From Phocaeicola vulgatus ATCC 8482 (GTDB lineage Bacteria; Bacteroidota; Bacteroidia; Bacteroidales; Bacteroidaceae), in the NCBI RefSeq assembly GCF_000012825.1, contig NC_009614.1:868001-932000 (forward strand): 64,000 nt of DNA, written 5' to 3'. Shown piece by piece: positions 1 to 64,000 of the stretch (positions are counted from its first letter, which is position 1; every line of letters begins with the position of its first letter). Position numbers and translations under genes: made by a program. The notes below the pieces were generated by a model, which did not search any database, had not been told where the DNA came from, and saw only the letters and a list, made by a program, of their open reading frames with translations.

Positions 1-336
1 TAAGGTAGCCAGCAAATCCACTATACCGAAAAAACTCAGAGCATACTTCCGCGGTTGGGGAGAACAATAAAGCCTCAACACATACTCTAACGTAAAAAAG
101 AAAGTAAAAACATACTCCGACACCCGCAGATAAGGCCCGATAACGGTATCCCAACTCTTGATACTCTCGGCAATAACCACCAGAATACTCAAGACAATGA
201 ACCCTATCAACGCCACATCGAATAACTTTCCCATCGGTGTGTCGCTTTCAAAAATAATCACATATATTTTATGCTTTAATTTCTCATCATGCAGTAAATT
301 CTGCCATTTATTCCAAATACGCCTCAGAAATGCCAT
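1..336 (-). CDS. Voltage-gated ion channel family protein, N-terminal part (cut by window edge)
   Basis: The minus strand reads open from an ATG at 336 to the left edge, 112 codons. The protein starts MAFLRRIWNKWQNLLHDEKL, then has a hydrophobic segment LFDVALIGFIVLSILVVIAE (S1-like), a second around YVFTFFFTLEYVLRLY (S2-like, with the Glu and Arg typical of the voltage-sensor fold) and the start of a third, FFGIVDLLATL (S3-like, with the conserved Asp). This order matches the N-terminus of the bacterial ion-transport (potassium-channel type) family in the inner membrane. The pore and selectivity filter lie outside the window, so ion selectivity cannot be judged. It is divergent from the GH2 gene. 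Confidence 0.75.
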   Translation of the reverse strand, partial: MAFLRRIWNKWQNLLHDEKLKHKIYVIIFESDTPMGKLFDVALIGFIVLSILVVIAESIKSWDTVIGPYLRVSEYVFTFFFTLEYVLRLYCSPQPRKYALSFFGIVDLLATL

Positions 337-420
337 AATTTTTTAGGATAGAACACAAATCATTCACAATTATAACAAATATTGCCCGATTTATGTCCCA
401 TCGGTAACTATTATTTTCAC

Positions 421-428
421 TATATTTG
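421..428 (+). promoter_or_regulatory. Bacteroides -7 promoter box (TATATTTG)
   Basis: A perfect TAnnTTTG match lies 23 bases before the ATG of the GH2 gene, giving a predicted short 5' leader. No convincing -33 TTTG was seen at the usual spacing. Confidence 0.6.
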
Positions 429-451
429 CACAAAACCAATAAAATAATAGC

Positions 452-3400
452 ATGAAGAAACAACTTATGACAGGTCTGTTCACAGTCCTCGCCCTTACAG
501 CAGGCGCACAGACCTTCCAAGAATGGCGCAACCCGGAAATAAATGCGGTAAACCGTGCGCCGATGCACACGAACTACTTTGCTTTTGAGAATGCAGATGC
601 AGCTAAGAAAGCAGACAAAAAACAATCAACTAACTACATGACTTTGAACGGAACCTGGAAGTTCAACTGGGTAAAGGATGCAGACTCCCGTCCGACTGAT
701 TTCTGGAAAACCGGCTTCAACGACAAAGGCTGGGATGACCTGCAAGTTCCCGCCGTATGGGAGCTGAACGGATACGGTGATCCTATTTATGTGAACGTAG
801 GCTATGCCTGGCGTAACCAGTTCCAGAACAACCCTCCCGAAGTGCCGACAGAGAATAACCATGTAGGTTCTTACCGCCGTGAAATTGTAGTTCCCGCCTC
901 ATGGAAGGGAAAAGATATTATCGCCCATTTCGGTTCGGTTACCTCCAATATGTATTTGTGGGTGAACGGACGTTATGTAGGCTACAGCGAGGACAGCAAA
1001 CTGGAAGCCGAATTTGACCTGACTCCATATTTAAAACCGGGTCAGAAAAACCTGATCGCTTTCCAAGTATTCCGCTGGTGCGACGGTACCTATCTGGAAG
1101 ATCAGGATTTCTTCCGGTATAGCGGCGTGGGACGTGACTGCTATCTATATGCCCGCAACAAAAAACGCATTCAAGATATCCGTGTAACTCCCGACTTGGA
1201 CGCAGCTTACCAAAACGGCAGCCTGGCTGTCAATCTGGATTTGAAAGGCAGTGGTAAAGTCGATTTGGAACTGGTAGATGCACAAGGCAAGCAAGTGGCA
1301 ACCGCTACCGCCAACAAATCCGGTCTGGTGACCATGAACGTAGAGAACCCCAAAAAGTGGAGTGCCGAAACACCTTATTTATATACCTTGCGTGCCAGCA
1401 TGCAGGGCAGCAATGAAGTGATTCCTGTCAAAGTAGGTTTCCGCAAGATTGAATTGAAAGGTGACCAGATCTTGGTTAACGGTAAGGCAGTCCTGTTCAA
1501 GGGGGCCGACCGCCACGAAATGGATCCGGATGGAGGCTATGTAGTATCTCCCGAACGTATGCTACAGGATATCCAGATAATGAAGCAATTCAACCTGAAC
1601 GCTGTACGTACCTGCCACTACCCGGATGACAACTTATGGTACGATTTATGTGACCAATATGGTATTTACGTCGTGGCCGAAGCCAATATAGAATCTCACG
1701 GTATGGGCTACGGCGACAAGACGCTGGCCAAGAACCCCTCTTATAAGAAAGCCCATCTGGAACGTAACCAGCGCAATGTACAACGCGGATTCAACCATCC
1801 GAGCATCATCTTCTGGTCATTGGGTAATGAAGCCGGTGACGGCCCCAACTTCGAACAATGCTATAAATGGATTAAAGCAGAAGACCCCAGCCGTGCCTGC
1901 CAATATGAACAAGCACGCCAGAAAGAACATACCGATATCTTCTGTCCGATGTACTATGATTATAACGGCATGGAAAAATATGGTCAACGTACCGATGCTA
2001 CCAAACCATTGATTCAGTGTGAATATGCCCATGCAATGGGTAACTCGCAGGGTGGTTTCAAAGAATATTGGGATTTGATCCGTAAATATCCGAATCTGCA
2101 AGGTGGATTTATCTGGGATTTCGTTGACCAGTCCTGCCGCTGGAAAGGAAAAGACGGCGTGATGATTTATGCTTACGGAGGAGATTTCAACCGCTTTGAC
2201 GCTTCTGACAACAACTTCTGTGACAATGGTTTGATCAGCCCCGACCGTGTTCCTAATCCGCACATGTATGAAGTAGGTCACTTTTACCAGAATATCTGGA
2301 CTACTCCCGCCGATTTAAGCAAAGGGGAAGTAAATGTATTCAATGAGAACTTCTTCCGTGACCTGTCCGCCTACTATATGGAATGGCAAGTACTGAAAGA
2401 TGGAAAAGTAATCCGCACCGGACGCGTGGATGATTTAAAAGTCGCTCCTCAGGAAACAGCCAAGATTACGTTGAATATCGGCAAGACCTGCACCTGCAAG
2501 GAATGGTTGCTGAACGTTTCCTACAAACTGAAAAACCGCGAAGGTTTGCTGCCCGCAGGTTTCACCGTCGCCAAGAATCAGTTGACACTGAATGATTACA
2601 AAGCACCGTCTATGGATTTGAAGAACGTGGAAACGACCAATGTAGCCACCGTTGTTCCGCAAATCATCGACAACCAATATCATTATCTGATCGTAAAAGG
2701 CAATAACTTCGTAGCCGAGTTCAACAAACAGAACGGTTACTTAAGCAAATATGCAGTGGACGGAACGGAAATGCTGAAAGAAGGCGCAGCCCTGACCCCT
2801 AACTTCTGGCGTGCCCCGACAGACAATGATATGGGAGCCGGCCTGCAAAACAGATATGCCGCATGGAAAAACCCGGGATTGAAACTGGTTTCCTTGAATT
2901 CCAAGACAGAAAATGACCAGATAGTAGTGAATGCGGAATATGACATGAAGAATGTTTCCGCCAAATTATATCTGACTTATGTCATCAACAACGAAGGAGC
3001 CATCAAAGTGACCCAAAAGATGACAGCCGACAAGAATGCCAAAGTATCTCCGATGTTCCGCTTCGGTATGCAAATGCAGATGCCTAAATGTTTTGAAACC
3101 GTAGAATATTATGGTCGTGGTCCGGTAGAAAACTACAGTGACCGCAACCACAGCACCGACTTGGGTATTTATCGCCAGAGTGTGGATGAACAATTCTACT
3201 CCTATATCCGTCCGCAGGAAACAGGAACCAAGACCGATATCCGTTGGTGGAAACAACTGAATGCCGGCGGTAACGGACTGAAGGTAGTAGGTGATGCTCC
3301 ATTCTCTGCATCCGCTTTGCATTATACCATCTGTTCACTGGATGATGGCGAACAAAAAGACCAGCGTCACTCACCCGAAGTACAGAAAGCAGACCTGACC

Positions 3401-3547
3401 AACCTGATCATCGACAAGGCTCAGATGGGATTAGGTTGTGTAAACAGCTGGGGAGCTCTGCCGTTGCCTCAATATATGTTGCCCTACGGTGATTATGAAT
3501 TTACTTTCATCCTGACTCCGGTAAAACATAGCGTCGAGATAGAATAA
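452..3547 (+). CDS. Secreted GH2 beta-galactosidase (LacZ type)
   Basis: 1031-residue glycoside hydrolase family 2 enzyme that should release terminal beta-linked galactose. An N-terminal signal peptide (MKKQLMTGLFTVLALTAGAQ) directs it to the periplasm. The order is jelly-roll sugar-binding domain (about 50-230), Ig-like domain (about 235-340), TIM barrel (about 340-640) and C-terminal LacZ-type beta-sandwich domains (about 750-1025). The acid/base is Glu460 in WSLGNEAGDG and the nucleophile is near Glu524 in IQCEYAHAMGNS. Length and the C-terminal small-chain domain fit the LacZ branch, not the shorter beta-glucuronidase branch. It is monocistronic, with a promoter box at 421 and a strong terminator after it. 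The natural substrate may be a glycan rather than lactose, because the enzyme is exported. Confidence 0.93.
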   Translation: MKKQLMTGLFTVLALTAGAQTFQEWRNPEINAVNRAPMHTNYFAFENADAAKKADKKQSTNYMTLNGTWKFNWVKDADSRPTDFWKTGFNDKGWDDLQVPAVWELNGYGDPIYVNVGYAWRNQFQNNPPEVPTENNHVGSYRREIVVPASWKGKDIIAHFGSVTSNMYLWVNGRYVGYSEDSKLEAEFDLTPYLKPGQKNLIAFQVFRWCDGTYLEDQDFFRYSGVGRDCYLYARNKKRIQDIRVTPDLDAAYQNGSLAVNLDLKGSGKVDLELVDAQGKQVATATANKSGLVTMNVENPKKWSAETPYLYTLRASMQGSNEVIPVKVGFRKIELKGDQILVNGKAVLFKGADRHEMDPDGGYVVSPERMLQDIQIMKQFNLNAVRTCHYPDDNLWYDLCDQYGIYVVAEANIESHGMGYGDKTLAKNPSYKKAHLERNQRNVQRGFNHPSIIFWSLGNEAGDGPNFEQCYKWIKAEDPSRACQYEQARQKEHTDIFCPMYYDYNGMEKYGQRTDATKPLIQCEYAHAMGNSQGGFKEYWDLIRKYPNLQGGFIWDFVDQSCRWKGKDGVMIYAYGGDFNRFDASDNNFCDNGLISPDRVPNPHMYEVGHFYQNIWTTPADLSKGEVNVFNENFFRDLSAYYMEWQVLKDGKVIRTGRVDDLKVAPQETAKITLNIGKTCTCKEWLLNVSYKLKNREGLLPAGFTVAKNQLTLNDYKAPSMDLKNVETTNVATVVPQIIDNQYHYLIVKGNNFVAEFNKQNGYLSKYAVDGTEMLKEGAALTPNFWRAPTDNDMGAGLQNRYAAWKNPGLKLVSLNSKTENDQIVVNAEYDMKNVSAKLYLTYVINNEGAIKVTQKMTADKNAKVSPMFRFGMQMQMPKCFETVEYYGRGPVENYSDRNHSTDLGIYRQSVDEQFYSYIRPQETGTKTDIRWWKQLNAGGNGLKVVGDAPFSASALHYTICSLDDGEQKDQRHSPEVQKADLTNLIIDKAQMGLGCVNSWGALPLPQYMLPYGDYEFTFILTPVKHSVEIE

Positions 3548-3564
3548 AACACAGGTTAAACAAT

Positions 3565-3606
3565 AAAAACAAGGTGGCTGGATTTGTTTTCAGCCACCTT
3601 GTTTTT
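3565..3606 (+). terminator. Rho-independent terminator after GH2 gene
   Basis: Perfect 16-base inverted repeat (3565-3580 with 3591-3606), loop of 10 bases, core AAGGTGGCTG/CAGCCACCTT, ending in GTTTTT. It starts 17 bases after the stop codon. Confidence 0.9.
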
Positions 3607-3942
3607 ATTCCCTCTGTTCTTCATAGCTACTGCCATCTACAATTTTCATAAAACAAGTATCACACAAGTATCTGCCCCAACCATCTCTTCAAAACACATT
3701 TTCCACCTTTTTCCCTTCAAATTCTTCATACGCGGGCAATGTTTTGAACCTCAAGTCATTACAATGAACCATTCTTATTCCAATCCTTCATAAATTCTTC
3801 ATAAAGTTATATCCGTTCCCTTCGCATGAACCAACCACGGGAATCCATTCCGGCAACCCATCGAATCTTTTTCCTTATTTTACCGTACCCGATTACAAAC
3901 CTCGGTTGTATTACTCATAAAGAACAATTAAACACTAGTAAA
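3607..3942. other. Intergenic stretch, no gene recognised
   Basis: AT-rich sequence before the outer-membrane protein gene. An in-frame upstream ATG at 3826 exists, but the 39 residues it adds have no signal-peptide character. I see no clear -7 box here. Confidence 0.5.
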
Positions 3943-6510
3943 ATGAGACCAGACGGCTATTTGAAAACAGCGTGGATCATGACCGTATTATTCAGCATCA
4001 TCCTTCCGCTTCATTCACAAACACCCCGGCAATTCTCTATAGAATTAAAGGACAAACCACTTCCCGCCGCCCTTAAACTAATCGAAAAGGAAGGCGGAAA
4101 GAATATTATCTTCTCCTATAACGAAACAGAAAGCTACCGGGTTACAGCCTCCATCCGGCAAAAGACCGAACTTGAAGCCATCGGCACTGTCCTGAACGGC
4201 ATTCCTTTCATTTGTAAAGAACGGGAAGAATACTTCGCCATACAGAAAAAGGGAAGAGACATACGCATTACCGAAATACGAGGACAAGTAACCAATGAAA
4301 AGAATGAACCGCTGCCCTACTCCAATGTACTCTTATTGACTCCCGGCGACTCCACCTTTGTAAACGGATGTGTCACCCGTGAAGACGGAAGTTTCCTGAT
4401 GATAGCGGAAGAAGGGATACCTTACTTGATACGGGTTTCTTATATAGGCTATAAGACGGAAGTGCAACCTTGCCACCCTACTCTTACGTTTCACCTGCTT
4501 CCCGACACCCAACTGATGCAGGAAGTAACCATCAGCGCCCGACGCCCCATGATAGAAGTGGGTCCCAACGGACTAAAAGCCAACGTGGCAGGAACTTCCC
4601 TGGCCCGAATGGGGTCTGCCGCAGAAATGTTGCCCCATCTTCCTTTCGTCACCGGCCATAACGGCGAATACAATGTAATGGGATGCGGTTCTCCTGTAAT
4701 CTATATAAATAATAAGAAAGTACGTGACATGACAGAACTGGACCGTATCCGGGCCAACGAAATCTTATCCGCAGAAGTCATCACCACTCCCGGAGCCGAA
4801 TATGCCTCGGACGTAGCAGCCGTCATCCGCCTCCGCACCATCCGCCGGCGCGGACAAGGGTTGAGCGGCCACTTCAATACGACTTATTCACAAGGACATT
4901 CCGCCAACGCCAACGAATATATGGCATTAAATTATCGCACCGGCGGTCTGGATCTCTTTGTAAAGGGATATATGGCACAGCAAAACTCGTATGGAAAAAC
5001 CACAAATATGAACCGTATCAAGGGTTCCGCCATTTGGCAAACCAACAAAAATGATGTGCAGACCCATAAGAGCCAACGTTTTTCCGGTGAGCTGGGATTC
5101 AATTATGAACCGGATGAACACCATTCTTTCGGTCTGCGCTATATGCCCGAAACCGGAATAGGGAATGCAGACAGAAATTCATCCGGTAAAACCGTCACCA
5201 GACGTAACGATGAAGAAACCGACCGGATAAACTTTACTACAGCAGAACAAATACATACAGGTTGGGATCACGCGGCAAACGCCTACTACGCAGGAGAACT
5301 GGGCAAATGGAATATTGACTTCAACGCCGATTACCTGTTCAAACGCTCACATTCCGACCAGAACGCCATGAATAATGACGATGCAACCGTGCAAGCAGAC
5401 AGTCGCATGCGCAGCTCCCTCTATGCCGCCAAGCTGGTAGTCAGTGCCCCTTTATGGAACGGACGTTTTTCATTCGGTACGGAAGAAACTTTTACCAACC
5501 GCCATGATATCTTTACCCAAAACGGTTTCTCTGCCGATGCCGACGACCACATCAAACAATCCGTATATGCCGCATTTGCTGACTATTCAAGATCCATCCG
5601 CCATTGGAAACTGAATATGGGAATACGTTATGAACATCAACAAACAGATTATTATGAAAAAGGGATAAGGATAGATGCACAAAGCCCTACCTATAATGAT
5701 ATTATTCCTGTATTGGCCGCCAGTTGGTCACACAATGGCAAAAGTTTCAGCCTCTCTTACCGGTTACGTAAAAATAACCCCGATTATAGCCTATTGACCA
5801 ATTCCATCCGCTATCGCAGCAAATATGAGTATTCTCAAGGAAACCCTTTGCTGAAAACCCAAAAGACGCATCGCTTTTCGGCCGGCGCCTCTTGGAATTG
5901 GCTCTATTTCTCAGCCTATTTCAGCCGTATTCTCAATATGTATACCAATATAATTATGCCCTACAAGGAAGATACACATCCGGGCGTCCTCTTATTTGCC
6001 ACACAGACCATTCCTACAACCCATAATTACGGCATTAGTTTCAATGCCTCTCCCAAACTGGGGTGTTGGGAACCGCAACTCAATGTGAATATGGCTTTTT
6101 TGGACATGAATGCGAATAAAATAGGAATCACCGAACACCGGAACCAACCCCGTTTCTATATCAGTCTGGACAACAACTTCAACCTTCCCAAAGGCTGGTT
6201 CTTCAATATGGAAGGATATCTCTCCACCGCTTCCCGGCAAGGATTTTTTGTAACGCGCACGGAAGGACAAATCAATGCACGCCTTTCCAAATCCTTTTTA
6301 AAAGAGACACTCACCATAACATTCACCGCCAATGATATTCTTAGAACAGGGTATTTCCATTTTGATTTATACGGCATAGATGCCTATATGGAAAATCGGA
6401 TTTACCGGGATTTCCAACGCTTCGGCCTCCAAGTATCCTATAAATTCAATGCCACCAAGAGCAAATATAAAGGAACCGGAGCCGGACAAAGCGAAAAGAA
6501 TCGTCTGTAA
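3943..6510 (+). CDS. STN-domain outer-membrane beta-barrel protein (TonB-dependent receptor-like)
   Basis: 856 residues from the ATG at 3943, chosen because MRPDGYLKTAWIMTVLFSIILPLHS is a good signal peptide; a longer frame begins at 3826. The order is an STN (secretin/TonB short N-terminal) domain (about 25-105), a carboxypeptidase-D regulatory-like beta-sandwich (ITEIRGQVTNEKNEPLPYSN, about 108-190), a small plug region, and a large beta-barrel with many aromatic-ended strands. It resembles the 'outer membrane beta-barrel family' TonB-like receptors more than SusC, being shorter and without a SusD partner. STN domains normally contact FecR anti-sigma factors, and a sigma/FecR pair follows immediately, so a signalling receptor is likely. 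The ligand is unknown. Confidence 0.8.
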   Translation: MRPDGYLKTAWIMTVLFSIILPLHSQTPRQFSIELKDKPLPAALKLIEKEGGKNIIFSYNETESYRVTASIRQKTELEAIGTVLNGIPFICKEREEYFAIQKKGRDIRITEIRGQVTNEKNEPLPYSNVLLLTPGDSTFVNGCVTREDGSFLMIAEEGIPYLIRVSYIGYKTEVQPCHPTLTFHLLPDTQLMQEVTISARRPMIEVGPNGLKANVAGTSLARMGSAAEMLPHLPFVTGHNGEYNVMGCGSPVIYINNKKVRDMTELDRIRANEILSAEVITTPGAEYASDVAAVIRLRTIRRRGQGLSGHFNTTYSQGHSANANEYMALNYRTGGLDLFVKGYMAQQNSYGKTTNMNRIKGSAIWQTNKNDVQTHKSQRFSGELGFNYEPDEHHSFGLRYMPETGIGNADRNSSGKTVTRRNDEETDRINFTTAEQIHTGWDHAANAYYAGELGKWNIDFNADYLFKRSHSDQNAMNNDDATVQADSRMRSSLYAAKLVVSAPLWNGRFSFGTEETFTNRHDIFTQNGFSADADDHIKQSVYAAFADYSRSIRHWKLNMGIRYEHQQTDYYEKGIRIDAQSPTYNDIIPVLAASWSHNGKSFSLSYRLRKNNPDYSLLTNSIRYRSKYEYSQGNPLLKTQKTHRFSAGASWNWLYFSAYFSRILNMYTNIIMPYKEDTHPGVLLFATQTIPTTHNYGISFNASPKLGCWEPQLNVNMAFLDMNANKIGITEHRNQPRFYISLDNNFNLPKGWFFNMEGYLSTASRQGFFVTRTEGQINARLSKSFLKETLTITFTANDILRTGYFHFDLYGIDAYMENRIYRDFQRFGLQVSYKFNATKSKYKGTGAGQSEKNRL

Positions 6511-6536
6511 CCCCAGCGGAGAAAAGGAAATTTCCG

Positions 6537-6544
6537 TACCTTTG
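6537..6544 (+). promoter_or_regulatory. Bacteroides -7 promoter box (TACCTTTG)
   Basis: TAnnTTTG match 20 bases before the ATG of the ECF sigma gene and after the stop of the receptor gene. This suggests the sigma/FecR pair can be transcribed separately. Confidence 0.6.
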
Positions 6545-6564
6545 TTCACGGAAGACAAGGAAAC

Positions 6565-7092
6565 ATGCAGATTTTATTCAGGAGAAGAAACCATAAAGAA
6601 GAGCACTTCGAACGACTGTTCGCAGAAATGTACCCACGCCTCGTCCGCTTTGCTACCACCCTGATGAGCAATACGGAAGAAGCCAAAGACATAGTAAGCG
6701 AAACCATGGAACAAGCCTGGAAGGAGTTCGACCAACTAAAGGAAAACACCCGTAGCGCCTGGCTCTATGCCACCGTGCGTAACGGATGCCTCAACCGCTT
6801 GAAGCATTTGAATGTGGAACAGCAACACATAGACCGCCTCATCGAAGCCACCCGTGCGGAAATGAATCAGGGTTACCGCGCACACGAGGCACTGTTGCAG
6901 CAAGCGGAAAACATAGCCCGCAGTTTGCCCGAACCGACTTGCACCATCTTGCGAAGCTGCTATTGGGAGAAAAAAACATATCAACAGGTAGCCGACGAAT
7001 TGGGAATCAGCCCCGACACCGTGAAAAAACATATATCAAAAGCATTGCGGACTCTGCGCGAAGCGATACTGAAAAAGGAGGATAAACAATGA
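6565..7092 (+). CDS. ECF-type RNA polymerase sigma factor
   Basis: 175-residue extracytoplasmic-function sigma factor. Region 2 runs from FERLFAEMYPRLVRFATTLM through AKDIVSETMEQAWKEFDQL (about 15-70). Region 4 is the helix-turn-helix CYWEKKTYQQVADELGISPDTVKKHISKALRTLRE (about 125-168). It should direct RNA polymerase to a small regulon when released by the FecR protein encoded next to it, with which it overlaps by 4 bases (ATGA), the usual sign of translational coupling. The likely input is the STN receptor upstream at 3943. Confidence 0.92.
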   Translation: MQILFRRRNHKEEHFERLFAEMYPRLVRFATTLMSNTEEAKDIVSETMEQAWKEFDQLKENTRSAWLYATVRNGCLNRLKHLNVEQQHIDRLIEATRAEMNQGYRAHEALLQQAENIARSLPEPTCTILRSCYWEKKTYQQVADELGISPDTVKKHISKALRTLREAILKKEDKQ

Positions 7093-8099
7093 AAAAGGAG
7101 TTTTCAACAAATGACCACATCCATCCGGACAACGGAAAGAATCCCCATAACCAAGACTCCCCCCAAAACGGAACTTGGAATGACCATCAATTGGAACAAC
7201 TCTTTGGTGAAGCATTGGGGGATATTCCCACCGCAGACGAAACCCGGAAAGCCTGGCAGACATTCATCCGTCGTCACCGTATCAGACACCAATCTATCCG
7301 ACGGATAACGATACCAGGTATAGCCGCCGCTGTCATCGCCTTGGTACTTGTATTCCAGCCTTTTTTGCAACCTGAGCCGCAGGAAGTGGAAGTCTTCACT
7401 TCACTGGAAGTTCCTGAGGAAATTACTTTTCGGGAAGAAGGGAAAAGGATAATTGTAAGCACCCCGCCCGCTACCATTACCTCCGTTCAATTAAGCGACG
7501 GAAGCAAGGTATTGCTCAGCGCAAACAGCCGTCTGGAGTATCAAAAGGAGTTTACAGATACCATTCGCAGTGTCAAACTAAGCGGAGAGGCCCGTTTTGA
7601 AGTAGCCAAAGACGCTTCCCGCCCCTTTATAGTATGCACCGAGCAACTACAAACACGAGTACTGGGAACGGTGTTCGATATGAAAGCCTATCCCCGTTAC
7701 TCGCCGGATGTCATCCTCTATCAAGGACGAGTGAATGTAAGTCATACCAAGCGCAATCAAAGTAAGGAAATGCACCCGGGGGAACAAATATCCTTGGATA
7801 AACAAGGAAAACTCCAATTGAAAAGAGTTGATACGGAGAAGAGAAAAGGATGGGCGGAGAATGAATTTTCTTTTGACAATACCGACTTGAGGCAAGTCAT
7901 GCAAGATATAGGTTCATGGTATAACATCAGCATCGCATTCCGTTCACGTCCGTTACTGGACGAACGCATCTATTTCCATATCAACCGCCAACTCCCGGTG
8001 AATACCGTACTGGACGCCCTGAATGATTTGAAAATCGCACAGTTCACCATGAAAGAAGGAAAAATAATAGTGGAACCACCACAAGACAAGAAACGATAA
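7089..8099 (+). CDS. FecR-family anti-sigma factor
   Basis: 336 residues. A cytoplasmic N-terminal part of about 75 residues is followed by one membrane segment (ITIPGIAAAVIALVLVFQPFL, about 77-97), then a periplasmic FecR domain (VQLSDGSKVLLSANSRLEYQ ... LSGEARFEVAKDASRPFIV ... VLGTVFDMKAY) and a C-terminal STN-like module (about 250-330, FDNTDLRQVMQDIGSWYNIS). This layout is typical of Bacteroides FecR proteins that hold an ECF sigma factor and read the state of an outer-membrane receptor through the periplasm. The start codon overlaps the sigma stop codon. The gene is convergent with the GH109-like gene. Confidence 0.92.
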   Translation: MKKEFSTNDHIHPDNGKNPHNQDSPQNGTWNDHQLEQLFGEALGDIPTADETRKAWQTFIRRHRIRHQSIRRITIPGIAAAVIALVLVFQPFLQPEPQEVEVFTSLEVPEEITFREEGKRIIVSTPPATITSVQLSDGSKVLLSANSRLEYQKEFTDTIRSVKLSGEARFEVAKDASRPFIVCTEQLQTRVLGTVFDMKAYPRYSPDVILYQGRVNVSHTKRNQSKEMHPGEQISLDKQGKLQLKRVDTEKRKGWAENEFSFDNTDLRQVMQDIGSWYNISIAFRSRPLLDERIYFHINRQLPVNTVLDALNDLKIAQFTMKEGKIIVEPPQDKKR

Positions 8100-8222
8100 C
8101 ATCAATGGGAGTTCAATAAACAAGCCTGTATTTTCACCTGGAGATTAACATATCAGCGTTCTTTTCATCTTCAGGTGAGAACCATTCAGTTTATCCCCCC
8201 CTGTGCTAAAGAACTGACAGCA

Positions 8223-9464
8223 CTATCTCTCTTTCCAGTTCCCTCGTGTGAAATCGGGAATCTCCACCGGTACACTGCCCTGCCGCACGGAACGCTCGCT
8301 CAGTTCCGTAATGCAGGACCATTCGGCAGCGTCATACACATCCTGATCCAACGGCAAACCGTTCCTCAAACAATGAATAAGCCGGTAGTCCATGATATAA
8401 TTCATCTCATTCGGCATATTCTTCCGCCGCGCCTCCTCGCCGATAACTGCCGTAAAAGGATGTTTATACTGCTCCATCATCCGCTCAAACTGCTCACCGG
8501 ACAAAGGTTCCTTGCCATATTCATCGAGCAGAAGACAGGGAACAGGATATTTCTGCATGAATCCCTTCGTGCCGCACACCGTCTGATGGCGGCTGTACGG
8601 GCGAGGAGTGGTCACATCATATTGCAACAAGATAGTTCTTCCTTTTGCAGTATGAATCAGCGTGGTATTCACATCCCCCATCTCATAACTCTGCGCCGCT
8701 TCTTCGGAGGATGCGCCAAACACCTGTCCGGCATAAGCAGACAGACCGGCCTGACGCGAGGACATGGAAACCAGATACTCCATACGGTCTCCCCGATGAA
8801 TATTCATCCATTGGCAGACAGGACCCAAGCCGTGAGTAGGATAAGGATTCCCCGTATGCTGCTGGCTGTAAAGCTTTATCCAGTGATTGTGATACCCACC
8901 CGCTTTTTCGTCTGCAAAATAATGCTTGCGCAAGTCATGGATGTATGCCCCCTCGGCATGAGTAATTTCGCCCAGCACCCCCTGCTGCACCATGTTTAAT
9001 GTAGTCAGGGCAAATGCATCGTAACAACAGTTCTCCAGCATCATGCAGTGACGGCGGGTTTCTTCGGCTGTATCCACCAAACGCCAGCAATCGGCCACAC
9101 TCATGGCGGCAGGAACCTCCAACGCCACGTGACGGCCCTGCTGCAAGGCATAAACGGCAATATCAGTATGAGTCAGCCAGTCCGTACAAATATAAATGAG
9201 GTCTATCTCCTTGCATTCGCACATCTTGCGCCACATCCCTTCTTCCGAATAGTTCTCGGCTTCGGGACGGCCGAACTCCCGTAAGATATGCTCTGCACGC
9301 TCTATATTCTCTTTCCGCAAATCACAAAGTGCTTTCACCTCAATGCCTTCCAGGTGCATATATCTCTCAAGTGCAAGAATGCCCCTGTTTCCTAATCCGA
9401 CAAAACCGATCCGAACTACGGGGATGGCAGGGCAGGTTAAATTAAGTACGTTGGGTCGTTTCAT
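8223..9464 (-). CDS. Gfo/Idh/MocA-fold protein, GH109-like (NAD-dependent glycosidase)
   Basis: 413 residues with an N-terminal Rossmann nucleotide-binding motif ([20 protein letters not shown], about 16-35) and a C-terminal Gfo/Idh/MocA alpha/beta domain. The segments [27 protein letters not shown] and [18 protein letters not shown] resemble GH109 alpha-N-acetylgalactosaminidases, which use a bound NAD for a redox-assisted hydrolysis. No signal peptide is visible, whereas many GH109 proteins are exported, so a cytoplasmic oxidoreductase acting on sugar derivatives remains possible. The gene is monocistronic on the minus strand with a -7 box at 9485-9492. Confidence 0.78.
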
Positions 9465-9484
9465 GGACTGCTTTATTTTTCCGG

Positions 9485-9492
9485 CAAAGATA
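9485..9492 (-). promoter_or_regulatory. Bacteroides -7 promoter box (TATCTTTG on minus strand)
   Basis: Perfect TAnnTTTG 20 bases before the start codon of the GH109-like gene. Confidence 0.6.
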
Positions 9493-9655
9493 AAGAGAAA
9501 AATCGAGAGGCGGAGGACTGCCTGTGAATAATTTGCCGGTATACCGGTCTGATGTCTTTCCGTATCGGAACCTAACCTCTTTCAACAGCAAACATAAGCC
9601 TTTTTCTCCATACAACTAAGGTCTTTATTCCTATTATCTTCTATAGTCTTCCGAT

Positions 9656-9732
9656 GCAGACCGTACAGTCCACTGTAGCAGACCGTACAGTCCATTACGG
9701 CAGACTCTACAGTCCATTGCAATGGACTGTAG
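9656..9732. repeat. Three 22-base tandem repeats ending in a 26-base perfect palindrome
   Basis: Units begin at 9656, 9678 and 9700, each 22 bases long and sharing GCAGACCGTACAGTCCA with small changes. The third unit runs into an inverted half, so that 9707-9732 reads the same on both strands (half-site CTACAGTCCATTG). It lies between the terminator of the GH130 operon and the GH109 promoter. The function is not known to me. Confidence 0.85.
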
Positions 9733-9846
9733 AAGGTTTCAGTATAAAAGCCCTTAATCATCCGGAAGAAAACGCTTAGCCAAAGAGAAGACAGCACTTA
9801 AAAGCCGCTTTATAACCAGACAGTTCCCTTTCCCGGAAAAAGACAA

Positions 9847-9892
9847 AGAGGATGTGTCCGGGCCGAAGTGACAGCCACAGGACACATCCTCT
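9847..9892 (-). terminator. Terminator of the GH130-MFS-SusCD operon
   Basis: Perfect 13-base stem (AGAGGATGTGTCC with GGACACATCCTCT) starting 31 bases beyond the GH130 stop. On the minus strand it is followed by TTGTCTTTTT. Confidence 0.85.
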
Positions 9893-9922
9893 GTTTTCGA
9901 ATGAGAACAGCACAAACGGTGC

Positions 9923-10924
9923 TTAAATAATAGAAGTACGTTTGGTAAATTCTATAATTTCGGGAATATAACCGAATGCCAGACCGGTCACCGTGTCGGC
10001 ACAACCATAATAAACGGCCACCCGTCCCGTTGCCGGATCATGCAAAGCCGCACAAGGGAAGCATACATTGGGCACATCACCCATGCATTCGTAAGGTTCA
10101 CGCGGAGAGATAAGATAAGGTCCCGAACGGAATTTCACCTTCCAGGGCTCGTCCAAGTCAAGCAATGCCGATCCAAAGGCATAGACATAACCGTTGCAGG
10201 AGCGAAGCACACCGTGATAGAACAGCAACCAGCCCTCACTGGTTTCGATGGGAATGGGGCCGGCGCCAATCTTCAGGCACTGCCATGCACTTACTTCAAA
10301 AGGCGCGGGTGACATGACGTGACGATGGTGTCCCCAAAACTCCAAGTCGGGCGACTCGCTATAATAAATATCTCCGAAAGGAGTATGCCCGTTGTCACTG
10401 GGACGGCTCAACATGGCAAACTTACCATTGATCTTGCGGGGAAACAGCACGCCATTACGGTTGAAAGGCAGGAAAGCATTCTCCACCTGATGGAATGTCT
10501 TGAAATCCGTAGTCCATGCCACGCCGATGGTGGGCTGGCCCTTATATCCGTTACACCAGGTCACATAGTAACGGTCGTCGATAAAGCAGACACGCGGGTC
10601 ATAACCGTACACCCATTCACCAATCTCAGGAATATCACACTGGAACTGCAACTTCTCCGGATTGATGTCCCAATGAACGGCGTCCTTGCTGAATCCCACA
10701 TGAAGCGCCATCCGGCGGTTTGTATCATCACAACGGAACACTCCGGCATACCCTTCGCCGAAAGGTACTACCGCACTATTGAATATACTATTGGATGTAG
10801 GCAGCAAATCACGGGGAATGATGGGATTCGCGCTACATCTCCACATTACATTTTTACAACCTTCGGGACGTTCCTCCCACGGCATACCGGGCAACGGATT
10901 GCCCGCAATCTTCAATTCACTCAT
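9923..10924 (-). CDS. GH130 beta-mannoside phosphorylase (probable Man-beta-1,4-GlcNAc phosphorylase)
   Basis: 333 residues, the usual length for this family, with no signal peptide, so cytoplasmic. Five-bladed propeller features are visible: [20 protein letters not shown] (about 47-66), [18 protein letters not shown] (about 106-123), [21 protein letters not shown] and [20 protein letters not shown]. The Asp in YDPRV is the position of the family's general acid. GH130 enzymes split beta-mannosides with phosphate to give mannose-1-phosphate. Being last in an operon with two endoglycosidases and a transporter, the best substrate guess is the Man-GlcNAc core left after N-glycan trimming. Other GH130 specificities cannot be excluded. 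Confidence 0.88.
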
Positions 10925-10956
10925 ATTCTCTTTTTTGTTAGGTTAATAGTTTTTCT

Positions 10957-12255
10957 CTATTTCTTGTCTTCGTGCGTGAAGGGTACAAACCAAGTCATCA
11001 GGAATGCCGGAATGGCAGCCACCAGCACAAAGATGAAAAACAGTTTATAGCCCAGCCAGTCGCTGACATATCCGGACATCATACCGGGCAACATGACACC
11101 CAGGTTCATGATACCCGATGCAAAAGCATAATGCGCCATCTGATGAGGGCCGGCAGCCACCTGTTGCATCATGAACAAGGTAAGCCCCACAAAGCCGAAG
11201 CCATATCCGAAATATTCCAGCACAATGGCTCCGCCGATAAGAGGCGCACTCTGCGGTTGGAAAATGGCAAGCAGCGTGTAAGCCATAAAAGGCAGATTGA
11301 ATACACAACACAAGGAGAACAAAGTCTTTTTCAATCCACGTGCGGAAATATAATATCCGCCCAGCAATGAACCGAGTACGAAAGCTGCCGCTCCGAAGGT
11401 TCCGTAATAAATGCCAATCTCCTGTTCTGTCAATCCCAAACCGCCCACATCACGACCGGCTTTCAGGAACAAAGGTACAATTTTCATCACAAACCCTTCG
11501 GCAAAACGATATAAAATAATAAAGCAGATGTAATAAACGATATGCTTTTTAGTAAAGAAGTTCCGGATGACATTCCATAACTCGGCCATACTCTGCGAAA
11601 AAGAGGTGACCGAATGGGCATGCTTGCCCGAAGGCAGCATACGGGTATGATAAAGTCCCAAAGCGAACATCACTCCTCCGAGGACAATCATAATGACCGT
11701 CCAGGAATAGAGTACCGCATCTTCGGCAGGACCTTCGTATTCATCTTTCAAGAAACCGGCCAGATAGACCAGCAGACCTGTACCGATAATCTTGGCTACG
11801 TTATAAAAAGCACCTTGCCAACCTATATACTTAGCCTGTTCCTGTGCATTCAACTCGTCCATATATACCCCGTCACAGGCCACATCGTGCGTTGCCCCGC
11901 TAAAGGCGACAATGGCGAACAAGGCGATAGTGATTGCAAAAAAGGACGGAAGATGAAGCGACAAGGCAATCAACCCGAAAGTGACTCCCGACACCATCTG
12001 AGTGAGGACGACAAAGAATTTCTTGGTACGGTACATCTCCAGCAACGGACTCCAAAGGGGTTTCAGTGTCCAGGGAAGCATGATAAGGGAAGTCCAGAAG
12101 GCTATCTTCGCATCACTGACTCCCAGACCTTTGTACATCAGTACAGCTACCATATTGAGGACAACAAAAGGGAGCCCCATACCAAAATAAGCGGTGGGAA
12201 CCCAAAAAATAGGACTACGGCGTTTTTTAGAAACCAAACTATCGGTTGTTTTCAT
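10957..12255 (-). CDS. MFS sugar transporter (AmpG/MelB-like)
   Basis: 432-residue inner-membrane permease with about 12 hydrophobic segments, such as YFGMGLPFVVLNMVAVLMY near the N-terminus and LFFIFVLVAAIPAFLMTWF at the C-terminus. Acidic and aromatic pore-side positions (FSGATHDVACDGVYMDE, about 140-156) recall AmpG-type muropeptide/disaccharide permeases. It sits 32 bases from the GH130 gene, so it probably brings the disaccharide that GH130 phosphorolyses into the cytoplasm. The substrate assignment is inference from position. Confidence 0.85.
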   Translation of the reverse strand: MKTTDSLVSKKRRSPIFWVPTAYFGMGLPFVVLNMVAVLMYKGLGVSDAKIAFWTSLIMLPWTLKPLWSPLLEMYRTKKFFVVLTQMVSGVTFGLIALSLHLPSFFAITIALFAIVAFSGATHDVACDGVYMDELNAQEQAKYIGWQGAFYNVAKIIGTGLLVYLAGFLKDEYEGPAEDAVLYSWTVIMIVLGGVMFALGLYHTRMLPSGKHAHSVTSFSQSMAELWNVIRNFFTKKHIVYYICFIILYRFAEGFVMKIVPLFLKAGRDVGGLGLTEQEIGIYYGTFGAAAFVLGSLLGGYYISARGLKKTLFSLCCVFNLPFMAYTLLAIFQPQSAPLIGGAIVLEYFGYGFGFVGLTLFMMQQVAAGPHQMAHYAFASGIMNLGVMLPGMMSGYVSDWLGYKLFFIFVLVAAIPAFLMTWFVPFTHEDKK

Positions 12256-12302
12256 TCATTTCATTTAAAAGGTTCTATAATTCATTTATTTTCAATTCCT
12301 GT

Positions 12303-14534
12303 TTACAGCACGGTCACCTCATCTACAAAGAACCAGGACGGATGCCCCACTCCATAATGCCATGCAGGACATTCTTTGGTTCCGGTAATCTCTACTTTGA
12401 TATAACGCATAGAAACCGGACGGGGACATTCGCTTCTGACTCCCGTAAACTTCACTTTGCCCGAACGTTCCTCGGGCAGATCGTGAACTTCCCAAAGCGT
12501 ATACTTCTGTCCGTCCTCCGAATAGGAATACACCACTTTAAGCGGGCACAAAATCCATGCGCCAATTTGGTGCAGGAAGTCGGTCTCCACACTGCTGACC
12601 GGTTTCTTGTCTCCCAAATCAATAATGAAAGCGCCATCCTTACCTTCCCAGCCCACCCAGCTTTCCACAAAGGTAGAACCGCCAAATAATCCGTCAGTCA
12701 AGGCAGCCGCCATTTCCTTGTATTTGCCCGAAGGCTCGGACAAGAAACGCACCGACGCTCCCAACGCTTTACTTTCTTGCGCAGGAGGCATATAGCGTTT
12801 CCTGTATAATTCACAATAATCCACCGGTGAATTGCTCCGCTCATTCAAGGTAGGCACACGGAACTCCCGCACGCGTTGCTCAAATAAAGTAAGTTTACGG
12901 TCTATGTCCGCCAAATCCTTCCGGCTCTCGGTACGCGCTATCTCCAACGCCGAATACTGCAAAGGCAAACGGGTACGACGGACACGCTTTAAATAGACGG
13001 GCTTATCGGCTACCGCCTTCTCCGCCTCATCGAATAACCGGTCGTAACGCCGCATCAAAGCCGGTTTCAACATCCCATTTTTATGAGATACCGGAGAATC
13101 ATAAATCCACAAACGCTGTCCGCTTCCTATCAATGCCCCTTCCATCATGCGCATGTAACTGTATAAAAAAGGAGCCGCTTCGCCGTAATACCCTTTCAGG
13201 AAACGGTGCGTCAACGAGTCCACATTCACTTCCGGATTCCACATCAGTTTGGAAACCAAGTAAGTACGCAGCTCGGCGAAATCTCCTCCCCTGCTACCCG
13301 CGATCTGAGAAAAATGCATTTTTGCATGATGCTGATGAAACAGACGGATATTGTCCTGCAAAATATGAAAATTTGGGAAAGGAGACAAATAATTATCAAA
13401 GTTTATTCCATAATCCCAAATAAAAAGTTGATCGGATATGCGCGACCATCCTTCCAGAGCCTTGACAAAATGCCGGCCGGAAGCGTTTTCCGTCAATGAG
13501 ACTTCGCGGTCACAGTCTATGTCGCAAAGCATGATATATACATTAGACAATGGCTTTACGTGCTTGGGGGGAGTCATGGTATATAAATAAGCCAATGTCG
13601 CAAATTCCTTATCCGGGAAGCGGGCGGCCAATTGATTGATAAAATGGATCAAGCTGCCCGACGGCCCCCCTTCTTCTTCGTCCAGTTTGCGGCAATTGTC
13701 ACAGGCGCAATTCGTATAATTACCGTCATTTTGACTGACGCAGATCATTTTCTTGTCGGGATGGGCCTTAAACAGGGAGTCAATGCGCTGAGAAACAATT
13801 TCCAGCACCTCAGGATTAGTCAGGCACCACTGGCTGGCTTTGCCGGGATGACGTTTCCCTTTGAAATAAGAGTAGTATTCGGGATGGGTCTTTCCATAGA
13901 CGGAAGAAGGCAGCAGCTTGTCGAAGGTATGTACCCAATAACCGGCCGCAAAGACTTCCGCCGGCTCTTCCAGGCGGTTCCACCATTTATAGACCGTATC
14001 TGTACGCATGGCATAACACTGGCTTTGCCTGTAACGGAAAGCCGGATAGTCGTACAAGGAGATAGCAGGCAACGCGATGGTACGTAAGGAAGGATAATCA
14101 GCTTCTTTTTCTCCCCAATAGTTCACGTCCAGATATTGTTCCAGGAGTGTCACGGCTCCATAAACCGTTCCATTCCCTTCTTTACCCAAAATACGGAGTA
14201 TCCCCTCTTGCGTAGAAATGAAAAAGCCATCGTGCCGAATAGAGGAGCGGGCGGCTTCCAGTCGCGGATTTCCGTTTACTTGCACATCTCCGATGGCGAT
14301 ATCTCCTTTCCGCGGAGTGCCCTTGGTGACAATCGGCAAGCGGCAGCCACTGATTTTCTGAATGAAGTCTTGTAAAATGGTTGCAGCCGTCCAGTCGGTC
14401 GCATTACTTCCATCTATCAGGATAGAGGAGCGGGAGGTTCCGTCTTTTACCAAGACGACTTGAGCGCAAAGGGGAAGTGCCGGACATACCCCCAATAAAA
14501 GAATCAGTATGAATCTAAAAGTAAGGTGTTTCAT
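12303..14534 (-). CDS. DUF4838 protein, GH163-type endo-beta-N-acetylglucosaminidase, with C-terminal F5/8C-like domain
   Basis: 743 residues from the ATG at 14534, chosen because MKHLTFRFILILLLGVCPALPLCAQ is a signal peptide; a longer frame adds 16 non-signal residues. An N-terminal alpha/beta domain (about 25-130) precedes a TIM-barrel region with the DUF4838 signature CVSQNDGNYTNCACDNCRK (near residue 255). A C-terminal beta-sandwich (about 600-743, SSVETDFLHQIGAWILCP ... RYIKVEITGTKECP) resembles a discoidin-like carbohydrate-binding fold. DUF4838 corresponds to family GH163, whose known members cut the chitobiose core of complex N-glycans. It lies in the same operon as a GH18 endoglycosidase. 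Confidence 0.8.
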   Translation of the reverse strand: MKHLTFRFILILLLGVCPALPLCAQVVLVKDGTSRSSILIDGSNATDWTAATILQDFIQKISGCRLPIVTKGTPRKGDIAIGDVQVNGNPRLEAARSSIRHDGFFISTQEGILRILGKEGNGTVYGAVTLLEQYLDVNYWGEKEADYPSLRTIALPAISLYDYPAFRYRQSQCYAMRTDTVYKWWNRLEEPAEVFAAGYWVHTFDKLLPSSVYGKTHPEYYSYFKGKRHPGKASQWCLTNPEVLEIVSQRIDSLFKAHPDKKMICVSQNDGNYTNCACDNCRKLDEEEGGPSGSLIHFINQLAARFPDKEFATLAYLYTMTPPKHVKPLSNVYIMLCDIDCDREVSLTENASGRHFVKALEGWSRISDQLFIWDYGINFDNYLSPFPNFHILQDNIRLFHQHHAKMHFSQIAGSRGGDFAELRTYLVSKLMWNPEVNVDSLTHRFLKGYYGEAAPFLYSYMRMMEGALIGSGQRLWIYDSPVSHKNGMLKPALMRRYDRLFDEAEKAVADKPVYLKRVRRTRLPLQYSALEIARTESRKDLADIDRKLTLFEQRVREFRVPTLNERSNSPVDYCELYRKRYMPPAQESKALGASVRFLSEPSGKYKEMAAALTDGLFGGSTFVESWVGWEGKDGAFIIDLGDKKPVSSVETDFLHQIGAWILCPLKVVYSYSEDGQKYTLWEVHDLPEERSGKVKFTGVRSECPRPVSMRYIKVEITGTKECPAWHYGVGHPSWFFVDEVTVL

Positions 14535-14607
14535 CGTATGTATAGAAAAACATAAAGGAGTGCCGCCCCTGACAGGCAGCACTCTTTTATAGGGTCATTT
14601 AAACTTT

Positions 14608-15597
14608 TTATTGATACAGGTCCAACTCTGCAAACCCTGTAAAATCAGCAGGCGAAACAATATCTATCCGGAACTCTTTTACATTTTCAACAGCCGGAAT
14701 AAATACAGCATACTGAGGATCGTTTCCTTTGAAACTTCCAAACCGGAATAATCCAGCCTCAGTCCATTCGGTATCTCCTTCTTTTTTCACTTTCACCTTC
14801 GCCTCTCTTACATTGTATGAAGAGCCGAAAGTCGTCTGCCTAGTGAGAGAGAATCCGGTCAAGTGGGTCGGAGCAGGCAAAGTGGTCGCCCACCAACACT
14901 CACCGGCACTCACTACTCCCCATGTAAACCAAGTAGTAGAGACATCGCCATCAACCGCCAGGCGCCCACCAAACTGCGCCTCATCATACCCATAAGCATA
15001 ACTAAAACTCACATCCCAGTCAGTACGGTCAAGGGGCTTCCAGGCGGCAGGTTTATTATATCCCGTATTGGTTGTCGAGAAATCCGCAATAAAATAAATC
15101 AGATTCCGATCCATGCTGACCGCTCCTTTATCGTCGACCGCTTTCAAGGATACCGGTAAAAGGTATTTATCGATTTTGCTCAGCTTATCCCAATTGCTGA
15201 AGGAGATGAAAATCGTATCCGACGAGAAATTATCTCCTTGATTTATTGTTACTTCATTGGTAGAGAATGAATAAGTTCCTTCGGGAAAAGGCAAGTATTT
15301 CTTCCCGTACGTTTCATTATACTTCTCTACCAGCTTGCTGTCTTCCTCCACACGCAAGGTGGTATTCCGATCTACCCTCATGGTCGATTTACCAACCACA
15401 TAAAAGAAAGGCCGACCGGCAACCGAATTATCCACCAACGACACACTAAAGGTGGTGGGATAAGTTGTCGCGGAAGGATCGGTTGATATATAATAAATCT
15501 GATCGATAACCACATCCTTATCATCATTGCAAGATGCTAACGTAAATGCTGCGGACATACCAACTGCCATCAGCATTAACTTCCAGTATTTTTTCAT
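14608..15597 (-). CDS. Surface glycan-binding lipoprotein, DUF1735 plus F5/8 type C-like domain
   Basis: 329 residues from the ATG at 15597; another ATG lies two codons upstream. The SPII lipobox is LASC with the Cys near residue 22, followed by NDDKD, an acidic stretch like the surface-export signals of Bacteroides lipoproteins. The first half is a DUF1735-type beta-sandwich (YISTDPSATTYPTTFSVSLVD, EKYNETYGKKYLPFPEGTYSF). The second half (about 195-329) is discoidin-like (FGGRLAVDGDVSTTWFTWG ... FRIDIVSPADFTGFAELDLYQ). Proteins of this layout beside GH18 and SusCD genes act as surface glycan-binding proteins. No catalytic motif is visible. Confidence 0.78.
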   Translation of the reverse strand: MKKYWKLMLMAVGMSAAFTLASCNDDKDVVIDQIYYISTDPSATTYPTTFSVSLVDNSVAGRPFFYVVGKSTMRVDRNTTLRVEEDSKLVEKYNETYGKKYLPFPEGTYSFSTNEVTINQGDNFSSDTIFISFSNWDKLSKIDKYLLPVSLKAVDDKGAVSMDRNLIYFIADFSTTNTGYNKPAAWKPLDRTDWDVSFSYAYGYDEAQFGGRLAVDGDVSTTWFTWGVVSAGECWWATTLPAPTHLTGFSLTRQTTFGSSYNVREAKVKVKKEGDTEWTEAGLFRFGSFKGNDPQYAVFIPAVENVKEFRIDIVSPADFTGFAELDLYQ

Positions 15598-15621
15598 AAT
15601 CATAATCTTTTAATAGGGTGA

Positions 15622-16743
15622 CTATTTGAATTTAATGTCATGTCTCCACTCCAAAGTACCTTTGGCGGTCATATCATAATGATTGGAAGTACAGTCCTTC
15701 AAAAGGTTGCCTTCACCTTCATCCAGTCTCCAGTAACCTATCAGGTCAGGGCTGGCGGGATTTACTCCCAAGTACATATTGGCTTTAATCTGAGTCTGGC
15801 TGACAGCCTTTTTCCACAAGCGCAACTGTGCCATCATACAGTTGTCTCTAAACCAAGTGCCACTGGTAATGATGTGCATGCCATCAATATTGGCCAGACC
15901 ACCTTTGGTCTGTAACGTCACATCCTTCTCACCATTAATATAGATGGTAACCAAGCCAGTTGCATCGTAAGTTATCGCCAAATGATACCATTTGTTTTTC
16001 TCGAATAAAGTAACCGTATTCACCTGGGAACCCATGGTCTTAATCTGCAACGAGTTGTAAGGAATAGAAGCGTCTCCAAAACGAATATAGATTTCAGTAC
16101 CATTGCCTCCGGAATTAATAATAGCCTGATTATTAATTTGGAAACCGTCCATCCATACCCAAGTCTCAATAGACCATTCGGGAAGAGAGAGGCCAAACGG
16201 CGTACTGGTGCCTGCCACATTCGATGTATTCATGAAAGGCGCCGACTGGATTAACGCTTTGTCCAGCAAAATGATATAATGGTCGGATTCGCCAATGGTA
16301 GAAACCGCTCCTTCCGCCACTTTCATACGTACAGGAACAGCATATAACTCACCGTTATCATTAGGAAAGTTTTTAATCGTAAAAGTAGTAGCTTCGGCCA
16401 CTGTTTCGCCTGCCTTTATTTCAAAGTTCTTGTTATAAGACAAGAATTTTTCCGGCAGCACTTCATAAGTAGTGAAATGCTTCTCATTATATTCCGTCAA
16501 GATAGCAGGGTCTATTTCGATAGTACCGGTCACGTTTTCCCCGACAGCCTGTCCCAAACGGGCGGTTATCGAAGTAGTCGTCACCTCTCCATCCACCGTC
16601 AGCTTCGTATTGTTGGAGGCAGACAGTGAAGGTTCTTCCAAATAAATAGCGTTGTCTATCACATTATACTCTGCATTATCGCATGCCGTAAGGAATGCCA
16701 ATGATGCGGTACAAGCTATAATATAGTATCTTAGTTTTTTCAT
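15622..16743 (-). CDS. Surface glycan-binding lipoprotein, DUF1735 plus LamG domain
   Basis: 373 residues from the ATG at 16743. SPII signal MKKLRYYIIACTASLAFLTAC with DNAE after the Cys. An N-terminal DUF1735-like domain (about 25-165, ILTEYNEKHFTTYEVLPEKF) precedes a concanavalin/LamG domain (about 185-365) with WSIETWVWMDGFQ, NKWYHLAITYDATGLVTIYI and DLIGYWRLDEGEGN, the characteristic LamG_3 segments. It has no catalytic residues I recognise. Its place between the GH18 gene and another DUF1735 lipoprotein points to binding the glycan or glycoprotein at the cell surface. Confidence 0.8.
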   Translation of the reverse strand: MKKLRYYIIACTASLAFLTACDNAEYNVIDNAIYLEEPSLSASNNTKLTVDGEVTTTSITARLGQAVGENVTGTIEIDPAILTEYNEKHFTTYEVLPEKFLSYNKNFEIKAGETVAEATTFTIKNFPNDNGELYAVPVRMKVAEGAVSTIGESDHYIILLDKALIQSAPFMNTSNVAGTSTPFGLSLPEWSIETWVWMDGFQINNQAIINSGGNGTEIYIRFGDASIPYNSLQIKTMGSQVNTVTLFEKNKWYHLAITYDATGLVTIYINGEKDVTLQTKGGLANIDGMHIITSGTWFRDNCMMAQLRLWKKAVSQTQIKANMYLGVNPASPDLIGYWRLDEGEGNLLKDCTSNHYDMTAKGTLEWRHDIKFK

Positions 16744-16760
16744 AATGCACATTCGTTTAA

Positions 16761-17819
16761 TTATTTTTTTACAGCTGGATTCATGATACCAATTGCCTCA
16801 CGCAAATATTTATAGTCCACAGGAGTCGTAGGATAGTCATACTCCATGTGATAAGTTCCGACGCCGCCCTTGCGAACCGGCTTGTCATTTACCATCGGGC
16901 TCCAACGGGCCATACCTGCCAAAGACTTCATCACATTGCCATAACGGTCTTTATAATGCTCATAACCACCGGTCTGAGCTAAAGATTCGAAATTTTCGGT
17001 TACTATATACATCTTGGCAACTTGCTCAGGCGTTAACACCCCGTCAAAATTGCGGATGGTACTATTCAAGCGGCTGTCCAAATCGGCGTCTCCCGTGCTG
17101 TTATAAGCCTGAACAATGAAATAGTCAAAATAAGGACCGCTTTCCGATACGATACTTTGAGGCTCTCCGTCGATGACCAATAAGCGTCCTGTACCCGACT
17201 TGGGGCCGATGCGTTGTCCCAGCGTCTTGATAAAGTGCAACATATAAGCGTCATTTCCCGACAATGGACCACGATGACCATAGTTAGGTTCATAGTCTAT
17301 GTCAAACCCGTCATAATCATATTTGTCAATGGTATCACAAATGGCATTGGCATATTTCTCAATAGCGGCCAAGTTGGCGGGATTATCGGGAGCCGCACTT
17401 GAACTGTCCCATCCCCAATACTCCTCGGCGGTCTGACCTTGAGGAGTCAGCTGGTCTCCGATATTCTGAATAATGAAACACACCAAAGCACGGGTACCTT
17501 TCAATTCCTTCACCTTTCTTTTATCAGCCATGCGGGCCTCATCCAAATTACGCCAGTTTCCCCAAATAGAAACAAAGTCCACACTATCGGGCAATCCCAT
17601 CATGCTATTCACCATCGAAGCGCCCAGTCCGGTCCAATTGCCAAACCAGCCAAAAGCTACCTGATGGTCAGTCTGCTTATAGTTACGCAAGTTGGCATAG
17701 TAGTCCGCTCCGGGATATTCAAAATAATCCTCACTTTCCGTTTCTGTCCAGTCACTGCATCCCCAGAATGTACTAAAAAGCAGACTGAGCAATACGGCAT
17801 ATATATAGTTTGTTTTCAT
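16761..17819 (-). CDS. GH18 endo-beta-N-acetylglucosaminidase (Endo F/EndoBT type)
   Basis: 352-residue lipoprotein (LLFSTFWGC lipobox, Cys near residue 21). The GH18 catalytic motif DGFDIDYE gives Asp170, Asp173, Asp175 and the acid Glu177. Downstream FDYFIVQAYNSTGD provides the Tyr/Asn substrate-assistance region typical of GH18 endoglycosidases. Such enzymes cut between the two GlcNAc residues of N-glycans at the cell surface, leaving one GlcNAc on the protein. SusD lies directly upstream and the LamG binding protein directly downstream in the same operon. High-mannose specificity is likely from the neighbouring GH92 genes but is not shown by the sequence. Confidence 0.9.
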   Translation of the reverse strand: MKTNYIYAVLLSLLFSTFWGCSDWTETESEDYFEYPGADYYANLRNYKQTDHQVAFGWFGNWTGLGASMVNSMMGLPDSVDFVSIWGNWRNLDEARMADKRKVKELKGTRALVCFIIQNIGDQLTPQGQTAEEYWGWDSSSAAPDNPANLAAIEKYANAICDTIDKYDYDGFDIDYEPNYGHRGPLSGNDAYMLHFIKTLGQRIGPKSGTGRLLVIDGEPQSIVSESGPYFDYFIVQAYNSTGDADLDSRLNSTIRNFDGVLTPEQVAKMYIVTENFESLAQTGGYEHYKDRYGNVMKSLAGMARWSPMVNDKPVRKGGVGTYHMEYDYPTTPVDYKYLREAIGIMNPAVKK

Positions 17820-17850
17820 AGGTTTATCACTTATTTTAAGTATTTATACA

Positions 17851-19392
17851 TCAATTCTTCTTCGCCCACCATAAATCAGTGGCACCTGTATCACTGCCTC
17901 CCAACATAGAAACGGCAGCTTTCACATTTTCCGAATTCGCCTGTTTTTCCTTCAGCGGGAAAGGCAGACGTCGCTGCTGCCTGCTGGTAGAAATCACTCC
18001 GTTGCTTAAATTATCGACTACGGGGAATATTTCAGGATATCCGGTACGTCTGTAGTCAGACCAAGCCTCAAAGCCTAACGGGAAATTAGCGATCCATTTC
18101 TGAGTGATGATGCGTTCCAGCTTCTCTTCGAATGGCGCACTTTCCTCCCAAGCTACGGTAATCTCTGTTTGAACTTGATAGCTTAGTCTAGAAGACTCTA
18201 CGGGTGAAGTATAGTCTTCAGGTGTAGAAGTATTGTCCGACAAGTATTTACCTACGCCCGACACACCCCGTTCCGTAAAGGACAAAGTGACGCCTTGTTC
18301 GTAAAGTTCCTGCGCCGTTCCACCCATGTTCCATCCTCTTAATGCACCTTCCGCACGTAAGAAAGCGGTTTCCGAACTAAAGAACATCGGCATACTTTCA
18401 CCCTGGGAAAAATTAGGCTTTGAGAAAGGAGCGCCTATAGCACTGGTCATTCCCTTGACACCTGAACGGAGTCCTACAAACGTGGCTTCTCCATCGATAG
18501 TAGCCGGTGTAAAATAAGCTGCCATACGCGGGTCGTTATAGCCATTCATATAACTGGTCAGTGTAGCGTTCGCCCTGATTTCCCCCCAGCTATTGGCAAC
18601 CAGCCAGAACGGATTAGGCTCGACTCCTACGGCAACCATCGCGTTGTATTCGGGAGAGTCAATCAAGCCTCCAGCGTCACTCACGGCTTCTTCCGCCATT
18701 TTGCGTGCCAATGCTTCGTCCGCATTCACGATACGAAGAGCCAGACGGAGTTTCAAGGAGTTGGCAAAGCGAAGCCATTTAGCATAATCTCCGCCATACA
18801 CCACATCATTGGCACCCAAAGGTTTCAAACTAGATTCCGACAAATAATCTCTTAATGCGGCAATGGCAAAATTCAAGTCATCGAACATATTTTGGTACAA
18901 CTCCGGTTCACAGTCATAAGGAACCTGAGAGTTCTCCTGTGTCATCTTACTGAAAGGAATCGGTCCGTAGCACAAAGCCACGCGCTGCATCGCATTGACA
19001 CGAAGCAACTTAGCCATTGCAAAATAATGTCCCTTCCCACCTGTCGCATCCAACACCTTATAGTAGTTGGGATAGAATTTTTCAAACGGTGTGTTGAAAG
19101 GAATTTGATTCCACCCGTCTGTCTGGTTATAAGTATTAAAGTTAGACCCTCCCCACGAAGTGGACATCGTCAGATAACCACCATAAGGGCCGGCCACCAT
19201 CTGGTCTATCATCTGGTTGTCGTTTTGCTGCACATTGATGCCTGTCGTTATCATTTGTGTAAACAACAAAGGAGGATCCAATTTATGCGGTTCATAAGGA
19301 TTGGTATTATACTCTTCAAAATTGCCTATACATCCTGTAAATACAGGAAGCAGCGCTGTAGCCAAAGCAATATGTAACAATTTCTTTTTCAT
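17851..19392 (-). CDS. SusD-like glycan-binding lipoprotein
   Basis: 513 residues, SPII signal MKKKLLHIALATALLPVFTGC. The opening FEEYNTNPYEPHKLDPPLLF and the TPR-like helices (YAKWLRFANSLKLRLALRI, about 215-235) and C-terminal IITQKWIANFPLGFEAWSDYRRTGYP are the hallmarks of the SusD/RagB family, SusD-like_2 branch. It forms the lid of the SusC pore encoded directly upstream (13 bases between the genes) and captures oligosaccharide for import across the outer membrane. Confidence 0.94.
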   Translation of the reverse strand: MKKKLLHIALATALLPVFTGCIGNFEEYNTNPYEPHKLDPPLLFTQMITTGINVQQNDNQMIDQMVAGPYGGYLTMSTSWGGSNFNTYNQTDGWNQIPFNTPFEKFYPNYYKVLDATGGKGHYFAMAKLLRVNAMQRVALCYGPIPFSKMTQENSQVPYDCEPELYQNMFDDLNFAIAALRDYLSESSLKPLGANDVVYGGDYAKWLRFANSLKLRLALRIVNADEALARKMAEEAVSDAGGLIDSPEYNAMVAVGVEPNPFWLVANSWGEIRANATLTSYMNGYNDPRMAAYFTPATIDGEATFVGLRSGVKGMTSAIGAPFSKPNFSQGESMPMFFSSETAFLRAEGALRGWNMGGTAQELYEQGVTLSFTERGVSGVGKYLSDNTSTPEDYTSPVESSRLSYQVQTEITVAWEESAPFEEKLERIITQKWIANFPLGFEAWSDYRRTGYPEIFPVVDNLSNGVISTSRQQRRLPFPLKEKQANSENVKAAVSMLGGSDTGATDLWWAKKN

Positions 19393-19405
19393 AATTCAGG
19401 AGTTT

Positions 19406-22400
19406 TTAGAATTGGAACTTAACGTTAAAACCAAGGTTACGAGTACTTGGTGTCATAAAATAGTCAACTCCTTGATAGAAGTTACTAGAAGTAGAGGCTG
19501 TTAATTCCGGATCAAACGGAGCTTTACAATATATCATCCAAAGATTTTTTGCCACAAAACCGGCGGTAATACCGACTTTGTTATTGAACCATTTTTTAGG
19601 GAAAGCGTAGCTGAAGCTTAGTTCAGACAAACGGACATTGGTCGCGCTATACGTGTAGTACTGACCCAGACCTCCATTAGATCCACCAATCGTCTGATAA
19701 TACTCCTTAGCATCCACATAGCCGTTATTAATCCATACGCCACCGGCATCCCGAGCATCCGCAGAAGCCTTTGAAACACCATAGTAATCGAGCACTCCCT
19801 GTGTATTCGACACTACCAAACCACCTAGGCGCGCTGTCAGCATCATTCCTAAATTGAAACCTTTATAAGAAAAGCTATTATACCATCCCATATTGGCTTT
19901 AGGAGCCATATCACCAATCTTCTTGGGGCTGTCATAAGTCGTCACAGCCAACTTGCCCGACTGAGAGTCAACCCATATAGATCCGTTGCCATCTCTCTTC
20001 AGTTCCTTTTCCACATAGAGGTCACTCATGCTTCCTCCTTTACGCAAAATGACACGCGGTCCGTACCCGTCGGCACCCAAAGTGGCGACACGCAATTCAG
20101 GCATTTCAATGACCTCACCTGTATTCTGATTTATTTCACCATCGGCCAAACTAATAACCTTGCTGCGGTTCAATGTGAATGTATAGGTGCTATTCCATGT
20201 AAAATCACCCCATTGATGACCATATCCTAAAGCCATTTCGATACCATGATTTTCAATATTACCAGTCTGAACATAACTTTTAGAGAAACCGCTTGATGAA
20301 GGTTCATCTACAGAGAAGGTCTGATTATACGTATTAGAATGGTAATAAGTGAAATCCAGACTCAAGTCACGCCAGAATTTCAAATTCAACCCGATTTCCC
20401 ACGAACGGGTATCTTCCGGCTTCAAATTCTTTGCCGGACGCGTAGTTGAAGTGGCCCATTGATGAGATTGTTCATTAAAGGCAAATCCCGGATTAGACAG
20501 ATAACGCTCAAAAGAAGAAGCTACCTTACTGTAAGAACCTCGCACCTTCGCATAAGACATAAATTCGGGTAATTTAAACATTTCGGATAAAACGACAGAC
20601 AAGCCGACCGAAGGATAGAAGAAGGAAGGAGTATCTGTATAAGCCAACATGGATTCCCAGTCGTTACGGCCTGTCAAGGTCAAATACACCTGGCTTTTCC
20701 AACCGACCTCCAGATTGGCGAAAATGCTCTGAGACTGGTCATGGTAACCAAACTGCTTCGGCTTGAAATTAGAAGAATAGTTCAAGTTACGAACCGTAAA
20801 GAAGTTAGGAATACCGGCCAAATCGCCTTCTCCTCCCATCTGTTCATAGACCAAATCCTTAATAGAGGCACCTATATTGGCATTAATAGAGAAATCCTTG
20901 ATGCGCTTGTCGATATTCACCATCACATCCGCATAGATATTGCGATCCGTACGTGTCATATCAGAGTAAAATCCATTAGCGCCGGCAAAAGTCCCCAAAG
21001 TAGAGGCATAGCGCTTTTGCTGCATACGATAATCCGAGTTGTCAACCTTAACACGACCGACTACATTCACCCAATCGGCAATCTTATAAGTTAAGCCTCC
21101 ACTAATCATATAACGATTCTTTTTCGTAGTCCGATTCATGCGATTGGCAATCCAGTAAGGATTCTGAAGACTCATTCCCTGAGCATCGTACGGCCAATAT
21201 TGCACCATCAGGTCACGCCCTACGCTGTAACGCTCATACAGCTGGATTTCATCAAAATTATCATTACGGGGGAATAAGTACAATGCCGGTATCGGATTGA
21301 AATATTCACCCTGAGACGTCATATTCTTGTCGTTTTGAATGATATAATTGGCACTTAAGTCAAGGGTCAACTTATCATTTAGGAAATTAGCCGTATTACG
21401 GATGGAAAAATTATAACGGCTATATGAATTATTGGGAATAATACCTGTTGAATGAGTTGTTGACGCAGAAGCATACGTCTGATTTTTCTTTGTTCCTGTT
21501 GAGAATGAAATCGTATTGATGACATTCGAACCCGTATTGAAGAACTTCTTAGGATCATAACGCTTGGTTGTTGTTCCGCCCCAGCTTTCAAACGCACCTT
21601 CCATATTTCCGTATCTGTTCTGCATTTCAGGCATCATATATACATCTGAAAAGGTTGTATTGTTAGTAACGGTAAGCGATGTACGCTCTACATTGCCTTT
21701 CTTTGTATTAATCAAGACTACCCCGTTGGCAGCAGCATTACCATAAAGAGCTGCCGCAGAAGGTCCGGTCAGCATATTGATGCTCTCAATATCGTCCGGG
21801 TTTAAATCGGCAACCCCGTCCGAGCCGGCCTGAGTAGAATAGCGGCTATCGCTGGCTCCTCCCGCATTTGCATTAAACATGGGGATACCGTCAATTACAT
21901 ACAATGCGTTGTTATCCTTGGTAATAGACTTGGATCCGCGCATAATAACACGGGCGGCACCACCGGCACCGGTTGATGAGCTGTTAATCGTCACACCGGC
22001 AACTTTACCTACCAAAGCGCTCATAAAGTTAGCTTCCTTCACCGTATTGAACGCGTCATTTTTCACTTGCTGCACATTATAGCTCAATGCTTTCTGCTCG
22101 CGCTTGATACCCAATGCGGTGACTACCACTTCATCCAGCACTTTGGTATCTTCTTTCAAAACGATTTTTAAAGGTTGATTATTGGTTATCGTAACGGATT
22201 GCGTAGCATAACCGATATAGGATATTTCCAATATGTCACCTTTCTGAGCCGACAATGAGAAATTTCCATCAAAATCCGTGATGGTTCCATTAGTCGTACC
22301 TTTTACCAATACGCTTACTCCAATCAATGGCTCGCCTGCCGCATCAGTAACATTACCTTTGATGGTCACACTCTGTTGAAGAGACTTATTTAGAAGAAGA

Positions 22401-22507
22401 TTTTCAGAATCAGCGACATGACTCTTCTCTCCTGCAAATGAATGGCAAGGGATAGCCAACAAAAGAAGTAGCATGTACTGAAACTTGTGTTTCATGATCT
22501 TTTTCAT
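19406..22507 (-). CDS. SusC-like TonB-dependent outer-membrane transporter (no STN domain)
   Basis: 1033 residues from the ATG at 22507, chosen over an upstream ATG at 22582 because MKKIMKHKFQYMLLLLLAIPCHSFAG is a signal peptide. A carboxypeptidase-D-like domain (VTIKGNVTDAAGEPLIGVSV, about 47-125) and TonB box DEVVVTALG (about 128-136) precede the plug (about 140-285, VIMRGSKSITKDNNALYVID and GPSAAALYGNAAANGVVLI) and the 22-strand barrel ending in LGFNVKFQF. It lacks the N-terminal STN domain present in the second SusC at 27991, so it probably does not itself signal to a FecR protein. It is the first gene of the long operon ending at 9923. Confidence 0.94.
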   Translation of the reverse strand: MKKIMKHKFQYMLLLLLAIPCHSFAGEKSHVADSENLLLNKSLQQSVTIKGNVTDAAGEPLIGVSVLVKGTTNGTITDFDGNFSLSAQKGDILEISYIGYATQSVTITNNQPLKIVLKEDTKVLDEVVVTALGIKREQKALSYNVQQVKNDAFNTVKEANFMSALVGKVAGVTINSSSTGAGGAARVIMRGSKSITKDNNALYVIDGIPMFNANAGGASDSRYSTQAGSDGVADLNPDDIESINMLTGPSAAALYGNAAANGVVLINTKKGNVERTSLTVTNNTTFSDVYMMPEMQNRYGNMEGAFESWGGTTTKRYDPKKFFNTGSNVINTISFSTGTKKNQTYASASTTHSTGIIPNNSYSRYNFSIRNTANFLNDKLTLDLSANYIIQNDKNMTSQGEYFNPIPALYLFPRNDNFDEIQLYERYSVGRDLMVQYWPYDAQGMSLQNPYWIANRMNRTTKKNRYMISGGLTYKIADWVNVVGRVKVDNSDYRMQQKRYASTLGTFAGANGFYSDMTRTDRNIYADVMVNIDKRIKDFSINANIGASIKDLVYEQMGGEGDLAGIPNFFTVRNLNYSSNFKPKQFGYHDQSQSIFANLEVGWKSQVYLTLTGRNDWESMLAYTDTPSFFYPSVGLSVVLSEMFKLPEFMSYAKVRGSYSKVASSFERYLSNPGFAFNEQSHQWATSTTRPAKNLKPEDTRSWEIGLNLKFWRDLSLDFTYYHSNTYNQTFSVDEPSSSGFSKSYVQTGNIENHGIEMALGYGHQWGDFTWNSTYTFTLNRSKVISLADGEINQNTGEVIEMPELRVATLGADGYGPRVILRKGGSMSDLYVEKELKRDGNGSIWVDSQSGKLAVTTYDSPKKIGDMAPKANMGWYNSFSYKGFNLGMMLTARLGGLVVSNTQGVLDYYGVSKASADARDAGGVWINNGYVDAKEYYQTIGGSNGGLGQYYTYSATNVRLSELSFSYAFPKKWFNNKVGITAGFVAKNLWMIYCKAPFDPELTASTSSNFYQGVDYFMTPSTRNLGFNVKFQF

Positions 22508-22697
22508 TTTGTTCTGTTTTAGGGTTAAATATAAATTCAGGTTAATCAAATCGAATATTGGCAGATATGACTGCCGAAGCATATACAGAATACGCTTTTA
22601 TTAGGTTACACTTCATTCTTCATATTTACTATTGTTTTAAGGTTAACTTTCTATTTTCACGTATGCCTTCCACACATCAGGCATAGGTTTAATGGTG

Positions 22698-22705
22698 CAA
22701 ATATA
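22698..22705 (-). promoter_or_regulatory. Bacteroides -7 promoter box (TATATTTG) for the SusCD-GH18-GH163-GH130 operon
   Basis: Perfect TAnnTTTG on the minus strand, about 190 bases before the SusC start. No -33 TTTG at consensus spacing was seen, so an alternative sigma factor or activator could be used. The rest of 22,508-23,003 is AT-rich and holds no gene I can support. Confidence 0.5.
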
Positions 22706-23003
22706 TATATATTTAAATATATCCCGACTGTTTTTACAAAAAAAAGTATTAGTTCTAATCATATATTAAATCTAAGCCACTACAGCACAATGGATTTTCA
22801 CAAAAAAACAAATACACCCACTCGTTTATTAAAATAGCAACAAGCAGATGGGGAGTTAATAAGAGAAACCATTATAACTAATCAACTGGAAACCTCAAGC
22901 TATGCATATACTCCTTGAGGAGAAAAAGAGTGAATTTCGAAGAAAGTATTGGCACATTCGTATGGCACAGAATTACATTACTGACACACCGGTTTTATGC
23001 GTA

Positions 23004-23093
23004 CGTATGCGTGAGCCTACACATACATAAACGTAAGCCTACACTGACGTACGTGCAGGGCTGTACATACGTCAGTGTAGGCTTACGCATACG
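23004..23093. repeat. Palindromic intergenic repeat with two competing left arms
   Basis: The 20-base arm 23032-23051 is a perfect reverse complement of 23068-23087 (core GTAAGCCTACACTGACGTA, loop 16 bases). A third related copy at 23004-23022 (CGTATGCGTGAGCCTACAC) can also pair with the extended right arm up to 23093 with one mismatch. The block begins 13 bases beyond the GH97 stop codon and has no T-run, so it is not a simple terminator. Confidence 0.88.
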
Positions 23094-23105
23094 GCAGCAA
23101 AATCA

Positions 23106-25121
23106 CTACTCTAACACCAGCATGAAGCTCACCGCCTGCCCGCCGCCTTTTGCCATGCCTACAGACAAGGTGTCGGCTGCCGTCACTTCTTTCTCACTGA
23201 TCTGATACGAAGTAGGATTCGTTTTCCAGTCGGCATCTTCTCCATCAGCATAAATCACGGCATGGTATTTTTTATCTTTCTCCAGGAAATCCAATGGAAT
23301 GGTGAGTGTACGCGACTCTTCATTCGTAGTGGCTCCCAGGAAATATTTATCTTTCGCTTTCCGCACCACAGCTACAAACTCTCCCGGTTCGCCCTGCAAG
23401 GCTTCGGACCAGTCACAGTCCGCATCAAAATCCCGGAAGAACTGGAAGGCAGGATGCCCTTCATAGTTCTCAATCATATCCGAGGCCATCTGCAACGGAG
23501 AATAAATGACAACCCAATTGGCTATCTGCTTTGCCAAGGTGGTATTCACACGGCTGTTTCCTTTATCCAAGTCATTCCACTTCTTGCGGCGTGGGGAATT
23601 GCGTGTCTTTTCATAAAGAATATCAAAAGTACCCGGTGTATAATCCATCGGACCGCCCAGCAAGCGGGTAAACGGCAATAACTCATGATGCTCGGGGGGA
23701 TTACCTTCACTCCATCCGTTCCACTCCATGCCGCGGGCGCCTTCGCGCGTCATCATATTGGGGTAAGTACGACGAATTCCTGTATCTTTGATAGGTTCGT
23801 GGGCATTAACGGTTGTATGATAACCGGCGGCAGTCTGCACCACCTTGCGGTAATGGCGTACATTGAACTGTCCATGATGGCTGTGACCGCCCGGCAGTCC
23901 TCCGGCATAACCGGTCTTCACGCTGTGCACTCCCAGGTCTGCATACCATTTGTAAGCATTGTCCAGCTGGCGTTCGTAATTAAAGATATTGCCACCCGTT
24001 TCGTGGTGACCGATTATTTCAATCCCTTTCTCCTTGGCATAACGTGCCACCTCTGCCATATCGAAATCGGCATAAGGCTTGGTATAGTCAAAAGTCTGCA
24101 TACCGCCCCAACTTTCCCAGCCTTCATTCCAGCCCTCGAACATCACCGCTTCTATGTTATTGGCAGCAGCAAAATCTATATATCGTTTGGCATTAGCGGT
24201 GGTAGCGCCGTGGCGTTCATCCATCGTCCACGTTTCAACCCCCAGATGCATTCCCCACCAGATACCTACGTATTTCATAGGACGTATCCAGCTCAAATCA
24301 CCCTCCAGCGCACAAGGTTCATTCAGATTCAGTATCAGGCCGGAGTTTATCAGACCTACCGCTTTGGGAGCTATCTGGATACTGCGCCACGGAGTAACGA
24401 AAGTTCCTCCGGCAAAACGGGCTTTTACCCCATCGGGCCAGGAGGCCAGTTCCGATTTGAAGTGACAACCTTCGGTATGCTTCAAAGTCATTTCGGGGAA
24501 ATCGGTCAAAGCCGCTTCGTGAATACTGGCATATACCCCGTTATCTGTTTTGAAAGTCATCGGGGTGTTGGCATTATCCACCTTGCTGACGGGCAGGGTA
24601 CGATACAGCAACTCGTAGGTTTCAAAACTGGCGGGAATAGACCATGACTTGCCATCCTGCGCCAGATTGAATGAAGTGAGCTCGTCCATCACGAACACAC
24701 TGTCCACTTGGGGTACTTGATATTCATAACGAAAGCCCAGACCGTCGTCGAACACGCGGAAACGGAGGGTCAGCCGTGTATTCGCCGGATCTTTCAGGCG
24801 CACAGCCATCTCGTTATAATGGTTCCGGATAGATTTATTCTCCCCCCAAGGCTGGGTCCAGGTTTCATCCTTTGTGGTAAACTCAGTATTTTCTATCTGA
24901 AAATCTTTGGAGAGATTGAGCCCGTCACGGCCTTCAAAGCCCATAACAGAAGGAGTGATGAACGGTTTTCCTCCTACAGAAACTCCATAGGTCATCGCTC
25001 CTGCCTCATTCAGGTTGAATACTAATTTTATATTGCCATCCGGCGATGTTAATTCCGTGGGCCGGGAACATCCGCAAAACACAACTAACAAAAATAATAC
25101 ATAGTAACTGTATGTCTTCAT
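23106..25121 (-). CDS. GH97 glycoside hydrolase, probably inverting alpha-glucosidase (SusB-like)
   Basis: 671-residue lipoprotein (LLVVFCGC lipobox). N-terminal super-sandwich domain (about 20-280), TIM barrel (about 285-560) and C-terminal beta-sandwich. Segments KYVGIWWGMHLGVETW, EIIGHHETGGNIFNYE and YHTTVNAHEPIKDTGIRRTYPN match GH97. Glu in HHETGG and Glu in NAHEPIK correspond to the pair that coordinates calcium and activates water in inverting members such as SusB. Retaining GH97 galactosidases have a nucleophile Asp elsewhere. In this locus a natural job would be removing the glucose caps of immature high-mannose N-glycans, an inference. It has its own promoter box at 25145. Confidence 0.88.
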   Translation of the reverse strand: MKTYSYYVLFLLVVFCGCSRPTELTSPDGNIKLVFNLNEAGAMTYGVSVGGKPFITPSVMGFEGRDGLNLSKDFQIENTEFTTKDETWTQPWGENKSIRNHYNEMAVRLKDPANTRLTLRFRVFDDGLGFRYEYQVPQVDSVFVMDELTSFNLAQDGKSWSIPASFETYELLYRTLPVSKVDNANTPMTFKTDNGVYASIHEAALTDFPEMTLKHTEGCHFKSELASWPDGVKARFAGGTFVTPWRSIQIAPKAVGLINSGLILNLNEPCALEGDLSWIRPMKYVGIWWGMHLGVETWTMDERHGATTANAKRYIDFAAANNIEAVMFEGWNEGWESWGGMQTFDYTKPYADFDMAEVARYAKEKGIEIIGHHETGGNIFNYERQLDNAYKWYADLGVHSVKTGYAGGLPGGHSHHGQFNVRHYRKVVQTAAGYHTTVNAHEPIKDTGIRRTYPNMMTREGARGMEWNGWSEGNPPEHHELLPFTRLLGGPMDYTPGTFDILYEKTRNSPRRKKWNDLDKGNSRVNTTLAKQIANWVVIYSPLQMASDMIENYEGHPAFQFFRDFDADCDWSEALQGEPGEFVAVVRKAKDKYFLGATTNEESRTLTIPLDFLEKDKKYHAVIYADGEDADWKTNPTSYQISEKEVTAADTLSVGMAKGGGQAVSFMLVLE

Positions 25122-25144
25122 ACTATTAAATTGGATTAATGATA

Positions 25145-25152
25145 CAAATATA
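25145..25152 (-). promoter_or_regulatory. Bacteroides -7 promoter box (TATATTTG) for GH97
   Basis: Perfect TAnnTTTG on the minus strand, 23 bases before the GH97 start and after the terminator of the preceding operon. Confidence 0.6.
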
Positions 25153-25252
25153 GAACAATTAAGTAAGGTATCACACTTATCGAAGGAGGAAAATTATTTT
25201 AAATGGGAGAAGATTACATATAATGAGAAGTATCAACAGAATAAAATAACAA

Positions 25253-25288
25253 ACGCCGATAAAGCCCTTTTAAAGACTCTACCGGCGT
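25253..25288 (-). terminator. Terminator of the SusC(STN)-SusD-EEP operon
   Basis: ACGCCG/CGGCGT ends enclose a stem in which the remaining differences are all G-U type, giving about 18 RNA base pairs. On the minus strand it is followed by TTGTTATTTT. It lies 20 bases after the EEP gene. Confidence 0.78.
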
Positions 25289-25308
25289 AAGTTCACCTAT
25301 TTAAAAAA

Positions 25309-26154
25309 TCAGAATTCCAAGTCAGCCAACTGAGGATTATGGTCGGAAAGTAAAGCTTCCGGTACTTCAGCCGGTATTTCACAACTCTTCACCAGAACTT
25401 GCGGAGTGACAAAGATGAAATCAATCTTTTCACAATCCTCGGCCGGGATACGGGCAAAATCATGAAAAGTATAATCAACGCCGGTCACACGGGCAGCCGT
25501 CTTATAAGCATCCTTCATCACAAACTCGTTGGTGGTGATTGTTTCGTATGCATCGCTCGCATCGGTCACATTAAAGTCGCCCGTAACCACTGCGGGACGT
25601 TCGCCTACGATCTCTTTTATCTTACGGATAATGAGCAATGCGCTTTGACGGCGGGCCTCTTCACCCACATGGTCAAAATGAGTATTGACAGCCATGAATA
25701 TCTTTCCGGTAGCCTTGTCCTTAAATTTTGCCCAAGTGGCGATACGGACACAAACCGCATCCCATCCCATCATTCCTACGCTATCGGGATTTTCGGCCAA
25801 CCAGAAAGTATTGGAGTCCAACACCTCATATTTGTCCTTACGATAGAAAAGCGGCGCATATTCACCTGCTGTCTTCCCGTCATCACGTCCCACACCGATA
25901 CCATCGTATTCGGGCAAGCCTGCGCGAAGATCCTGAAACTGGTTATGCAAGACTTCCTGCATACCGACAATATCCAGCTCATGGTCCTTAATAAACTGGC
26001 ACACACGGTCTTTCCGATATTGCCAATTGTTCAAACTGTCCTGCGGATTGTCGTAACGGATATTAAAAGTAGCCCAACGAACGTCGGTCTTCTTCTCTTC
26101 CGCACAGCCGCCCAATAACAGGACGGCTGCCAATAAAAATAGAATTTGCTTCAT
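25309..26154 (-). CDS. Endonuclease/exonuclease/phosphatase (EEP) family lipoprotein
   Basis: 281 residues from the ATG at 26154; the longer frame adds 28 residues with no signal character. Lipobox LLLGGC with Cys near residue 17. EEP-fold motifs are in order: ATFNIRYDN (Asn), VGMQEV (metal-binding Glu), AVNTHFDHVG (His), VVTGDFNV (Asp/Asn), IDFIFVTP (Asp) and LLSDHNPQLA (catalytic His). The family includes DNases, sphingomyelinases and inositol phosphatases; secreted Bacteroides members are usually of unknown substrate. Being co-transcribed with SusC/SusD suggests removal of a phosphate or phosphodiester from the imported glycan. Confidence 0.85.
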   Translation of the reverse strand: MKQILFLLAAVLLLGGCAEEKKTDVRWATFNIRYDNPQDSLNNWQYRKDRVCQFIKDHELDIVGMQEVLHNQFQDLRAGLPEYDGIGVGRDDGKTAGEYAPLFYRKDKYEVLDSNTFWLAENPDSVGMMGWDAVCVRIATWAKFKDKATGKIFMAVNTHFDHVGEEARRQSALLIIRKIKEIVGERPAVVTGDFNVTDASDAYETITTNEFVMKDAYKTAARVTGVDYTFHDFARIPAEDCEKIDFIFVTPQVLVKSCEIPAEVPEALLSDHNPQLADLEF

Positions 26155-26197
26155 TTTGTTTCTTTTTATGTTCCCTAGGATACAAAGATAGCAATTT

Positions 26198-27967
26198 CTA
26201 GCGGAAATTATTCGGAGTATGCCACTGACCTCTATCATTCATCGTATCGGCCACATCCCACCATACACGGCTACCCTGATTCACATTGCCCGGTTTATTG
26301 GGGTTACGGGACTCGCTGTTAGGATAGTTGATGCGTTTGATAAGCTTGCCGGACGCCACTTCTCCATTGGAATTGTTTCCATTGACCGGAGCCAGCAGAT
26401 AACGCGGATAGTCGGTACGGCGCACTTCCGCCCATCCCTCATTTCCATTCGGGAAAACGGCAATCCACTTCTGAGTAATAATCTGTTCCAACTGTTCTTC
26501 CTTGCTACCACCGGTAAATGCTTTTACGCCATCCAGATGACTGATGTATTCATTGGCCTTGTCCGCATCAATTTCATAATAATCCATAGATGCCTTGATA
26601 CCTTTCAAATAAAGGGCTTCGGCTGTTTCATCCACCAATGACGGCCAGCGCAATGCCGCTTCCGCTTTCAGGAACAAGCTTTCAGCATAACCCATCCAGA
26701 CAATTTCACGAGCCAGATTCCACCAATAATCCTTGTTCATGGCATCAGATGACAGAATACAGCGGTTGGCAGAATATCTGTTCAGATAAGAACCGCCTAC
26801 ATTGGTTTCTCCATTCATCACTCCGTTGAAATCTCTCTTCAGATTCTCTGTAGGAAGCGGACTGGTAGTCAACGAATCAAACGGAGTAGGACGGAACCAT
26901 AAAACTTCACAACGAGGGTCGAGATAACAGTTCTCAGAACTCTCATTGAAAGTAACGGCATCGGCTGCCGCACCTTCTTTCAAAGCCTGATTCTTATAAG
27001 CCCGTTCCATTTCTTTCGACAATACAGCATTGCCGGTCCAACTGAACAACAACGCGTAGATATTTTCATTACCGCCGGCGATATACTGACGTTTCGGAGT
27101 CTGCTTCATATTGTCATCCTGACTTTGCATCAAACCGGCAGGGTCTGTCAAAGCCGCCTTTGCCTGAGTCTGGGCCAAAGCCGGGTCTACATTGGATACA
27201 CGCAAAGCAAGGCGCAAACGCAGTGTATTGGCAAAACGACGCCATTTGTCCACATCACCCCCATAACATTTGTCATTGTCACCTAAATCATACTGACTGA
27301 CAGCAGGAAGATTTTCCTGATGCAACTCTGTTATTGCCTGATCCAACAGCTGGAAAAGGATATTATAAACTTCCTTTTGAGGTGTATAGGTCACATTTTC
27401 TTCCGGTGGCATGGCTCCCTTCACATAGTAGGCTACAGGAATATCTCCGTAAGTGTCCGTCTGCATGGACAACAAGAAAGCATAATAAATACGGGTGATA
27501 TAGAATGCCGTATGGTAATAATCCTTATTGCAGAAATAGAATGTCTTGACCAATTGGCTGTATTCCGAAGTGCTGCGGTCATCATAGAAATGCTTCCAGC
27601 GGCTGGCCGACCATCCATCCGTATAAGAATAGGTAGGTGCCTGATTCACAAAGCCGCTGACATTGTTTCCCCAATAACCGGCATAGATATCATGAGTCAG
27701 ATTGGTTGTTGTCTGATAATCATTGTAAGGACCTTCGTAGGTGAAATTGGCAAAAATACTTCCGATAGCACCTTCCATCCCTTTCAAACTTGCCATGGCA
27801 TGTTCCGTCAAAGTATAATCAATATCTATACCGTCGGCCGATACATTCTCCACAGTCGGGTCGTAAATCGGTGCGTAAGGATTTGTATTCAATTCCTCAA
27901 AATCATGGCATCCGGCCAAAGCCAGCAACGAACATAAGGCTACGGATTTATATAATTTGATTTTCAT
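26198..27967 (-). CDS. SusD-like glycan-binding lipoprotein (second pair)
   Basis: 589 residues, lipobox LLALAGC with HDFEELNTNPYAP following the Cys, the standard SusD start. The TPR-like segment DVDKWRRFANTLRLRLALRV (about 235-255) and C-terminal IITQKWIAVFPNGNEGWAEVRRTDYP confirm the family. It is longer than the first SusD in this window (513 residues). The pairing with the SusC at 27991 (23 bases apart) indicates an independent outer-membrane import complex for a different oligosaccharide. Confidence 0.94.
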   Translation of the reverse strand: MKIKLYKSVALCSLLALAGCHDFEELNTNPYAPIYDPTVENVSADGIDIDYTLTEHAMASLKGMEGAIGSIFANFTYEGPYNDYQTTTNLTHDIYAGYWGNNVSGFVNQAPTYSYTDGWSASRWKHFYDDRSTSEYSQLVKTFYFCNKDYYHTAFYITRIYYAFLLSMQTDTYGDIPVAYYVKGAMPPEENVTYTPQKEVYNILFQLLDQAITELHQENLPAVSQYDLGDNDKCYGGDVDKWRRFANTLRLRLALRVSNVDPALAQTQAKAALTDPAGLMQSQDDNMKQTPKRQYIAGGNENIYALLFSWTGNAVLSKEMERAYKNQALKEGAAADAVTFNESSENCYLDPRCEVLWFRPTPFDSLTTSPLPTENLKRDFNGVMNGETNVGGSYLNRYSANRCILSSDAMNKDYWWNLAREIVWMGYAESLFLKAEAALRWPSLVDETAEALYLKGIKASMDYYEIDADKANEYISHLDGVKAFTGGSKEEQLEQIITQKWIAVFPNGNEGWAEVRRTDYPRYLLAPVNGNNSNGEVASGKLIKRINYPNSESRNPNKPGNVNQGSRVWWDVADTMNDRGQWHTPNNFR

Positions 27968-27990
27968 AATCAGTTTTTCCTTTTAATTAA

Positions 27991-30900
27991 TTAGAAACCT
28001 AAGTTGATAGAAATACCGAAAGTACGTGTAAACGGCAACGATGCATAGTCAATGGCTTGTGAGAACATCGTAGTGTCATAGCCACCTTCGGGGCTTGTAC
28101 CCGGTGTGTGCTTCATCAGATAGCACAAGTTACGTGCAACAAATGAAACATTCAGCGAGTTGACAGGAGTCTTCTTCAGCATAGATGAGGGGAATGAATA
28201 GCCGATTGACAATTCTTTCAGCTTAATGAAAGAAGCATCGTAGATGAAATCCTCAGCCTGCAATGCACCATAGTATTCTGAAGCGGACACCTGTTTTGTA
28301 TTCACCTCGCCTGACTCTGTCACACCGGGGAATACCATCATATAGTTGTTTTCCTCACCACGGTTCAAGGTACGTTTAGCCAAACCGTTTCCGGTAGCCA
28401 GCATCTCGGAATAAGAGAAGATATCACCACCGAATTTCATATCAAACAGTGCGGACAGTGTAATCCCCTTATAAGTAAAGGTAGGAGATACAGACATGGT
28501 CAGCTTTGGCTGGATATTACCGATAGGTTTGTTCACATATTCGGACTCATTGGTCACAGTCATGGGCAACCCATTTTCATTTACGATAATATCACCGTTT
28601 TCATTGCGCTTATAAAGCGATGTAGCATAAATCTCGCCTAATTTGTGTCCGGCGCGTGTACCTACTTTTACAGGGAAGTTTCCGTCACCGTTAAAGAACA
28701 TATAGTTCACATTTTCTTCCGGAGCCAGTTCTTTCACCTTCGATACGTTGTGAGCCATATTCACATTCAAGTCAAAAGCAAAATCCTTTGTTTCTACCAG
28801 AGTGGAATACAACATCAGTTCCACGCCTTGATTGGTTACCATACCTGCATTTACCCATTGTCCGCCACTCCAGGGAGCTGCTGCGGGTACTTTCATAATC
28901 TGGTTCTTTGTCTTGCTGTAATAATAAGTAAAATCAAATCCCAGGCGATTGTTCAAGAACTTCATATCCAGACCCGCTTCGTAAGAAGTCGCGATTTCAG
29001 GCTTCAACTGGTCGTTCATCTTCACATTGTCTTTGGTCGGGGTCAATACACCATTATCGAATTTGAAAGAGTAGGTATTGTATAACTGATAAGGGCTTGT
29101 ATCCTTACCTACCTGTGCGGCAGACAGACGTGCCTTGGCAAATGTCACCCAGCTTGGCAACGGTTTGTCGATAGAGCGCAAGAAGTCCGACACTACGAAA
29201 CTGAGGTTGGCAGACGGATAGAAGAAAGAATTGTTACCTGACGGAAGAGTGGATGACCAGTCGTTACGGGCTGTCAAATCCAAAGACAGATATTCCTTCC
29301 ACGCCATCTGTACAGAGCCGAACACCGAGTTCATGGCACGCTTGTAGCCATCCTCACTACCGGTTCTCAACAAATTGGCCGCATTCAGCATCCAGTTACC
29401 TTTGTCCACCATATTACCTACGCCCACGCCCAAAGTTTCCGAACGCTGGTACATAAAGTTACCACCGACATTGAAGCCCAGACGGAAGTTATCAGTCAAC
29501 TGACGGTCACCCATCAAAATGACTTCAGCATTTGACTCGAAGAAGTTTTCTTCACTACGGTCCATTGAATCATTCGTAATCATGGAAGTATTGGCTTCTC
29601 CATTGATACCATCCCCCGCATTGGTGCTTTGCACTCTGGTACGGTAGTAGTCAAAAGCGTATTTGGCAGATAGATGCAGCCAATCAGTGAAATTGATTTT
29701 CATGCTATAATATCCGAAAGCACGCCAACGTTCATCCGAATTCTGACGCTGATGCAATACATAATAAGGATTACGGATACTGGCAGTAGGCCCTGTCCAA
29801 TTCACATGCGCATGAGTTTCATCAGAATATTGTTTCAAGTCATCCAGACGGACGTTGTTAGGGATTCTCATCAACTGGGAAATAGCACCGTAATCTCCAT
29901 ACAGTGGACGGTTATCGGCTTTTGTACGTGAAAGAGAAATTTTTCCGTCCATAGACACCCATTTGTTCAATTCCGTTCCTGCATTCAGATCGGCATTCAC
30001 ACGGCTCAAACTTTCAGTGGGGAATACACCGTCATTGTCGGAGTATCCGAAAGAAGTACGGAAATGTGATTTCTCTGTACCGTTGCTGATAGATACGTTA
30101 TGCGTATGTGAAAAACCGGTATCAAAATAATCTTTCAACTTATCCCCATAGTTAGAGTAAGCGTACGTTTCTCCGTTCCAAGCCTCTTTCATGCTTCCAT
30201 CCAATACCGGGCCCCAGCTTCCGCTATCCGTTTTGTCATACACCGCAGTCTTGGCATCTTTTGTATCAATATGTCCTTGTCCGTAACGGCGTTGCATATC
30301 CAATGTCTCGCCGATAGCTGTCCAAGTGAAATTACCACTATAACGGATTCCGAAACCATCCTTCTTACTGCCTTTCTTTGTCGTAATCAAGATAACGCCA
30401 TTACCTGCACGTGAACCGTAAAGAGCAGCCGCATTCGGACCCTTCAAAACAGAAATACTCTCGATATCATCCGGATTAATGTCCATGGAAGCGCTACCAC
30501 GGTCCACACCATCATAGCGGGATGCGCTTGAAGTGCTAGTGTCGCTGAAAGGAACGCCATCCACAATCCACAACGGCTGGTTGTTATCGGTAAGAGAAGA
30601 GTTACCACGAATGGTGATTTTCGTAGAACCACCTAAACCGGTAGCCGAGGTATTCATCTGAAGACCTGCCACCTTGCCCTGCAAGGCACTGGTTACCGAG
30701 GGGTCACCTGTCTTGTTCAGTTCATCACTCTTCAGTTCCTGAACCGCATAACCCAACATTTTCTTCTCACGTTTGATCCCCAAAGCGGTTACCACCACTT
30801 CGCCAATCTGCTGTGTATCTTCCTGCATGGTTACATTCAGTACATCCTTGCCATCGGGCTTCAATGTTTCCGAACGGTAACCAATGTATGAGAACACAAT

Positions 30901-31392
30901 CTCACCATTTCCGGGAACGGACAAAGAATAGTTACCTTCAAAGTCTGTAATCGTACCGGCTGTGGGATTTCCTTTCACTTGTACGTTTACACCAATCAAG
31001 GCTTCGCCTGTCGCATCAACCACTGTTCCGGTCACTGTATGTTCCTGTCCTGTCTGTTGAGGTGTCTGAGGCTCTCCGGATGCTGAAAGATAGACAATGT
31101 TATCCTCTATCTTATACGTAATTCCTTTGCCTTGCAAAGCCGCATCAAGTACAGACTGTAATGAACCGTTCTTCACATCAATGGCATTCACCGGCATTTC
31201 AGCCAGCTTGTCATCATAGAAAAACTGATAGTTAGACTGTGATTTAATGTTCTTGATCACTGCTCCAAGCGTTGTCTTGGGAGTTGAAAGAACGATTTGC
31301 GCGCGGGTCCATTGTATGGGTGCAGCCACAAACAAAAGAATCAAAAGCGCCCTGAGTAATTTGGGCTTTCTCATTAATTGATTGCCTTTCAT
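27991..31392 (-). CDS. SusC-like TonB-dependent transporter with N-terminal STN signalling domain
   Basis: 1133 residues (a second possible ATG lies six codons in). Signal peptide ending PIQWTRAQ, then an STN domain (about 32-105, TLGAVIKNIKSQSNYQFFYD and LQGKGITYKIEDNIVYLSAS), a carboxypeptidase-D-like domain (TVTGTVVDATGEALIGVNV, about 118-195), TonB box GEVVVTALG, plug (SITVLKG-type SISVLKGPNAAALYGSRAGN) and barrel ending FGISINLGF. STN-bearing SusC proteins signal through FecR to an ECF sigma factor; the pair at 36323-37919 is the obvious partner. It heads an operon with SusD and the EEP lipoprotein. Confidence 0.94.
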   Translation of the reverse strand: MKGNQLMRKPKLLRALLILLFVAAPIQWTRAQIVLSTPKTTLGAVIKNIKSQSNYQFFYDDKLAEMPVNAIDVKNGSLQSVLDAALQGKGITYKIEDNIVYLSASGEPQTPQQTGQEHTVTGTVVDATGEALIGVNVQVKGNPTAGTITDFEGNYSLSVPGNGEIVFSYIGYRSETLKPDGKDVLNVTMQEDTQQIGEVVVTALGIKREKKMLGYAVQELKSDELNKTGDPSVTSALQGKVAGLQMNTSATGLGGSTKITIRGNSSLTDNNQPLWIVDGVPFSDTSTSSASRYDGVDRGSASMDINPDDIESISVLKGPNAAALYGSRAGNGVILITTKKGSKKDGFGIRYSGNFTWTAIGETLDMQRRYGQGHIDTKDAKTAVYDKTDSGSWGPVLDGSMKEAWNGETYAYSNYGDKLKDYFDTGFSHTHNVSISNGTEKSHFRTSFGYSDNDGVFPTESLSRVNADLNAGTELNKWVSMDGKISLSRTKADNRPLYGDYGAISQLMRIPNNVRLDDLKQYSDETHAHVNWTGPTASIRNPYYVLHQRQNSDERWRAFGYYSMKINFTDWLHLSAKYAFDYYRTRVQSTNAGDGINGEANTSMITNDSMDRSEENFFESNAEVILMGDRQLTDNFRLGFNVGGNFMYQRSETLGVGVGNMVDKGNWMLNAANLLRTGSEDGYKRAMNSVFGSVQMAWKEYLSLDLTARNDWSSTLPSGNNSFFYPSANLSFVVSDFLRSIDKPLPSWVTFAKARLSAAQVGKDTSPYQLYNTYSFKFDNGVLTPTKDNVKMNDQLKPEIATSYEAGLDMKFLNNRLGFDFTYYYSKTKNQIMKVPAAAPWSGGQWVNAGMVTNQGVELMLYSTLVETKDFAFDLNVNMAHNVSKVKELAPEENVNYMFFNGDGNFPVKVGTRAGHKLGEIYATSLYKRNENGDIIVNENGLPMTVTNESEYVNKPIGNIQPKLTMSVSPTFTYKGITLSALFDMKFGGDIFSYSEMLATGNGLAKRTLNRGEENNYMMVFPGVTESGEVNTKQVSASEYYGALQAEDFIYDASFIKLKELSIGYSFPSSMLKKTPVNSLNVSFVARNLCYLMKHTPGTSPEGGYDTTMFSQAIDYASLPFTRTFGISINLGF

Positions 31393-31540
31393 AATTTATA
31401 AATTCGTTAACACTGACTTGTTTTTCTCCAGTGAAGGGGTTCTCATTCCCCTTTCGAGAATAAAAACAGGCAGCTAAAAGAAAACACTTACTCAATCTTG
31501 TTCTTTTTTCTAAATTTTCCAGAAAAAAGCAGAGGAAAGG

Positions 31541-31548
31541 CAAAAGTA
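31541..31548 (-). promoter_or_regulatory. Bacteroides -7 promoter box (TACTTTTG) for SusC(STN) operon
   Basis: Perfect TAnnTTTG on the minus strand, about 150 bases before the SusC start and downstream of the GH92 terminator, so the leader is long. Confidence 0.5.
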
Positions 31549-31588
31549 GTAATATCATCGGACTTTGACGTATAGAAGAAATACTTAA

Positions 31589-31638
31589 AAAGAAAAAGGG
31601 GATGTACTCTTGCAATGCTGCCAAAAGAGAACATCCCC
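31589..31638 (-). terminator. Terminator after the GH92 gene
   Basis: Stem GGGGATGT-CTCTT with AAGAG-ACATCCCC (one A-A mismatch), loop about 13 bases, followed on the minus strand by TTTTTCTTTTT. A smaller CTCTCTT/AAGAGAG hairpin lies between it and the GH92 stop. Confidence 0.88.
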
Positions 31639-31680
31639 CTCCAACCTCTCTTTACAAGAGAGAAGTGCATGGTGAAACTT

Positions 31681-33993
31681 TTATTTTACTTTTTCGTCTT
31701 TTGAAAATGAATAAGGCAAATCACTTTCTTGTGTTCCACGCTGCATATTCGGACGGTCGGTCATCTTGAAGTCAATAGTACCGCCTTGTAACAATTCGTT
31801 ATGCTTCAAATAATTCTTGGTATAAACAGTACCGTTTACACGCATTTCATCTACATATCGGTTGGTATCGCTGTTATCCGATGCGGTTATTACCAAGTTC
31901 TTTCCGTTTTCAAAATGAAGTGTCGCCTTCTTGAACAACGGAGCACCCAGAATATACTCATCCGTACCGGGACATACCGGATAGAACCCTAATGCGGAGA
32001 ATACATACCATGCCGAAGTCTGACCATTGTCTTCATCACCGCAATATCCGTCTGGACCGGCTGTATACATACGGTTCATCACCTCACGCAACCAATATTG
32101 CGCTTTCCAAGGCTGGCCTGCATAGTCATACAGATAAATCATGTGCTGGATGGGCTGGTTTCCATGTGCATAGTTACCCATGTTCATGACTGTCATTTCA
32201 CGAATCTCATGAATTACCTGTCCGTAATAGCTATCATCAAAGATGGGGGGAACCGAAAAGACAGAATCAAGCATGGTAACGAACATTTCCTTACCTCCCA
32301 TCAAATCAATCAATCCCTGAGGGTCATGGAATACAGACCAGGAATAATGCCAGCTGTTTCCTTCCGTAAAGTCACCTCCCCATTTCAACGGCGAGAATTC
32401 AGGAGCGAACTTGCCGTCCTTCTGCTTGCCACGCATCAATTTACTTTCCGAATCAAACAGGTTCTTATAGTTCATGGCACGTTTGGCAAAAAGTGCGATT
32501 TCCTTCTTCGGACGCTTCAACTCTTTCGCCAGCTGATAAATACACCAGTCATCGTATGCATATTCCAATGTACGGGCTGCATTCTCATGAATCTTCACAT
32601 CACAAGGCACATAGCCCAGCTTGTTATAATATTCATATCCCAGACGTCCGGTAGAAGAAACTTCAGGATGTACTGCTTCCGTTCCATGAATCAGTCCTTT
32701 GTATAATGTTTCCACATCTTCCACACGTACTCCTTTCAGATAAGCATCGACCAAGATAGAAGCTGAATTATTGCCGACCATGCAACCACGATGACCGGGG
32801 CTGGCCCATTCGGGGAAGAAACCGCTTTCCTTATAAGTATTAACCAAACCTTCCTGTATTTCCTTATTTACCGAAGGATACATCAGGTTCAAGAAAGGGA
32901 ACAAGCAACGGAATGTATCCCAGAAACCTGTATCCGTATACATATATCCCGGCAGCGTTTCGCCATTGTAAGGACTGTAATGAACAGGTTGTCCGTTGGC
33001 ATCCAGTTCATAGAATTTACGCGGAAACAACAAGGAACGGTACAAGCAGGAATAGAAAGTGCGGTATTGATCCAATGTTCCACCTTCCACCTCTACTTTA
33101 CCTAAGGCCTCATTCCAAGCCTCTTTACCTTTCTGTACCAATACTTCAAAACTGTCACCACCCAATTCCTTCAGGTTCCGAATTGCTTGTTCAGGACTGA
33201 TGAATGAAGAGGCCACACGGGCATGAACTACTTCACCTTTCTTTGTCTTGAAACCGATAACGGCTCCGGTATGGAAATCAGTCTGCTCCAGTTTACCTTC
33301 TTTCAAGGTTACAGGAACACTGCCATCCGGTTTTTCAGGCTGTACATCATTAGAGAACGTAGCCTCATAAGTAAACGGCTTATCAAACTCAATAACGAAA
33401 TAATTCTTGAAGTTGGCAGGAACACCACCACTGTTACGGGTAGTATAGCCCACGATTTTGTTTTCTCCGGGAATCACCTTGACAGACGAACCACGATCAA
33501 AAGCATCCACCACTACATATGAATCATTCTCAGGAAAAGTGAAACGGAACATTACGGCACGCTCTGTAGGAACCATTTCGGTTACGACATCATGTTCTGC
33601 CAAATAAACCTTATAATAATAAGGTTTTGCAATTTCAGCTTTATGAGAGAACCAGCTTGCACGCTTGTCCTCTTCAAATTCCGGTTTTCCTGTTACGGGC
33701 ATGATGGAAAATTGACCATAGTCATTAATCCACGGACTGGGCTGATGGGTTTGTTTGAAACCACGGATTTTATTAGCCGTATAAACATACTGCCATCCGT
33801 CCCCCATCTTTCCTGTCTGGGGAGTCCAGAAATTCATACCCCACGGGCGGGATATGGCAGGATAAGTATTTCCTGTAGAGAGTTCAAAGGAAGACTGTGT
33901 ACCTACCAACGGACTCACATAGTCTGCATAATCCTTTGCCTGTACAAACAGCGTGACACACAGCGCTACAACTGATAGAAATAGTTTTTTCAT
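31681..33993 (-). CDS. GH92 alpha-mannosidase, divergent +1 loop
   Basis: 770 residues with signal peptide MKKLFLSVVALCVTLFVQAK, no lipobox, so probably periplasmic. N-terminal beta-sandwich (about 20-270) and alpha/alpha barrel (about 290-740). The catalytic acid is Glu544 in TEGNSWHYSWSVFHD; the acidic loop GDEDNGQTSAWYV (Asp653, Asp655) carries the base region. GH92 enzymes are calcium-dependent inverting exo-alpha-mannosidases. Here the +1 loop reads HGNQPIQH, whereas the other two GH92 proteins in the window have HGNEPSHH, so a linkage preference other than alpha-1,2 is plausible. It is last in the sigma-FecR-GH92-GH92 operon. Confidence 0.9.
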   Translation of the reverse strand: MKKLFLSVVALCVTLFVQAKDYADYVSPLVGTQSSFELSTGNTYPAISRPWGMNFWTPQTGKMGDGWQYVYTANKIRGFKQTHQPSPWINDYGQFSIMPVTGKPEFEEDKRASWFSHKAEIAKPYYYKVYLAEHDVVTEMVPTERAVMFRFTFPENDSYVVVDAFDRGSSVKVIPGENKIVGYTTRNSGGVPANFKNYFVIEFDKPFTYEATFSNDVQPEKPDGSVPVTLKEGKLEQTDFHTGAVIGFKTKKGEVVHARVASSFISPEQAIRNLKELGGDSFEVLVQKGKEAWNEALGKVEVEGGTLDQYRTFYSCLYRSLLFPRKFYELDANGQPVHYSPYNGETLPGYMYTDTGFWDTFRCLFPFLNLMYPSVNKEIQEGLVNTYKESGFFPEWASPGHRGCMVGNNSASILVDAYLKGVRVEDVETLYKGLIHGTEAVHPEVSSTGRLGYEYYNKLGYVPCDVKIHENAARTLEYAYDDWCIYQLAKELKRPKKEIALFAKRAMNYKNLFDSESKLMRGKQKDGKFAPEFSPLKWGGDFTEGNSWHYSWSVFHDPQGLIDLMGGKEMFVTMLDSVFSVPPIFDDSYYGQVIHEIREMTVMNMGNYAHGNQPIQHMIYLYDYAGQPWKAQYWLREVMNRMYTAGPDGYCGDEDNGQTSAWYVFSALGFYPVCPGTDEYILGAPLFKKATLHFENGKNLVITASDNSDTNRYVDEMRVNGTVYTKNYLKHNELLQGGTIDFKMTDRPNMQRGTQESDLPYSFSKDEKVK

Positions 33994-34022
33994 GATATTG
34001 CTATTTGGGTTAAGTTATACTT

Positions 34023-36305
34023 TTAATTCTTCACCTGTTTTCCCCATTCCGTCGGTACGGGACTCATGGTAATCTCCATCGTTCCTCCACGTACCAGATC
34101 ATCATGGGTAAAGAAAGGAACATCCAGCGGTTTTCCGTTCAACAAAACCGACTCAATATACTTATTGGTCTTCGAATTATTGTGGGTACGGATAACGAAA
34201 GTCTTGCGGTCGGGTAAATTAATCGTCACCTCCTCAAACAACGGACGTCCGATAGAATAAACCGGCTTACCGGGACATACCTGATAGAAGCCCATGGAAT
34301 TCAAAATATACCAGGCAGACATCTGACCGCAATCTTCATTACCCGACAAGCCGTCAGGAGCATTGAAATACTGGTTATACAGCACACTGTCAACCAATTC
34401 CTGAGTACGCCATGGACGGTTTACATAGTTATACATATGAGTAATGTGATGACTAGGCTCATTGCCATGCGCATACTGGCCTATCAGTCCTGTGATATCA
34501 GCAGAGGTAGCCTCCCCTTCCAACTGGGAAGAAACCGTAAACAAGGAGTCCAGCTTTCCTACGAAAGCATCCTCCCCACCCATCAAATTCACCAGTCCCG
34601 GGATATCATGCGGAACAAACCAAGTCCATTGCCATGCAGTACCCTCGCAATAATCATCATTACGGTGATTGGAAGAACGGGGATTGAACGGAGTACGCCA
34701 TTCACCTTTACTATCCAATCCACGCATGAAACGGGTGGCAGGATCAAAATAAAATTCGTAAGCATCTGCAAAACGGGCATACTTCTCCTTGGTTTCAGTA
34801 TCTCCCAAGCTGTCTGCCAGCACGGAGATACACCAGTCATCATACGCATACTCCAATGCTTTCGCCACCGATTCATTCTCACGGTCACATGGAATATAGC
34901 CAAGAGTATTCTTATAATAACGTGCTTTGGGCATAACATATGGAATCAGCCAATCGGGAGCTACAATACCGGTAGTGTCATATTCCGCTGCACGCAGACA
35001 TGCCTTGTAAGCTTCCTGCACATCAAAATCGCGGTATCCCTTCACATAAGAATCGGTTACCAACGAAGCCGCATGATATCCCACCATAGTCCCGGTATAA
35101 TTGGACACACAGTCCCATTTCGGAAAGATACCACCTTCCTGATGCTTCTTTATCAATGAACGGATAAACTCCGTATTCAACTGAGGATCGACAATAGTCA
35201 GTAACGGATGTAACGCACGGAAAGTATCCCACAAAGAGAAAATGGTATAAACCGGATGTTTCATGTCGGTGGTATGCACTTTCAAATCCATTCCCAAGTA
35301 ACGCCCGTCTACATCTGTAAACAGATTGGGACTTAGGAAAGCATGATACATAGCCGTATAGAAAATGGCACGCTGGTCTTCATCATTGGTTTTGACTGCA
35401 ATCTTTGACAAGCATTCATTCCATTTCTTCTTAGCATCGGCACGCACTCCATCAAAATTCCAACCGGGCATCTCAGCCTGGAGGTTCTTATAAGCACCTT
35501 CCGCATCAACAGAAGAGATAGAGAACTTAGCCAGCACTTGTTCATCTTTCGCCGTTTCAAAATGCAAAAGCATTTTACATACAGGAATCTGTTTGTCATT
35601 TTCCTGAACAGTATCCGTGTACAAGGTATACGTAAAGGGTTTGGAAAATACGGCATAAAAATAAAGATCCTGCCGGTATGCCCAATAGGCACTGCGTTTG
35701 CGCCCCCGCAACACAGTATCATTCACTGCCTCCACTTCCATTACCTGATTGATTTGTTGCTGAATATTATAGTCCATATCCAAGATAAATCCAGACTCCT
35801 TACTTTCCGGAAAAGTATACCGATGCATTGCCGCACGCTCTGTCGAAGTCAGTTCGGCTTTTACCCCGTATGTATCCAGAAAAACAGAATAATATCCCGG
35901 TTCGGCATATTCCTTTTCATGAGAAAAAGCCGATGCGAAAGGACGCTTCTGGCTTTCTGTTCCCAAGAAATCAGTACGCTGCACACCTACAGTCGGCATC
36001 AACAGGAAATCTCCGAAATCCGCACACCCTGTACCACTAAGACGTGTATGGGCAAAACCATTGATCGTAGTATCTTCATAATAATATCCGGAACAGGAAT
36101 CCCAACCGTCAATACGAGTATCCGGCCCCGGCTGTATCATGCCATGAGGAACCATAGCACCCGGATGAGTATGCCCATGGCCTCCTGTACCAATAAAAGG
36201 ATTGACATAATGGGTGTAATCATTCATTTCATTGCCCTCAGAATCACATGCAGTGAAACACAATAACCCTAGAAGACAGCCGCTTAAGAGCATGTTGATT
36301 TTCAT
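34023..36305 (-). CDS. GH92 alpha-mannosidase lipoprotein (HGNEPSHH type)
   Basis: 760 residues, lipobox LLCFTAC with Cys near residue 20. It starts DYTHYVNPFIGTGGHGHTHPG, the calcium-site region seen at the beginning of most GH92 proteins. Catalytic acid Glu554 in CEGTAWQWTWFVPHD; base-loop motif GNEDCGQMSAWYI; +1 loop YAHGNEPSHHITHMYNY. The last motif is shared with characterised alpha-1,2-mannosidases, from memory of the family. It lies 17 bases after the FecR gene and 29 bases before the next GH92, in one operon, so it is likely induced through the ECF sigma factor. Confidence 0.92.
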   Translation of the reverse strand: MKINMLLSGCLLGLLCFTACDSEGNEMNDYTHYVNPFIGTGGHGHTHPGAMVPHGMIQPGPDTRIDGWDSCSGYYYEDTTINGFAHTRLSGTGCADFGDFLLMPTVGVQRTDFLGTESQKRPFASAFSHEKEYAEPGYYSVFLDTYGVKAELTSTERAAMHRYTFPESKESGFILDMDYNIQQQINQVMEVEAVNDTVLRGRKRSAYWAYRQDLYFYAVFSKPFTYTLYTDTVQENDKQIPVCKMLLHFETAKDEQVLAKFSISSVDAEGAYKNLQAEMPGWNFDGVRADAKKKWNECLSKIAVKTNDEDQRAIFYTAMYHAFLSPNLFTDVDGRYLGMDLKVHTTDMKHPVYTIFSLWDTFRALHPLLTIVDPQLNTEFIRSLIKKHQEGGIFPKWDCVSNYTGTMVGYHAASLVTDSYVKGYRDFDVQEAYKACLRAAEYDTTGIVAPDWLIPYVMPKARYYKNTLGYIPCDRENESVAKALEYAYDDWCISVLADSLGDTETKEKYARFADAYEFYFDPATRFMRGLDSKGEWRTPFNPRSSNHRNDDYCEGTAWQWTWFVPHDIPGLVNLMGGEDAFVGKLDSLFTVSSQLEGEATSADITGLIGQYAHGNEPSHHITHMYNYVNRPWRTQELVDSVLYNQYFNAPDGLSGNEDCGQMSAWYILNSMGFYQVCPGKPVYSIGRPLFEEVTINLPDRKTFVIRTHNNSKTNKYIESVLLNGKPLDVPFFTHDDLVRGGTMEITMSPVPTEWGKQVKN

Positions 36306-36322
36306 AGATCTTTATTTAAAAA

Positions 36323-37315
36323 TTATTTTGTTTCCGATGAGATAAATATATTGTTATCATCTACTTTCTTATAATTGAAAGGAATAGAGTTACGCAAAGA
36401 ATTCAGCACAGACTCTATATTATCTTTCTTTTTCAGTACACCTGAATAAGTATTAGTACTGTCTACATCCGGTGAAAGGATTATCTTCACTCCATAGAAC
36501 CGTTCCAATGCTGCCGCAATCTGGAAAATAGATGACTTTTCAAATGGAATCAAGTCATTATGCCAGACTATCTCCATCTTGGGATCGACCTGTTTTACTT
36601 GCATCCGCCCTGTTACCCTGTTTAAAACGGCTTTTTGTCCCGGCAACAAAGTAATTCTTCCTTTGTCCGATTTATCTTTTACCTCAACTTCACCCTCTAT
36701 CAAGGTTGTTTCCGCAAAACTGTTATCCGGACGACATTTTATATTGAAAGAGGTTCCCAAGACCCTGACATCCATTGCCGGGCTTTTTACCATGAAAGGT
36801 TTCTCATGATTACGTGCTACTTCAAAATAAGCTTCTCCATCCAGATATACATGACGTTCCTTTCCTTCAAAAGCACGCGGATATTTTAAAACAGACGACT
36901 GGTTCAACCATACTTTTGTCCCGTCAGGCAACAACATCTCACGCACTTGTCCATGAGCAGCCGATGCTACCACCAATTCCTCCGCTTTATTCCGGAACCA
37001 ATAGGCCAATCCCGCAGCCAGCACCATCACACCCACTATAGCAGCTGCATAACGCAACACACTTCTAAGCTTGAACACCTCTTGTTTCTTCTGATTTTCC
37101 TGTTCCAATCTTCTACCCAACCTGCGCTCTGCCCTCACTACCAGATTTTCCTCCTCAAAGGGGAATTTACCTAACTGATAAATCTCCTCCATACGGAACA
37201 GCTCTCCGGCATTCTCATCAGATTCTTTCATCCATTCATTGATAAGAACAAAATCCTCCTCCGAGCATCGGTTTTCCAAATACCTGATAATAATATCTTC
37301 GTTAAGTTTACTCAT
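36323..37315 (-). CDS. FecR-family anti-sigma factor (second pair)
   Basis: 330 residues: cytoplasmic sigma-binding part (about 1-75, IRYLENRCSEEDFVLINEWM), one membrane segment (YAAAIVGVMVLAAGLAYWF, about 88-106), FecR domain (REMLLPDGTKVWLNQSSVLKYP ... YLDGEAYFEVARNHEKPFMV ... VLGTSFNIKC) and a C-terminal STN-like module (about 250-325). It should hold the ECF sigma factor encoded 28 bases upstream and respond to the STN domain of the SusC protein at 27991. The gene is followed directly by two GH92 genes. Confidence 0.93.
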   Translation of the reverse strand: MSKLNEDIIIRYLENRCSEEDFVLINEWMKESDENAGELFRMEEIYQLGKFPFEEENLVVRAERRLGRRLEQENQKKQEVFKLRSVLRYAAAIVGVMVLAAGLAYWFRNKAEELVVASAAHGQVREMLLPDGTKVWLNQSSVLKYPRAFEGKERHVYLDGEAYFEVARNHEKPFMVKSPAMDVRVLGTSFNIKCRPDNSFAETTLIEGEVEVKDKSDKGRITLLPGQKAVLNRVTGRMQVKQVDPKMEIVWHNDLIPFEKSSIFQIAAALERFYGVKIILSPDVDSTNTYSGVLKKKDNIESVLNSLRNSIPFNYKKVDDNNIFISSETK

Positions 37316-37343
37316 CTTTTTCCCTATTCATATAGTAAACAAT

Positions 37344-37919
37344 TCAACTTGTAAAAACACTTAGCAGTTTTGCTGAAAATATAATCAATGACAATAATAA
37401 ATGGCTGAGACGTTCGCGCAAAAATTTCAAGGCCTTATACATATGTGCCTCTACGGTACGTAAAGAAATGCCAAGAGTATCAGCGATTTCCTTGTTTTTC
37501 ATATCATGAAGATAGCTCAGTTTAAACACCTCCTTACATTTATCCGGCAATTCATTAATCGCTCCAAAAATTTCCTGACGCAATTCCTGATTCTCTATCT
37601 TTTTAATGACTTCGGCATGATCCGGCTGGTAATATTGCAATTTTCGTTCATAGATTTCTATCATTGCCGCACTGTAGTTATTCTCTATAACCTGATGCTT
37701 CAATAAATTTATAGCCTTGGTATATACAGAACGATAAAGGAAAGCTAAAATCTGCTCTCCTATGACGACTGAATCTCTCCGCCTCCACAACTCCACAAAA
37801 ACATCCTGCACTACATCTTCGGCTTCTTCGGTACCAACCAGCCGTGTCGCATAGAACAACAGCTTAGGATAGCATTGACGAAAGACGGCCTTATAGGTGT
37901 CATCAAGTTCCTCGTTCAT
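37344..37919 (-). CDS. ECF-type RNA polymerase sigma factor (second pair)
   Basis: 191 residues from the ATG at 37919; an upstream ATG at 37976 adds 19 residues that do not look like sigma region 2. Region 2 is FRQCYPKLLFYATRLVGTEE ... EDVVQDVFVELWRR (about 12-55); region 4 is LPDKCKEVFKLSYLHDMKNK and EIADTLGISLRTVEAHMYKA (about 125-165). It heads a sigma-FecR-GH92-GH92 operon. The C-terminus carries an extra hydrophobic tail (LLLSLIIFSAKLLSVF), seen in some Bacteroides ECF factors. Confidence 0.92.
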   Translation of the reverse strand: MNEELDDTYKAVFRQCYPKLLFYATRLVGTEEAEDVVQDVFVELWRRRDSVVIGEQILAFLYRSVYTKAINLLKHQVIENNYSAAMIEIYERKLQYYQPDHAEVIKKIENQELRQEIFGAINELPDKCKEVFKLSYLHDMKNKEIADTLGISLRTVEAHMYKALKFLRERLSHLLLSLIIFSAKLLSVFTS

Positions 37920-38123
37920 ATTATATAATTCACCTTTGTATGAAGGAGAGAGCCAATGTTCCAAATAACGATCCAATCATCCACTGTAGAGGCAAAAAGC
38001 TTCCGCTCATCATACAATTTTCAGGCAGATTCAAACCGCCTCTACAGCAAAATGATAATAAATATTACTTTTAACTCACCTCCTGTACAATTACAATTCT
38101 TAATAAGTTGAACCAATTATTAT

Positions 38124-40346
38124 CTATCTATACCAAATATTTCCCGGTTCCGGACCCATTTCAAATTCTACAGTAGCACCATCCATTATTTGCCGGTGTG
38201 TGATATAGCTCTTATCGTATGGTTGCCCATTTACTTTCACCGACTGGATATAGATATTTTCACGACTTACTCCAGGGGCCAGTACTGTGAACGTTTTTCC
38301 ATTATCCAGATGCATCTGTATCTCGGGGAACAACGGCGTACCAATCTCATATTCACCACTTACCGGATTGACAGGATAAAATCCCATAGCACTGAATACA
38401 TACCAGGCAGACATCTGTCCACAATCCTCATTTCCACACAGTCCGGCAGGTGCATTGAAATAAAGGTCATGCATGACTTGCGCCGCATACTTCTGAGTTT
38501 TCCAAGGCTGACGTACCTTATTATACAAATAAATCACATGATGGCTAGGCTCATTACCATGAGCATACTGGCCAATCATACCTGTACTGAAAAGAGGCAA
38601 ATCTGCATTACCAGCCGGGATATAAGTAAACATACTATCCAACTTTTCCGTAAAACGATCCTTACCACCAGTCAAGGCAATTAGCCCCTTAATATCCTGC
38701 TGTACAGACCAAAAGTACTGCCAACCGTTACTTTCACAAATATGGGCAGTGTAGTCATCCGGGCTGAAATTAGGTTGGAATACTCCTTTATCATCTATCG
38801 GCTGCATGAAGCTTGACGCCGGATTGAACACATTGCGATAATTCTGAGAACGCTTGTAGAATTCGTCCGCTAATTGAGTCCTCCCCATCTTCCGGGCCAT
38901 TTCGGCTATGCAATAATCATCAAAAGCATATTCTAATGTTTTGGAAAGCGACCAATTTTCCGCATTATATTCATCCTTTATATTATAAGGTATATATCCT
39001 AATTTTTTATACAGACCAATGCCGCGATAATCATCCAAGTTAGCAGTAGCCACACAAGCCTCCAATGCCTTCTCTGCATCAAAATCACCAATACCTTTCA
39101 AATAAGCATCGACAATAACAGGTACAGCGTGGTAGCCAATCATCATATCCGTTTCACTTCCCCAAAAATTCCATACCGGCAAACGTCCGTTCTGTTCATA
39201 AAAAGCGATGAATGATTTCACCATATCATTGACACGCTGAGGTTCCGTATAAGTAAATAACGGATGTGCGGCACGATAAGTATCCCACAATGAAAAAGTT
39301 CCATAATTCACCCAACCATCCGTCTGATGAATTTTCTTATCGGGACCATAATAAGCCCCGTCCACATCACTGTAAATAGTCGGGGCAATCATTGTATGAT
39401 ACAATGCTGTATAAAAATTAACCTTATCGTCCTTGTTATCACCTGTTACCTCTATTTTTCCCAACTGACGGTTCCAATTATCTTTAGTTTCAGCCAAATA
39501 TTTATCGAAATCATTGTGAGGTGCTTCAGCCGCCATGTTTTTAGCAGCACCTTCCATGCTTACTCCCGAAAGAGCAGTACTCAGAACAATCTGCTCTCCT
39601 TTTTCCGTATCAAAATTAAAGCGGGCGATATAAGCCGTACCTACACGTTTATCTTTCAAAGCAATGGCAGTAGTATCCATCTCTACCGAGGCAAACGGTT
39701 TGGAGAAACGAGTGCGGAAATACACATGCTGGTCTCTTGCCCATCCTTCGGAAAAACGATATCCCTGAATGGTGCATGAGTCAATTATCTCAATATAAGA
39801 ATCATTGGTAAAGTCCCAATTCATCGCTTTCTTCAGATTCAGAAAGACAGCCGACTCTCCTTCAGGAAACGTATAACGCTGTATACCGCAACGCTCTGTA
39901 GCAGTTAACTCCACATTGATATCATAATCTTTCAGCAGCACGCGATAATAACCAGCTGAAGCCTCTTCATCCGCATGAGAGAATTTGGAATAGATACCTA
40001 AAGGAGCTTCCGCTTCCTGATAAGGCAAAGTTACAGGCATGAAAGAGATATCATACAAGTCTCCGGCTCCCGTTCCCGACAAATGGGTATGACTGAATCC
40101 GGCAATCGTACTGTCCGGATAAAAATAACCGGAAATACGGTCCCATCCGGGCAAACCGTTATCCGGACTAAGTTGTACCATTCCGAAAGGCGCTTGCGCT
40201 CCCGGATAAGTATTGCCAGTAAAATCGGTTCCGATAAACGGATTCACCAATTGGGTATAATCGGTTGACGGCTGGGTTTGTTTATTGGACACACAGGCTC
40301 CAAATGCCACTAAAGAAATGAATAGCGCGAGAACAGGTGTTTTCAT
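38124..40346 (-). CDS. GH92 alpha-mannosidase lipoprotein (third copy)
   Basis: 740 residues from the ATG at 40346; ATGs at 40364 and 40388 are in frame, but the -7 box at 40378-40385 makes the shortest frame the best fit. Lipobox LVAFGAC. Starts DYTQLVNPFIGTDFTGNTYPG. Conserved motifs are CESNGWQYFWSV (acid), GNEDCGQMSAWYVFSAMGFYP (base loop) and YAHGNEPSHHVIYLYNK (+1 loop). It has SVQQD in place of the VFHD/VPHD of the other two copies. It has its own promoter and lies upstream of the sigma/FecR operon in the same direction, outside that operon. Confidence 0.92.
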   Translation of the reverse strand: MKTPVLALFISLVAFGACVSNKQTQPSTDYTQLVNPFIGTDFTGNTYPGAQAPFGMVQLSPDNGLPGWDRISGYFYPDSTIAGFSHTHLSGTGAGDLYDISFMPVTLPYQEAEAPLGIYSKFSHADEEASAGYYRVLLKDYDINVELTATERCGIQRYTFPEGESAVFLNLKKAMNWDFTNDSYIEIIDSCTIQGYRFSEGWARDQHVYFRTRFSKPFASVEMDTTAIALKDKRVGTAYIARFNFDTEKGEQIVLSTALSGVSMEGAAKNMAAEAPHNDFDKYLAETKDNWNRQLGKIEVTGDNKDDKVNFYTALYHTMIAPTIYSDVDGAYYGPDKKIHQTDGWVNYGTFSLWDTYRAAHPLFTYTEPQRVNDMVKSFIAFYEQNGRLPVWNFWGSETDMMIGYHAVPVIVDAYLKGIGDFDAEKALEACVATANLDDYRGIGLYKKLGYIPYNIKDEYNAENWSLSKTLEYAFDDYCIAEMARKMGRTQLADEFYKRSQNYRNVFNPASSFMQPIDDKGVFQPNFSPDDYTAHICESNGWQYFWSVQQDIKGLIALTGGKDRFTEKLDSMFTYIPAGNADLPLFSTGMIGQYAHGNEPSHHVIYLYNKVRQPWKTQKYAAQVMHDLYFNAPAGLCGNEDCGQMSAWYVFSAMGFYPVNPVSGEYEIGTPLFPEIQMHLDNGKTFTVLAPGVSRENIYIQSVKVNGQPYDKSYITHRQIMDGATVEFEMGPEPGNIWYR

Positions 40347-40377
40347 ACTTAAGAGGTTTTTCATTATTACTTTGTTA

Positions 40378-40385
40378 CAAAAATA
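40378..40385 (-). promoter_or_regulatory. Bacteroides -7 promoter box (TATTTTTG) for the third GH92
   Basis: Perfect TAnnTTTG on the minus strand. It overlaps the longest possible reading frame and so argues for a start at 40346. Confidence 0.6.
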
Positions 40386-40439
40386 CACATTATAATAATA
40401 TGAACAACCTTATTATAAAAAACACTTAGCTTTAATTCA

Positions 40440-41135
40440 TTATTTTTTCGTATTTAAATAGTAAAGAAGGGATTCTTTCACCTTTTCATCCGAAGTTACA
40501 ATCAAAAATTCACCGCCTCTTTTATCATACAGAAAGCAATAGGTCTTATAAAGAGCTATACCTGCTATCTCCTCCCAAGGGAATGTCTGTTTCAGTTCCG
40601 CCTTATCATATGTCAGCCCTTCCGGAGTTATTTCTACCCAAGTCTGCCCCGCAATACTCCGCTTATAAATCTTATTTAGTCTGACAGGCAGCATAATCAA
40701 GATATAAATAAGACACAAGAACCAAATTAGCAGCGGACTGAACAGGCTTTGCTCTTCGGGAACAATATAGTGCCCTGTACACAGTGCAATACAAATATAA
40801 ATGATGAACAACAAAGAAAAACTGAAATGACGGATGTCCCACAATTTATACAAAGCATACTTTTTCAGGCTGATATTATAATCACAAACCACGACACCTG
40901 GTTCCCGTGTCAGTTTGCTTTTCGGTATGCTGAAGATACGCAATATCTGGATTCCCCGTTTCACGCCATACCCGAATAATAAAACCATCACACCAAGATT
41001 TATCAAGATCCACCACCACAATGATTCGTTTGCCAAAGCCGGTTGCCCGACAAACACCATTGATGCAAAAGTGATACCCGCCACCAATAACAACATACTA
41101 CAAATTACAGTTAAAATCCATCCTTTTGTTTTCAT
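40440..41135 (-). CDS. Unknown inner-membrane protein with four hydrophobic segments
   Basis: 231 residues. Two membrane segments at about 5-28 and 42-60, two more at about 108-130 and 135-155, then a soluble C-terminal domain (about 165-231, GQTWVEITPEGLTYDKAELK and FPWEEIAGIALYKTYCFLYD). The pattern of a 'trigger' beta-strand followed by W-x-x-I resembles the PH-like YcxB/YdbT membrane proteins, but I cannot assign a function. It is divergent from the small membrane protein gene at 41295 and has its own -7 box. Confidence 0.7.
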   Translation of the reverse strand: MKTKGWILTVICSMLLLVAGITFASMVFVGQPALANESLWWWILINLGVMVLLFGYGVKRGIQILRIFSIPKSKLTREPGVVVCDYNISLKKYALYKLWDIRHFSFSLLFIIYICIALCTGHYIVPEEQSLFSPLLIWFLCLIYILIMLPVRLNKIYKRSIAGQTWVEITPEGLTYDKAELKQTFPWEEIAGIALYKTYCFLYDKRGGEFLIVTSDEKVKESLLYYLNTKK

Positions 41136-41168
41136 AATAACCTTTTTATTTTATTCCATGACGGGAAA

Positions 41169-41176
41169 CAAAGATA
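41169..41176 (-). promoter_or_regulatory. Bacteroides -7 promoter box (TATCTTTG)
   Basis: TAnnTTTG on the minus strand, 33 bases before the unknown membrane protein gene. Confidence 0.55.
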
Positions 41177-41253
41177 AAAGATTATAGCTAGATAACAAAT
41201 AAAGAGCCGTCGAATTTAAATTATTGTTTGGTTAGGAACTTAGATTTTTTTCG

Positions 41254-41261
41254 TATGTTTG
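41254..41261 (+). promoter_or_regulatory. Bacteroides -7 promoter box (TATGTTTG)
   Basis: TAnnTTTG on the plus strand. It overlaps a TTG that could open the following reading frame, so the real start must lie further down, at 41274 or 41295. Confidence 0.55.
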
Positions 41262-41294
41262 TCGCAAATATTAATGAAAAACACATTTCTATCT

Positions 41295-41573
41295 ATGAAA
41301 AAGAGTGATATTCTGTTCTTTTTGTTTGTAATAGCATTGTTTCTACCCTTTTTTATTAGCGATACCATTTATGAATGGTACAAATCTTTCAATGCAATCC
41401 ATGGTATGGTCATGAGTTTTGTGAAGTTCGCCATTCTAGCTACTTTGGGAGAAATGCTTGGGCTTCGCATCAGCACAGGAGTGTATCACAACAAGACCTT
41501 CGGTATTATCCCACGCATGGTAATCTGGGGGGTACTGGGAGTATTACTAGCTATCGCTGCTAAAAAGAAATAA
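41295..41573 (+). CDS. Short membrane protein, apparent internally deleted Mpv17/PMP22-like protein
   Basis: 92 residues from the ATG at 41295 (an ATG at 41274 is also possible). Three hydrophobic segments: ILFFLFVIALFLPFFISD, FVKFAILATLGEMLGL and MVIWGVLGVLLAIAA. From memory, Bacteroides proteins that start like this one run to about 230 residues, with the IPRMVIWG segment in the middle and a C-terminal end like GVILAIASLKSKK. Here the two ends are joined directly, as if the middle had been removed in frame. Function is unknown. It is followed 8 bases later by the AraC gene, so the two may be co-transcribed. Confidence 0.6.
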   Translation: MKKSDILFFLFVIALFLPFFISDTIYEWYKSFNAIHGMVMSFVKFAILATLGEMLGLRISTGVYHNKTFGIIPRMVIWGVLGVLLAIAAKKK

Positions 41574-41581
41574 CAATCTTC

Positions 41582-42397
41582 ATGTATAATGAATACCAGC
41601 CTTCCCTGCTTTTAGCCCCCTATATTGACAAATACTGGGAATTTAAAGGCAATCCGGACTATGGGATGAAAATCAACATATTGCCGGACGGTTGCACCGA
41701 TTTTATCTTCACCCTTGGCGAAGTAGCTGACATAGCGGAACAAGAAAGTCTTATAATGCAACCCTACCGTTCTTATTTTGTAGGTCCCATGAGCCGATAC
41801 TCCACCCTAATAACCTATGCGAAAAGCATCCATATGTTTGGTATCCGTTTTCTGCCTTGCGGTTTATTCCGCTTCATGCAATTACCATTGGAAGAACTTG
41901 GGAATCAAAGAATCAGCACTTTTGAGTCAGGAGGTATCTTCAACGACTCGCTAGCAGAAAGATTATGTGAACAACCGTACATACAGGACAAAATCAGACT
42001 GATAGAATCTTTTCTCACCCAAGCCTTATGTACTAACAACAAGATAGAAAAACAGATATCATATGCAGTAGATTGCATTAACCTTTCCAAAGGCCAACTG
42101 CCTATCCGTTCTTTAGTAGAAAATGTATGCTTGTGCCAAAGACACTTCGAGCGCAAGTTCAAACATCAGACCGGATATTCCCCTAAGGAATACAGCCGGA
42201 TTATCAAATTCAAGAATGCAGTGGATTTACTGCGTTCCACCTCTTCCAATCAACTCTTCTCTGTTGCCATTGAGGCCGGATACTATGACACAGCCCATTT
42301 GAGTAAGGAAATAAAAGCCTTATCAGGCAATACACCCGGTTCCTTTTTATCCTTACCGGTTACGGAAGAAACCACATTAACATATCTGAAACTATAA
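41582..42397 (+). CDS. AraC-family transcriptional regulator
   Basis: 271 residues. The N-terminal half (about 5-120) is a beta-rich sensor domain of the type often annotated DUF6597 (INILPDGCTDFIFTLGE, FGIRFLPCGLFRFMQLPLEE). The C-terminal half has two helix-turn-helix motifs (IRSLVENVCLCQRHFERKFK and FSVAIEAGYYDTAHLSKEIK, about 180-245), with KYSPKEY-like linker TGYSPKEYSRIIKFK. It follows the short membrane protein by 8 bases and precedes the PNPOx-like gene, its probable target or neighbour only by position. The signal is unknown. Confidence 0.88.
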   Translation: MYNEYQPSLLLAPYIDKYWEFKGNPDYGMKINILPDGCTDFIFTLGEVADIAEQESLIMQPYRSYFVGPMSRYSTLITYAKSIHMFGIRFLPCGLFRFMQLPLEELGNQRISTFESGGIFNDSLAERLCEQPYIQDKIRLIESFLTQALCTNNKIEKQISYAVDCINLSKGQLPIRSLVENVCLCQRHFERKFKHQTGYSPKEYSRIIKFKNAVDLLRSTSSNQLFSVAIEAGYYDTAHLSKEIKALSGNTPGSFLSLPVTEETTLTYLKL

Positions 42398-42435
42398 AAG
42401 TCGTTTTTTTACAACGAAGCCATCCTGGCGTTTCT

Positions 42436-42443
42436 TACTTTTG
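42436..42443 (+). promoter_or_regulatory. Bacteroides -7 promoter box (TACTTTTG)
   Basis: TAnnTTTG 27 bases before the start of the PNPOx-like gene. Confidence 0.6.
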
Positions 42444-42470
42444 TACCGTATCAAAAACTAAAAAGAAACA

Positions 42471-42878
42471 ATGGAATCACTTAAAGAAAAAGCAAAAGCT
42501 TTGCTTCAACAATGTGAAGTAGTCACACTAACTTCCATCAATAAAGAAGGGTATCCCCGGCCGGTTCCCTTGAGTAAAATCAAAACGGAAGGATTAACAA
42601 CCATCTGGTTTGCAACAGGAAACAGTTCGGCAAAGACAAAGGATTTCCGCTCTAATCCGAAAGCCGGCATATGTTTCTACAAAGAGGGAAACAGCGTGGC
42701 CATGACCGGAGAAGTGGAAGTTGTATCAGACACTGGCACCAAGAAAGAGTTATGGCAAGACTGGTTTATCCATCATTTTCCTAAAGGACCGGAAGACCCC
42801 GAATATATCCTGCTGAAGTTCCGGGGAAACCATGCCACCATTTGGATTGACGGCCAGTTTATTCACAGAAAAGTCTAA
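42471..42878 (+). CDS. Pyridoxamine 5'-phosphate oxidase-like (split-barrel FMN-binding) protein
   Basis: 135-residue single-domain protein of the general-stress-protein-26/PNPOx-like class. The split-barrel core runs EVVTLTSINKEGYPRPVPLS ... TIWFATGNSSAKTKDFRSNP ... AGICFYKEGNSVAMTGEVEV. The TGNSSAKT segment matches the flavin-phosphate-binding region. Family members are small flavin-binding proteins of mostly unknown substrate and are not the PdxH enzyme. It has its own promoter box. Confidence 0.82.
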   Translation: MESLKEKAKALLQQCEVVTLTSINKEGYPRPVPLSKIKTEGLTTIWFATGNSSAKTKDFRSNPKAGICFYKEGNSVAMTGEVEVVSDTGTKKELWQDWFIHHFPKGPEDPEYILLKFRGNHATIWIDGQFIHRKV

Positions 42879-42917
42879 GTTTCCACCTCTTATCCTTGGA
42901 TTTTTTCACATTTTATT

Positions 42918-42991
42918 TTTCATACACGTCTGTCATCCTTGAAACATCTTATTATATATGGATGTTTTAAGAATGACAGACAGGCATGAAA
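42918..42991. repeat. Long imperfect inverted repeat between PNPOx-like gene and clpS
   Basis: Two 31-base arms (42918-42948 and 42961-42991) separated by 12 bases, with about six mismatches, most of which would be tolerated as G-U or A-C in RNA. The core GTCTGTCAT/ATGACAGAC is perfect. No T-run follows on the plus strand. It is longer than the usual terminators in this genome. Confidence 0.85.
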
Positions 42992-43069
42992 GGAATTCAA
43001 GACATCAGCTCCAGACCATCCGTCTACAAAATTCATCTCTTCCCTACCCTACCTTTCCAATACTTTCCC

Positions 43070-43077
43070 TACCTTTG
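43070..43077 (+). promoter_or_regulatory. Bacteroides -7 promoter box (TACCTTTG) for clpS-clpA
   Basis: TAnnTTTG 15 bases before the clpS ATG. Confidence 0.6.
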
Positions 43078-43091
43078 TGCCATAAGTACGT

Positions 43092-43415
43092 ATGACAAAT
43101 ACCAATATGGAACAACAACAATCATCTTATAAAGAAAAAGAACGTATAGACCTTCGCGAGCCGCGACGCTTCAAAGTTACTATTTTCAATGACGACTTTA
43201 CTACAATGGAATTTGTTGTAAAGATATTAACTACCGTTTTTTTCAAATCAACGATGGAAGCAGAAGCTTTGATGATGCAAGTACACAAAAGTGAATCGGC
43301 CGTAATAGGCATCTATACGTATGATATCGCCCGGTCAAAAGTACAAAAAGCCACCCGTATGGCTCGTGAAGAGGGTTTCCCTCTCCGACTCACGGTTACA
43401 CCGGAAGAAGAATAA
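43092..43415 (+). CDS. clpS: ClpS, adaptor for ClpA-dependent N-degron proteolysis
   Basis: 107 residues with a flexible N-terminal tail of about 25 residues and the ClpS core RRFKVTIFNDDFTTMEFVVKI ... AEALMMQVHKSESAVIGIYT. The NDDFTTMEFV stretch forms the pocket that binds N-terminal Leu, Phe, Trp or Tyr of substrates (D-D and M in the expected places). It hands these substrates to the ClpA unfoldase encoded 17 bases downstream. The aat gene follows, so all components of the bacterial N-degron recognition step are together. Confidence 0.93.
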   Translation: MTNTNMEQQQSSYKEKERIDLREPRRFKVTIFNDDFTTMEFVVKILTTVFFKSTMEAEALMMQVHKSESAVIGIYTYDIARSKVQKATRMAREEGFPLRLTVTPEEE

Positions 43416-43432
43416 AAAATCAAGAATAAGAT

Positions 43433-45661
43433 ATGGATATACCAAATACCGATTCGGTGAACTACGCTTTCGCTTCTGCGCAGAGCCAAGCGATGCAATA
43501 TCGGCATGAATTTATCACGCCCGAACACTTATTGAGCGCATTGCTGGAACAAGTTCCTTTTCAAAAAGCATTGGCAGAGTGTTTTTGTACCCCGGAAGAA
43601 CTGTCCCAGTCCATTTCCGAATATCTGTCGAAAAAAGTGGAACGAGTTCCTCAAGAAATAGAATATGAGTTGGAAATTTCAGGTCAACTCTCCGAGCTGC
43701 TGCAATATGCCTATATGACAATCAGCCATTCAAGCGCAGAAGAAATGGATGTTCCTCATCTGGTACAAGGAATGCTTCAACTGGAAGATTCATGGGCCGG
43801 CTATCTGCTAAAAGAAACAGTGGGAGAAGATATGCCGGAGTTTCTCAGCTCCCTCATTTCAAATTACGAGCACATGAATCAGTTTCAAGAGGAAACTTCC
43901 TCTGAGCAAGAGAAAAGCGAACCTTGGCGCAACTACGTCACCTGCCTCAATGAAGGTCTGCAAGACCGGAATCCGCTTATAGGCCGGAATGTGGAATTGG
44001 AACGCACCATTCAAGTTCTCTGCCGCAAAGAAAAGAACAACCCTCTGCACGTGGGTGAACCGGGAGTGGGAAAAACCGCACTGGTCTACGGACTAGCTGC
44101 ACGTATAGAAGCAGGCAATGTTCCCGAACGCCTCACAGGCTGTCGTATCTACGAACTGGATTTAGGCAACTTATTGGCCGGTACACAATATCGGGGTGAA
44201 TTCGAGAAAAGGCTGAAAGCCATTATGGAAGGAATACGGAAAGAAGGACACGCCATTGTATATATAGATGAAATACATAACCTGATAGGCGCCGGACGGA
44301 CGGGAGACGGTTCGATGGATGCCTCTAATATGCTCAAGCCTTATTTGGAAGGAGGAGAGATCCGGTTTATCGGTTCCACTACTTACGAAGAATTCAACCG
44401 CTATTTTTCACGTAGCAGAGGATTGGTACGGCGTTTCCAACAGATTGACATACAGGAACCCGGAATCGAAGAAACTATCCACATAGTGGAAGGATTAAAA
44501 GAAAGGTACGAAACGTTCCATGGAGTAGTTTATGAAGAAGGAGTGATAGCATATGCCGTCACAGCTGCCGCACGGTATATCAGCGACCGTTTTTTGCCCG
44601 ACAAGGCCATCGACCTGGTGGACGAAGCCGGGGCTTATCGTGAAATCCACCCCACAGATACAGAAACACAAACGGTGGACAAAGCATTGATAACCGATAT
44701 ACTGGCACGTATCTGTAAAGTGGATGTACTCGCCATGAAGGAAGAGGACAATGCCACATTAGAAACCTTGCATGAACGCATCAGTGCAAAGATATACGGT
44801 CAGGAAGAAGCTGTCTGCCAAGTGGTGGAAGCCGTACAAATGGCCAAAGCCGGGCTACTGGACGAAAACAAACCACTGGCCAGCCTTCTCTTCGTTGGCC
44901 CCACCGGAGTAGGAAAGACGGAAGTGGCCAAAGTATTGGCCTCCGAACTAGGTATAGCCCTGCAACGCTTTGACATGAGCGAATATACGGAAAAGCATAC
45001 AGTGGCCAAACTCATCGGCTCACCTGCCGGATATATAGGTTATGAAGACGGCGGACTGCTGACAGATGCTATCCGCAAAACTCCCAACTGTGTGTTACTG
45101 CTTGACGAAATAGAAAAAGCGCATCCTGATATATTCAATATCCTGCTGCAAGTCATGGACTATGCCGTACTGACGGATAACAAAGGACGGAAAGCGGACT
45201 GCCGCCATGTTATACTTATCATGACCTCCAATGCCGGAGCACAATTCGCGCACCAAGCTTCTATAGGTTTCAGCGGACAAATTACTGCCGGAGAGGCAAT
45301 GTTGAAACAGGTTAAGAAAACTTTCAAACCTGAATTCATCAACCGGTTGTCTGCAACAGTCGTCTTCCATGATATGGATTACGGAATGGCTTCTCTCATC
45401 CTGAACAAAAAACTCAACGAACTGAAAAACAAACTGTCTGCACGTCATGTAGGAATGGAACTCAGCCCGGAAGCCTATAAGCATCTGCTGAAACTAGGTT
45501 TCACCAAAGAATATGGTGCCAGGGAAATGGACAGGGTAATTACTTCGCAGCTGAAGCCACTGCTTATGCGTGAAATCCTATTCGGAACATTAAAAACAGG
45601 AGGTAAAGTAAGAGTGACAGCAGGAAACGGAGAATTGAGCTTGCAAGTACTCAAAGAGTAA
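43433..45661 (+). CDS. clpA: ClpA, AAA+ unfoldase of the ClpAP protease
   Basis: 742 residues. Clp N-domain repeats (about 1-145; YRHEFITPEHLLSALLEQ), first AAA+ module with Walker A GEPGVGKTAL (near residue 205) and Walker B IVYIDEIHNL, second module with Walker A GPTGVGKTEVAK (near residue 490) and Walker B VLLLDEIEKAHPDI, then the D2-small domain. There is no long coiled-coil middle domain, which separates it from ClpB and ClpC. It uses ATP to thread proteins into ClpP. Co-transcribed with clpS. Confidence 0.94.
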   Translation: MDIPNTDSVNYAFASAQSQAMQYRHEFITPEHLLSALLEQVPFQKALAECFCTPEELSQSISEYLSKKVERVPQEIEYELEISGQLSELLQYAYMTISHSSAEEMDVPHLVQGMLQLEDSWAGYLLKETVGEDMPEFLSSLISNYEHMNQFQEETSSEQEKSEPWRNYVTCLNEGLQDRNPLIGRNVELERTIQVLCRKEKNNPLHVGEPGVGKTALVYGLAARIEAGNVPERLTGCRIYELDLGNLLAGTQYRGEFEKRLKAIMEGIRKEGHAIVYIDEIHNLIGAGRTGDGSMDASNMLKPYLEGGEIRFIGSTTYEEFNRYFSRSRGLVRRFQQIDIQEPGIEETIHIVEGLKERYETFHGVVYEEGVIAYAVTAAARYISDRFLPDKAIDLVDEAGAYREIHPTDTETQTVDKALITDILARICKVDVLAMKEEDNATLETLHERISAKIYGQEEAVCQVVEAVQMAKAGLLDENKPLASLLFVGPTGVGKTEVAKVLASELGIALQRFDMSEYTEKHTVAKLIGSPAGYIGYEDGGLLTDAIRKTPNCVLLLDEIEKAHPDIFNILLQVMDYAVLTDNKGRKADCRHVILIMTSNAGAQFAHQASIGFSGQITAGEAMLKQVKKTFKPEFINRLSATVVFHDMDYGMASLILNKKLNELKNKLSARHVGMELSPEAYKHLLKLGFTKEYGAREMDRVITSQLKPLLMREILFGTLKTGGKVRVTAGNGELSLQVLKE

Positions 45662-45680
45662 TACCTTTAAATGAATCGGC

Positions 45681-45714
45681 AACTTCTCCGCAGAGGCAGA
45701 GATACGGAGAAGTT
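45681..45714. other. Perfect 10-base hairpin between clpA and aat
   Basis: AACTTCTCCG at 45681-45690 pairs with CGGAGAAGTT at 45705-45714, loop 14 bases. No T-run follows, so it is more likely a processing or attenuation structure than a full terminator. Confidence 0.65.
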
Positions 45715-45756
45715 CCTACAGAAGATATTATATGAATCCAATAAATAAAAAACAAT

Positions 45757-46410
45757 ATGGTCTTTCAACTAACTCAAAAACTTGTTTTTCCCGACCCTCA
45801 CTATGGCGAACCGGACGGACTATTGGCAGTGGGCGGCGACCTCTCCGTAGACCGTCTCCTCCTTGCCTATTCCAATGGCATATTCCCTTGGTATGCTTTC
45901 CGTGAAAAACAGATACAATGGTGGTGTCCCCTGAAACGGTTTGTGATTTTCCCTAACGAGATTCACATTTCTCACTCCATGCGTACTTTTATGAACAAAG
46001 AACAATATGGAGTCAGTTTTAACCAGGCATTCCATGAAGTGATTCAAACCTGCGGCAATCTGCGGATGGAAGAAACGGGAGCATGGTTGGGCAAAGATAT
46101 CATGAAAGCCTACATCCGCCTGCATGAGCAAGGTTTCGCGACCAGCGTGGAAGTATGGGAAGAATCTTGTCTGGTCGGCGGACTCTATGGAGTCACTTTG
46201 GGAAAGTGTTTTTTCGGCGAAAGCATGTTTTCTCTAGTCCCCAATGCATCGAAACTGGCGCTTATCTATCTGGCACAAACATTTCAGGAGTTGGGAGGAA
46301 CCTTGATTGATTGTCAGTTTGAAACCCCACACTTAAAGTCAATGGGTGGAAGGTATATAGACTATGAGGAGTATATGAGGTATGTGCAGGAACCTCTTGA
46401 ATCTCTGTAA
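45757..46410 (+). CDS. aat: Leucyl/phenylalanyl-tRNA-protein transferase
   Basis: 217 residues, the usual length. Family motifs LVFPDPHYGEPDGLLAVGGDL, LLAYSNGIFPWY, WWCPLKRFVI, GLYGVTLGKCFFGESMFS and LIDCQFETPHLKSMGG are all present. It adds Leu or Phe from aminoacyl-tRNA to the N-terminus of proteins that begin with Arg or Lys, making them ClpS substrates. Its position right after clpS and clpA matches this role. The product is cytoplasmic. Confidence 0.95.
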   Translation: MVFQLTQKLVFPDPHYGEPDGLLAVGGDLSVDRLLLAYSNGIFPWYAFREKQIQWWCPLKRFVIFPNEIHISHSMRTFMNKEQYGVSFNQAFHEVIQTCGNLRMEETGAWLGKDIMKAYIRLHEQGFATSVEVWEESCLVGGLYGVTLGKCFFGESMFSLVPNASKLALIYLAQTFQELGGTLIDCQFETPHLKSMGGRYIDYEEYMRYVQEPLESL

Positions 46411-46496
46411 AGTCTTTGTTTACCGATTTTGATTATCAAATCATCAGTCAAAAATAAAATATAGGATACAAAGCTGAGATTATCAAATATATTTGC

Positions 46497-46504
46497 TAGC
46501 TTTG
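46497..46504 (+). promoter_or_regulatory. Bacteroides -7 promoter box (TAGCTTTG)
   Basis: TAnnTTTG 46 bases before the start of the unknown lipoprotein gene. Confidence 0.5.
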
Positions 46505-46550
46505 TTTTCGACATTACAAACAGAGCTATTTACCCAACTCAAAAACAAAC

Positions 46551-47390
46551 ATGAAAAAGATATTCTACTGTTTTTTACTACTTACCTTCTTTGTCTTGTC
46601 TTGCTCCAAAGAAGAGGCCGATATGGATGGTAGCCAAAATAAAGAAACAGAAAATAAAGAGATCAAAATTATATTAGAAGCAGAAACAAGTTCTCAAAAC
46701 ATATTTGCTCCTATTGTATTCTACCAATCTTTTGATTTTGGTAAAGATGCACCTTGTCTAAGCGAAGTGTATGATTCCATAGTGTGGAAATCATCTCATT
46801 CCCCAAATAGCTTTAAAGTATTCAGTCATTCAAATTATGCCAGATATGTGGAAACAACATTTTTCAAATGGGCACATGTTTATTATTCACCCGGCACATA
46901 CAAGACTTATCTGCTAGGTTACAAAAACAATGAAATAATCTATAGTAGTGATACAATATCCATTGATATCACAAATAAAAAAGATTTCCTTGCTTTCAAT
47001 TGGAAAGACGTAACTGACTCCGATTTTACCACAGGCTATGCAAATAATCTGGACGGATATTATCTGAGTACGCAAACCCATATCCATCAAGGTGTCCCAT
47101 CTGTTATGCTGTATGCCAAAAATGAGAAATATGAAAAAGGGGGATCTATGAAAAGCAAACAAATACTGTATAACTACATAAATTCATTTTTCTCACTCCC
47201 TAATTATACCGCAACCTCAGACGAGTCTTTGAGAAAAGAATTCAGCACTATATTTTCATTTCAAGAGGAGAATGCCATTCCACTAAACATTTGGCTTACC
47301 CCCAAAGCTAAAATTGTACTCCTCAGAAAAGATTTCAAGGGACTAGAGAGCGAATACAAAATTTATGCCGAACCAGGAGATTTGATTTAA
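46551..47390 (+). CDS. Unknown lipoprotein
   Basis: 279 residues. SPII signal MKKIFYCFLLLTFFVLSC with SKEEAD after the Cys. The mature part is beta-rich, with VYYSPGTYKTYLLGYKNNEI (about 103-122) like the PKD/Ig-type beta-sandwich in Bacteroides lipoproteins, and many Asn, Ser and Lys residues. The gene is noticeably AT-richer than its neighbours. I do not recognise the family, and no catalytic motif is visible. It stands alone between aat and the MATE gene with its own promoter box. Confidence 0.72.
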   Translation: MKKIFYCFLLLTFFVLSCSKEEADMDGSQNKETENKEIKIILEAETSSQNIFAPIVFYQSFDFGKDAPCLSEVYDSIVWKSSHSPNSFKVFSHSNYARYVETTFFKWAHVYYSPGTYKTYLLGYKNNEIIYSSDTISIDITNKKDFLAFNWKDVTDSDFTTGYANNLDGYYLSTQTHIHQGVPSVMLYAKNEKYEKGGSMKSKQILYNYINSFFSLPNYTATSDESLRKEFSTIFSFQEENAIPLNIWLTPKAKIVLLRKDFKGLESEYKIYAEPGDLI

Positions 47391-47604
47391 CCTGCAAAAC
47401 ACAATTGTTTAACTAATGAAACATCAACTCTGTATATAGCTACATTCAACGAATAGCACTACCAATCCAAACTATTTGGCTATTTTGACGGATCTTAAAT
47501 AAGATTTGTTACAGAGTTTTATACCCTTATTATTAATCCACACAGATTGTGCACCATCCCTAAACCGATAAGTGCATAAGCATGGTTATACATTAAGTTA
47601 AACA

Positions 47605-48897
47605 ATGAATTATACATATAAACAAATATGGCTCATCAACCTTCCTGTAATGATGAGCGTTTTAATGGAGCAATTAATCAACATTACCGATGCCGTCTTT
47701 CTGGGCCATGTCGGTGAAGTGGAACTTGGCGCATCTGCCTTGGCAGGAATATATTATCTGGCAACTTATATGCTAGGCTTCGGTTTCAGCATAGGACTAC
47801 AAGTCATGATTGCCCGCAGGAATGGAGAACAGGACTATGCAGAAACAGGACGTACCTTCTTTCAAGGACTATTTTTCCTTTCCGGACTAGCACTCTCTTT
47901 ATGTTTGTTGATACAGGGCCTTTCCCCCTTCCTCTTGAAACAATTAATTACCTCACCGGAAATCTATCAGGCTGTAACGGACTATCTGGACTGGCGCAGT
48001 TTCGGACTTTTATTTTCATTTCCCTTTCTGGCACTCCGGGCTTTCTTTGTGGGAATAATAAAGACCAGGTCCTTATCTTGGGCCGCAATAGCAGCCGTAC
48101 TTATCAACATCCCTTTCAATTACCTGTTAATATTTACCTTAAAATTTGGGATAGCAGGATCGGCAATAGCCTCAACGCTAGCAGAAATGGGATCGTTAAT
48201 CATTCTCCTTATCCATATGTGGAGAAAGATTGATAAAAACAAGTATGGACTGCAACCGATATTTGATGGAAAGCTATTGAAAAGACTGTTTTACCTGTCC
48301 GTATGGAGCATGCTGCATTCTTTTATCAGTATGGCGCCGTGGTTCCTGTTCTTCATCGCCATCGAACATTTAGGAAAGATGGAACTGGCCGTTTCCAACA
48401 TTACCCGCAGCGTTTCCACCCTCTTTTTTGTGATTGTCAGTTCTTTAGGAGCCACCAACGGTTCCTTGGTAAGCAATCTTTTAGGAGCCGGACAACAAAA
48501 AGGTGTTTTTCCTATCTGCCACAAAATCATCAAAATGGGATATGCCATCGGTTTTCCGCTGGTAGGAGTCGCATTGTTTTGTGATTATTGGATTATCGGA
48601 TTTTACACCAACAACGAAACACTGGTGCAACACACTGTCCCCCCTTTCATCGTCATGCTGTTCAATTATATATTCGCAGTACCCGGATATGTCTACATCA
48701 GTGCCGTCACCGGAACCGGAAAGACAAAAATTGCCTTTATCTTCCAAGTGGTTACCATTATGGTATATCTTCTTTATCTTTACTGGCTGAGCCACTGTGT
48801 ACATGCACCTTTAGCGGTATATATGACAACCGAATATCTGTTTGTCATCATGTTGGGAATACAATCTGTCATTTACTTGAAAAGGAAACATTACTAA
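47605..48897 (+). CDS. MATE-family efflux transporter (DinF-like)
   Basis: 430 residues with 12 hydrophobic segments in the MATE two-bundle arrangement. N-terminal WLINLPVMMSVLMEQLINITDAVFLGHVGE and the second-half NLLGAGQQKGVFPICHKIIK correspond to the conserved MATE segments. It exports cationic drugs or metabolites across the inner membrane using a Na+ or H+ gradient; the substrate cannot be told from sequence. Single gene; the 47,391-47,604 gap before it holds nothing I recognise. Confidence 0.9.
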   Translation: MNYTYKQIWLINLPVMMSVLMEQLINITDAVFLGHVGEVELGASALAGIYYLATYMLGFGFSIGLQVMIARRNGEQDYAETGRTFFQGLFFLSGLALSLCLLIQGLSPFLLKQLITSPEIYQAVTDYLDWRSFGLLFSFPFLALRAFFVGIIKTRSLSWAAIAAVLINIPFNYLLIFTLKFGIAGSAIASTLAEMGSLIILLIHMWRKIDKNKYGLQPIFDGKLLKRLFYLSVWSMLHSFISMAPWFLFFIAIEHLGKMELAVSNITRSVSTLFFVIVSSLGATNGSLVSNLLGAGQQKGVFPICHKIIKMGYAIGFPLVGVALFCDYWIIGFYTNNETLVQHTVPPFIVMLFNYIFAVPGYVYISAVTGTGKTKIAFIFQVVTIMVYLLYLYWLSHCVHAPLAVYMTTEYLFVIMLGIQSVIYLKRKHY

Positions 48898-48979
48898 GTT
48901 CCTTGTTACCCCCTTTCTCCCGATTCATTCCGGCAATAAATAGTTATTTATAACTATCTTCAGTTTGAAAGCTTTTCTC

Positions 48980-48987
48980 TACTTTTG
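48980..48987 (+). promoter_or_regulatory. Bacteroides -7 promoter box (TACTTTTG)
   Basis: TAnnTTTG 24 bases before the ATG at 49012. It includes the TTG at 48985 that could otherwise open the frame, so the start must be 49012. Confidence 0.65.
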
Positions 48988-49011
48988 CAAACCAACTATA
49001 AAAGACAGCGT

Positions 49012-49596
49012 ATGAATATTTTCGACATTGCCAAACAGAATCAGGAAAAAGCCTGGCAAGTTATCAAAAACACGAACATTATCCAGATATGGGAAGATGC
49101 CGGTGCAAAAATTAATCTGGTAGGTTCACTCAGAACAGGGCTGCTGATGAAACATAGGGACATTGATTTCCATATTTATTCATCACCCTTAAACCTGACG
49201 GACAGCTTTCAGGCAATGGCCAGACTAGCTGAGAATCCGTCCATCAAAAGAATAGAATGCGCTAATCTGCTGCATACTGCCGAAGCCTGTATCGAATGGC
49301 ATGCATGGTATCAAAATGAAGAAAATGAACTTTGGCAGATGGATATGATTCACATCCGGGAAGGTTCACGTTATGACGGTTATTTTGAAAAGGTAGCCCA
49401 ACGCATTTCGGAAATTATGACCGATGAAATACGGGAAACTATTCTAAGATTAAAATATGAAACACCGGAAACCGAGAAAATCATCGGAGTGGAGTATTAT
49501 CAGGCAGTCATCCGGGATGGGGTGCGGGATTATAGCGGATTTAAGGAATGGAGAAAGCAGCATCCTGTTACAGGAGTAGTAGAATGGATGCCTTGA
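49012..49596 (+). CDS. Nucleotidyltransferase-fold-like protein of unknown role
   Basis: 194 residues from the ATG at 49012. LVGSLRTGLLMKHRDIDFHIYS (about 32-53) has the GS-x-R-x-G ... D-x-D spacing of the polymerase-beta nucleotidyltransferase fold, with DxD as possible metal ligands. The rest is mixed alpha/beta with WHAWYQNEENELWQMDMIHI. Homologues in Bacteroides are sometimes labelled 'phosphoglycerate mutase family', which the sequence does not support: no RHG motif is present. Real activity and substrate are unknown. Confidence 0.6.
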   Translation: MNIFDIAKQNQEKAWQVIKNTNIIQIWEDAGAKINLVGSLRTGLLMKHRDIDFHIYSSPLNLTDSFQAMARLAENPSIKRIECANLLHTAEACIEWHAWYQNEENELWQMDMIHIREGSRYDGYFEKVAQRISEIMTDEIRETILRLKYETPETEKIIGVEYYQAVIRDGVRDYSGFKEWRKQHPVTGVVEWMP

Positions 49597-49611
49597 CCCG
49601 ATGAAATCGGG
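49597..49611. terminator. Short hairpin between convergent genes
   Basis: CCCGAT/ATCGGG stem with a three-base loop directly after the stop codon at 49596 and just before the end of the LuxR gene. It could serve both strands, but there is no clear T-run. Confidence 0.45.
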
Positions 49612-49613
49612 CA

Positions 49614-50384
49614 TCAGCTTAACAGCCCCGACTCCTGTCCTAGGCGTATTGCCTCCAAAGAGTTTTGTACTCCCAGCTTACGCAACAGATTTTGCCGGTG
49701 AATATGGACGGTATGAATACTGATACATAATTTATCGGCAATTTCTTTGCTTAAGAATCCTCGTTGGATGAGGCGTAATATCTCCATTTCACGTCCGGTA
49801 AGACCGAAAGCCGGATTCATTATCACAACACCGGGTGAAAACATTTCTCCATTTCTCAGATTCAGCACAGTACATTCCACCTGTTCTGATTCTTTCTGAC
49901 CGGGAGCCATACTCATATTCCCTATAATGAGCCATGCTTTTCCGTCATGGCTCTGTTCCAAAACTTGATGCCTGCTTGTTACACGCACATAGTTTCCACG
50001 AGCATTGAGTATACGGAAACTATACACATTACAATAGTCATTCCGATGTTCAAAAGGCTGGTTATAAATGAACTTCCCCAGCCTGACTTGCAAGTCTTCC
50101 AATTGGGAACGATCATGCGGATGAATACGTGACTCCAGATAATCACCCTGTTTTTCCAATGTTTCTATCTTGTGCCTGTCATACCCCAACCAATCGACAA
50201 AACCCGTAGAAGCATACGCATAACATCCTTTATATACATCCACCACGAAAGAACAGCCGCCATTGATTCTGGACAACTTCTGGAGCATGGATTTATCCCG
50301 TTCCCATACCGCATAATCCATGTTTTTGCAAGACAAATGTTGCTTTGCCCACAATTCCTCACGGGTGACATTTGTTACACTCAT
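49614..50384 (-). CDS. PAS-LuxR transcriptional regulator
   Basis: 256 residues from the ATG at 50384. An N-terminal PAS-like sensor region (about 40-165, CSFVVDVYKGCYAYASTGFVDWLGYD, then YSFRILNARGNYVRVTSRHQ) precedes a LuxR helix-turn-helix (about 193-250, LTGREMEILRLIQRGFLSKE and IADKLCISIHTVHIHRQNL). It lies beside the GH27 gene in the same direction but 50 bases downstream of it, so co-transcription is possible. The signal is unknown. Confidence 0.88.
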   Translation of the reverse strand: MSVTNVTREELWAKQHLSCKNMDYAVWERDKSMLQKLSRINGGCSFVVDVYKGCYAYASTGFVDWLGYDRHKIETLEKQGDYLESRIHPHDRSQLEDLQVRLGKFIYNQPFEHRNDYCNVYSFRILNARGNYVRVTSRHQVLEQSHDGKAWLIIGNMSMAPGQKESEQVECTVLNLRNGEMFSPGVVIMNPAFGLTGREMEILRLIQRGFLSKEIADKLCISIHTVHIHRQNLLRKLGVQNSLEAIRLGQESGLLS

Positions 50385-50434
50385 ATTCTTACTTTTTATC
50401 AAAGTGGTACTTCAAGAAGATAGATCTTATCAGC

Positions 50435-52042
50435 CTACTCACTTACTTTTTTCAAAGTAAAACAGTCTATATCTGGAGCCCAGCAAAATGAGCTTCCCAT
50501 ACGTATCTTATTATTCCCTGCCTTCAAATGCACCGGAACAGTAATCGAAGCTATCTTTTGAGTCTCATCCGCCGACAGCGAATCAAGAAGAATCCTTTTT
50601 TCATTATTCACACAGACTTCCAGCTTACGGTCTGCTTTAGGCACATAGCGGATAGTCATTTCATATTCACCGCCCTGCTCGCTGTACACCTCTTTCCATT
50701 CTGCAAAATTCTCTTTCCGCCCTCCCAGATAACTTACCTTCATGCCTCCGGATGCTTCATGTAACGGAGCATATACGATGCTTTTCGGAGTCTTTCCCAA
50801 ATCATTGAAACAAGGCAGATAAGCCCATTCCGCTTCATAAACAGTCGCTTCCAATCTCTTCTCGGACTCCATACGTAAAATCAGCACACTATGGGGAGGT
50901 AATTCTCGATTCAGAACACCCCCTTTTATCTCCGGTAAATCCTGGTGTTTCACCAGATCGCGTGCCTTAACCTTTCCTCCTAATTCCAAAATATTCATCG
51001 GAACTGTAAAGCTACAAATCGTATCCGAAGGATTGTATAAAGCAACCGCACGTACATTACCACGCTTTCGTTCTATATCCTTCACCAACACATACCCTTC
51101 ATTTTCATGCTGAACTACGTATGCCTGCAATCCTAAAGGGTCTTGGTTCAAAGCTATCAGTTCTTTATTTTTCAACAGTTTTAATGACGTCTCCGGAATG
51201 GTTGTCAGATCACATCCTATCAACAAAGGTGAACTCATGATACACCACATTCCAAAATGTACCTCTTCCTCTTCAGGTTTTAGCCCTCGACCTATCTCCA
51301 ACATATCCATATCATTATAATGACCTTCTCCCGCATAGGCAGACAGATAAAGATTTTTATCGATGATATATTTTACTGATCCCCACTCCGGGCGGATATC
51401 CGCACTGATTCGCCATGAACGAGCAAGGTTTCTAGCCCAAGTACCCGGGAAAGCCCATCGACAGATATTAATAGAAACATGTCCGCAACCCAGATTATCT
51501 ATAGCCTGGCGTATTTCGGTATATCGTTTTTCTTCTTCCAGATTCAATTCCTGACCGGCTCCGCAATAATCAATCTTGATAAAATCAAATCCCCACTCTT
51601 TAAAATACAACGTGGCATCCTGAAATTCATGTCCATACAAACCGGAACCTATGCCGTTCATATCTTTATCCCAGATGGAACCGCAAGTATTGCTTCCCGC
51701 ATCCGAATAAATACCGGCTTTCAATCCTAAAGAATGAATATGATCCGCCACTCCCTTCAATCCGTTCGGGAAACGCTCGGGATGTGTTTGCATCACTCCT
51801 TTTTCATCCCGCCATCCAAAAAAACCGTCATCTATATTCACATAGGAATAGCCCACTTCTTTCAGTCCTTTTTGCACCATAGCATCCGCTTGCCTTATTA
51901 TTAAGGTGTCATTGATATGAACCCGATAGGTATTCCATGAGCTCCACCCCATAATAGGAGATTCAAAAACAGTCGTATTTTGGGCGAATACGCCGGAACA
52001 TAGACCGAAAGCTAAAGTCAAAAACAAATTTCTCATATTCAT
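50435..52042 (-). CDS. GH27 alpha-galactosidase with C-terminal beta-sandwich
   Basis: 535 residues, signal peptide MNMRNLFLTLAFGLCSGVFAQ. Retaining GH27 motifs MGWSSWNTY, NIDDGFFGWRDEKG, nucleophile Asp158 in FIKIDYCG and acid/base Asp215 in RISADIRPEW. C-terminal to the barrel and its antiparallel domain (about 310-400) is an extra beta-sandwich (about 405-535, ATVYEAEWAYLPCF ... DIDCFTLKKV) like CBM6/CBM35, a likely carbohydrate-binding module. It removes terminal alpha-galactose from oligosaccharides in the periplasm. A -7 box lies 97 bases upstream. Confidence 0.92.
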   Translation of the reverse strand: MNMRNLFLTLAFGLCSGVFAQNTTVFESPIMGWSSWNTYRVHINDTLIIRQADAMVQKGLKEVGYSYVNIDDGFFGWRDEKGVMQTHPERFPNGLKGVADHIHSLGLKAGIYSDAGSNTCGSIWDKDMNGIGSGLYGHEFQDATLYFKEWGFDFIKIDYCGAGQELNLEEEKRYTEIRQAIDNLGCGHVSINICRWAFPGTWARNLARSWRISADIRPEWGSVKYIIDKNLYLSAYAGEGHYNDMDMLEIGRGLKPEEEEVHFGMWCIMSSPLLIGCDLTTIPETSLKLLKNKELIALNQDPLGLQAYVVQHENEGYVLVKDIERKRGNVRAVALYNPSDTICSFTVPMNILELGGKVKARDLVKHQDLPEIKGGVLNRELPPHSVLILRMESEKRLEATVYEAEWAYLPCFNDLGKTPKSIVYAPLHEASGGMKVSYLGGRKENFAEWKEVYSEQGGEYEMTIRYVPKADRKLEVCVNNEKRILLDSLSADETQKIASITVPVHLKAGNNKIRMGSSFCWAPDIDCFTLKKVSE

Positions 52043-52139
52043 TAATTCTCATTTTTTACTTAAAGAAATCATCAAGAAGGTATATCTTATGATCCTAATG
52101 GTTAACAGGAAAATAAAATCAGTTTTATCATGTAGGGAG

Positions 52140-52147
52140 CAAAGATA
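52140..52147 (-). promoter_or_regulatory. Bacteroides -7 promoter box (TATCTTTG) for GH27
   Basis: TAnnTTTG on the minus strand, 97 bases before the GH27 start. Confidence 0.5.
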
Positions 52148-52285
52148 ACGAAAAACTCTTACCTCCCTATATACTTTCACAAAAAATATTCGGCTGGTAG
52201 GATGTTAGCATCATAATCCGAGAATAGAATTTGACCCATAAAATAGGGTGTCCCGATTTCGTCCCGGCGGATTTGCTAAAAATGA

Positions 52286-52314
52286 GATAAGCCACTGAAG
52301 TTCAGTGGCTTATC
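52286..52314 (-). terminator. Terminator after tRNA-Pro
   Basis: Perfect 14-base inverted repeat around one central base (GATAAGCCACTGAA with TTCAGTGGCTTATC), 11 bases past the tRNA end, followed on the minus strand by TCATTTTT. Confidence 0.85.
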
Positions 52315-52324
52315 CTTTACAATG

Positions 52325-52397
52325 TCGGAATGAGGCGACTCGAACGCCCGACCCCTACGTCCCGAACGTAGTGCGCTACCAACTGCGCTACATTCCG
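52325..52397 (-). tRNA. tRNA-Pro (CGG)
   Basis: 73-base cloverleaf on the minus strand: acceptor CGGAATG/CATTCCG, D-arm GCGC..GCGC, anticodon stem CTACG/CGTAG with loop TTCGGGA (anticodon CGG), T-arm GGGCG TTCGAGT CGCCT. CCA is not encoded. Confidence 0.95.
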
Positions 52398-52577
52398 TTT
52401 CTGTTTTGCGAGTGCAAAGGTAAAGCATTTTTTTGAAATCAAAAAGAATTTCATAGAAAATTTGCAAAAAATTTGTAGAATCAAAAAATATGCCTACCTT
52501 TGCAACCGCAAACAAGAAACAATAGTTTCTGAGAGGTCTTCTATTACAAAGTGAAAAGCTCTACCGATAACCATTTT

Positions 52578-52653
52578 GGTGCCATAGCTCAGTTGGTAGA
52601 GCAAAGGACTGAAAATCCTTGTGTCCCCGGTTCGATTCCTGGTGGCACCACCA
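52578..52653 (+). tRNA. tRNA-Phe (GAA)
   Basis: Acceptor GGTGCCA/TGGCACC, D-arm GCTC..GAGC, anticodon stem AAGGA/TCCTT with loop CTGAAAA (anticodon GAA), T-arm CCCGG TTCGATT CCTGG, and an encoded CCA at 52651-52653. The 3' half is the probable integration site of the downstream mobile element. Confidence 0.96.
52619..52653 (+). other. Candidate left attachment site (attL) at the tRNA-Phe 3' end
   Basis: A tyrosine recombinase gene begins about 470 bases past this tRNA 3' end, the usual arrangement for tRNA-targeting integrative elements. The matching attR copy would be beyond 64,000, so the exact core cannot be read here. Confidence 0.6.
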
Positions 52654-52685
52654 AAGAAAGTACATAAATGCTTTTCACGCATGAA

Positions 52686-52723
52686 AACCCTTGAATTAGA
52701 GATAGTTCAAGGGTTCTTTTTTT
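52686..52723 (+). terminator. Terminator after tRNA-Phe
   Basis: AACCCTTGAA pairs with TTCAAGGGTT (loop 10 bases), followed by C and seven T. Confidence 0.85.
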
Positions 52724-52770
52724 ACCCTCACTACGCATTCCGCTACATATTTGTGAAGTTGGATTTTGCC

Positions 52771-53048
52771 AATTCAGTGGCTTTTTTTAAGGCTTTTGAA
52801 AAAGCCATAAATATGCACCATACTTCATTGTTTTTCAACTGTTTGACAATTCCAATCTCCGGTGTGAAAAAGTAATTTTGCACACATGACCGGATGAAGT
52901 CGAAAAAGTGAAAGAAATTTAAAAATTCGGTATTTCCCATCGGGATAAAAAAAAGGAATCGAACCCGGGATACAAAAGGCAATTCGAACCTGAGAAAAAT
53001 GGGATTTTTATGGCTTTTCCACAAGTCCCTCAAAAAAGCCACCGAATT
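52771..53048. repeat. Inverted repeat pair in the integrase upstream region
   Basis: About 44 bases at 52771-52814 are roughly 80% identical to the reverse complement of 53004-53048 (shared AATTC-GTGGCTTTTTT and AAAAGCCATAAA blocks). Between them, 52954-52975 is the reverse complement of the tRNA-Phe anticodon-T-arm stretch 52619-52640 with 20 of 22 bases matching. No gene is supported between 52,654 and 53,125; these may be integrase-binding sites. Confidence 0.75.
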
Positions 53049-53125
53049 TAACATTTCGCTCCATATCCTCATGCCATCCGGTTTTGACGAAACAATTGAA
53101 TGTAACACCTCAAAAAACAAAAGTG

Positions 53126-54361
53126 ATGAAACAAGGAACAATGAACATTCTGTTTTTCGTGCTTAAAACGAAATTGTTGAAAAACGGTGAGGCACCGGTA
53201 TTGATGCGGATAACCATCAATGGAGACTATGACGATGTACGTATCCAAAGAAGCGTACCCCTGAACTTATGGAACGCCGCCAAAGGATGCAGTAAAGGCA
53301 GGGACAGGGCATCAGTGGCACTGAACGCCTATATTGCCGAACTGCACGCACGCGCCTTGGAAAAACACAAGGAACTGGTATTGGAACAGGCCCTGATTAC
53401 CCCAAAACTGATTCTTAAACGTGTTTTCGGGAAAGACACCGAAATGCGTACACTGCTCGGCACCATGAGGGAAGGCATCAAGGAAATGGAAACACTGGCG
53501 GGTATAGACTACTCTCCCGTCACGATCAACCGGTATAAGAACGTGGTGAAGAAATTACAGCTGCTCATCCCCTCTTATTATGGAAAGGAGGATGTCACTT
53601 TCCATGAGCTGACACCGGAGTTCATCCGTGCGTTTGACATTTACCTGAAAACGGAGGCGGGACTGTGCCGGAACACGATAGTCCGTTATATGAAATGCTT
53701 CAAGAAATTTACCAATATGGCATTGGCAAAGGAATGGATGCGCAAGAATCCCTTTTACGGTTACAAGATGGAGCAGGACGAGACCGATCCGGTATTCCTG
53801 ACCTACGACGAGTTGCAGACCGTAATGAAAAAGAAATTCACCATTCCACGGCTTGAACTGGTCAGGGATGTCTTTGTCTTTGCGTGCTTCACCGGTCTGG
53901 CATTCTCCGATGTTGCCAGTCTGAACAAAGAGAATCTGGTACAGGACAATCTCGGAGACTGGTGGATAAGAAAAGGAAGGGTCAAATTGGAACACCGTAG
54001 GAAGGCCTCTTCCATCAGCAATATTCCATTGCTGCCCGTACCCCTGGCCATATTGGAGAAATACAAGGAACATCCGACCTGCATTAAGAAAGGATGCTGT
54101 TTGCCCGTCATGTGCAACCAGAAGATGAACAGCTACCTCAAGGAAATAGCCGATTTCTGCGGCATTAAGAAGAATCTGACCACGCACGTTGCCCGTCACA
54201 CTTTCGGGACTACGGTCACGCTTGCCAACAATGTGCCTCTTCAAGATGTTTCCGTCATGCTCGGCCATGCCTCCACACGTATGACACAGCATTATGCACG
54301 GGTCATGAACAGCAGCCTGAAAGAAGCAATGAACACCGTGAAGGAGCGTCTTGCACAATAA
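53126..54361 (+). CDS. Tyrosine recombinase/integrase of the tRNA-Phe element
   Basis: 411 residues from the ATG at 53126; the frame opens earlier only with a TTG at 53084. An N-terminal arm-binding-like domain (MNILFFVLKTKLLKNGEAPV, about 5-90), a SAM-like core-binding domain (about 100-205) and the catalytic domain (about 225-400) are in order. The C-terminal motifs are HVARHTFGT (His-x-x-Arg) and LGHASTRMTQHYARV (His and nucleophile Tyr). In the first catalytic box, TGLAFSDVASL, the usual Arg is Ala, as in other Bacteroides recombinases of the IntDOT group. It integrates and excises the element. Confidence 0.92.
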   Translation: MKQGTMNILFFVLKTKLLKNGEAPVLMRITINGDYDDVRIQRSVPLNLWNAAKGCSKGRDRASVALNAYIAELHARALEKHKELVLEQALITPKLILKRVFGKDTEMRTLLGTMREGIKEMETLAGIDYSPVTINRYKNVVKKLQLLIPSYYGKEDVTFHELTPEFIRAFDIYLKTEAGLCRNTIVRYMKCFKKFTNMALAKEWMRKNPFYGYKMEQDETDPVFLTYDELQTVMKKKFTIPRLELVRDVFVFACFTGLAFSDVASLNKENLVQDNLGDWWIRKGRVKLEHRRKASSISNIPLLPVPLAILEKYKEHPTCIKKGCCLPVMCNQKMNSYLKEIADFCGIKKNLTTHVARHTFGTTVTLANNVPLQDVSVMLGHASTRMTQHYARVMNSSLKEAMNTVKERLAQ

Positions 54362-54380
54362 GTATACAAATCCAGTCATT

Positions 54381-54408
54381 AAGCCGTCCCCTAGGGATGG
54401 CTTTTTTT
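54381..54408 (+). terminator. Terminator after the integrase gene
   Basis: AAGCC-TCCC and GGGA-GGCTT stem with loop CTA, followed by seven T; begins 19 bases after the stop. Confidence 0.88.
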
Positions 54409-54445
54409 GTAATCTATAAATCACAATATCCTGCCGTCCTTTCAA

Positions 54446-54606
54446 TTTCTTACCTGCAAATATAGCCATTTGTCGGGTTGATTGCGCAAGGCGGCCCCTT
54501 TCAGGGGCTGGTTGGCTAAAAGAAAATCATCCTCGCTTCGCTGCGGTATTTTCTTTTGCCAAGCCTTGCTCAATCCCCGACAAAGGACAGCCCGGCAAGT
54601 AAGAAA
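54446..54606 (+). ncRNA. Structured multi-branched element, copy 1
   Basis: The outer ends pair over about 12 bases (TTTCTTAC-TGC), then TTTGTCGGG/CCCGACAAA, then TGATTGCGCAAGGC with GCCTTGCTCAATC. Inside are a GCCCC/GGGGC hairpin with loop TTTCA and a second arm TTGGC-AAAAGAAAAT with ATTTTCTTTTGCCAA that carries a loop containing TCGCTTCGCTGCGG. The same design occurs at 59373. It sits after the integrase terminator and before the small gene at 54660. I do not recognise a named RNA family. It could be an RNA leader or a DNA structure used by the element. Confidence 0.7.
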
Positions 54607-54615
54607 ACGAAAATC

Positions 54616-54631
54616 CGGCTCCATGGAGCCG
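54616..54631 (+). promoter_or_regulatory. Leader hairpin, copy 1
   Basis: 16-base perfect palindrome CGGCTCCATGGAGCCG, 28 bases before the ATG at 54660; the spacer ends in an A-rich stretch that also occurs after the hairpin of copy 2. Confidence 0.65.
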
Positions 54632-54659
54632 ATCATGTCAAACTTAAAAAAATAAAGGT

Positions 54660-54935
54660 ATGAACAGAAAGACGACAAGCAAAGGACAGCAGGAAGCCAA
54701 TCCGGAAATGACGATGTTGGTTTATCGGGAAATGAGCTATCCTGCACGGGAAGTGCAAGGCAAAGATGGGAACTATCTGGTTTCCGTAGAAAGACTGGAA
54801 CAGGAACTGCTGGATGGCATCAGAAGCCTTGATCCGGCAGCATTCGATTTGGACGAAGAAATCGCTTACTATTGTTCGGACGAAGAGATCCGCCTGTTGA
54901 CGGACGATGAACTGGAAGAAATGATTTACGGCTGA
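54660..54935 (+). CDS. Small acidic protein of unknown function
   Basis: 91 residues, basic N-terminus (MNRKTTSKGQQE) and strongly acidic C-terminal third (LDEEIAYYCSDEEIRLLTDDELEEMIYG). No signal or membrane segment. Sequence YLVSVERLEQELLDGIRSLD is predicted helical. It is the first gene after structured element copy 1 and begins a co-directional set of unknown genes. No known family recognised. Confidence 0.6.
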   Translation: MNRKTTSKGQQEANPEMTMLVYREMSYPAREVQGKDGNYLVSVERLEQELLDGIRSLDPAAFDLDEEIAYYCSDEEIRLLTDDELEEMIYG

Positions 54936-54955
54936 CATTTAAAAAAGTAATGATT

Positions 54956-56083
54956 ATGAATGAAACAACAGCAAAGGTCTGCGAAGAGCAAGTAGCAGAC
55001 CTTACCATAGAGAATGCACACAGGGTCACGATGATCCGGAAAAAAGGTACGGACTATCCCCCCGTACCGTTCCATTTCAGAAAGGAGCATCATGGAACGG
55101 GCAACTATGTACACCTGTACGAAAATCCGGAAGATCACAATGAATTGCATTCCAAGGACTTCAAAGACTGGGAAGCCGTAGCATTCAAACATCCTGCCTA
55201 TTTGGATGATATGTGGAAACAGGCTTGCGACGCATACGCCTGGAGTTCCTTCAATCCGGAGATTCGCGGCGAGACGGACATCATGATTTACGGAGAGGAG
55301 CTGCACAACGACCTGCAACTCATGCCGGAAGAGGAACGGGATACATACATCGCCGCCTACCGGCAGAAGTTGTCCGCCCAGCTCTCGGTCCTCTCCCGCT
55401 GTGCCAACCCGATGGTGACGGGACGGAGCGGATTTGATTACTACAGGCAGGAAAAAACGAACAGAAGCTATCAGAACCGTTACGAAGAATTCCGCAATTG
55501 GCGGAAAAAAGTTCTTGAAACCGTCAGACGGAAAAAGGAAGCCGCACGACCGGAGGAAGAGAAACAGGAAAAGGCATGGCAGACGCTCAAACGCGACATC
55601 AAGAGCAGTGCCGATACCATCCACGGGATTGATACCGGACAATGCCGGGGCTATAGCCGTGCCCTGTTTGTCAGCAGCATCCTGAACAAGGTATCCACCC
55701 TGGCCAATCACGGGGAAGTGGAAATCGTCCGTAGGGCCGTGGACTTCATTTCCGAATATAACGCAAGGGTGAAGAAACCCGTCATCACACCGAGAAACAA
55801 ATTCTTCCAATTGCCGGAACTGGCGGAACGGATGCGCGAAAAGCTGAAAGCGATGCAAAGCCGGGAAAACAAGGAAGTGCCGTTCGAGGGCGGGACACTT
55901 GTATGGAACTATGGGGAAGACCGCCTTCAGATCCTGTTTGACAGGATTCCCGAAGACAGCAGACGAAAGGAACTGAAATCCTCCGGATTCCGCTGGTCAC
56001 CCAAAAACAAGGCATGGCAACGGCAGCTTACCTCCAATGCCCTCGGTGCCGCAAAAAGATTGTTGGACCTTCAAAACATCTGA
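54956..56083 (+). CDS. Unknown cytoplasmic protein with C-terminal ICE/phage-type domain
   Basis: 375 residues from the ATG at 54956 (another ATG two codons upstream). It has a charged N-terminal region (about 1-130), a long basic helical middle (RNWRKKVLETVRRKKEAARP, about 180-210) and a C-terminal domain (about 305-375) reading EGGTLVWNYGEDRLQILFDR and KSSGFRWSPKNKAWQRQL. The last motif (SGFRWSP-KNKAWQR) recurs at the ends of several phage and conjugative-element proteins. I cannot assign a function. It is followed 3 bases later by the next gene, so likely one operon. Confidence 0.6.
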   Translation: MNETTAKVCEEQVADLTIENAHRVTMIRKKGTDYPPVPFHFRKEHHGTGNYVHLYENPEDHNELHSKDFKDWEAVAFKHPAYLDDMWKQACDAYAWSSFNPEIRGETDIMIYGEELHNDLQLMPEEERDTYIAAYRQKLSAQLSVLSRCANPMVTGRSGFDYYRQEKTNRSYQNRYEEFRNWRKKVLETVRRKKEAARPEEEKQEKAWQTLKRDIKSSADTIHGIDTGQCRGYSRALFVSSILNKVSTLANHGEVEIVRRAVDFISEYNARVKKPVITPRNKFFQLPELAERMREKLKAMQSRENKEVPFEGGTLVWNYGEDRLQILFDRIPEDSRRKELKSSGFRWSPKNKAWQRQLTSNALGAAKRLLDLQNI

Positions 56084-56086
56084 GCC

Positions 56087-56980
56087 ATGAAAAACGACAA
56101 TTTGAGATTCATCATTGATTCACGTTGCTTTGACGGCAGTTGCGTGACCGTCATGTCTGATGGGATACATAGTGATTATGGTCACGAAACACTGGAAGAA
56201 TTGAGGGACAGGGAAAATAACCCCAGCCTCATTGCCGTGCCCGGAAATACCGTCCGCAAGATGATACGCATCCACCTGCAGTCTCTCTGCGCCCCGTTCT
56301 GTGAAATTACGGAAGAGGACTATTTTGACTATATGGACACCCAGCCACCCATCCGGCACACCCGGAATTTCTTTTTCATGAGCGAGCCGTATCATGCCGG
56401 CATTCACCGGTTCTGCTTCCGGATAGACGGACGGTATTTTACGGGGCTGCGTTCCGTGAACACACCAAGAAAGGATTTGGAACAGCAAATGGACAGACAT
56501 TACCGGAAGGTCACATTCAAAGGCGGCATCCTCAAAGAAAAACCAATGGGAATATTTGACCATACACGGCATAGTTTCACAGTTATAGTCCCATATCTGT
56601 TCCTTGACAAAAATGGAGAGAAGAAATTCATCTGCAACCTGGTGAAAGGTACGGACGAATCCTCCGGCAAGGATGCAAGACAGGAAACAGCCAGGGTTCT
56701 CCAAAGCTTGCGCCGCCATCATTTCCTCTACTTTTCCGGCTATGAGGGAAACGACGATATGGGCAGATTCCTGGAAAGAGTGGTGCAAAACAGACATACC
56801 CTGTCAGCAAACGGGGATTTTCTGCAATATCCCACCAACCGAGAGTCTGTGTCTTTCGCCGGAACGGTCAAAGAAACAGGGGAAAAGTTCTTTTACCGCA
56901 TCTACGACCTGGAACTATTCCATTACCTGCTGTACAAGCTGCGGAGCATCAGAATGGAAAAGAAGGAAGTGCAGGCTTGA
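56087..56980 (+). CDS. Unknown protein of the integrative element
   Basis: 297 residues with no signal peptide or membrane segment. Conserved-looking stretches are FFFMSEPYHAGIHRFCFRID, FKGGILKEKPMGIFDHTRHS and LQSLRRHHFLYFSGYEGNDD. It begins 3 bases after the preceding gene. No motif of known function was seen. It could be a defence, anti-defence or regulatory protein by context only. Confidence 0.55.
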   Translation: MKNDNLRFIIDSRCFDGSCVTVMSDGIHSDYGHETLEELRDRENNPSLIAVPGNTVRKMIRIHLQSLCAPFCEITEEDYFDYMDTQPPIRHTRNFFFMSEPYHAGIHRFCFRIDGRYFTGLRSVNTPRKDLEQQMDRHYRKVTFKGGILKEKPMGIFDHTRHSFTVIVPYLFLDKNGEKKFICNLVKGTDESSGKDARQETARVLQSLRRHHFLYFSGYEGNDDMGRFLERVVQNRHTLSANGDFLQYPTNRESVSFAGTVKETGEKFFYRIYDLELFHYLLYKLRSIRMEKKEVQA

Positions 56981-56987
56981 ATCAGTA

Positions 56988-57023
56988 TGCAGGATGGGTT
57001 CCCGGCAGGGTTTCCATCCTGCA
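56988..57023 (+). promoter_or_regulatory. Intergenic hairpin before the gene at 57056
   Basis: TGCAGGATGG pairs perfectly with CCATCCTGCA around a 16-base loop, directly after the stop at 56980. No T-run follows, so it is not an obvious terminator; a translational or processing role is possible. Confidence 0.6.
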
Positions 57024-57055
57024 CATGTATCAGAAATCCAACAAAAAAACGCAAT

Positions 57056-57421
57056 ATGAACCATACAGACTTTTACGCCCGGATAAGGGCTATCAAAGAA
57101 ATGGAATACAGGGAATTGTATGCAGCCATAGAACTGCATGGAGCTTCCTATGAATGGAACAGCAATGATGGGGAATGCCCCGTCATTGCTGTCAATACAG
57201 GCAGCGTACAACCGGCTCCGGCTGATGTGCTGATTTGCAGGGTTACCATGGAGAACGGCAACTTGCGCCTCTATGGTGTGGAGAATGAATACGGGAATGA
57301 GGTAAACTTCCAGCCGGATGAAGCCTTTGCCGGACATCTGTCATATATCATAGATTGTTTGCCGCCCGTCAACGGAGTGGATGATGTGACAACATTAAAG
57401 ACAGAGGAGGAAGCGGTATGA
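57056..57421 (+). CDS. Unknown small protein of the integrative element
   Basis: 121 residues from the ATG at 57056, which follows an A-rich stretch; a longer frame starting at 56987 would run through the hairpin. Sequence is acidic, with IRAIKEMEYRELYAAIELHG and a beta-rich second half (PVIAVNTGSVQPAPADVLIC). The stop overlaps the next start by 4 bases (ATGA), so the two proteins are translationally coupled. Family not recognised. Confidence 0.55.
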   Translation: MNHTDFYARIRAIKEMEYRELYAAIELHGASYEWNSNDGECPVIAVNTGSVQPAPADVLICRVTMENGNLRLYGVENEYGNEVNFQPDEAFAGHLSYIIDCLPPVNGVDDVTTLKTEEEAV

Positions 57422-58398
57422 AGAAGGAAAAACAATCCTGGACGGACTATGTTCCTCATTCGGTCAGCCTCTATTACGTGGACTACCGGGAGAATTTGGA
57501 CAGCCATGATGATTTGCAGGAGCAGTGCATCCGTCGGAACAGTCTCGGTCCGTTGGAAGAACAAATCCTGGAGTGGTATGCCGATCAGGAACATGACAAC
57601 CTGCAAGGGTATCTCTCGGAGATACGGAATGAGATGGAAGCGGACGGGAAATCCGCCGAATATATCCGACATGAGGAGAAGATAAAAGACCTGCTTTACG
57701 AACGGAACAATACCGATCCGGCAGAAGAACTGATAGACAATTCCGCTGTAACCAATATGTTCTACTCCCTTGGAGTCGAAATCGAGGGCTATGTGTACGG
57801 AGGCTGTGGGCGCGGAGAATCCGAAACGGTCTCTCTTCGTAAAATCAGACGAGCGCTTCAACTGAAGGAAGGGCTGTTTACCGATGAACTCCATGAACTT
57901 CTGGTCAATGCTCCGTACGGTGGCGAACTCCGCATCTATTTCAATGCCATATTCTCCAGACTGATTACGGGAGATACTTCACATGATTTCAAGCGCATCC
58001 GATTCTATGGAGGTGTCATTGTTGCTATTGTAGACAGCCGGAATGGTGCGGGGTATCATGTAAGTCTTCAGACTGACATCACCCTTCCGTTCTACAGGGA
58101 CAATCTTTTTGTGGATTCTCAGGTACATTATTCCTATGCGAATGAAATTTGCGGGTTGTTGAACAGCTGGTGTGATTCCACCCGTTGGGAAACCGGAATG
58201 ATGCCTCTGGAAGCCACTTTGCAGAAGAGTCACATAAATGAATATCAGAAGCAGGAAGCTCTTTATGAAAAAAGGTTTCGGGAAGGCGGATGTACTTTTG
58301 GAGACATGAACCATAAACGTCACAGAGATACCTATTATATAAACAGCTTCCCATGCGGTACCAAATGTCCGCATTGCGGCACGTTTTGGATTGACTGA
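57418..58398 (+). CDS. Unknown protein with a terminal Cys pair
   Basis: 326 residues. An acidic helical N-terminal part (about 1-110) and a beta-rich middle (RIRFYGGVIVAIVDSRNGAG, about 193-212). The C-terminus reads FPCGTKCPHCGTFWID, which has one CxxC and a further Cys; this could be half of a zinc site or a redox pair. It starts inside the stop of the preceding gene. I do not recognise the family. Confidence 0.55.
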   Translation: MKKEKQSWTDYVPHSVSLYYVDYRENLDSHDDLQEQCIRRNSLGPLEEQILEWYADQEHDNLQGYLSEIRNEMEADGKSAEYIRHEEKIKDLLYERNNTDPAEELIDNSAVTNMFYSLGVEIEGYVYGGCGRGESETVSLRKIRRALQLKEGLFTDELHELLVNAPYGGELRIYFNAIFSRLITGDTSHDFKRIRFYGGVIVAIVDSRNGAGYHVSLQTDITLPFYRDNLFVDSQVHYSYANEICGLLNSWCDSTRWETGMMPLEATLQKSHINEYQKQEALYEKRFREGGCTFGDMNHKRHRDTYYINSFPCGTKCPHCGTFWID

Positions 58399-58428
58399 AA
58401 ACAGACGAGTCTTTTACACATCTTGAAA

Positions 58429-58920
58429 ATGAATAAAACTATGGATAATCAAAGAACAAAGATGCTGGGTGAGAACCTGACGCACTACAGAAATCTTCAG
58501 GAGAACGGCTCTGTAAACCTGATTGAATTTCACACAACCGACAACCGGAAATTCGGCATCGGAAATCCGGATGCCATCAAGCTGTTGCTCTCGGCAGCCG
58601 TTACCGAACTGGAACGCCAGCTCCATATAGCGCAGTCCGGAGGTTTACCGGAACGGTTGGAACAAAGCCGGGAGTATAAGGCGGCAAAGGCACTGGAACA
58701 GGCACTGAATGATACGGGATTCAGTCCCGAACGTTTTGCAGAGACACTCCCGTTTTTCCATAAGACCTTGGAACAGACATTTTTCAAAACAATAAAGGCA
58801 TGTATTATCGCCATGGCAAAACGTGAGTCGTGCCGGATTGACAGCCGAAATCAAGCGTCTTACGAAATGTGCCGGATGCTCGCGCCCATGCTGGAAGATA
58901 CCGACTTACCCTTTATTTGA
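58429..58920 (+). CDS. Unknown helical protein of the integrative element
   Basis: 163 residues from the ATG at 58429; the frame opens upstream only with a TTG at 58423, and an ATG at 58441 is also possible. It is largely alpha-helical by composition (AIKLLLSAAVTELERQLHIA, KAAKALEQALNDTGFSPERF) and has no known motif. It is followed by a terminator-like hairpin at 58945. Context is unknown ICE cargo. Confidence 0.55.
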   Translation: MNKTMDNQRTKMLGENLTHYRNLQENGSVNLIEFHTTDNRKFGIGNPDAIKLLLSAAVTELERQLHIAQSGGLPERLEQSREYKAAKALEQALNDTGFSPERFAETLPFFHKTLEQTFFKTIKACIIAMAKRESCRIDSRNQASYEMCRMLAPMLEDTDLPFI

Positions 58921-58944
58921 CGACATGGAATTCAAGTATGACCG

Positions 58945-58985
58945 AAAAGCGGACTCCAGTGCTGAAAAGCCGGAGTTCGCTTTTT
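58945..58985 (+). terminator. Terminator-like hairpin, copy A
   Basis: AAAGCGGACTCC pairs with GGAGTTCGCTTT (one G-T pair), loop 14 bases, followed by TT. The copy at 59331 has the same shape with compensatory changes. Confidence 0.8.
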
Positions 58986-59014
58986 CATTGTTTAACAGAT
59001 AAAACACCAAAGTT

Positions 59015-59305
59015 ATGAAAATCCTGAATGAAGAACATTTCGAGAACGTAAAGCGCTATGCCGAATCCATTGGTGACACCTCACTTCAAAAGTGCTTGGA
59101 ACGGTTGAAGAGTTGGGAAGGGAATCCTGACTATCCCAGTGAGATTTCACTCTACTATGACCATGCCCCATACTCGTTCGGCTTTACCCAGCATTATGCT
59201 GATGGAAGAATAGGTATCGTAGGAGGTCTGCTCTATCACGGAATACCGGACAAATCATTTGCCGTGACATTGCAGCCGTTCCACGGATGGCAGATACATA
59301 CCTGA
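59015..59305 (+). CDS. DUF4120-family protein
   Basis: 96 residues, close to the length of the family. It has the order MKILNEEHFENVKRYAESIG, a central ISLYYDHAPYSFGFTQHYAD and the C-terminal HGIPDKSFAVTLQPFHGWQI that I remember for DUF4120 proteins from Bacteroides mobile elements. No function is established. It is bracketed by the two related hairpins at 58945 and 59331. Confidence 0.72.
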   Translation: MKILNEEHFENVKRYAESIGDTSLQKCLERLKSWEGNPDYPSEISLYYDHAPYSFGFTQHYADGRIGIVGGLLYHGIPDKSFAVTLQPFHGWQIHT

Positions 59306-59330
59306 AAAACATGAAACTTGACAATGACCG

Positions 59331-59371
59331 AAAAGCAGACTTCAGAACAGAGAATCCGAGGTCTGCTTTTT
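59331..59371 (+). terminator. Terminator-like hairpin, copy B
   Basis: AAAGCAGACTTC pairs with GAGGTCTGCTTT (one T-G pair), followed by TT. It begins directly before structured element copy 2, so transcription from the DUF4120 gene should stop here. Confidence 0.82.
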
Positions 59372-59372
59372 C

Positions 59373-59537
59373 ATTTCTTGCTGTAAAGATAGCCGTTTTC
59401 CGGGCTGATTGTGCAAGGCGGCCCCTTTCAGGGGCTGGGTTGGCTGAAAGAAAATCATCCTCGCTTCGCTGCGGTATTTTCTTTCGCCAAGCCTTGCCGC
59501 AATCCCCGGAAAACAGACTGGAAAGACATCAAGAAAT
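59373..59537 (+). ncRNA. Structured multi-branched element, copy 2
   Basis: Same architecture as the element at 54446. Outer stem ATTTCTTG-TGT, then TTTTCCGGG/CCCGGAAAA, TGATTGTGCAAGGC with GCCTTGCCGCAATC, the identical GCCCC-TTTCA-GGGGC hairpin, and arm TTGGC-GAAAGAAAAT with ATTTTCTTTCGCCAA. Paired positions that differ between copies change on both sides, while the inner loops are identical. Confidence 0.7.
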
Positions 59538-59543
59538 AAAAAT

Positions 59544-59559
59544 GCCTACCCATGTAGGC
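59544..59559 (+). promoter_or_regulatory. Leader hairpin, copy 2
   Basis: GCCTAC/GTAGGC stem with loop CCAT, 27 bases before the ATG at 59587. It takes the place of the CGGCTCCATGGAGCCG hairpin of copy 1 with a different sequence and nearly the same spacing. Confidence 0.65.
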
Positions 59560-59586
59560 CGATGTTTTACTTAAAAAAGAACAGAT

Positions 59587-59865
59587 ATGGAAACACTGGA
59601 TTATAACCAGCTGCTGCTTGTCTCCCTGTGGCAATACAACCACCACGGGGATGAAGGGCTGACTCCTGCACTTTTCGAGGAAACGTTCGGAAAGGTCTAT
59701 GGAAGTCACTATTACGAAAAATGGACCGGCTACTTCAATCGGAATCTCTGGGACATGATTGCCTATTTCAGAAGCGAGAAGGAGAACGGACAGAAGTTCT
59801 GCGACATGGTTACCCGTCAGGTCAAATTGTATCAACAAAAACGATCTCAATATGAAGTACGGTAA
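59587..59865 (+). CDS. Small unknown protein of the integrative element
   Basis: 92 residues, METLDYNQLLLVSLWQYNHH at the N-terminus, followed by an acidic-aromatic centre (EETFGKVYGSHYYEKWTGYF) and a basic tail. No signal or membrane segment. It is the first gene after structured element copy 2, and its end overlaps the start of the next gene by 14 bases. Family not recognised with confidence. Confidence 0.55.
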   Translation: METLDYNQLLLVSLWQYNHHGDEGLTPALFEETFGKVYGSHYYEKWTGYFNRNLWDMIAYFRSEKENGQKFCDMVTRQVKLYQQKRSQYEVR

Positions 59866-60658
59866 TTTTTATGACCTGGAAAGTCTGACTCTGCTCAACA
59901 GGCATGAAGGGTGTGCCTGCTCCATAAAGGAATGTGATGTAGAGAAGGTGAACCGGCTGATTTCAAGGATGCGGGAGGACAGGGAAAGAGTCGGTTTACC
60001 GACTGCAGGAGACGTTATCACTTATATCACCCGTGGCGGTGACTATTATCCGCAGGCACACATTGAAAGGGGCGATGACCGGGAAGTTCATATCTGCCTT
60101 CTCCCACAGACACCTTTTTGCCATGAAAATGAAAAGTGTACCGGTTACAATACCGAAGGAGGCCCTTGGGTTACAACCGGTCCGGAATTGCTGATTCCCG
60201 ATGGCATACGCAGCAAACAGTTCCGGATGTGGGGGCATACCGGAAGGCACAGGAACGGTGCCGTCCTCTTCCACACATTCGTCAGGGCATGGAAATACAC
60301 GGAACCCGATCCTCTGTACGAAAAGTACACCACAAAAGAATGGACGAGATACCTCATCGAGTGTCAGCCGGATATTGAACCGGCTGATGCCTTTGTCTAT
60401 CGGAATGAGGCATTCACCCTTTACTCGCGGGAAGAACTGGAACGGCTGGTCGGGATTCTGCACGGAAAGCTTTTCAACGGATTCCGTCCCGGTCTGTTCA
60501 TACTCTGGGCATACCGTATGGAATGGAAGGAACTTCCCGCATGGGAATGGAACATGCTGAAAGCGGACACCCATCTCTCTTTCCTTGGCATTTCTCCCGT
60601 CAGGATACAGACTGACCACAAAAGACATATAGTAACAATCTATAAAAAATCAGAGTAA
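59852..60658 (+). CDS. Unknown ICE protein, possibly DUF4121
   Basis: 268 residues from the ATG at 59852, which overlaps the preceding gene; the longer frame from 59759 adds 31 residues lying inside that gene. The opening MKYGNFYDLESLTLLNRHEG and ECDVEKVNRLISRMREDRER match my memory of DUF4121 proteins from Bacteroides conjugative elements, but I cannot confirm this. Cysteines and histidines are spaced through the centre (CLLPQTPFCHENEKCTGYN). No catalytic motif is clear. Confidence 0.6.
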   Translation: MKYGNFYDLESLTLLNRHEGCACSIKECDVEKVNRLISRMREDRERVGLPTAGDVITYITRGGDYYPQAHIERGDDREVHICLLPQTPFCHENEKCTGYNTEGGPWVTTGPELLIPDGIRSKQFRMWGHTGRHRNGAVLFHTFVRAWKYTEPDPLYEKYTTKEWTRYLIECQPDIEPADAFVYRNEAFTLYSREELERLVGILHGKLFNGFRPGLFILWAYRMEWKELPAWEWNMLKADTHLSFLGISPVRIQTDHKRHIVTIYKKSE

Positions 60659-60659
60659 T

Positions 60660-61418
60660 ATGGTACCATACAACACACCGCAGACGATACGTCCGCTTGA
60701 GAAAATGGTCTGTGATTTCGCCTATTCGAACGGCTACGATCCGATATCCGTTTTCAACGATTTCCTGCGTTATGTCATTCACGGGTTCTCTCCCGGCGCA
60801 CCGCCCCTTATGGACTGGAAATACAAACGGCAGCAGAACAGGCATTTTATGGAAATGCTTACCGGATGGATACGGCTCATGCAGCGGGAATTGCAATCCG
60901 GCGGATGGTTTGATGCGTTCGGTGACCTCTTCATGGCAATATCCTCCAAAAGCGGTCGGCAGGTGAACGGACAGTTCTTCACTCCGCCGGATATCTGCGA
61001 CCTGATGGTCTTATGTACCGATTCGGGGGAGACAGCGACAGGGAAACGTATCTGTGACCCGACATGCGGAAGCGGAAGGCTGCTGCTGGCATATCATGTA
61101 CGCCACCTGGGTAATTATCTGGTTGCAGAGGATGTCAGCCGTACCTGTTGCCTGATGACCGTTTGCAACATGCTCGTACATGGCTGCATAGGTGAGGTCA
61201 TCCACCATGACAGCCTCTGCCCCGAAAACTTCATGGACGGCTGGATGGTAAACCATACACTGACCCAGACGGGCATTCCCTCCATTCGCCGGATGAGTGA
61301 GGAGGAATATCGGACAAGCAGGAACATGTCCGTTGACCTGCTCAGAAAGCGGAAAGAGAAATTGCGCCAAATGCAGCCTGGCAAGAAACAATTGCCATAT
61401 AAACAACAAAATTTATAA
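60660..61418 (+). CDS. N6-adenine methyltransferase-like protein lacking a visible NPPY motif
   Basis: 252 residues. An alpha-helical N-terminal part (about 1-95) precedes the Type I-like MTase region: GQFFTPPDICDLMVL (about 103-117) and SAM-binding motif I DPTCGSGRLLLAYH (about 139-152), then AEDVSRTCCLMTVCNML. The N6-adenine catalytic motif NPP(Y/F) normally comes about 40-60 residues later; at that point the sequence reads DGWMVNHTLTQTGIPSIRRM, with no NPP. The protein may bind SAM without methylating adenine, or use another residue. Begins 1 base after the preceding stop. Confidence 0.7.
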   Translation: MVPYNTPQTIRPLEKMVCDFAYSNGYDPISVFNDFLRYVIHGFSPGAPPLMDWKYKRQQNRHFMEMLTGWIRLMQRELQSGGWFDAFGDLFMAISSKSGRQVNGQFFTPPDICDLMVLCTDSGETATGKRICDPTCGSGRLLLAYHVRHLGNYLVAEDVSRTCCLMTVCNMLVHGCIGEVIHHDSLCPENFMDGWMVNHTLTQTGIPSIRRMSEEEYRTSRNMSVDLLRKRKEKLRQMQPGKKQLPYKQQNL

Positions 61419-61436
61419 ACAATAAACCGAATGATT

Positions 61437-62666
61437 ATGAAACTGAATGTTAGCAACGAATTGAAATCCCGCCTGATGCATGCGGCGGAAAACGGAAGTG
61501 TGATAGCCAAAGATATCCTTTCGGAAGTAAAAAAGAACGTACCGGTGGAAGAAGTCATACGGGGGTCCTACAATTTTTTCTCCACCAAACGCAAACGGAC
61601 GGAAGCCGGCACGTTCAAGAAAATCCGGATCGTGTTCACGGCATGCAACAAAGACTTGGGCCATCCCAATTTCCCGGACCGGAACAATCCGCAGGCGCCC
61701 TGGTTTCCGGAGAACCGGACAGATCTGGAACCGTCCACGTTTATCGAGCTGTTCAAAAATCTGGGACCGTACCAGCCCGATGAAATCAACTATTTCTGCA
61801 GCGCCATCTCACTGGACAGCAAGGTCACAATCAGACTGCATGACAGTATGAACGATTTTATGGAGGCTTATCTGGAAAGCAACTACAGTCCCATATCTGA
61901 CGGTAGCGAATCCAGCCTGCACAACTCCTGTATGAGATATGAAGACAAGGCCCGTAATGCAGCGGATTTCTATGCCAATTTCGCAGGAGCCAAAATACTC
62001 GTGGCAAGGGATGACAGCAGCAATGTGGTCGGACGGGCCATTGTATGGAACGAGATAACATTGTGGAAATCAATAAACACACCGATTGCCGCCTCCCTGC
62101 TGGATCGTATCTATTCCTCACACGCATTCGTCATCGAACTGATCCGCAAGCAGGCGCAGGAGGCAGGCATCCTGTTGCGACGCAGATACAACGATTATAC
62201 ACATACGACGGATTTCACCGTACTGAATCCCATTGAGGGGCAGGAATGGGCGGCCGGAGATAATATACAGGTTTCTTTGACGGTGAAAGTGCCCGCCTGC
62301 AGGTGGCACAAGAAAGGGGTGCCTTACCTCGACACGTTCTACAGCCTCCATCTGACGGACGGTAACCTGGAACTGAGAAATACGGAGGGCGACACGAGCA
62401 TAGCCACCTGCCGGAGCACGGAAGGGTGTGCAAACAGGAAAAAATATGTATGTCCCAAATGCGGGAAGATACATATCTTCCCGGATGCGGCATTCTGCAA
62501 GAACTGTCAGGATATGTACTATGTATCTACCGTATTTGGGAAAGTCCTGAAAGGATTATCAGTGGAATATAAAGGAAAGAAATATCCGTCTTTTCTCTTT
62601 CGTAAAGGGCGTCCCGTACCGGAATTCAGACGATACCTGCAAATCGAAAAATTGTTCATTTCCTAA
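61437..62666 (+). CDS. Unknown protein with C-terminal zinc ribbon
   Basis: 409 residues from the ATG at 61437 (an ATG two codons upstream is equally possible). Segments KIRIVFTACNKDLGHPNFPD and SSLHNSCMRYEDKARNAADF recur in ICE and phage proteins of unknown role. Near the C-terminus CPKCGKIHIFPDAAFCKNC (about 330-350) provides two CxxC pairs, an almost certain zinc ribbon, preceded by a further Cys-rich stretch. This suggests contact with nucleic acid. It lies between the MTase-like and the metallopeptidase genes. Confidence 0.62.
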   Translation: MKLNVSNELKSRLMHAAENGSVIAKDILSEVKKNVPVEEVIRGSYNFFSTKRKRTEAGTFKKIRIVFTACNKDLGHPNFPDRNNPQAPWFPENRTDLEPSTFIELFKNLGPYQPDEINYFCSAISLDSKVTIRLHDSMNDFMEAYLESNYSPISDGSESSLHNSCMRYEDKARNAADFYANFAGAKILVARDDSSNVVGRAIVWNEITLWKSINTPIAASLLDRIYSSHAFVIELIRKQAQEAGILLRRRYNDYTHTTDFTVLNPIEGQEWAAGDNIQVSLTVKVPACRWHKKGVPYLDTFYSLHLTDGNLELRNTEGDTSIATCRSTEGCANRKKYVCPKCGKIHIFPDAAFCKNCQDMYYVSTVFGKVLKGLSVEYKGKKYPSFLFRKGRPVPEFRRYLQIEKLFIS

Positions 62667-62678
62667 AATATCATTATC

Positions 62679-63560
62679 ATGGAAAAACTAATGGCTCTTT
62701 ACGGCATTTCTTCCCCCTCCGGCAGAGAGGGGAAGATGGCTAAATTCATCATAGAGGAACTCAAAAAGATGGAGATTCCTTTCCGGCAAGACAGGTACGG
62801 AAACATCTATGCGGTCAAAGGCAACCGGGAAAGCTACCCCTGTGTCGTGGCGCACATGGATGAGGTACACCGGCGCAAGACAGGCTCTTATGCAGCCCAT
62901 CTTGTGGCGGACTCGATGATTGTCGGCTATGATCACAAGCGTAAACGGATGACCGGAATCGGTGCGGATGACAAGAACGGCATCTGGATCTGCCTGAAAT
63001 GCCTGGAGGATTGCAAGACGGTGAAATGTGCCTTCTTCGTACAGGAGGAGGTGGGATGCATAGGCAGCAGCCATGCCGATATGTCCTTCTTTTCCGATTG
63101 CCGTTTCGTGATTCAGTGTGACCGGAAAGGGAACGGGGATATGGTAACACAAATCAATGGGATGAAGCTCTGCTCCAACGAGTTCATTTCAGCTATAGAT
63201 GTCCGGAAGTACGGCTACAAGCCGGCACAGGGACTGAATACAGATGTGGCGGCTTTGAAAAGAAACGGTCTGGAAGTATCCTGTATCAATCTTTCCTGTG
63301 GATATTACGAACCTCATACGGACAACGAATATACCGTCGTGGCTGATCTTTGCAAGTGTTACCGCTTTGTCCGGCATATCATCTGCTGCCACAAGGGAAC
63401 CAGCATGCATATACCGGAAGCGGGAAAAAAAACTTTCCCCGGATATTATGAACTGTTCGGGCTGACCGGATATAGCGAAGAGGATTATATCCGTTTGTCA
63501 GAAGAAAAATACATGGGACATACTAAAACAACCAAGACAAGCTCTAAGAATAAATTCTGA
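62679..63560 (+). CDS. M20/M42-type zinc metallopeptidase
   Basis: 293 residues, cytoplasmic. It follows the peptidase T/M20 fold: YGISSPSGREGKMAKFI (about 8-24), VVAHMDEVHR (His and Asp), GIGADDKNGI (bridging Asp), FFVQEEVGCIGS (catalytic Glu and zinc-ligand Glu), VIQCDRKGNGD (Asp) and GYYEPHTDNEY (His). All metal ligands and the general-base Glu appear present, so it should be an active di-zinc exopeptidase, probably an aminopeptidase or tripeptidase. It is shorter than PepT (about 400), lacking most of the dimerisation lid. Why a mobile element carries it is unknown. Confidence 0.85.
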   Translation: MEKLMALYGISSPSGREGKMAKFIIEELKKMEIPFRQDRYGNIYAVKGNRESYPCVVAHMDEVHRRKTGSYAAHLVADSMIVGYDHKRKRMTGIGADDKNGIWICLKCLEDCKTVKCAFFVQEEVGCIGSSHADMSFFSDCRFVIQCDRKGNGDMVTQINGMKLCSNEFISAIDVRKYGYKPAQGLNTDVAALKRNGLEVSCINLSCGYYEPHTDNEYTVVADLCKCYRFVRHIICCHKGTSMHIPEAGKKTFPGYYELFGLTGYSEEDYIRLSEEKYMGHTKTTKTSSKNKF

Positions 63561-63586
63561 TTCATCAACATTAAAAACATAGTATT

Positions 63587-64000
63587 ATGGAAACAACAGT
63601 AATGCCGGCAGCTGCATCGGTACAGAAGCAGCAGGGCCTCAACCAGGTAGTCATTAACAAGGTACAGCGGATGATAGAAAGCAGGCAAGGCGGTGTCATG
63701 GACACCATCAACCGTCTGCTCAGCGAGGGACGGATCGCGCAGGATTTCATCGCTCCCATCGGGGTAAGCCAACGTAGCAAGGAACGCCCCGTTATCTCTT
63801 TCAAAGCGGAAGGAAGGGTACAGATGGCAATGCCCGAAGGGAACTTCAACCTGCACGGCAATGCCATAAGCCAGATTTCGGAGAAGATGGGCATTCCCGC
63901 CAAATACCTGCGCGAGCTTTCCGCCGGGGATGTTTGGCAGAAACAGTTGTGCGCCACCATCCTGAACGAGCATTCGGGATGGACCGAGCGTACACGGGTA
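63587..64000 (+). CDS. DUF932 (phage/plasmid-like) protein, N-terminal part (cut by window edge)
   Basis: 138 codons open to the right edge from the ATG at 63587. KVQRMIESRQGGVMDTINRL, GVSQRSKERPVISFKAEGRV and the basic-aliphatic NAISQISEKMGIPAKYLREL match the start of DUF932, proteins of about 300-400 residues found on conjugative elements, phages and plasmids. Function is unknown; an involvement in replication or anti-restriction has been suggested for relatives. The remainder is outside the window. Confidence 0.75.
   Translation, partial: METTVMPAAASVQKQQGLNQVVINKVQRMIESRQGGVMDTINRLLSEGRIAQDFIAPIGVSQRSKERPVISFKAEGRVQMAMPEGNFNLHGNAISQISEKMGIPAKYLRELSAGDVWQKQLCATILNEHSGWTERTRV

Follow-up and report, generated by a model that had tools for sequence, protein, structure and literature searches.

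Two multibranched palindromes that share their inner sequence and differ in their outer stems raise the question of which strand folds, and of what the fold does for the gene that follows. Both lie in a window of 64,000 nt from Phocaeicola vulgatus ATCC 8482 (NC_009614.1, 868,001-932,000), whose own numbering is used for the coordinates below. We consider it likely that both act as promoters that come into being only when the DNA is single-stranded.

Two copies of a branched element within a conjugative element

The initial annotation had placed two copies at 54446-54606 and 59373-59537. Both are present, at about 165 bases each, with a common inner sequence and outer stems that differ yet pair, but these bounds are too short, the structure extending over approximately 54433-54621 and 59361-59550. 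The compensatory swaps that it described are real: TTTGTCGGG/CCCGACAAA in copy 1 corresponds to TTTTCCGGG/CCCGGAAAA in copy 2, with a G-C pair becoming T-A and a T-A pair becoming C-G, and a single A-T to G-C change separates the copies in the long inner arm. In the alignment the inner part is near-identical and the flanks are diverged; the upstream flanks are unrelated, which rules out a plain duplication including flanking DNA. As RNA, the copies fold with z = -7.2 and -6.65, and as minus-strand DNA with -52.5 kcal/mol (z -7.5) and -52.4 kcal/mol (z -9.0), respectively, with none of 200 dinucleotide-preserving shuffles equaling the native sequence in either case; the plus strand of copy 1, folded as DNA, reaches -50.9 kcal/mol (z -7.8). 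The fold of copy 1 comprises an outer clamp, a bubble, a spacer stem, a GCAAGGC stem and two inner hairpins, the longer of which is A/T-rich and carries the core (AATCATCCTCGC..CGGTATT) at its tip (54525-54550; 59453-59478 in copy 2). A model in which the minus-strand tips are d(GNA) mini-hairpins accounts for TTC, TAC, TGC and TCC tips and not for longer ones (e.g., CGGAGG), and it was not used as evidence. That the form belongs to no named family is borne out by Rfam, whose covariance models matched only two tRNAs at the gathering score across the whole window; copy 1 searched alone gave one match at E <= 1, which scored 16 bits where the gathering score is 50, and a known RNA family is thereby ruled out for the window and for copy 1.

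The element is not confined to these two copies, as it occupies eight places in its own genome and belongs to a collection of 111 distinct copies, or 58 after thinning. An initial 18-base pattern was too unspecific and matched many unrelated G+C-rich loci; the final collection script required a longer core and found 112, from which a false match in a viral contig (L179) was removed. Because the collection used the exact tip pattern, conservation of the tip is not a property that the 111-copy set can measure. A core-independent search of 648,637 bases for the box described below, CAAGG and its partner returned 81 candidates, 65 with the core and 16 without, two of the latter having a partner score of 11. 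By blastn the element occurs in 21 of 301 genomes of the taxonomic family, and by pattern in 19 of 61 genomes of the genus, in 4 of 295 at order level and in 2 of 395 at class level, the own genome being counted each time; the pattern read backwards was absent from the matches listed.

Both copies sit in a conjugative element that encodes a tyrosine integrase (53084-54361, plus strand; Pfam PF00589, PF13102, PF17293), TraG, ParA-like and MobC-like proteins, a relaxase, a coupling protein, a histidine kinase and a sigma-54-type response regulator. A 28-base att-like repeat at the 3′ end of tRNA-Phe (52629-52656, plus strand) has its other copy starting at G000:C1:1003690; we infer that these repeats are the ends of an element of about 83 kb. 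The host element presumably resembles CTnDOT, and its kinase/regulator pair RteA/RteB. Across the collection, 53 of 57 elements share the strand of the relaxase gene closest to them, a uniform orientation relative to transfer genes that, together with the gene-proximal position, is typical of Frpo-type elements. As regards a place in the leading region next to oriT, another mark of the Frpo-type class, 29 of these 53 stand before the relaxase and 24 after it; the latter lie 3-74 kb beyond, where early expression would bring less benefit. In the element of the window the two copies are 23-28 kb from the relaxase, with tra genes between. The initial annotation mentions neither the conjugative element nor the bubble, nor the outer arm's promoter box.

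The folding strand and the box in its bubble

Isolated stem mismatches in the 58 elements, written for the plus strand, comprise 80 A.C and 20 G.T (p 1e-9), and the 22 least related elements give 31 and 5. An earlier count had given 93 and 21, and stricter flanks give 54 and 8, or 35 elements against 5 with 18 ties. An excess of A.C on the plus strand is an excess of G.T on the minus strand, indicating that it is the minus strand that folds. The excess could alternatively reflect cytosine deamination on the minus strand, which again would make the minus strand the single-stranded one. DNA folding agrees, with the minus strand more stable in 53 of 58 elements by a mean difference of 3.0 kcal/mol, as compared with a mean of 0.36 (sd 2.97) in 300 random windows. 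Thus, the folding form is probably the minus strand and not plus-strand RNA, and the mismatch asymmetry removes an RNA fold as the first choice. The selected single-strand fold with compensatory changes proposed in the initial annotation is supported, whereas of the two materials that it offered, RNA is disfavored and single-stranded DNA favored. The strand that it read is probably wrong; the strand indicated to fold lies opposite the downstream gene's mRNA. The strand that folds as a stable hairpin is hence the template of the next gene, as in Frpo-type elements.

On the minus strand, the 3′ arm contains TAnnTTTG, the -7 promoter box of Bacteroides, with its six letters complete in 68 of 111 copies. 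The longer form TAnnTTTGC (GCAAAnnTA on the plus strand) has at least six of seven letters in 107 of 111 copies, a level reached by 28 of 2220 shuffled sequences; the motif was first spotted in the very sequences in which it was later counted. In copy 1 the minus-strand reading of the box is TATATTTGC (54456-54464; plus strand, GCAAATATA), and it lies in the bubble, and in copy 2 it reads TATCTTTAC (59383-59391, minus strand), with one departure from TAnnTTTGC. The Bacteroides consensus is TAnnTTTG at -7 and TTTG near -33, as given in the accessible text of PMC7366714. Our candidate for the -33 box is CCTTG, which matches TTTG only partially; it stands 22 nt from the -7 box in both copies (54487-54491 and 59414-59418, minus strand), and across the collection the spacing is 19-24, and 22 in 59. 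Among 124 candidate duplex promoters, the -33 spacing had no peak. Host promoter boxes are thus rebuilt in the stem of a hairpin, as in the Frpo-type class, with the -33 box as a partial match.

The -7 box coincides with an unpaired bubble flanked by covarying paired stretches. Pairing falls to 14-57% at box positions 0-6 (TAnnTTT), compared with 95 and 93% at the next two positions outward and 69-93% at the ten inward. When each arm was paired with its own partner or with swapped arms, the paired fraction was 0.85 against 0.58 in the spacer and 0.85 against 0.62 in the clamp, and 0.28 against 0.40 in the box. Restricted to the spacer, the arm test placed 29 of 58 elements above the 95th percentile of swapped arms. 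A second weakly paired zone (36-62%) is found close to the CAAGG stem, at positions -11 to -15.

Downstream genes and competing explanations

The arm without the box continues as template into a plus-strand gene; in 53 of 58 elements the distance from the core to its ATG is 74-126 nt. A plus-strand ORF of at least 60 aa follows 54 of the 58; antisense ORFs of this minimum length lie upstream of 34, and at the 80-aa threshold there are 24 upstream versus 41 downstream. The products of the first downstream genes are mostly without known function. Copy 1 is followed by a 91-aa gene without a Pfam match that opens a plus-strand run (54660-54935), and copy 2 by genes for a 92-aa unknown protein, DUF4121 and an N-6 DNA methylase domain protein (59587-61418, plus strand). 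The gene that follows copy 1 has a small hairpin in its leader (54615-54632), where the minus strand has a terminator-like site, and there is another in the leader after copy 2 (59544-59559), picked up by the terminator-like scan on both strands. A terminator-like hairpin also follows the integrase gene upstream of copy 1 (54381-54403, plus strand); the proposal that the element always stands behind a terminator was dropped, as under strict scanning only 4 of 57 elements had such a site upstream, and the control stretch had none.

We propose that conjugation would bring the ICE into the recipient as its minus strand, the single-stranded T-strand, which would fold on itself. Its 3′ arm would serve as the non-template strand of a Bacteroides housekeeping promoter, offering CCTTG as candidate -33 box and TAnnTTTGC as -7 box, the latter already opened in the internal bubble and the adjacent DNA made double-stranded by self-pairing; the A/T-rich inner hairpin may help as an UP-like element. 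RNA polymerase would load, start at the element, and transcribe the 5′ arm followed by the single-stranded DNA past it, so that mRNA of the adjoining downstream plus-strand gene could be made while the complementary strand is still missing. Once the second strand is synthesized the structure would be lost, making expression early and transient.

The folded T-strand might instead merely load polymerase or primase for second-strand priming without expressing the next gene. This we regard as unlikely: Frpo has also been described as priming DNA synthesis (in the title of Masai and Arai 1997, as cited in PMC11541004), and such a role would account for elements late in the transferred strand, but mere priming requires no gene, and the ATG stands at a near-fixed distance in 53 of 58 elements. 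It is quite improbable that a plus-strand transcript from an upstream promoter folds as a cis-acting RNA and controls the downstream gene by antitermination or in a riboswitch-like manner. The elements do precede genes, their RNA fold is strong, and pLS20 establishment genes have repeated branched leaders (EGeRS1, in the accessible text of PMC8708921); however, a plus-strand RNA should tolerate G.U, and A.C is four times commoner, the TAnnTTTG conserved in the bubble of the opposite strand would be left unaccounted for, and Rfam holds no such family at the gathering score.

CCTTG-N22-TAnnTTTGC also points left on duplex DNA, where it could drive an antisense RNA, the palindrome being incidental. 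The opposite arm would be superfluous to such a promoter, but it covaries through all four pair types (e.g., TA 15, CG 16, AT 13 and GC 10 at position -5) while the box stays unpaired, and we give this explanation very little credence. A folded recombination or transposition site, whether of attC-like type or in the form of a small mobile hairpin, seems equally implausible; numerous copies adjoin genes, and the ICE of the window lacks a copy before DUF4120 that its sister ICE and relatives have, but the box, bubble and spacing would be without a role.

Relation to known systems

A promoter formed in single-stranded DNA has its precedent in Frpo/ssi of F and ColIb-P9, which in the accessible parts of PMC9849209 and PMC11541004 are likewise transferred-strand hairpins with boxes in the stem, repeated before early genes. 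Single-stranded promoters have been shown for enterobacterial plasmids, and look-alike candidates reported elsewhere, for example in an insect-gut element (PMC11541004, in part); the main text of that paper, on leading-region promoters, contains no word starting with "Bacteroid." A further likeness is that on F the leading genes and the first tra genes lie mostly on one strand. In our F control, the best-folding window upstream of ssb, where the available text of PMC9849209 places Frpo2, gave -83.9 for the template strand and -76.0 for its complement, and in a second F region the values for the two strands were -31.0 and -33.4; a scripted scan of the control fold found no -10-like site with five of six letters. 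The present elements differ from Frpo/ssi in having a Bacteroides -7 box rather than -10/-35 boxes, in being multibranched with a distinctive tip and a bubble coincident with the box, and in being found on integrated elements. No sequence similarity to Frpo was detected for either copy in a 22-kb F stretch (best blastn E 0.48). EGeRS1 of pLS20-family plasmids is also repeated, branched, conserved and situated before establishment operons, but its authors, in the accessible text of PMC8708921, judged a single-strand promoter highly unlikely, partly since the transferred strand is there the non-template strand, whereas here the folding strand is the template. For CTnDOT-type Bacteroides ICEs, the literature matches listed include no report of such promoters, and the available portion of PMC5729914 gives no oriT polarity.

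On balance we lean toward a broader view in which the conjugative elements of Bacteroidales have a single-stranded promoter family of their own, one that probably arose independently of Frpo and in which a bubble keeps the sigma-ABfr -7 box open. Occurring in groups of one to six around a single relaxase gene, these promoters would launch a zygotic program before the DNA becomes duplex. Its products would include small proteins of unknown function, PRTRC proteins and a DNA methylase that stands alone, and the tip of the element may dock a dedicated factor. Bacteroidales ICEs rank among the major vehicles by which genes are transferred in the gut. If this reading is true, the switch for the first genes of the ICE in a new host would be identified, and the elements would show which unknown genes act at entry. 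The transferred strand could then be inferred from sequence alone, and a promoter with a built-in bubble would be available for the study of sigma-ABfr.

Fold and promoter box

The initial annotation described a duplicated element and read it as a selected single-strand fold of no named family. Alignment of the + strand sequences of copy 1 (window 54433-54621) and copy 2 (window 59361-59550) confirmed a near-identical inner part and differing outer stems, and the upstream flanks are unrelated, which excludes a plain duplication that includes the flanks. Folding of both copies was far above chance expectation, with z-scores of -7.2 (copy 1) and -6.65 (copy 2) as RNA, -7.5 and -9.0 as minus-strand DNA, and -7.8 for the plus-strand DNA of copy 1. 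Apart from tRNAs, nothing reached an Rfam gathering score, as the annotation had anticipated. Read from left to right on the + strand, a T-rich outer arm is followed by GCAAAnnTA, a spacer and CAAGG. Two hairpins come next, one small and one long; the long one has an A/T-rich stem and carries AATCATCCTCGC..CGGTATT at its tip. CCTTG and a mirror outer arm come last, and both window copies are followed by a leader, which holds a small hairpin, and an ATG. Between the fixed parts of the tip pattern, stem and loop differ among elements both in length and in sequence, and many are self-complementary. The shared bases flanking the tip are perhaps a protein site.

We assembled 112 different copies with sufficient flanking sequence, removed one false match, and thinned the remaining 111 by shared 8-mers to 58 representatives. 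On the opposite strand GCAAAnnTA reads TAnnTTTGC, and the consensus given for the Bacteroides primary sigma factor is TAnnTTTG at -7 with TTTG near -33 (PMC7366714). At least six of the seven fixed letters of GCAAAnnTA occur in 107 of 111 elements, against six of seven in 28 of 2220 mononucleotide shuffle trials, the motif having been spotted in the same sequences later used for counting and the consensus itself being independent. TAnnTTTG is complete, with all six letters, in 68 of the 111. The spacer from GCAAAnnTA to CAAGG measures 19 to 24 bases (22 in 59/107).

To compare arms, the left arm was aligned with the complement of the right arm under an equal penalty for every mismatch, so that neither strand was favoured. 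Anchored on the box, pairing was 0.69-0.93 over the ten bases just inward of it and fell to 0.14-0.57 over TAnnTTT. Outward, the first two bases paired at 0.95 and 0.93, and most values stayed above 0.7 along a stretch of more than 20 bases. A second weakly paired zone (-11 to -15; 0.36-0.62) lies close to the CAAGG stem, in a part where the spacer differs in length between elements. Replacing right arms with those of other elements lowered pairing from 0.85 to 0.58 inward of the box and from 0.85 to 0.62 outward of it; the box itself paired at 0.28 with its own arm versus 0.40 with a foreign one. The spacer-only score averaged 20.1 for own and 8.7 for swapped arms, and the own score exceeded the 95th percentile of swapped arms in 29 of 58 elements. 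Many positions, such as -5, carry three or four pair types, bearing out the compensatory changes first noted between the two copies. The pattern is covariation around a promoter box that is kept open.

The strand that folds was addressed through isolated mismatches outside the box, reaching at most 24 positions past its inner edge, where an A.C on the + strand is a G.T on the minus strand. Across the 58 elements the + strand had 80 A.C versus 20 G.T (65/16, 45/8 and 31/5 in thinner sets of 46, 33 and 22 elements); A.A (25) and C.T or T.C (27) were also frequent. DNA folding energy was better on the minus strand in 53/58, with a mean gain of 3.0 kcal/mol. In 300 random windows the strand difference had a mean of 0.36 and an sd of 2.97, so single elements say little and the strand preference is carried by the set only.

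Distribution of the family

Searches with blastn located the element at 8 places in its own genome, in 21 of 301 genomes from the same taxonomic family, in four plasmid records from Parabacteroides and Phocaeicola, and in two unannotated 'phage' records. A pattern search for the hairpin tip with a variable middle gave 8 occurrences in the own genome and, with that genome counted each time, matches in 19/61 genomes of the genus, 4/295 of the order and, using a slightly longer pattern, 2/395 of the class; the reversed tip pattern was absent among the matches listed. The collected copies come mostly from Bacteroidales records or unnamed relatives, and one is from a MAG labelled Clostridiales.

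Setting in mobile elements

The ICE holding the window copies is taken to span about 83 kb, bounded by two 28-base copies of the tRNA-Phe 3′ end at genome 920629 and 1003690. It encodes an integrase, TraG, ParA-like and MobC-like proteins, a relaxase and a coupling protein. The + genes behind the elements (up to genome 933715) point in the direction of the relaxase gene (950812). Between them and it, the tra genes lie on the opposite strand, broken by three + genes (genome 944349-947660; L157:4349-7660), one of which encodes a GmrSD restriction domain (PF03235). A third, divergent element of the same ICE, at 990136, stands shortly before PRTRC_E, Prok-E2_D and ThiF (element and genes together G000:C1:990136-994773, locus L159), a position that suggests possible early expression of the PRTRC module in this ICE. 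In a second ICE of this genome, elements and relaxase are both on the other strand. The DUF4120 gene of the window ICE has a hairpin and T run directly before its leader (window 58920-59015), and in the sister ICE and relatives (loci L004, L148, L078) an element copy occupies that position; this looks like the natural loss of one element.

Relaxase orientation was compared for 80 elements in 12 genomes, drawn from the genus- and order-level pattern matches. A relaxase lay within 100 kb on the contig for 57 of these, a limit that could merge parts of different mobile elements, and the nearest one was on the same strand in 53 and on the opposite strand in 4. One of the four (in genome G293) is flanked by relaxases on both sides and has the orientation of the more distant one. 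The other three (contigs G168 C80 and G693 C35) are 18-24 kb from the nearest relaxase gene and could be part of a neighbouring element.

In 53 of 58 representatives an ORF of 60 aa or more starts at an ATG 74-126 bases past the core, which lies at the tip of the long hairpin; because antisense ORFs of that size are also frequent in the leftward direction (34/58), the fixed ATG distance is better evidence than ORF presence. Among 54 first downstream proteins, Pfam matched DUF4121 (4), DUF4120 (4) and YpsA (2), NCBIfam matched PRK13660 (2), the sigma-70 family (2) and, weakly, one other family, and PADLOC returned ShosA (2) and one weak Cas11d match. In the operon after copy 2, one protein carries an N-6 DNA methylase domain (window 60660-61418), possibly for protective methylation; no restriction partner was seen among the genes examined.

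A proposed role in early expression

The known single-stranded promoters are Frpo of F and ColIb-P9 (PMC9849209, PMC11541004); among the open-access papers listed, there was no report of such promoters in Bacteroidota. In plasmid F, the best-folding window upstream of ssb, a region named Frpo2 (PMC9849209), scored -83.9 on the ssb-templating strand versus -76.0 on the other, and in that fold the script detected no -10-like site matching 5/6 letters. Much as most elements share the strand of the nearest relaxase, F carries its leading genes and its first tra genes mostly on one strand. Like the operon behind copy 2, the part of F that precedes oriT encodes a DNA methylase.

The relaxase gene is described as typically the last to enter the recipient (PMC11541004), a rule with which the minus strand as T-strand would agree; 24 of the 53 elements that share its strand are located past the relaxase, where early expression would help less. 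A hairpin on the strand that templates the next gene, an open housekeeping box and duplex beside it are how a single-stranded-DNA promoter would be expected to look, and from these features we propose that the minus strand is the T-strand and that the elements start early expression in the recipient.
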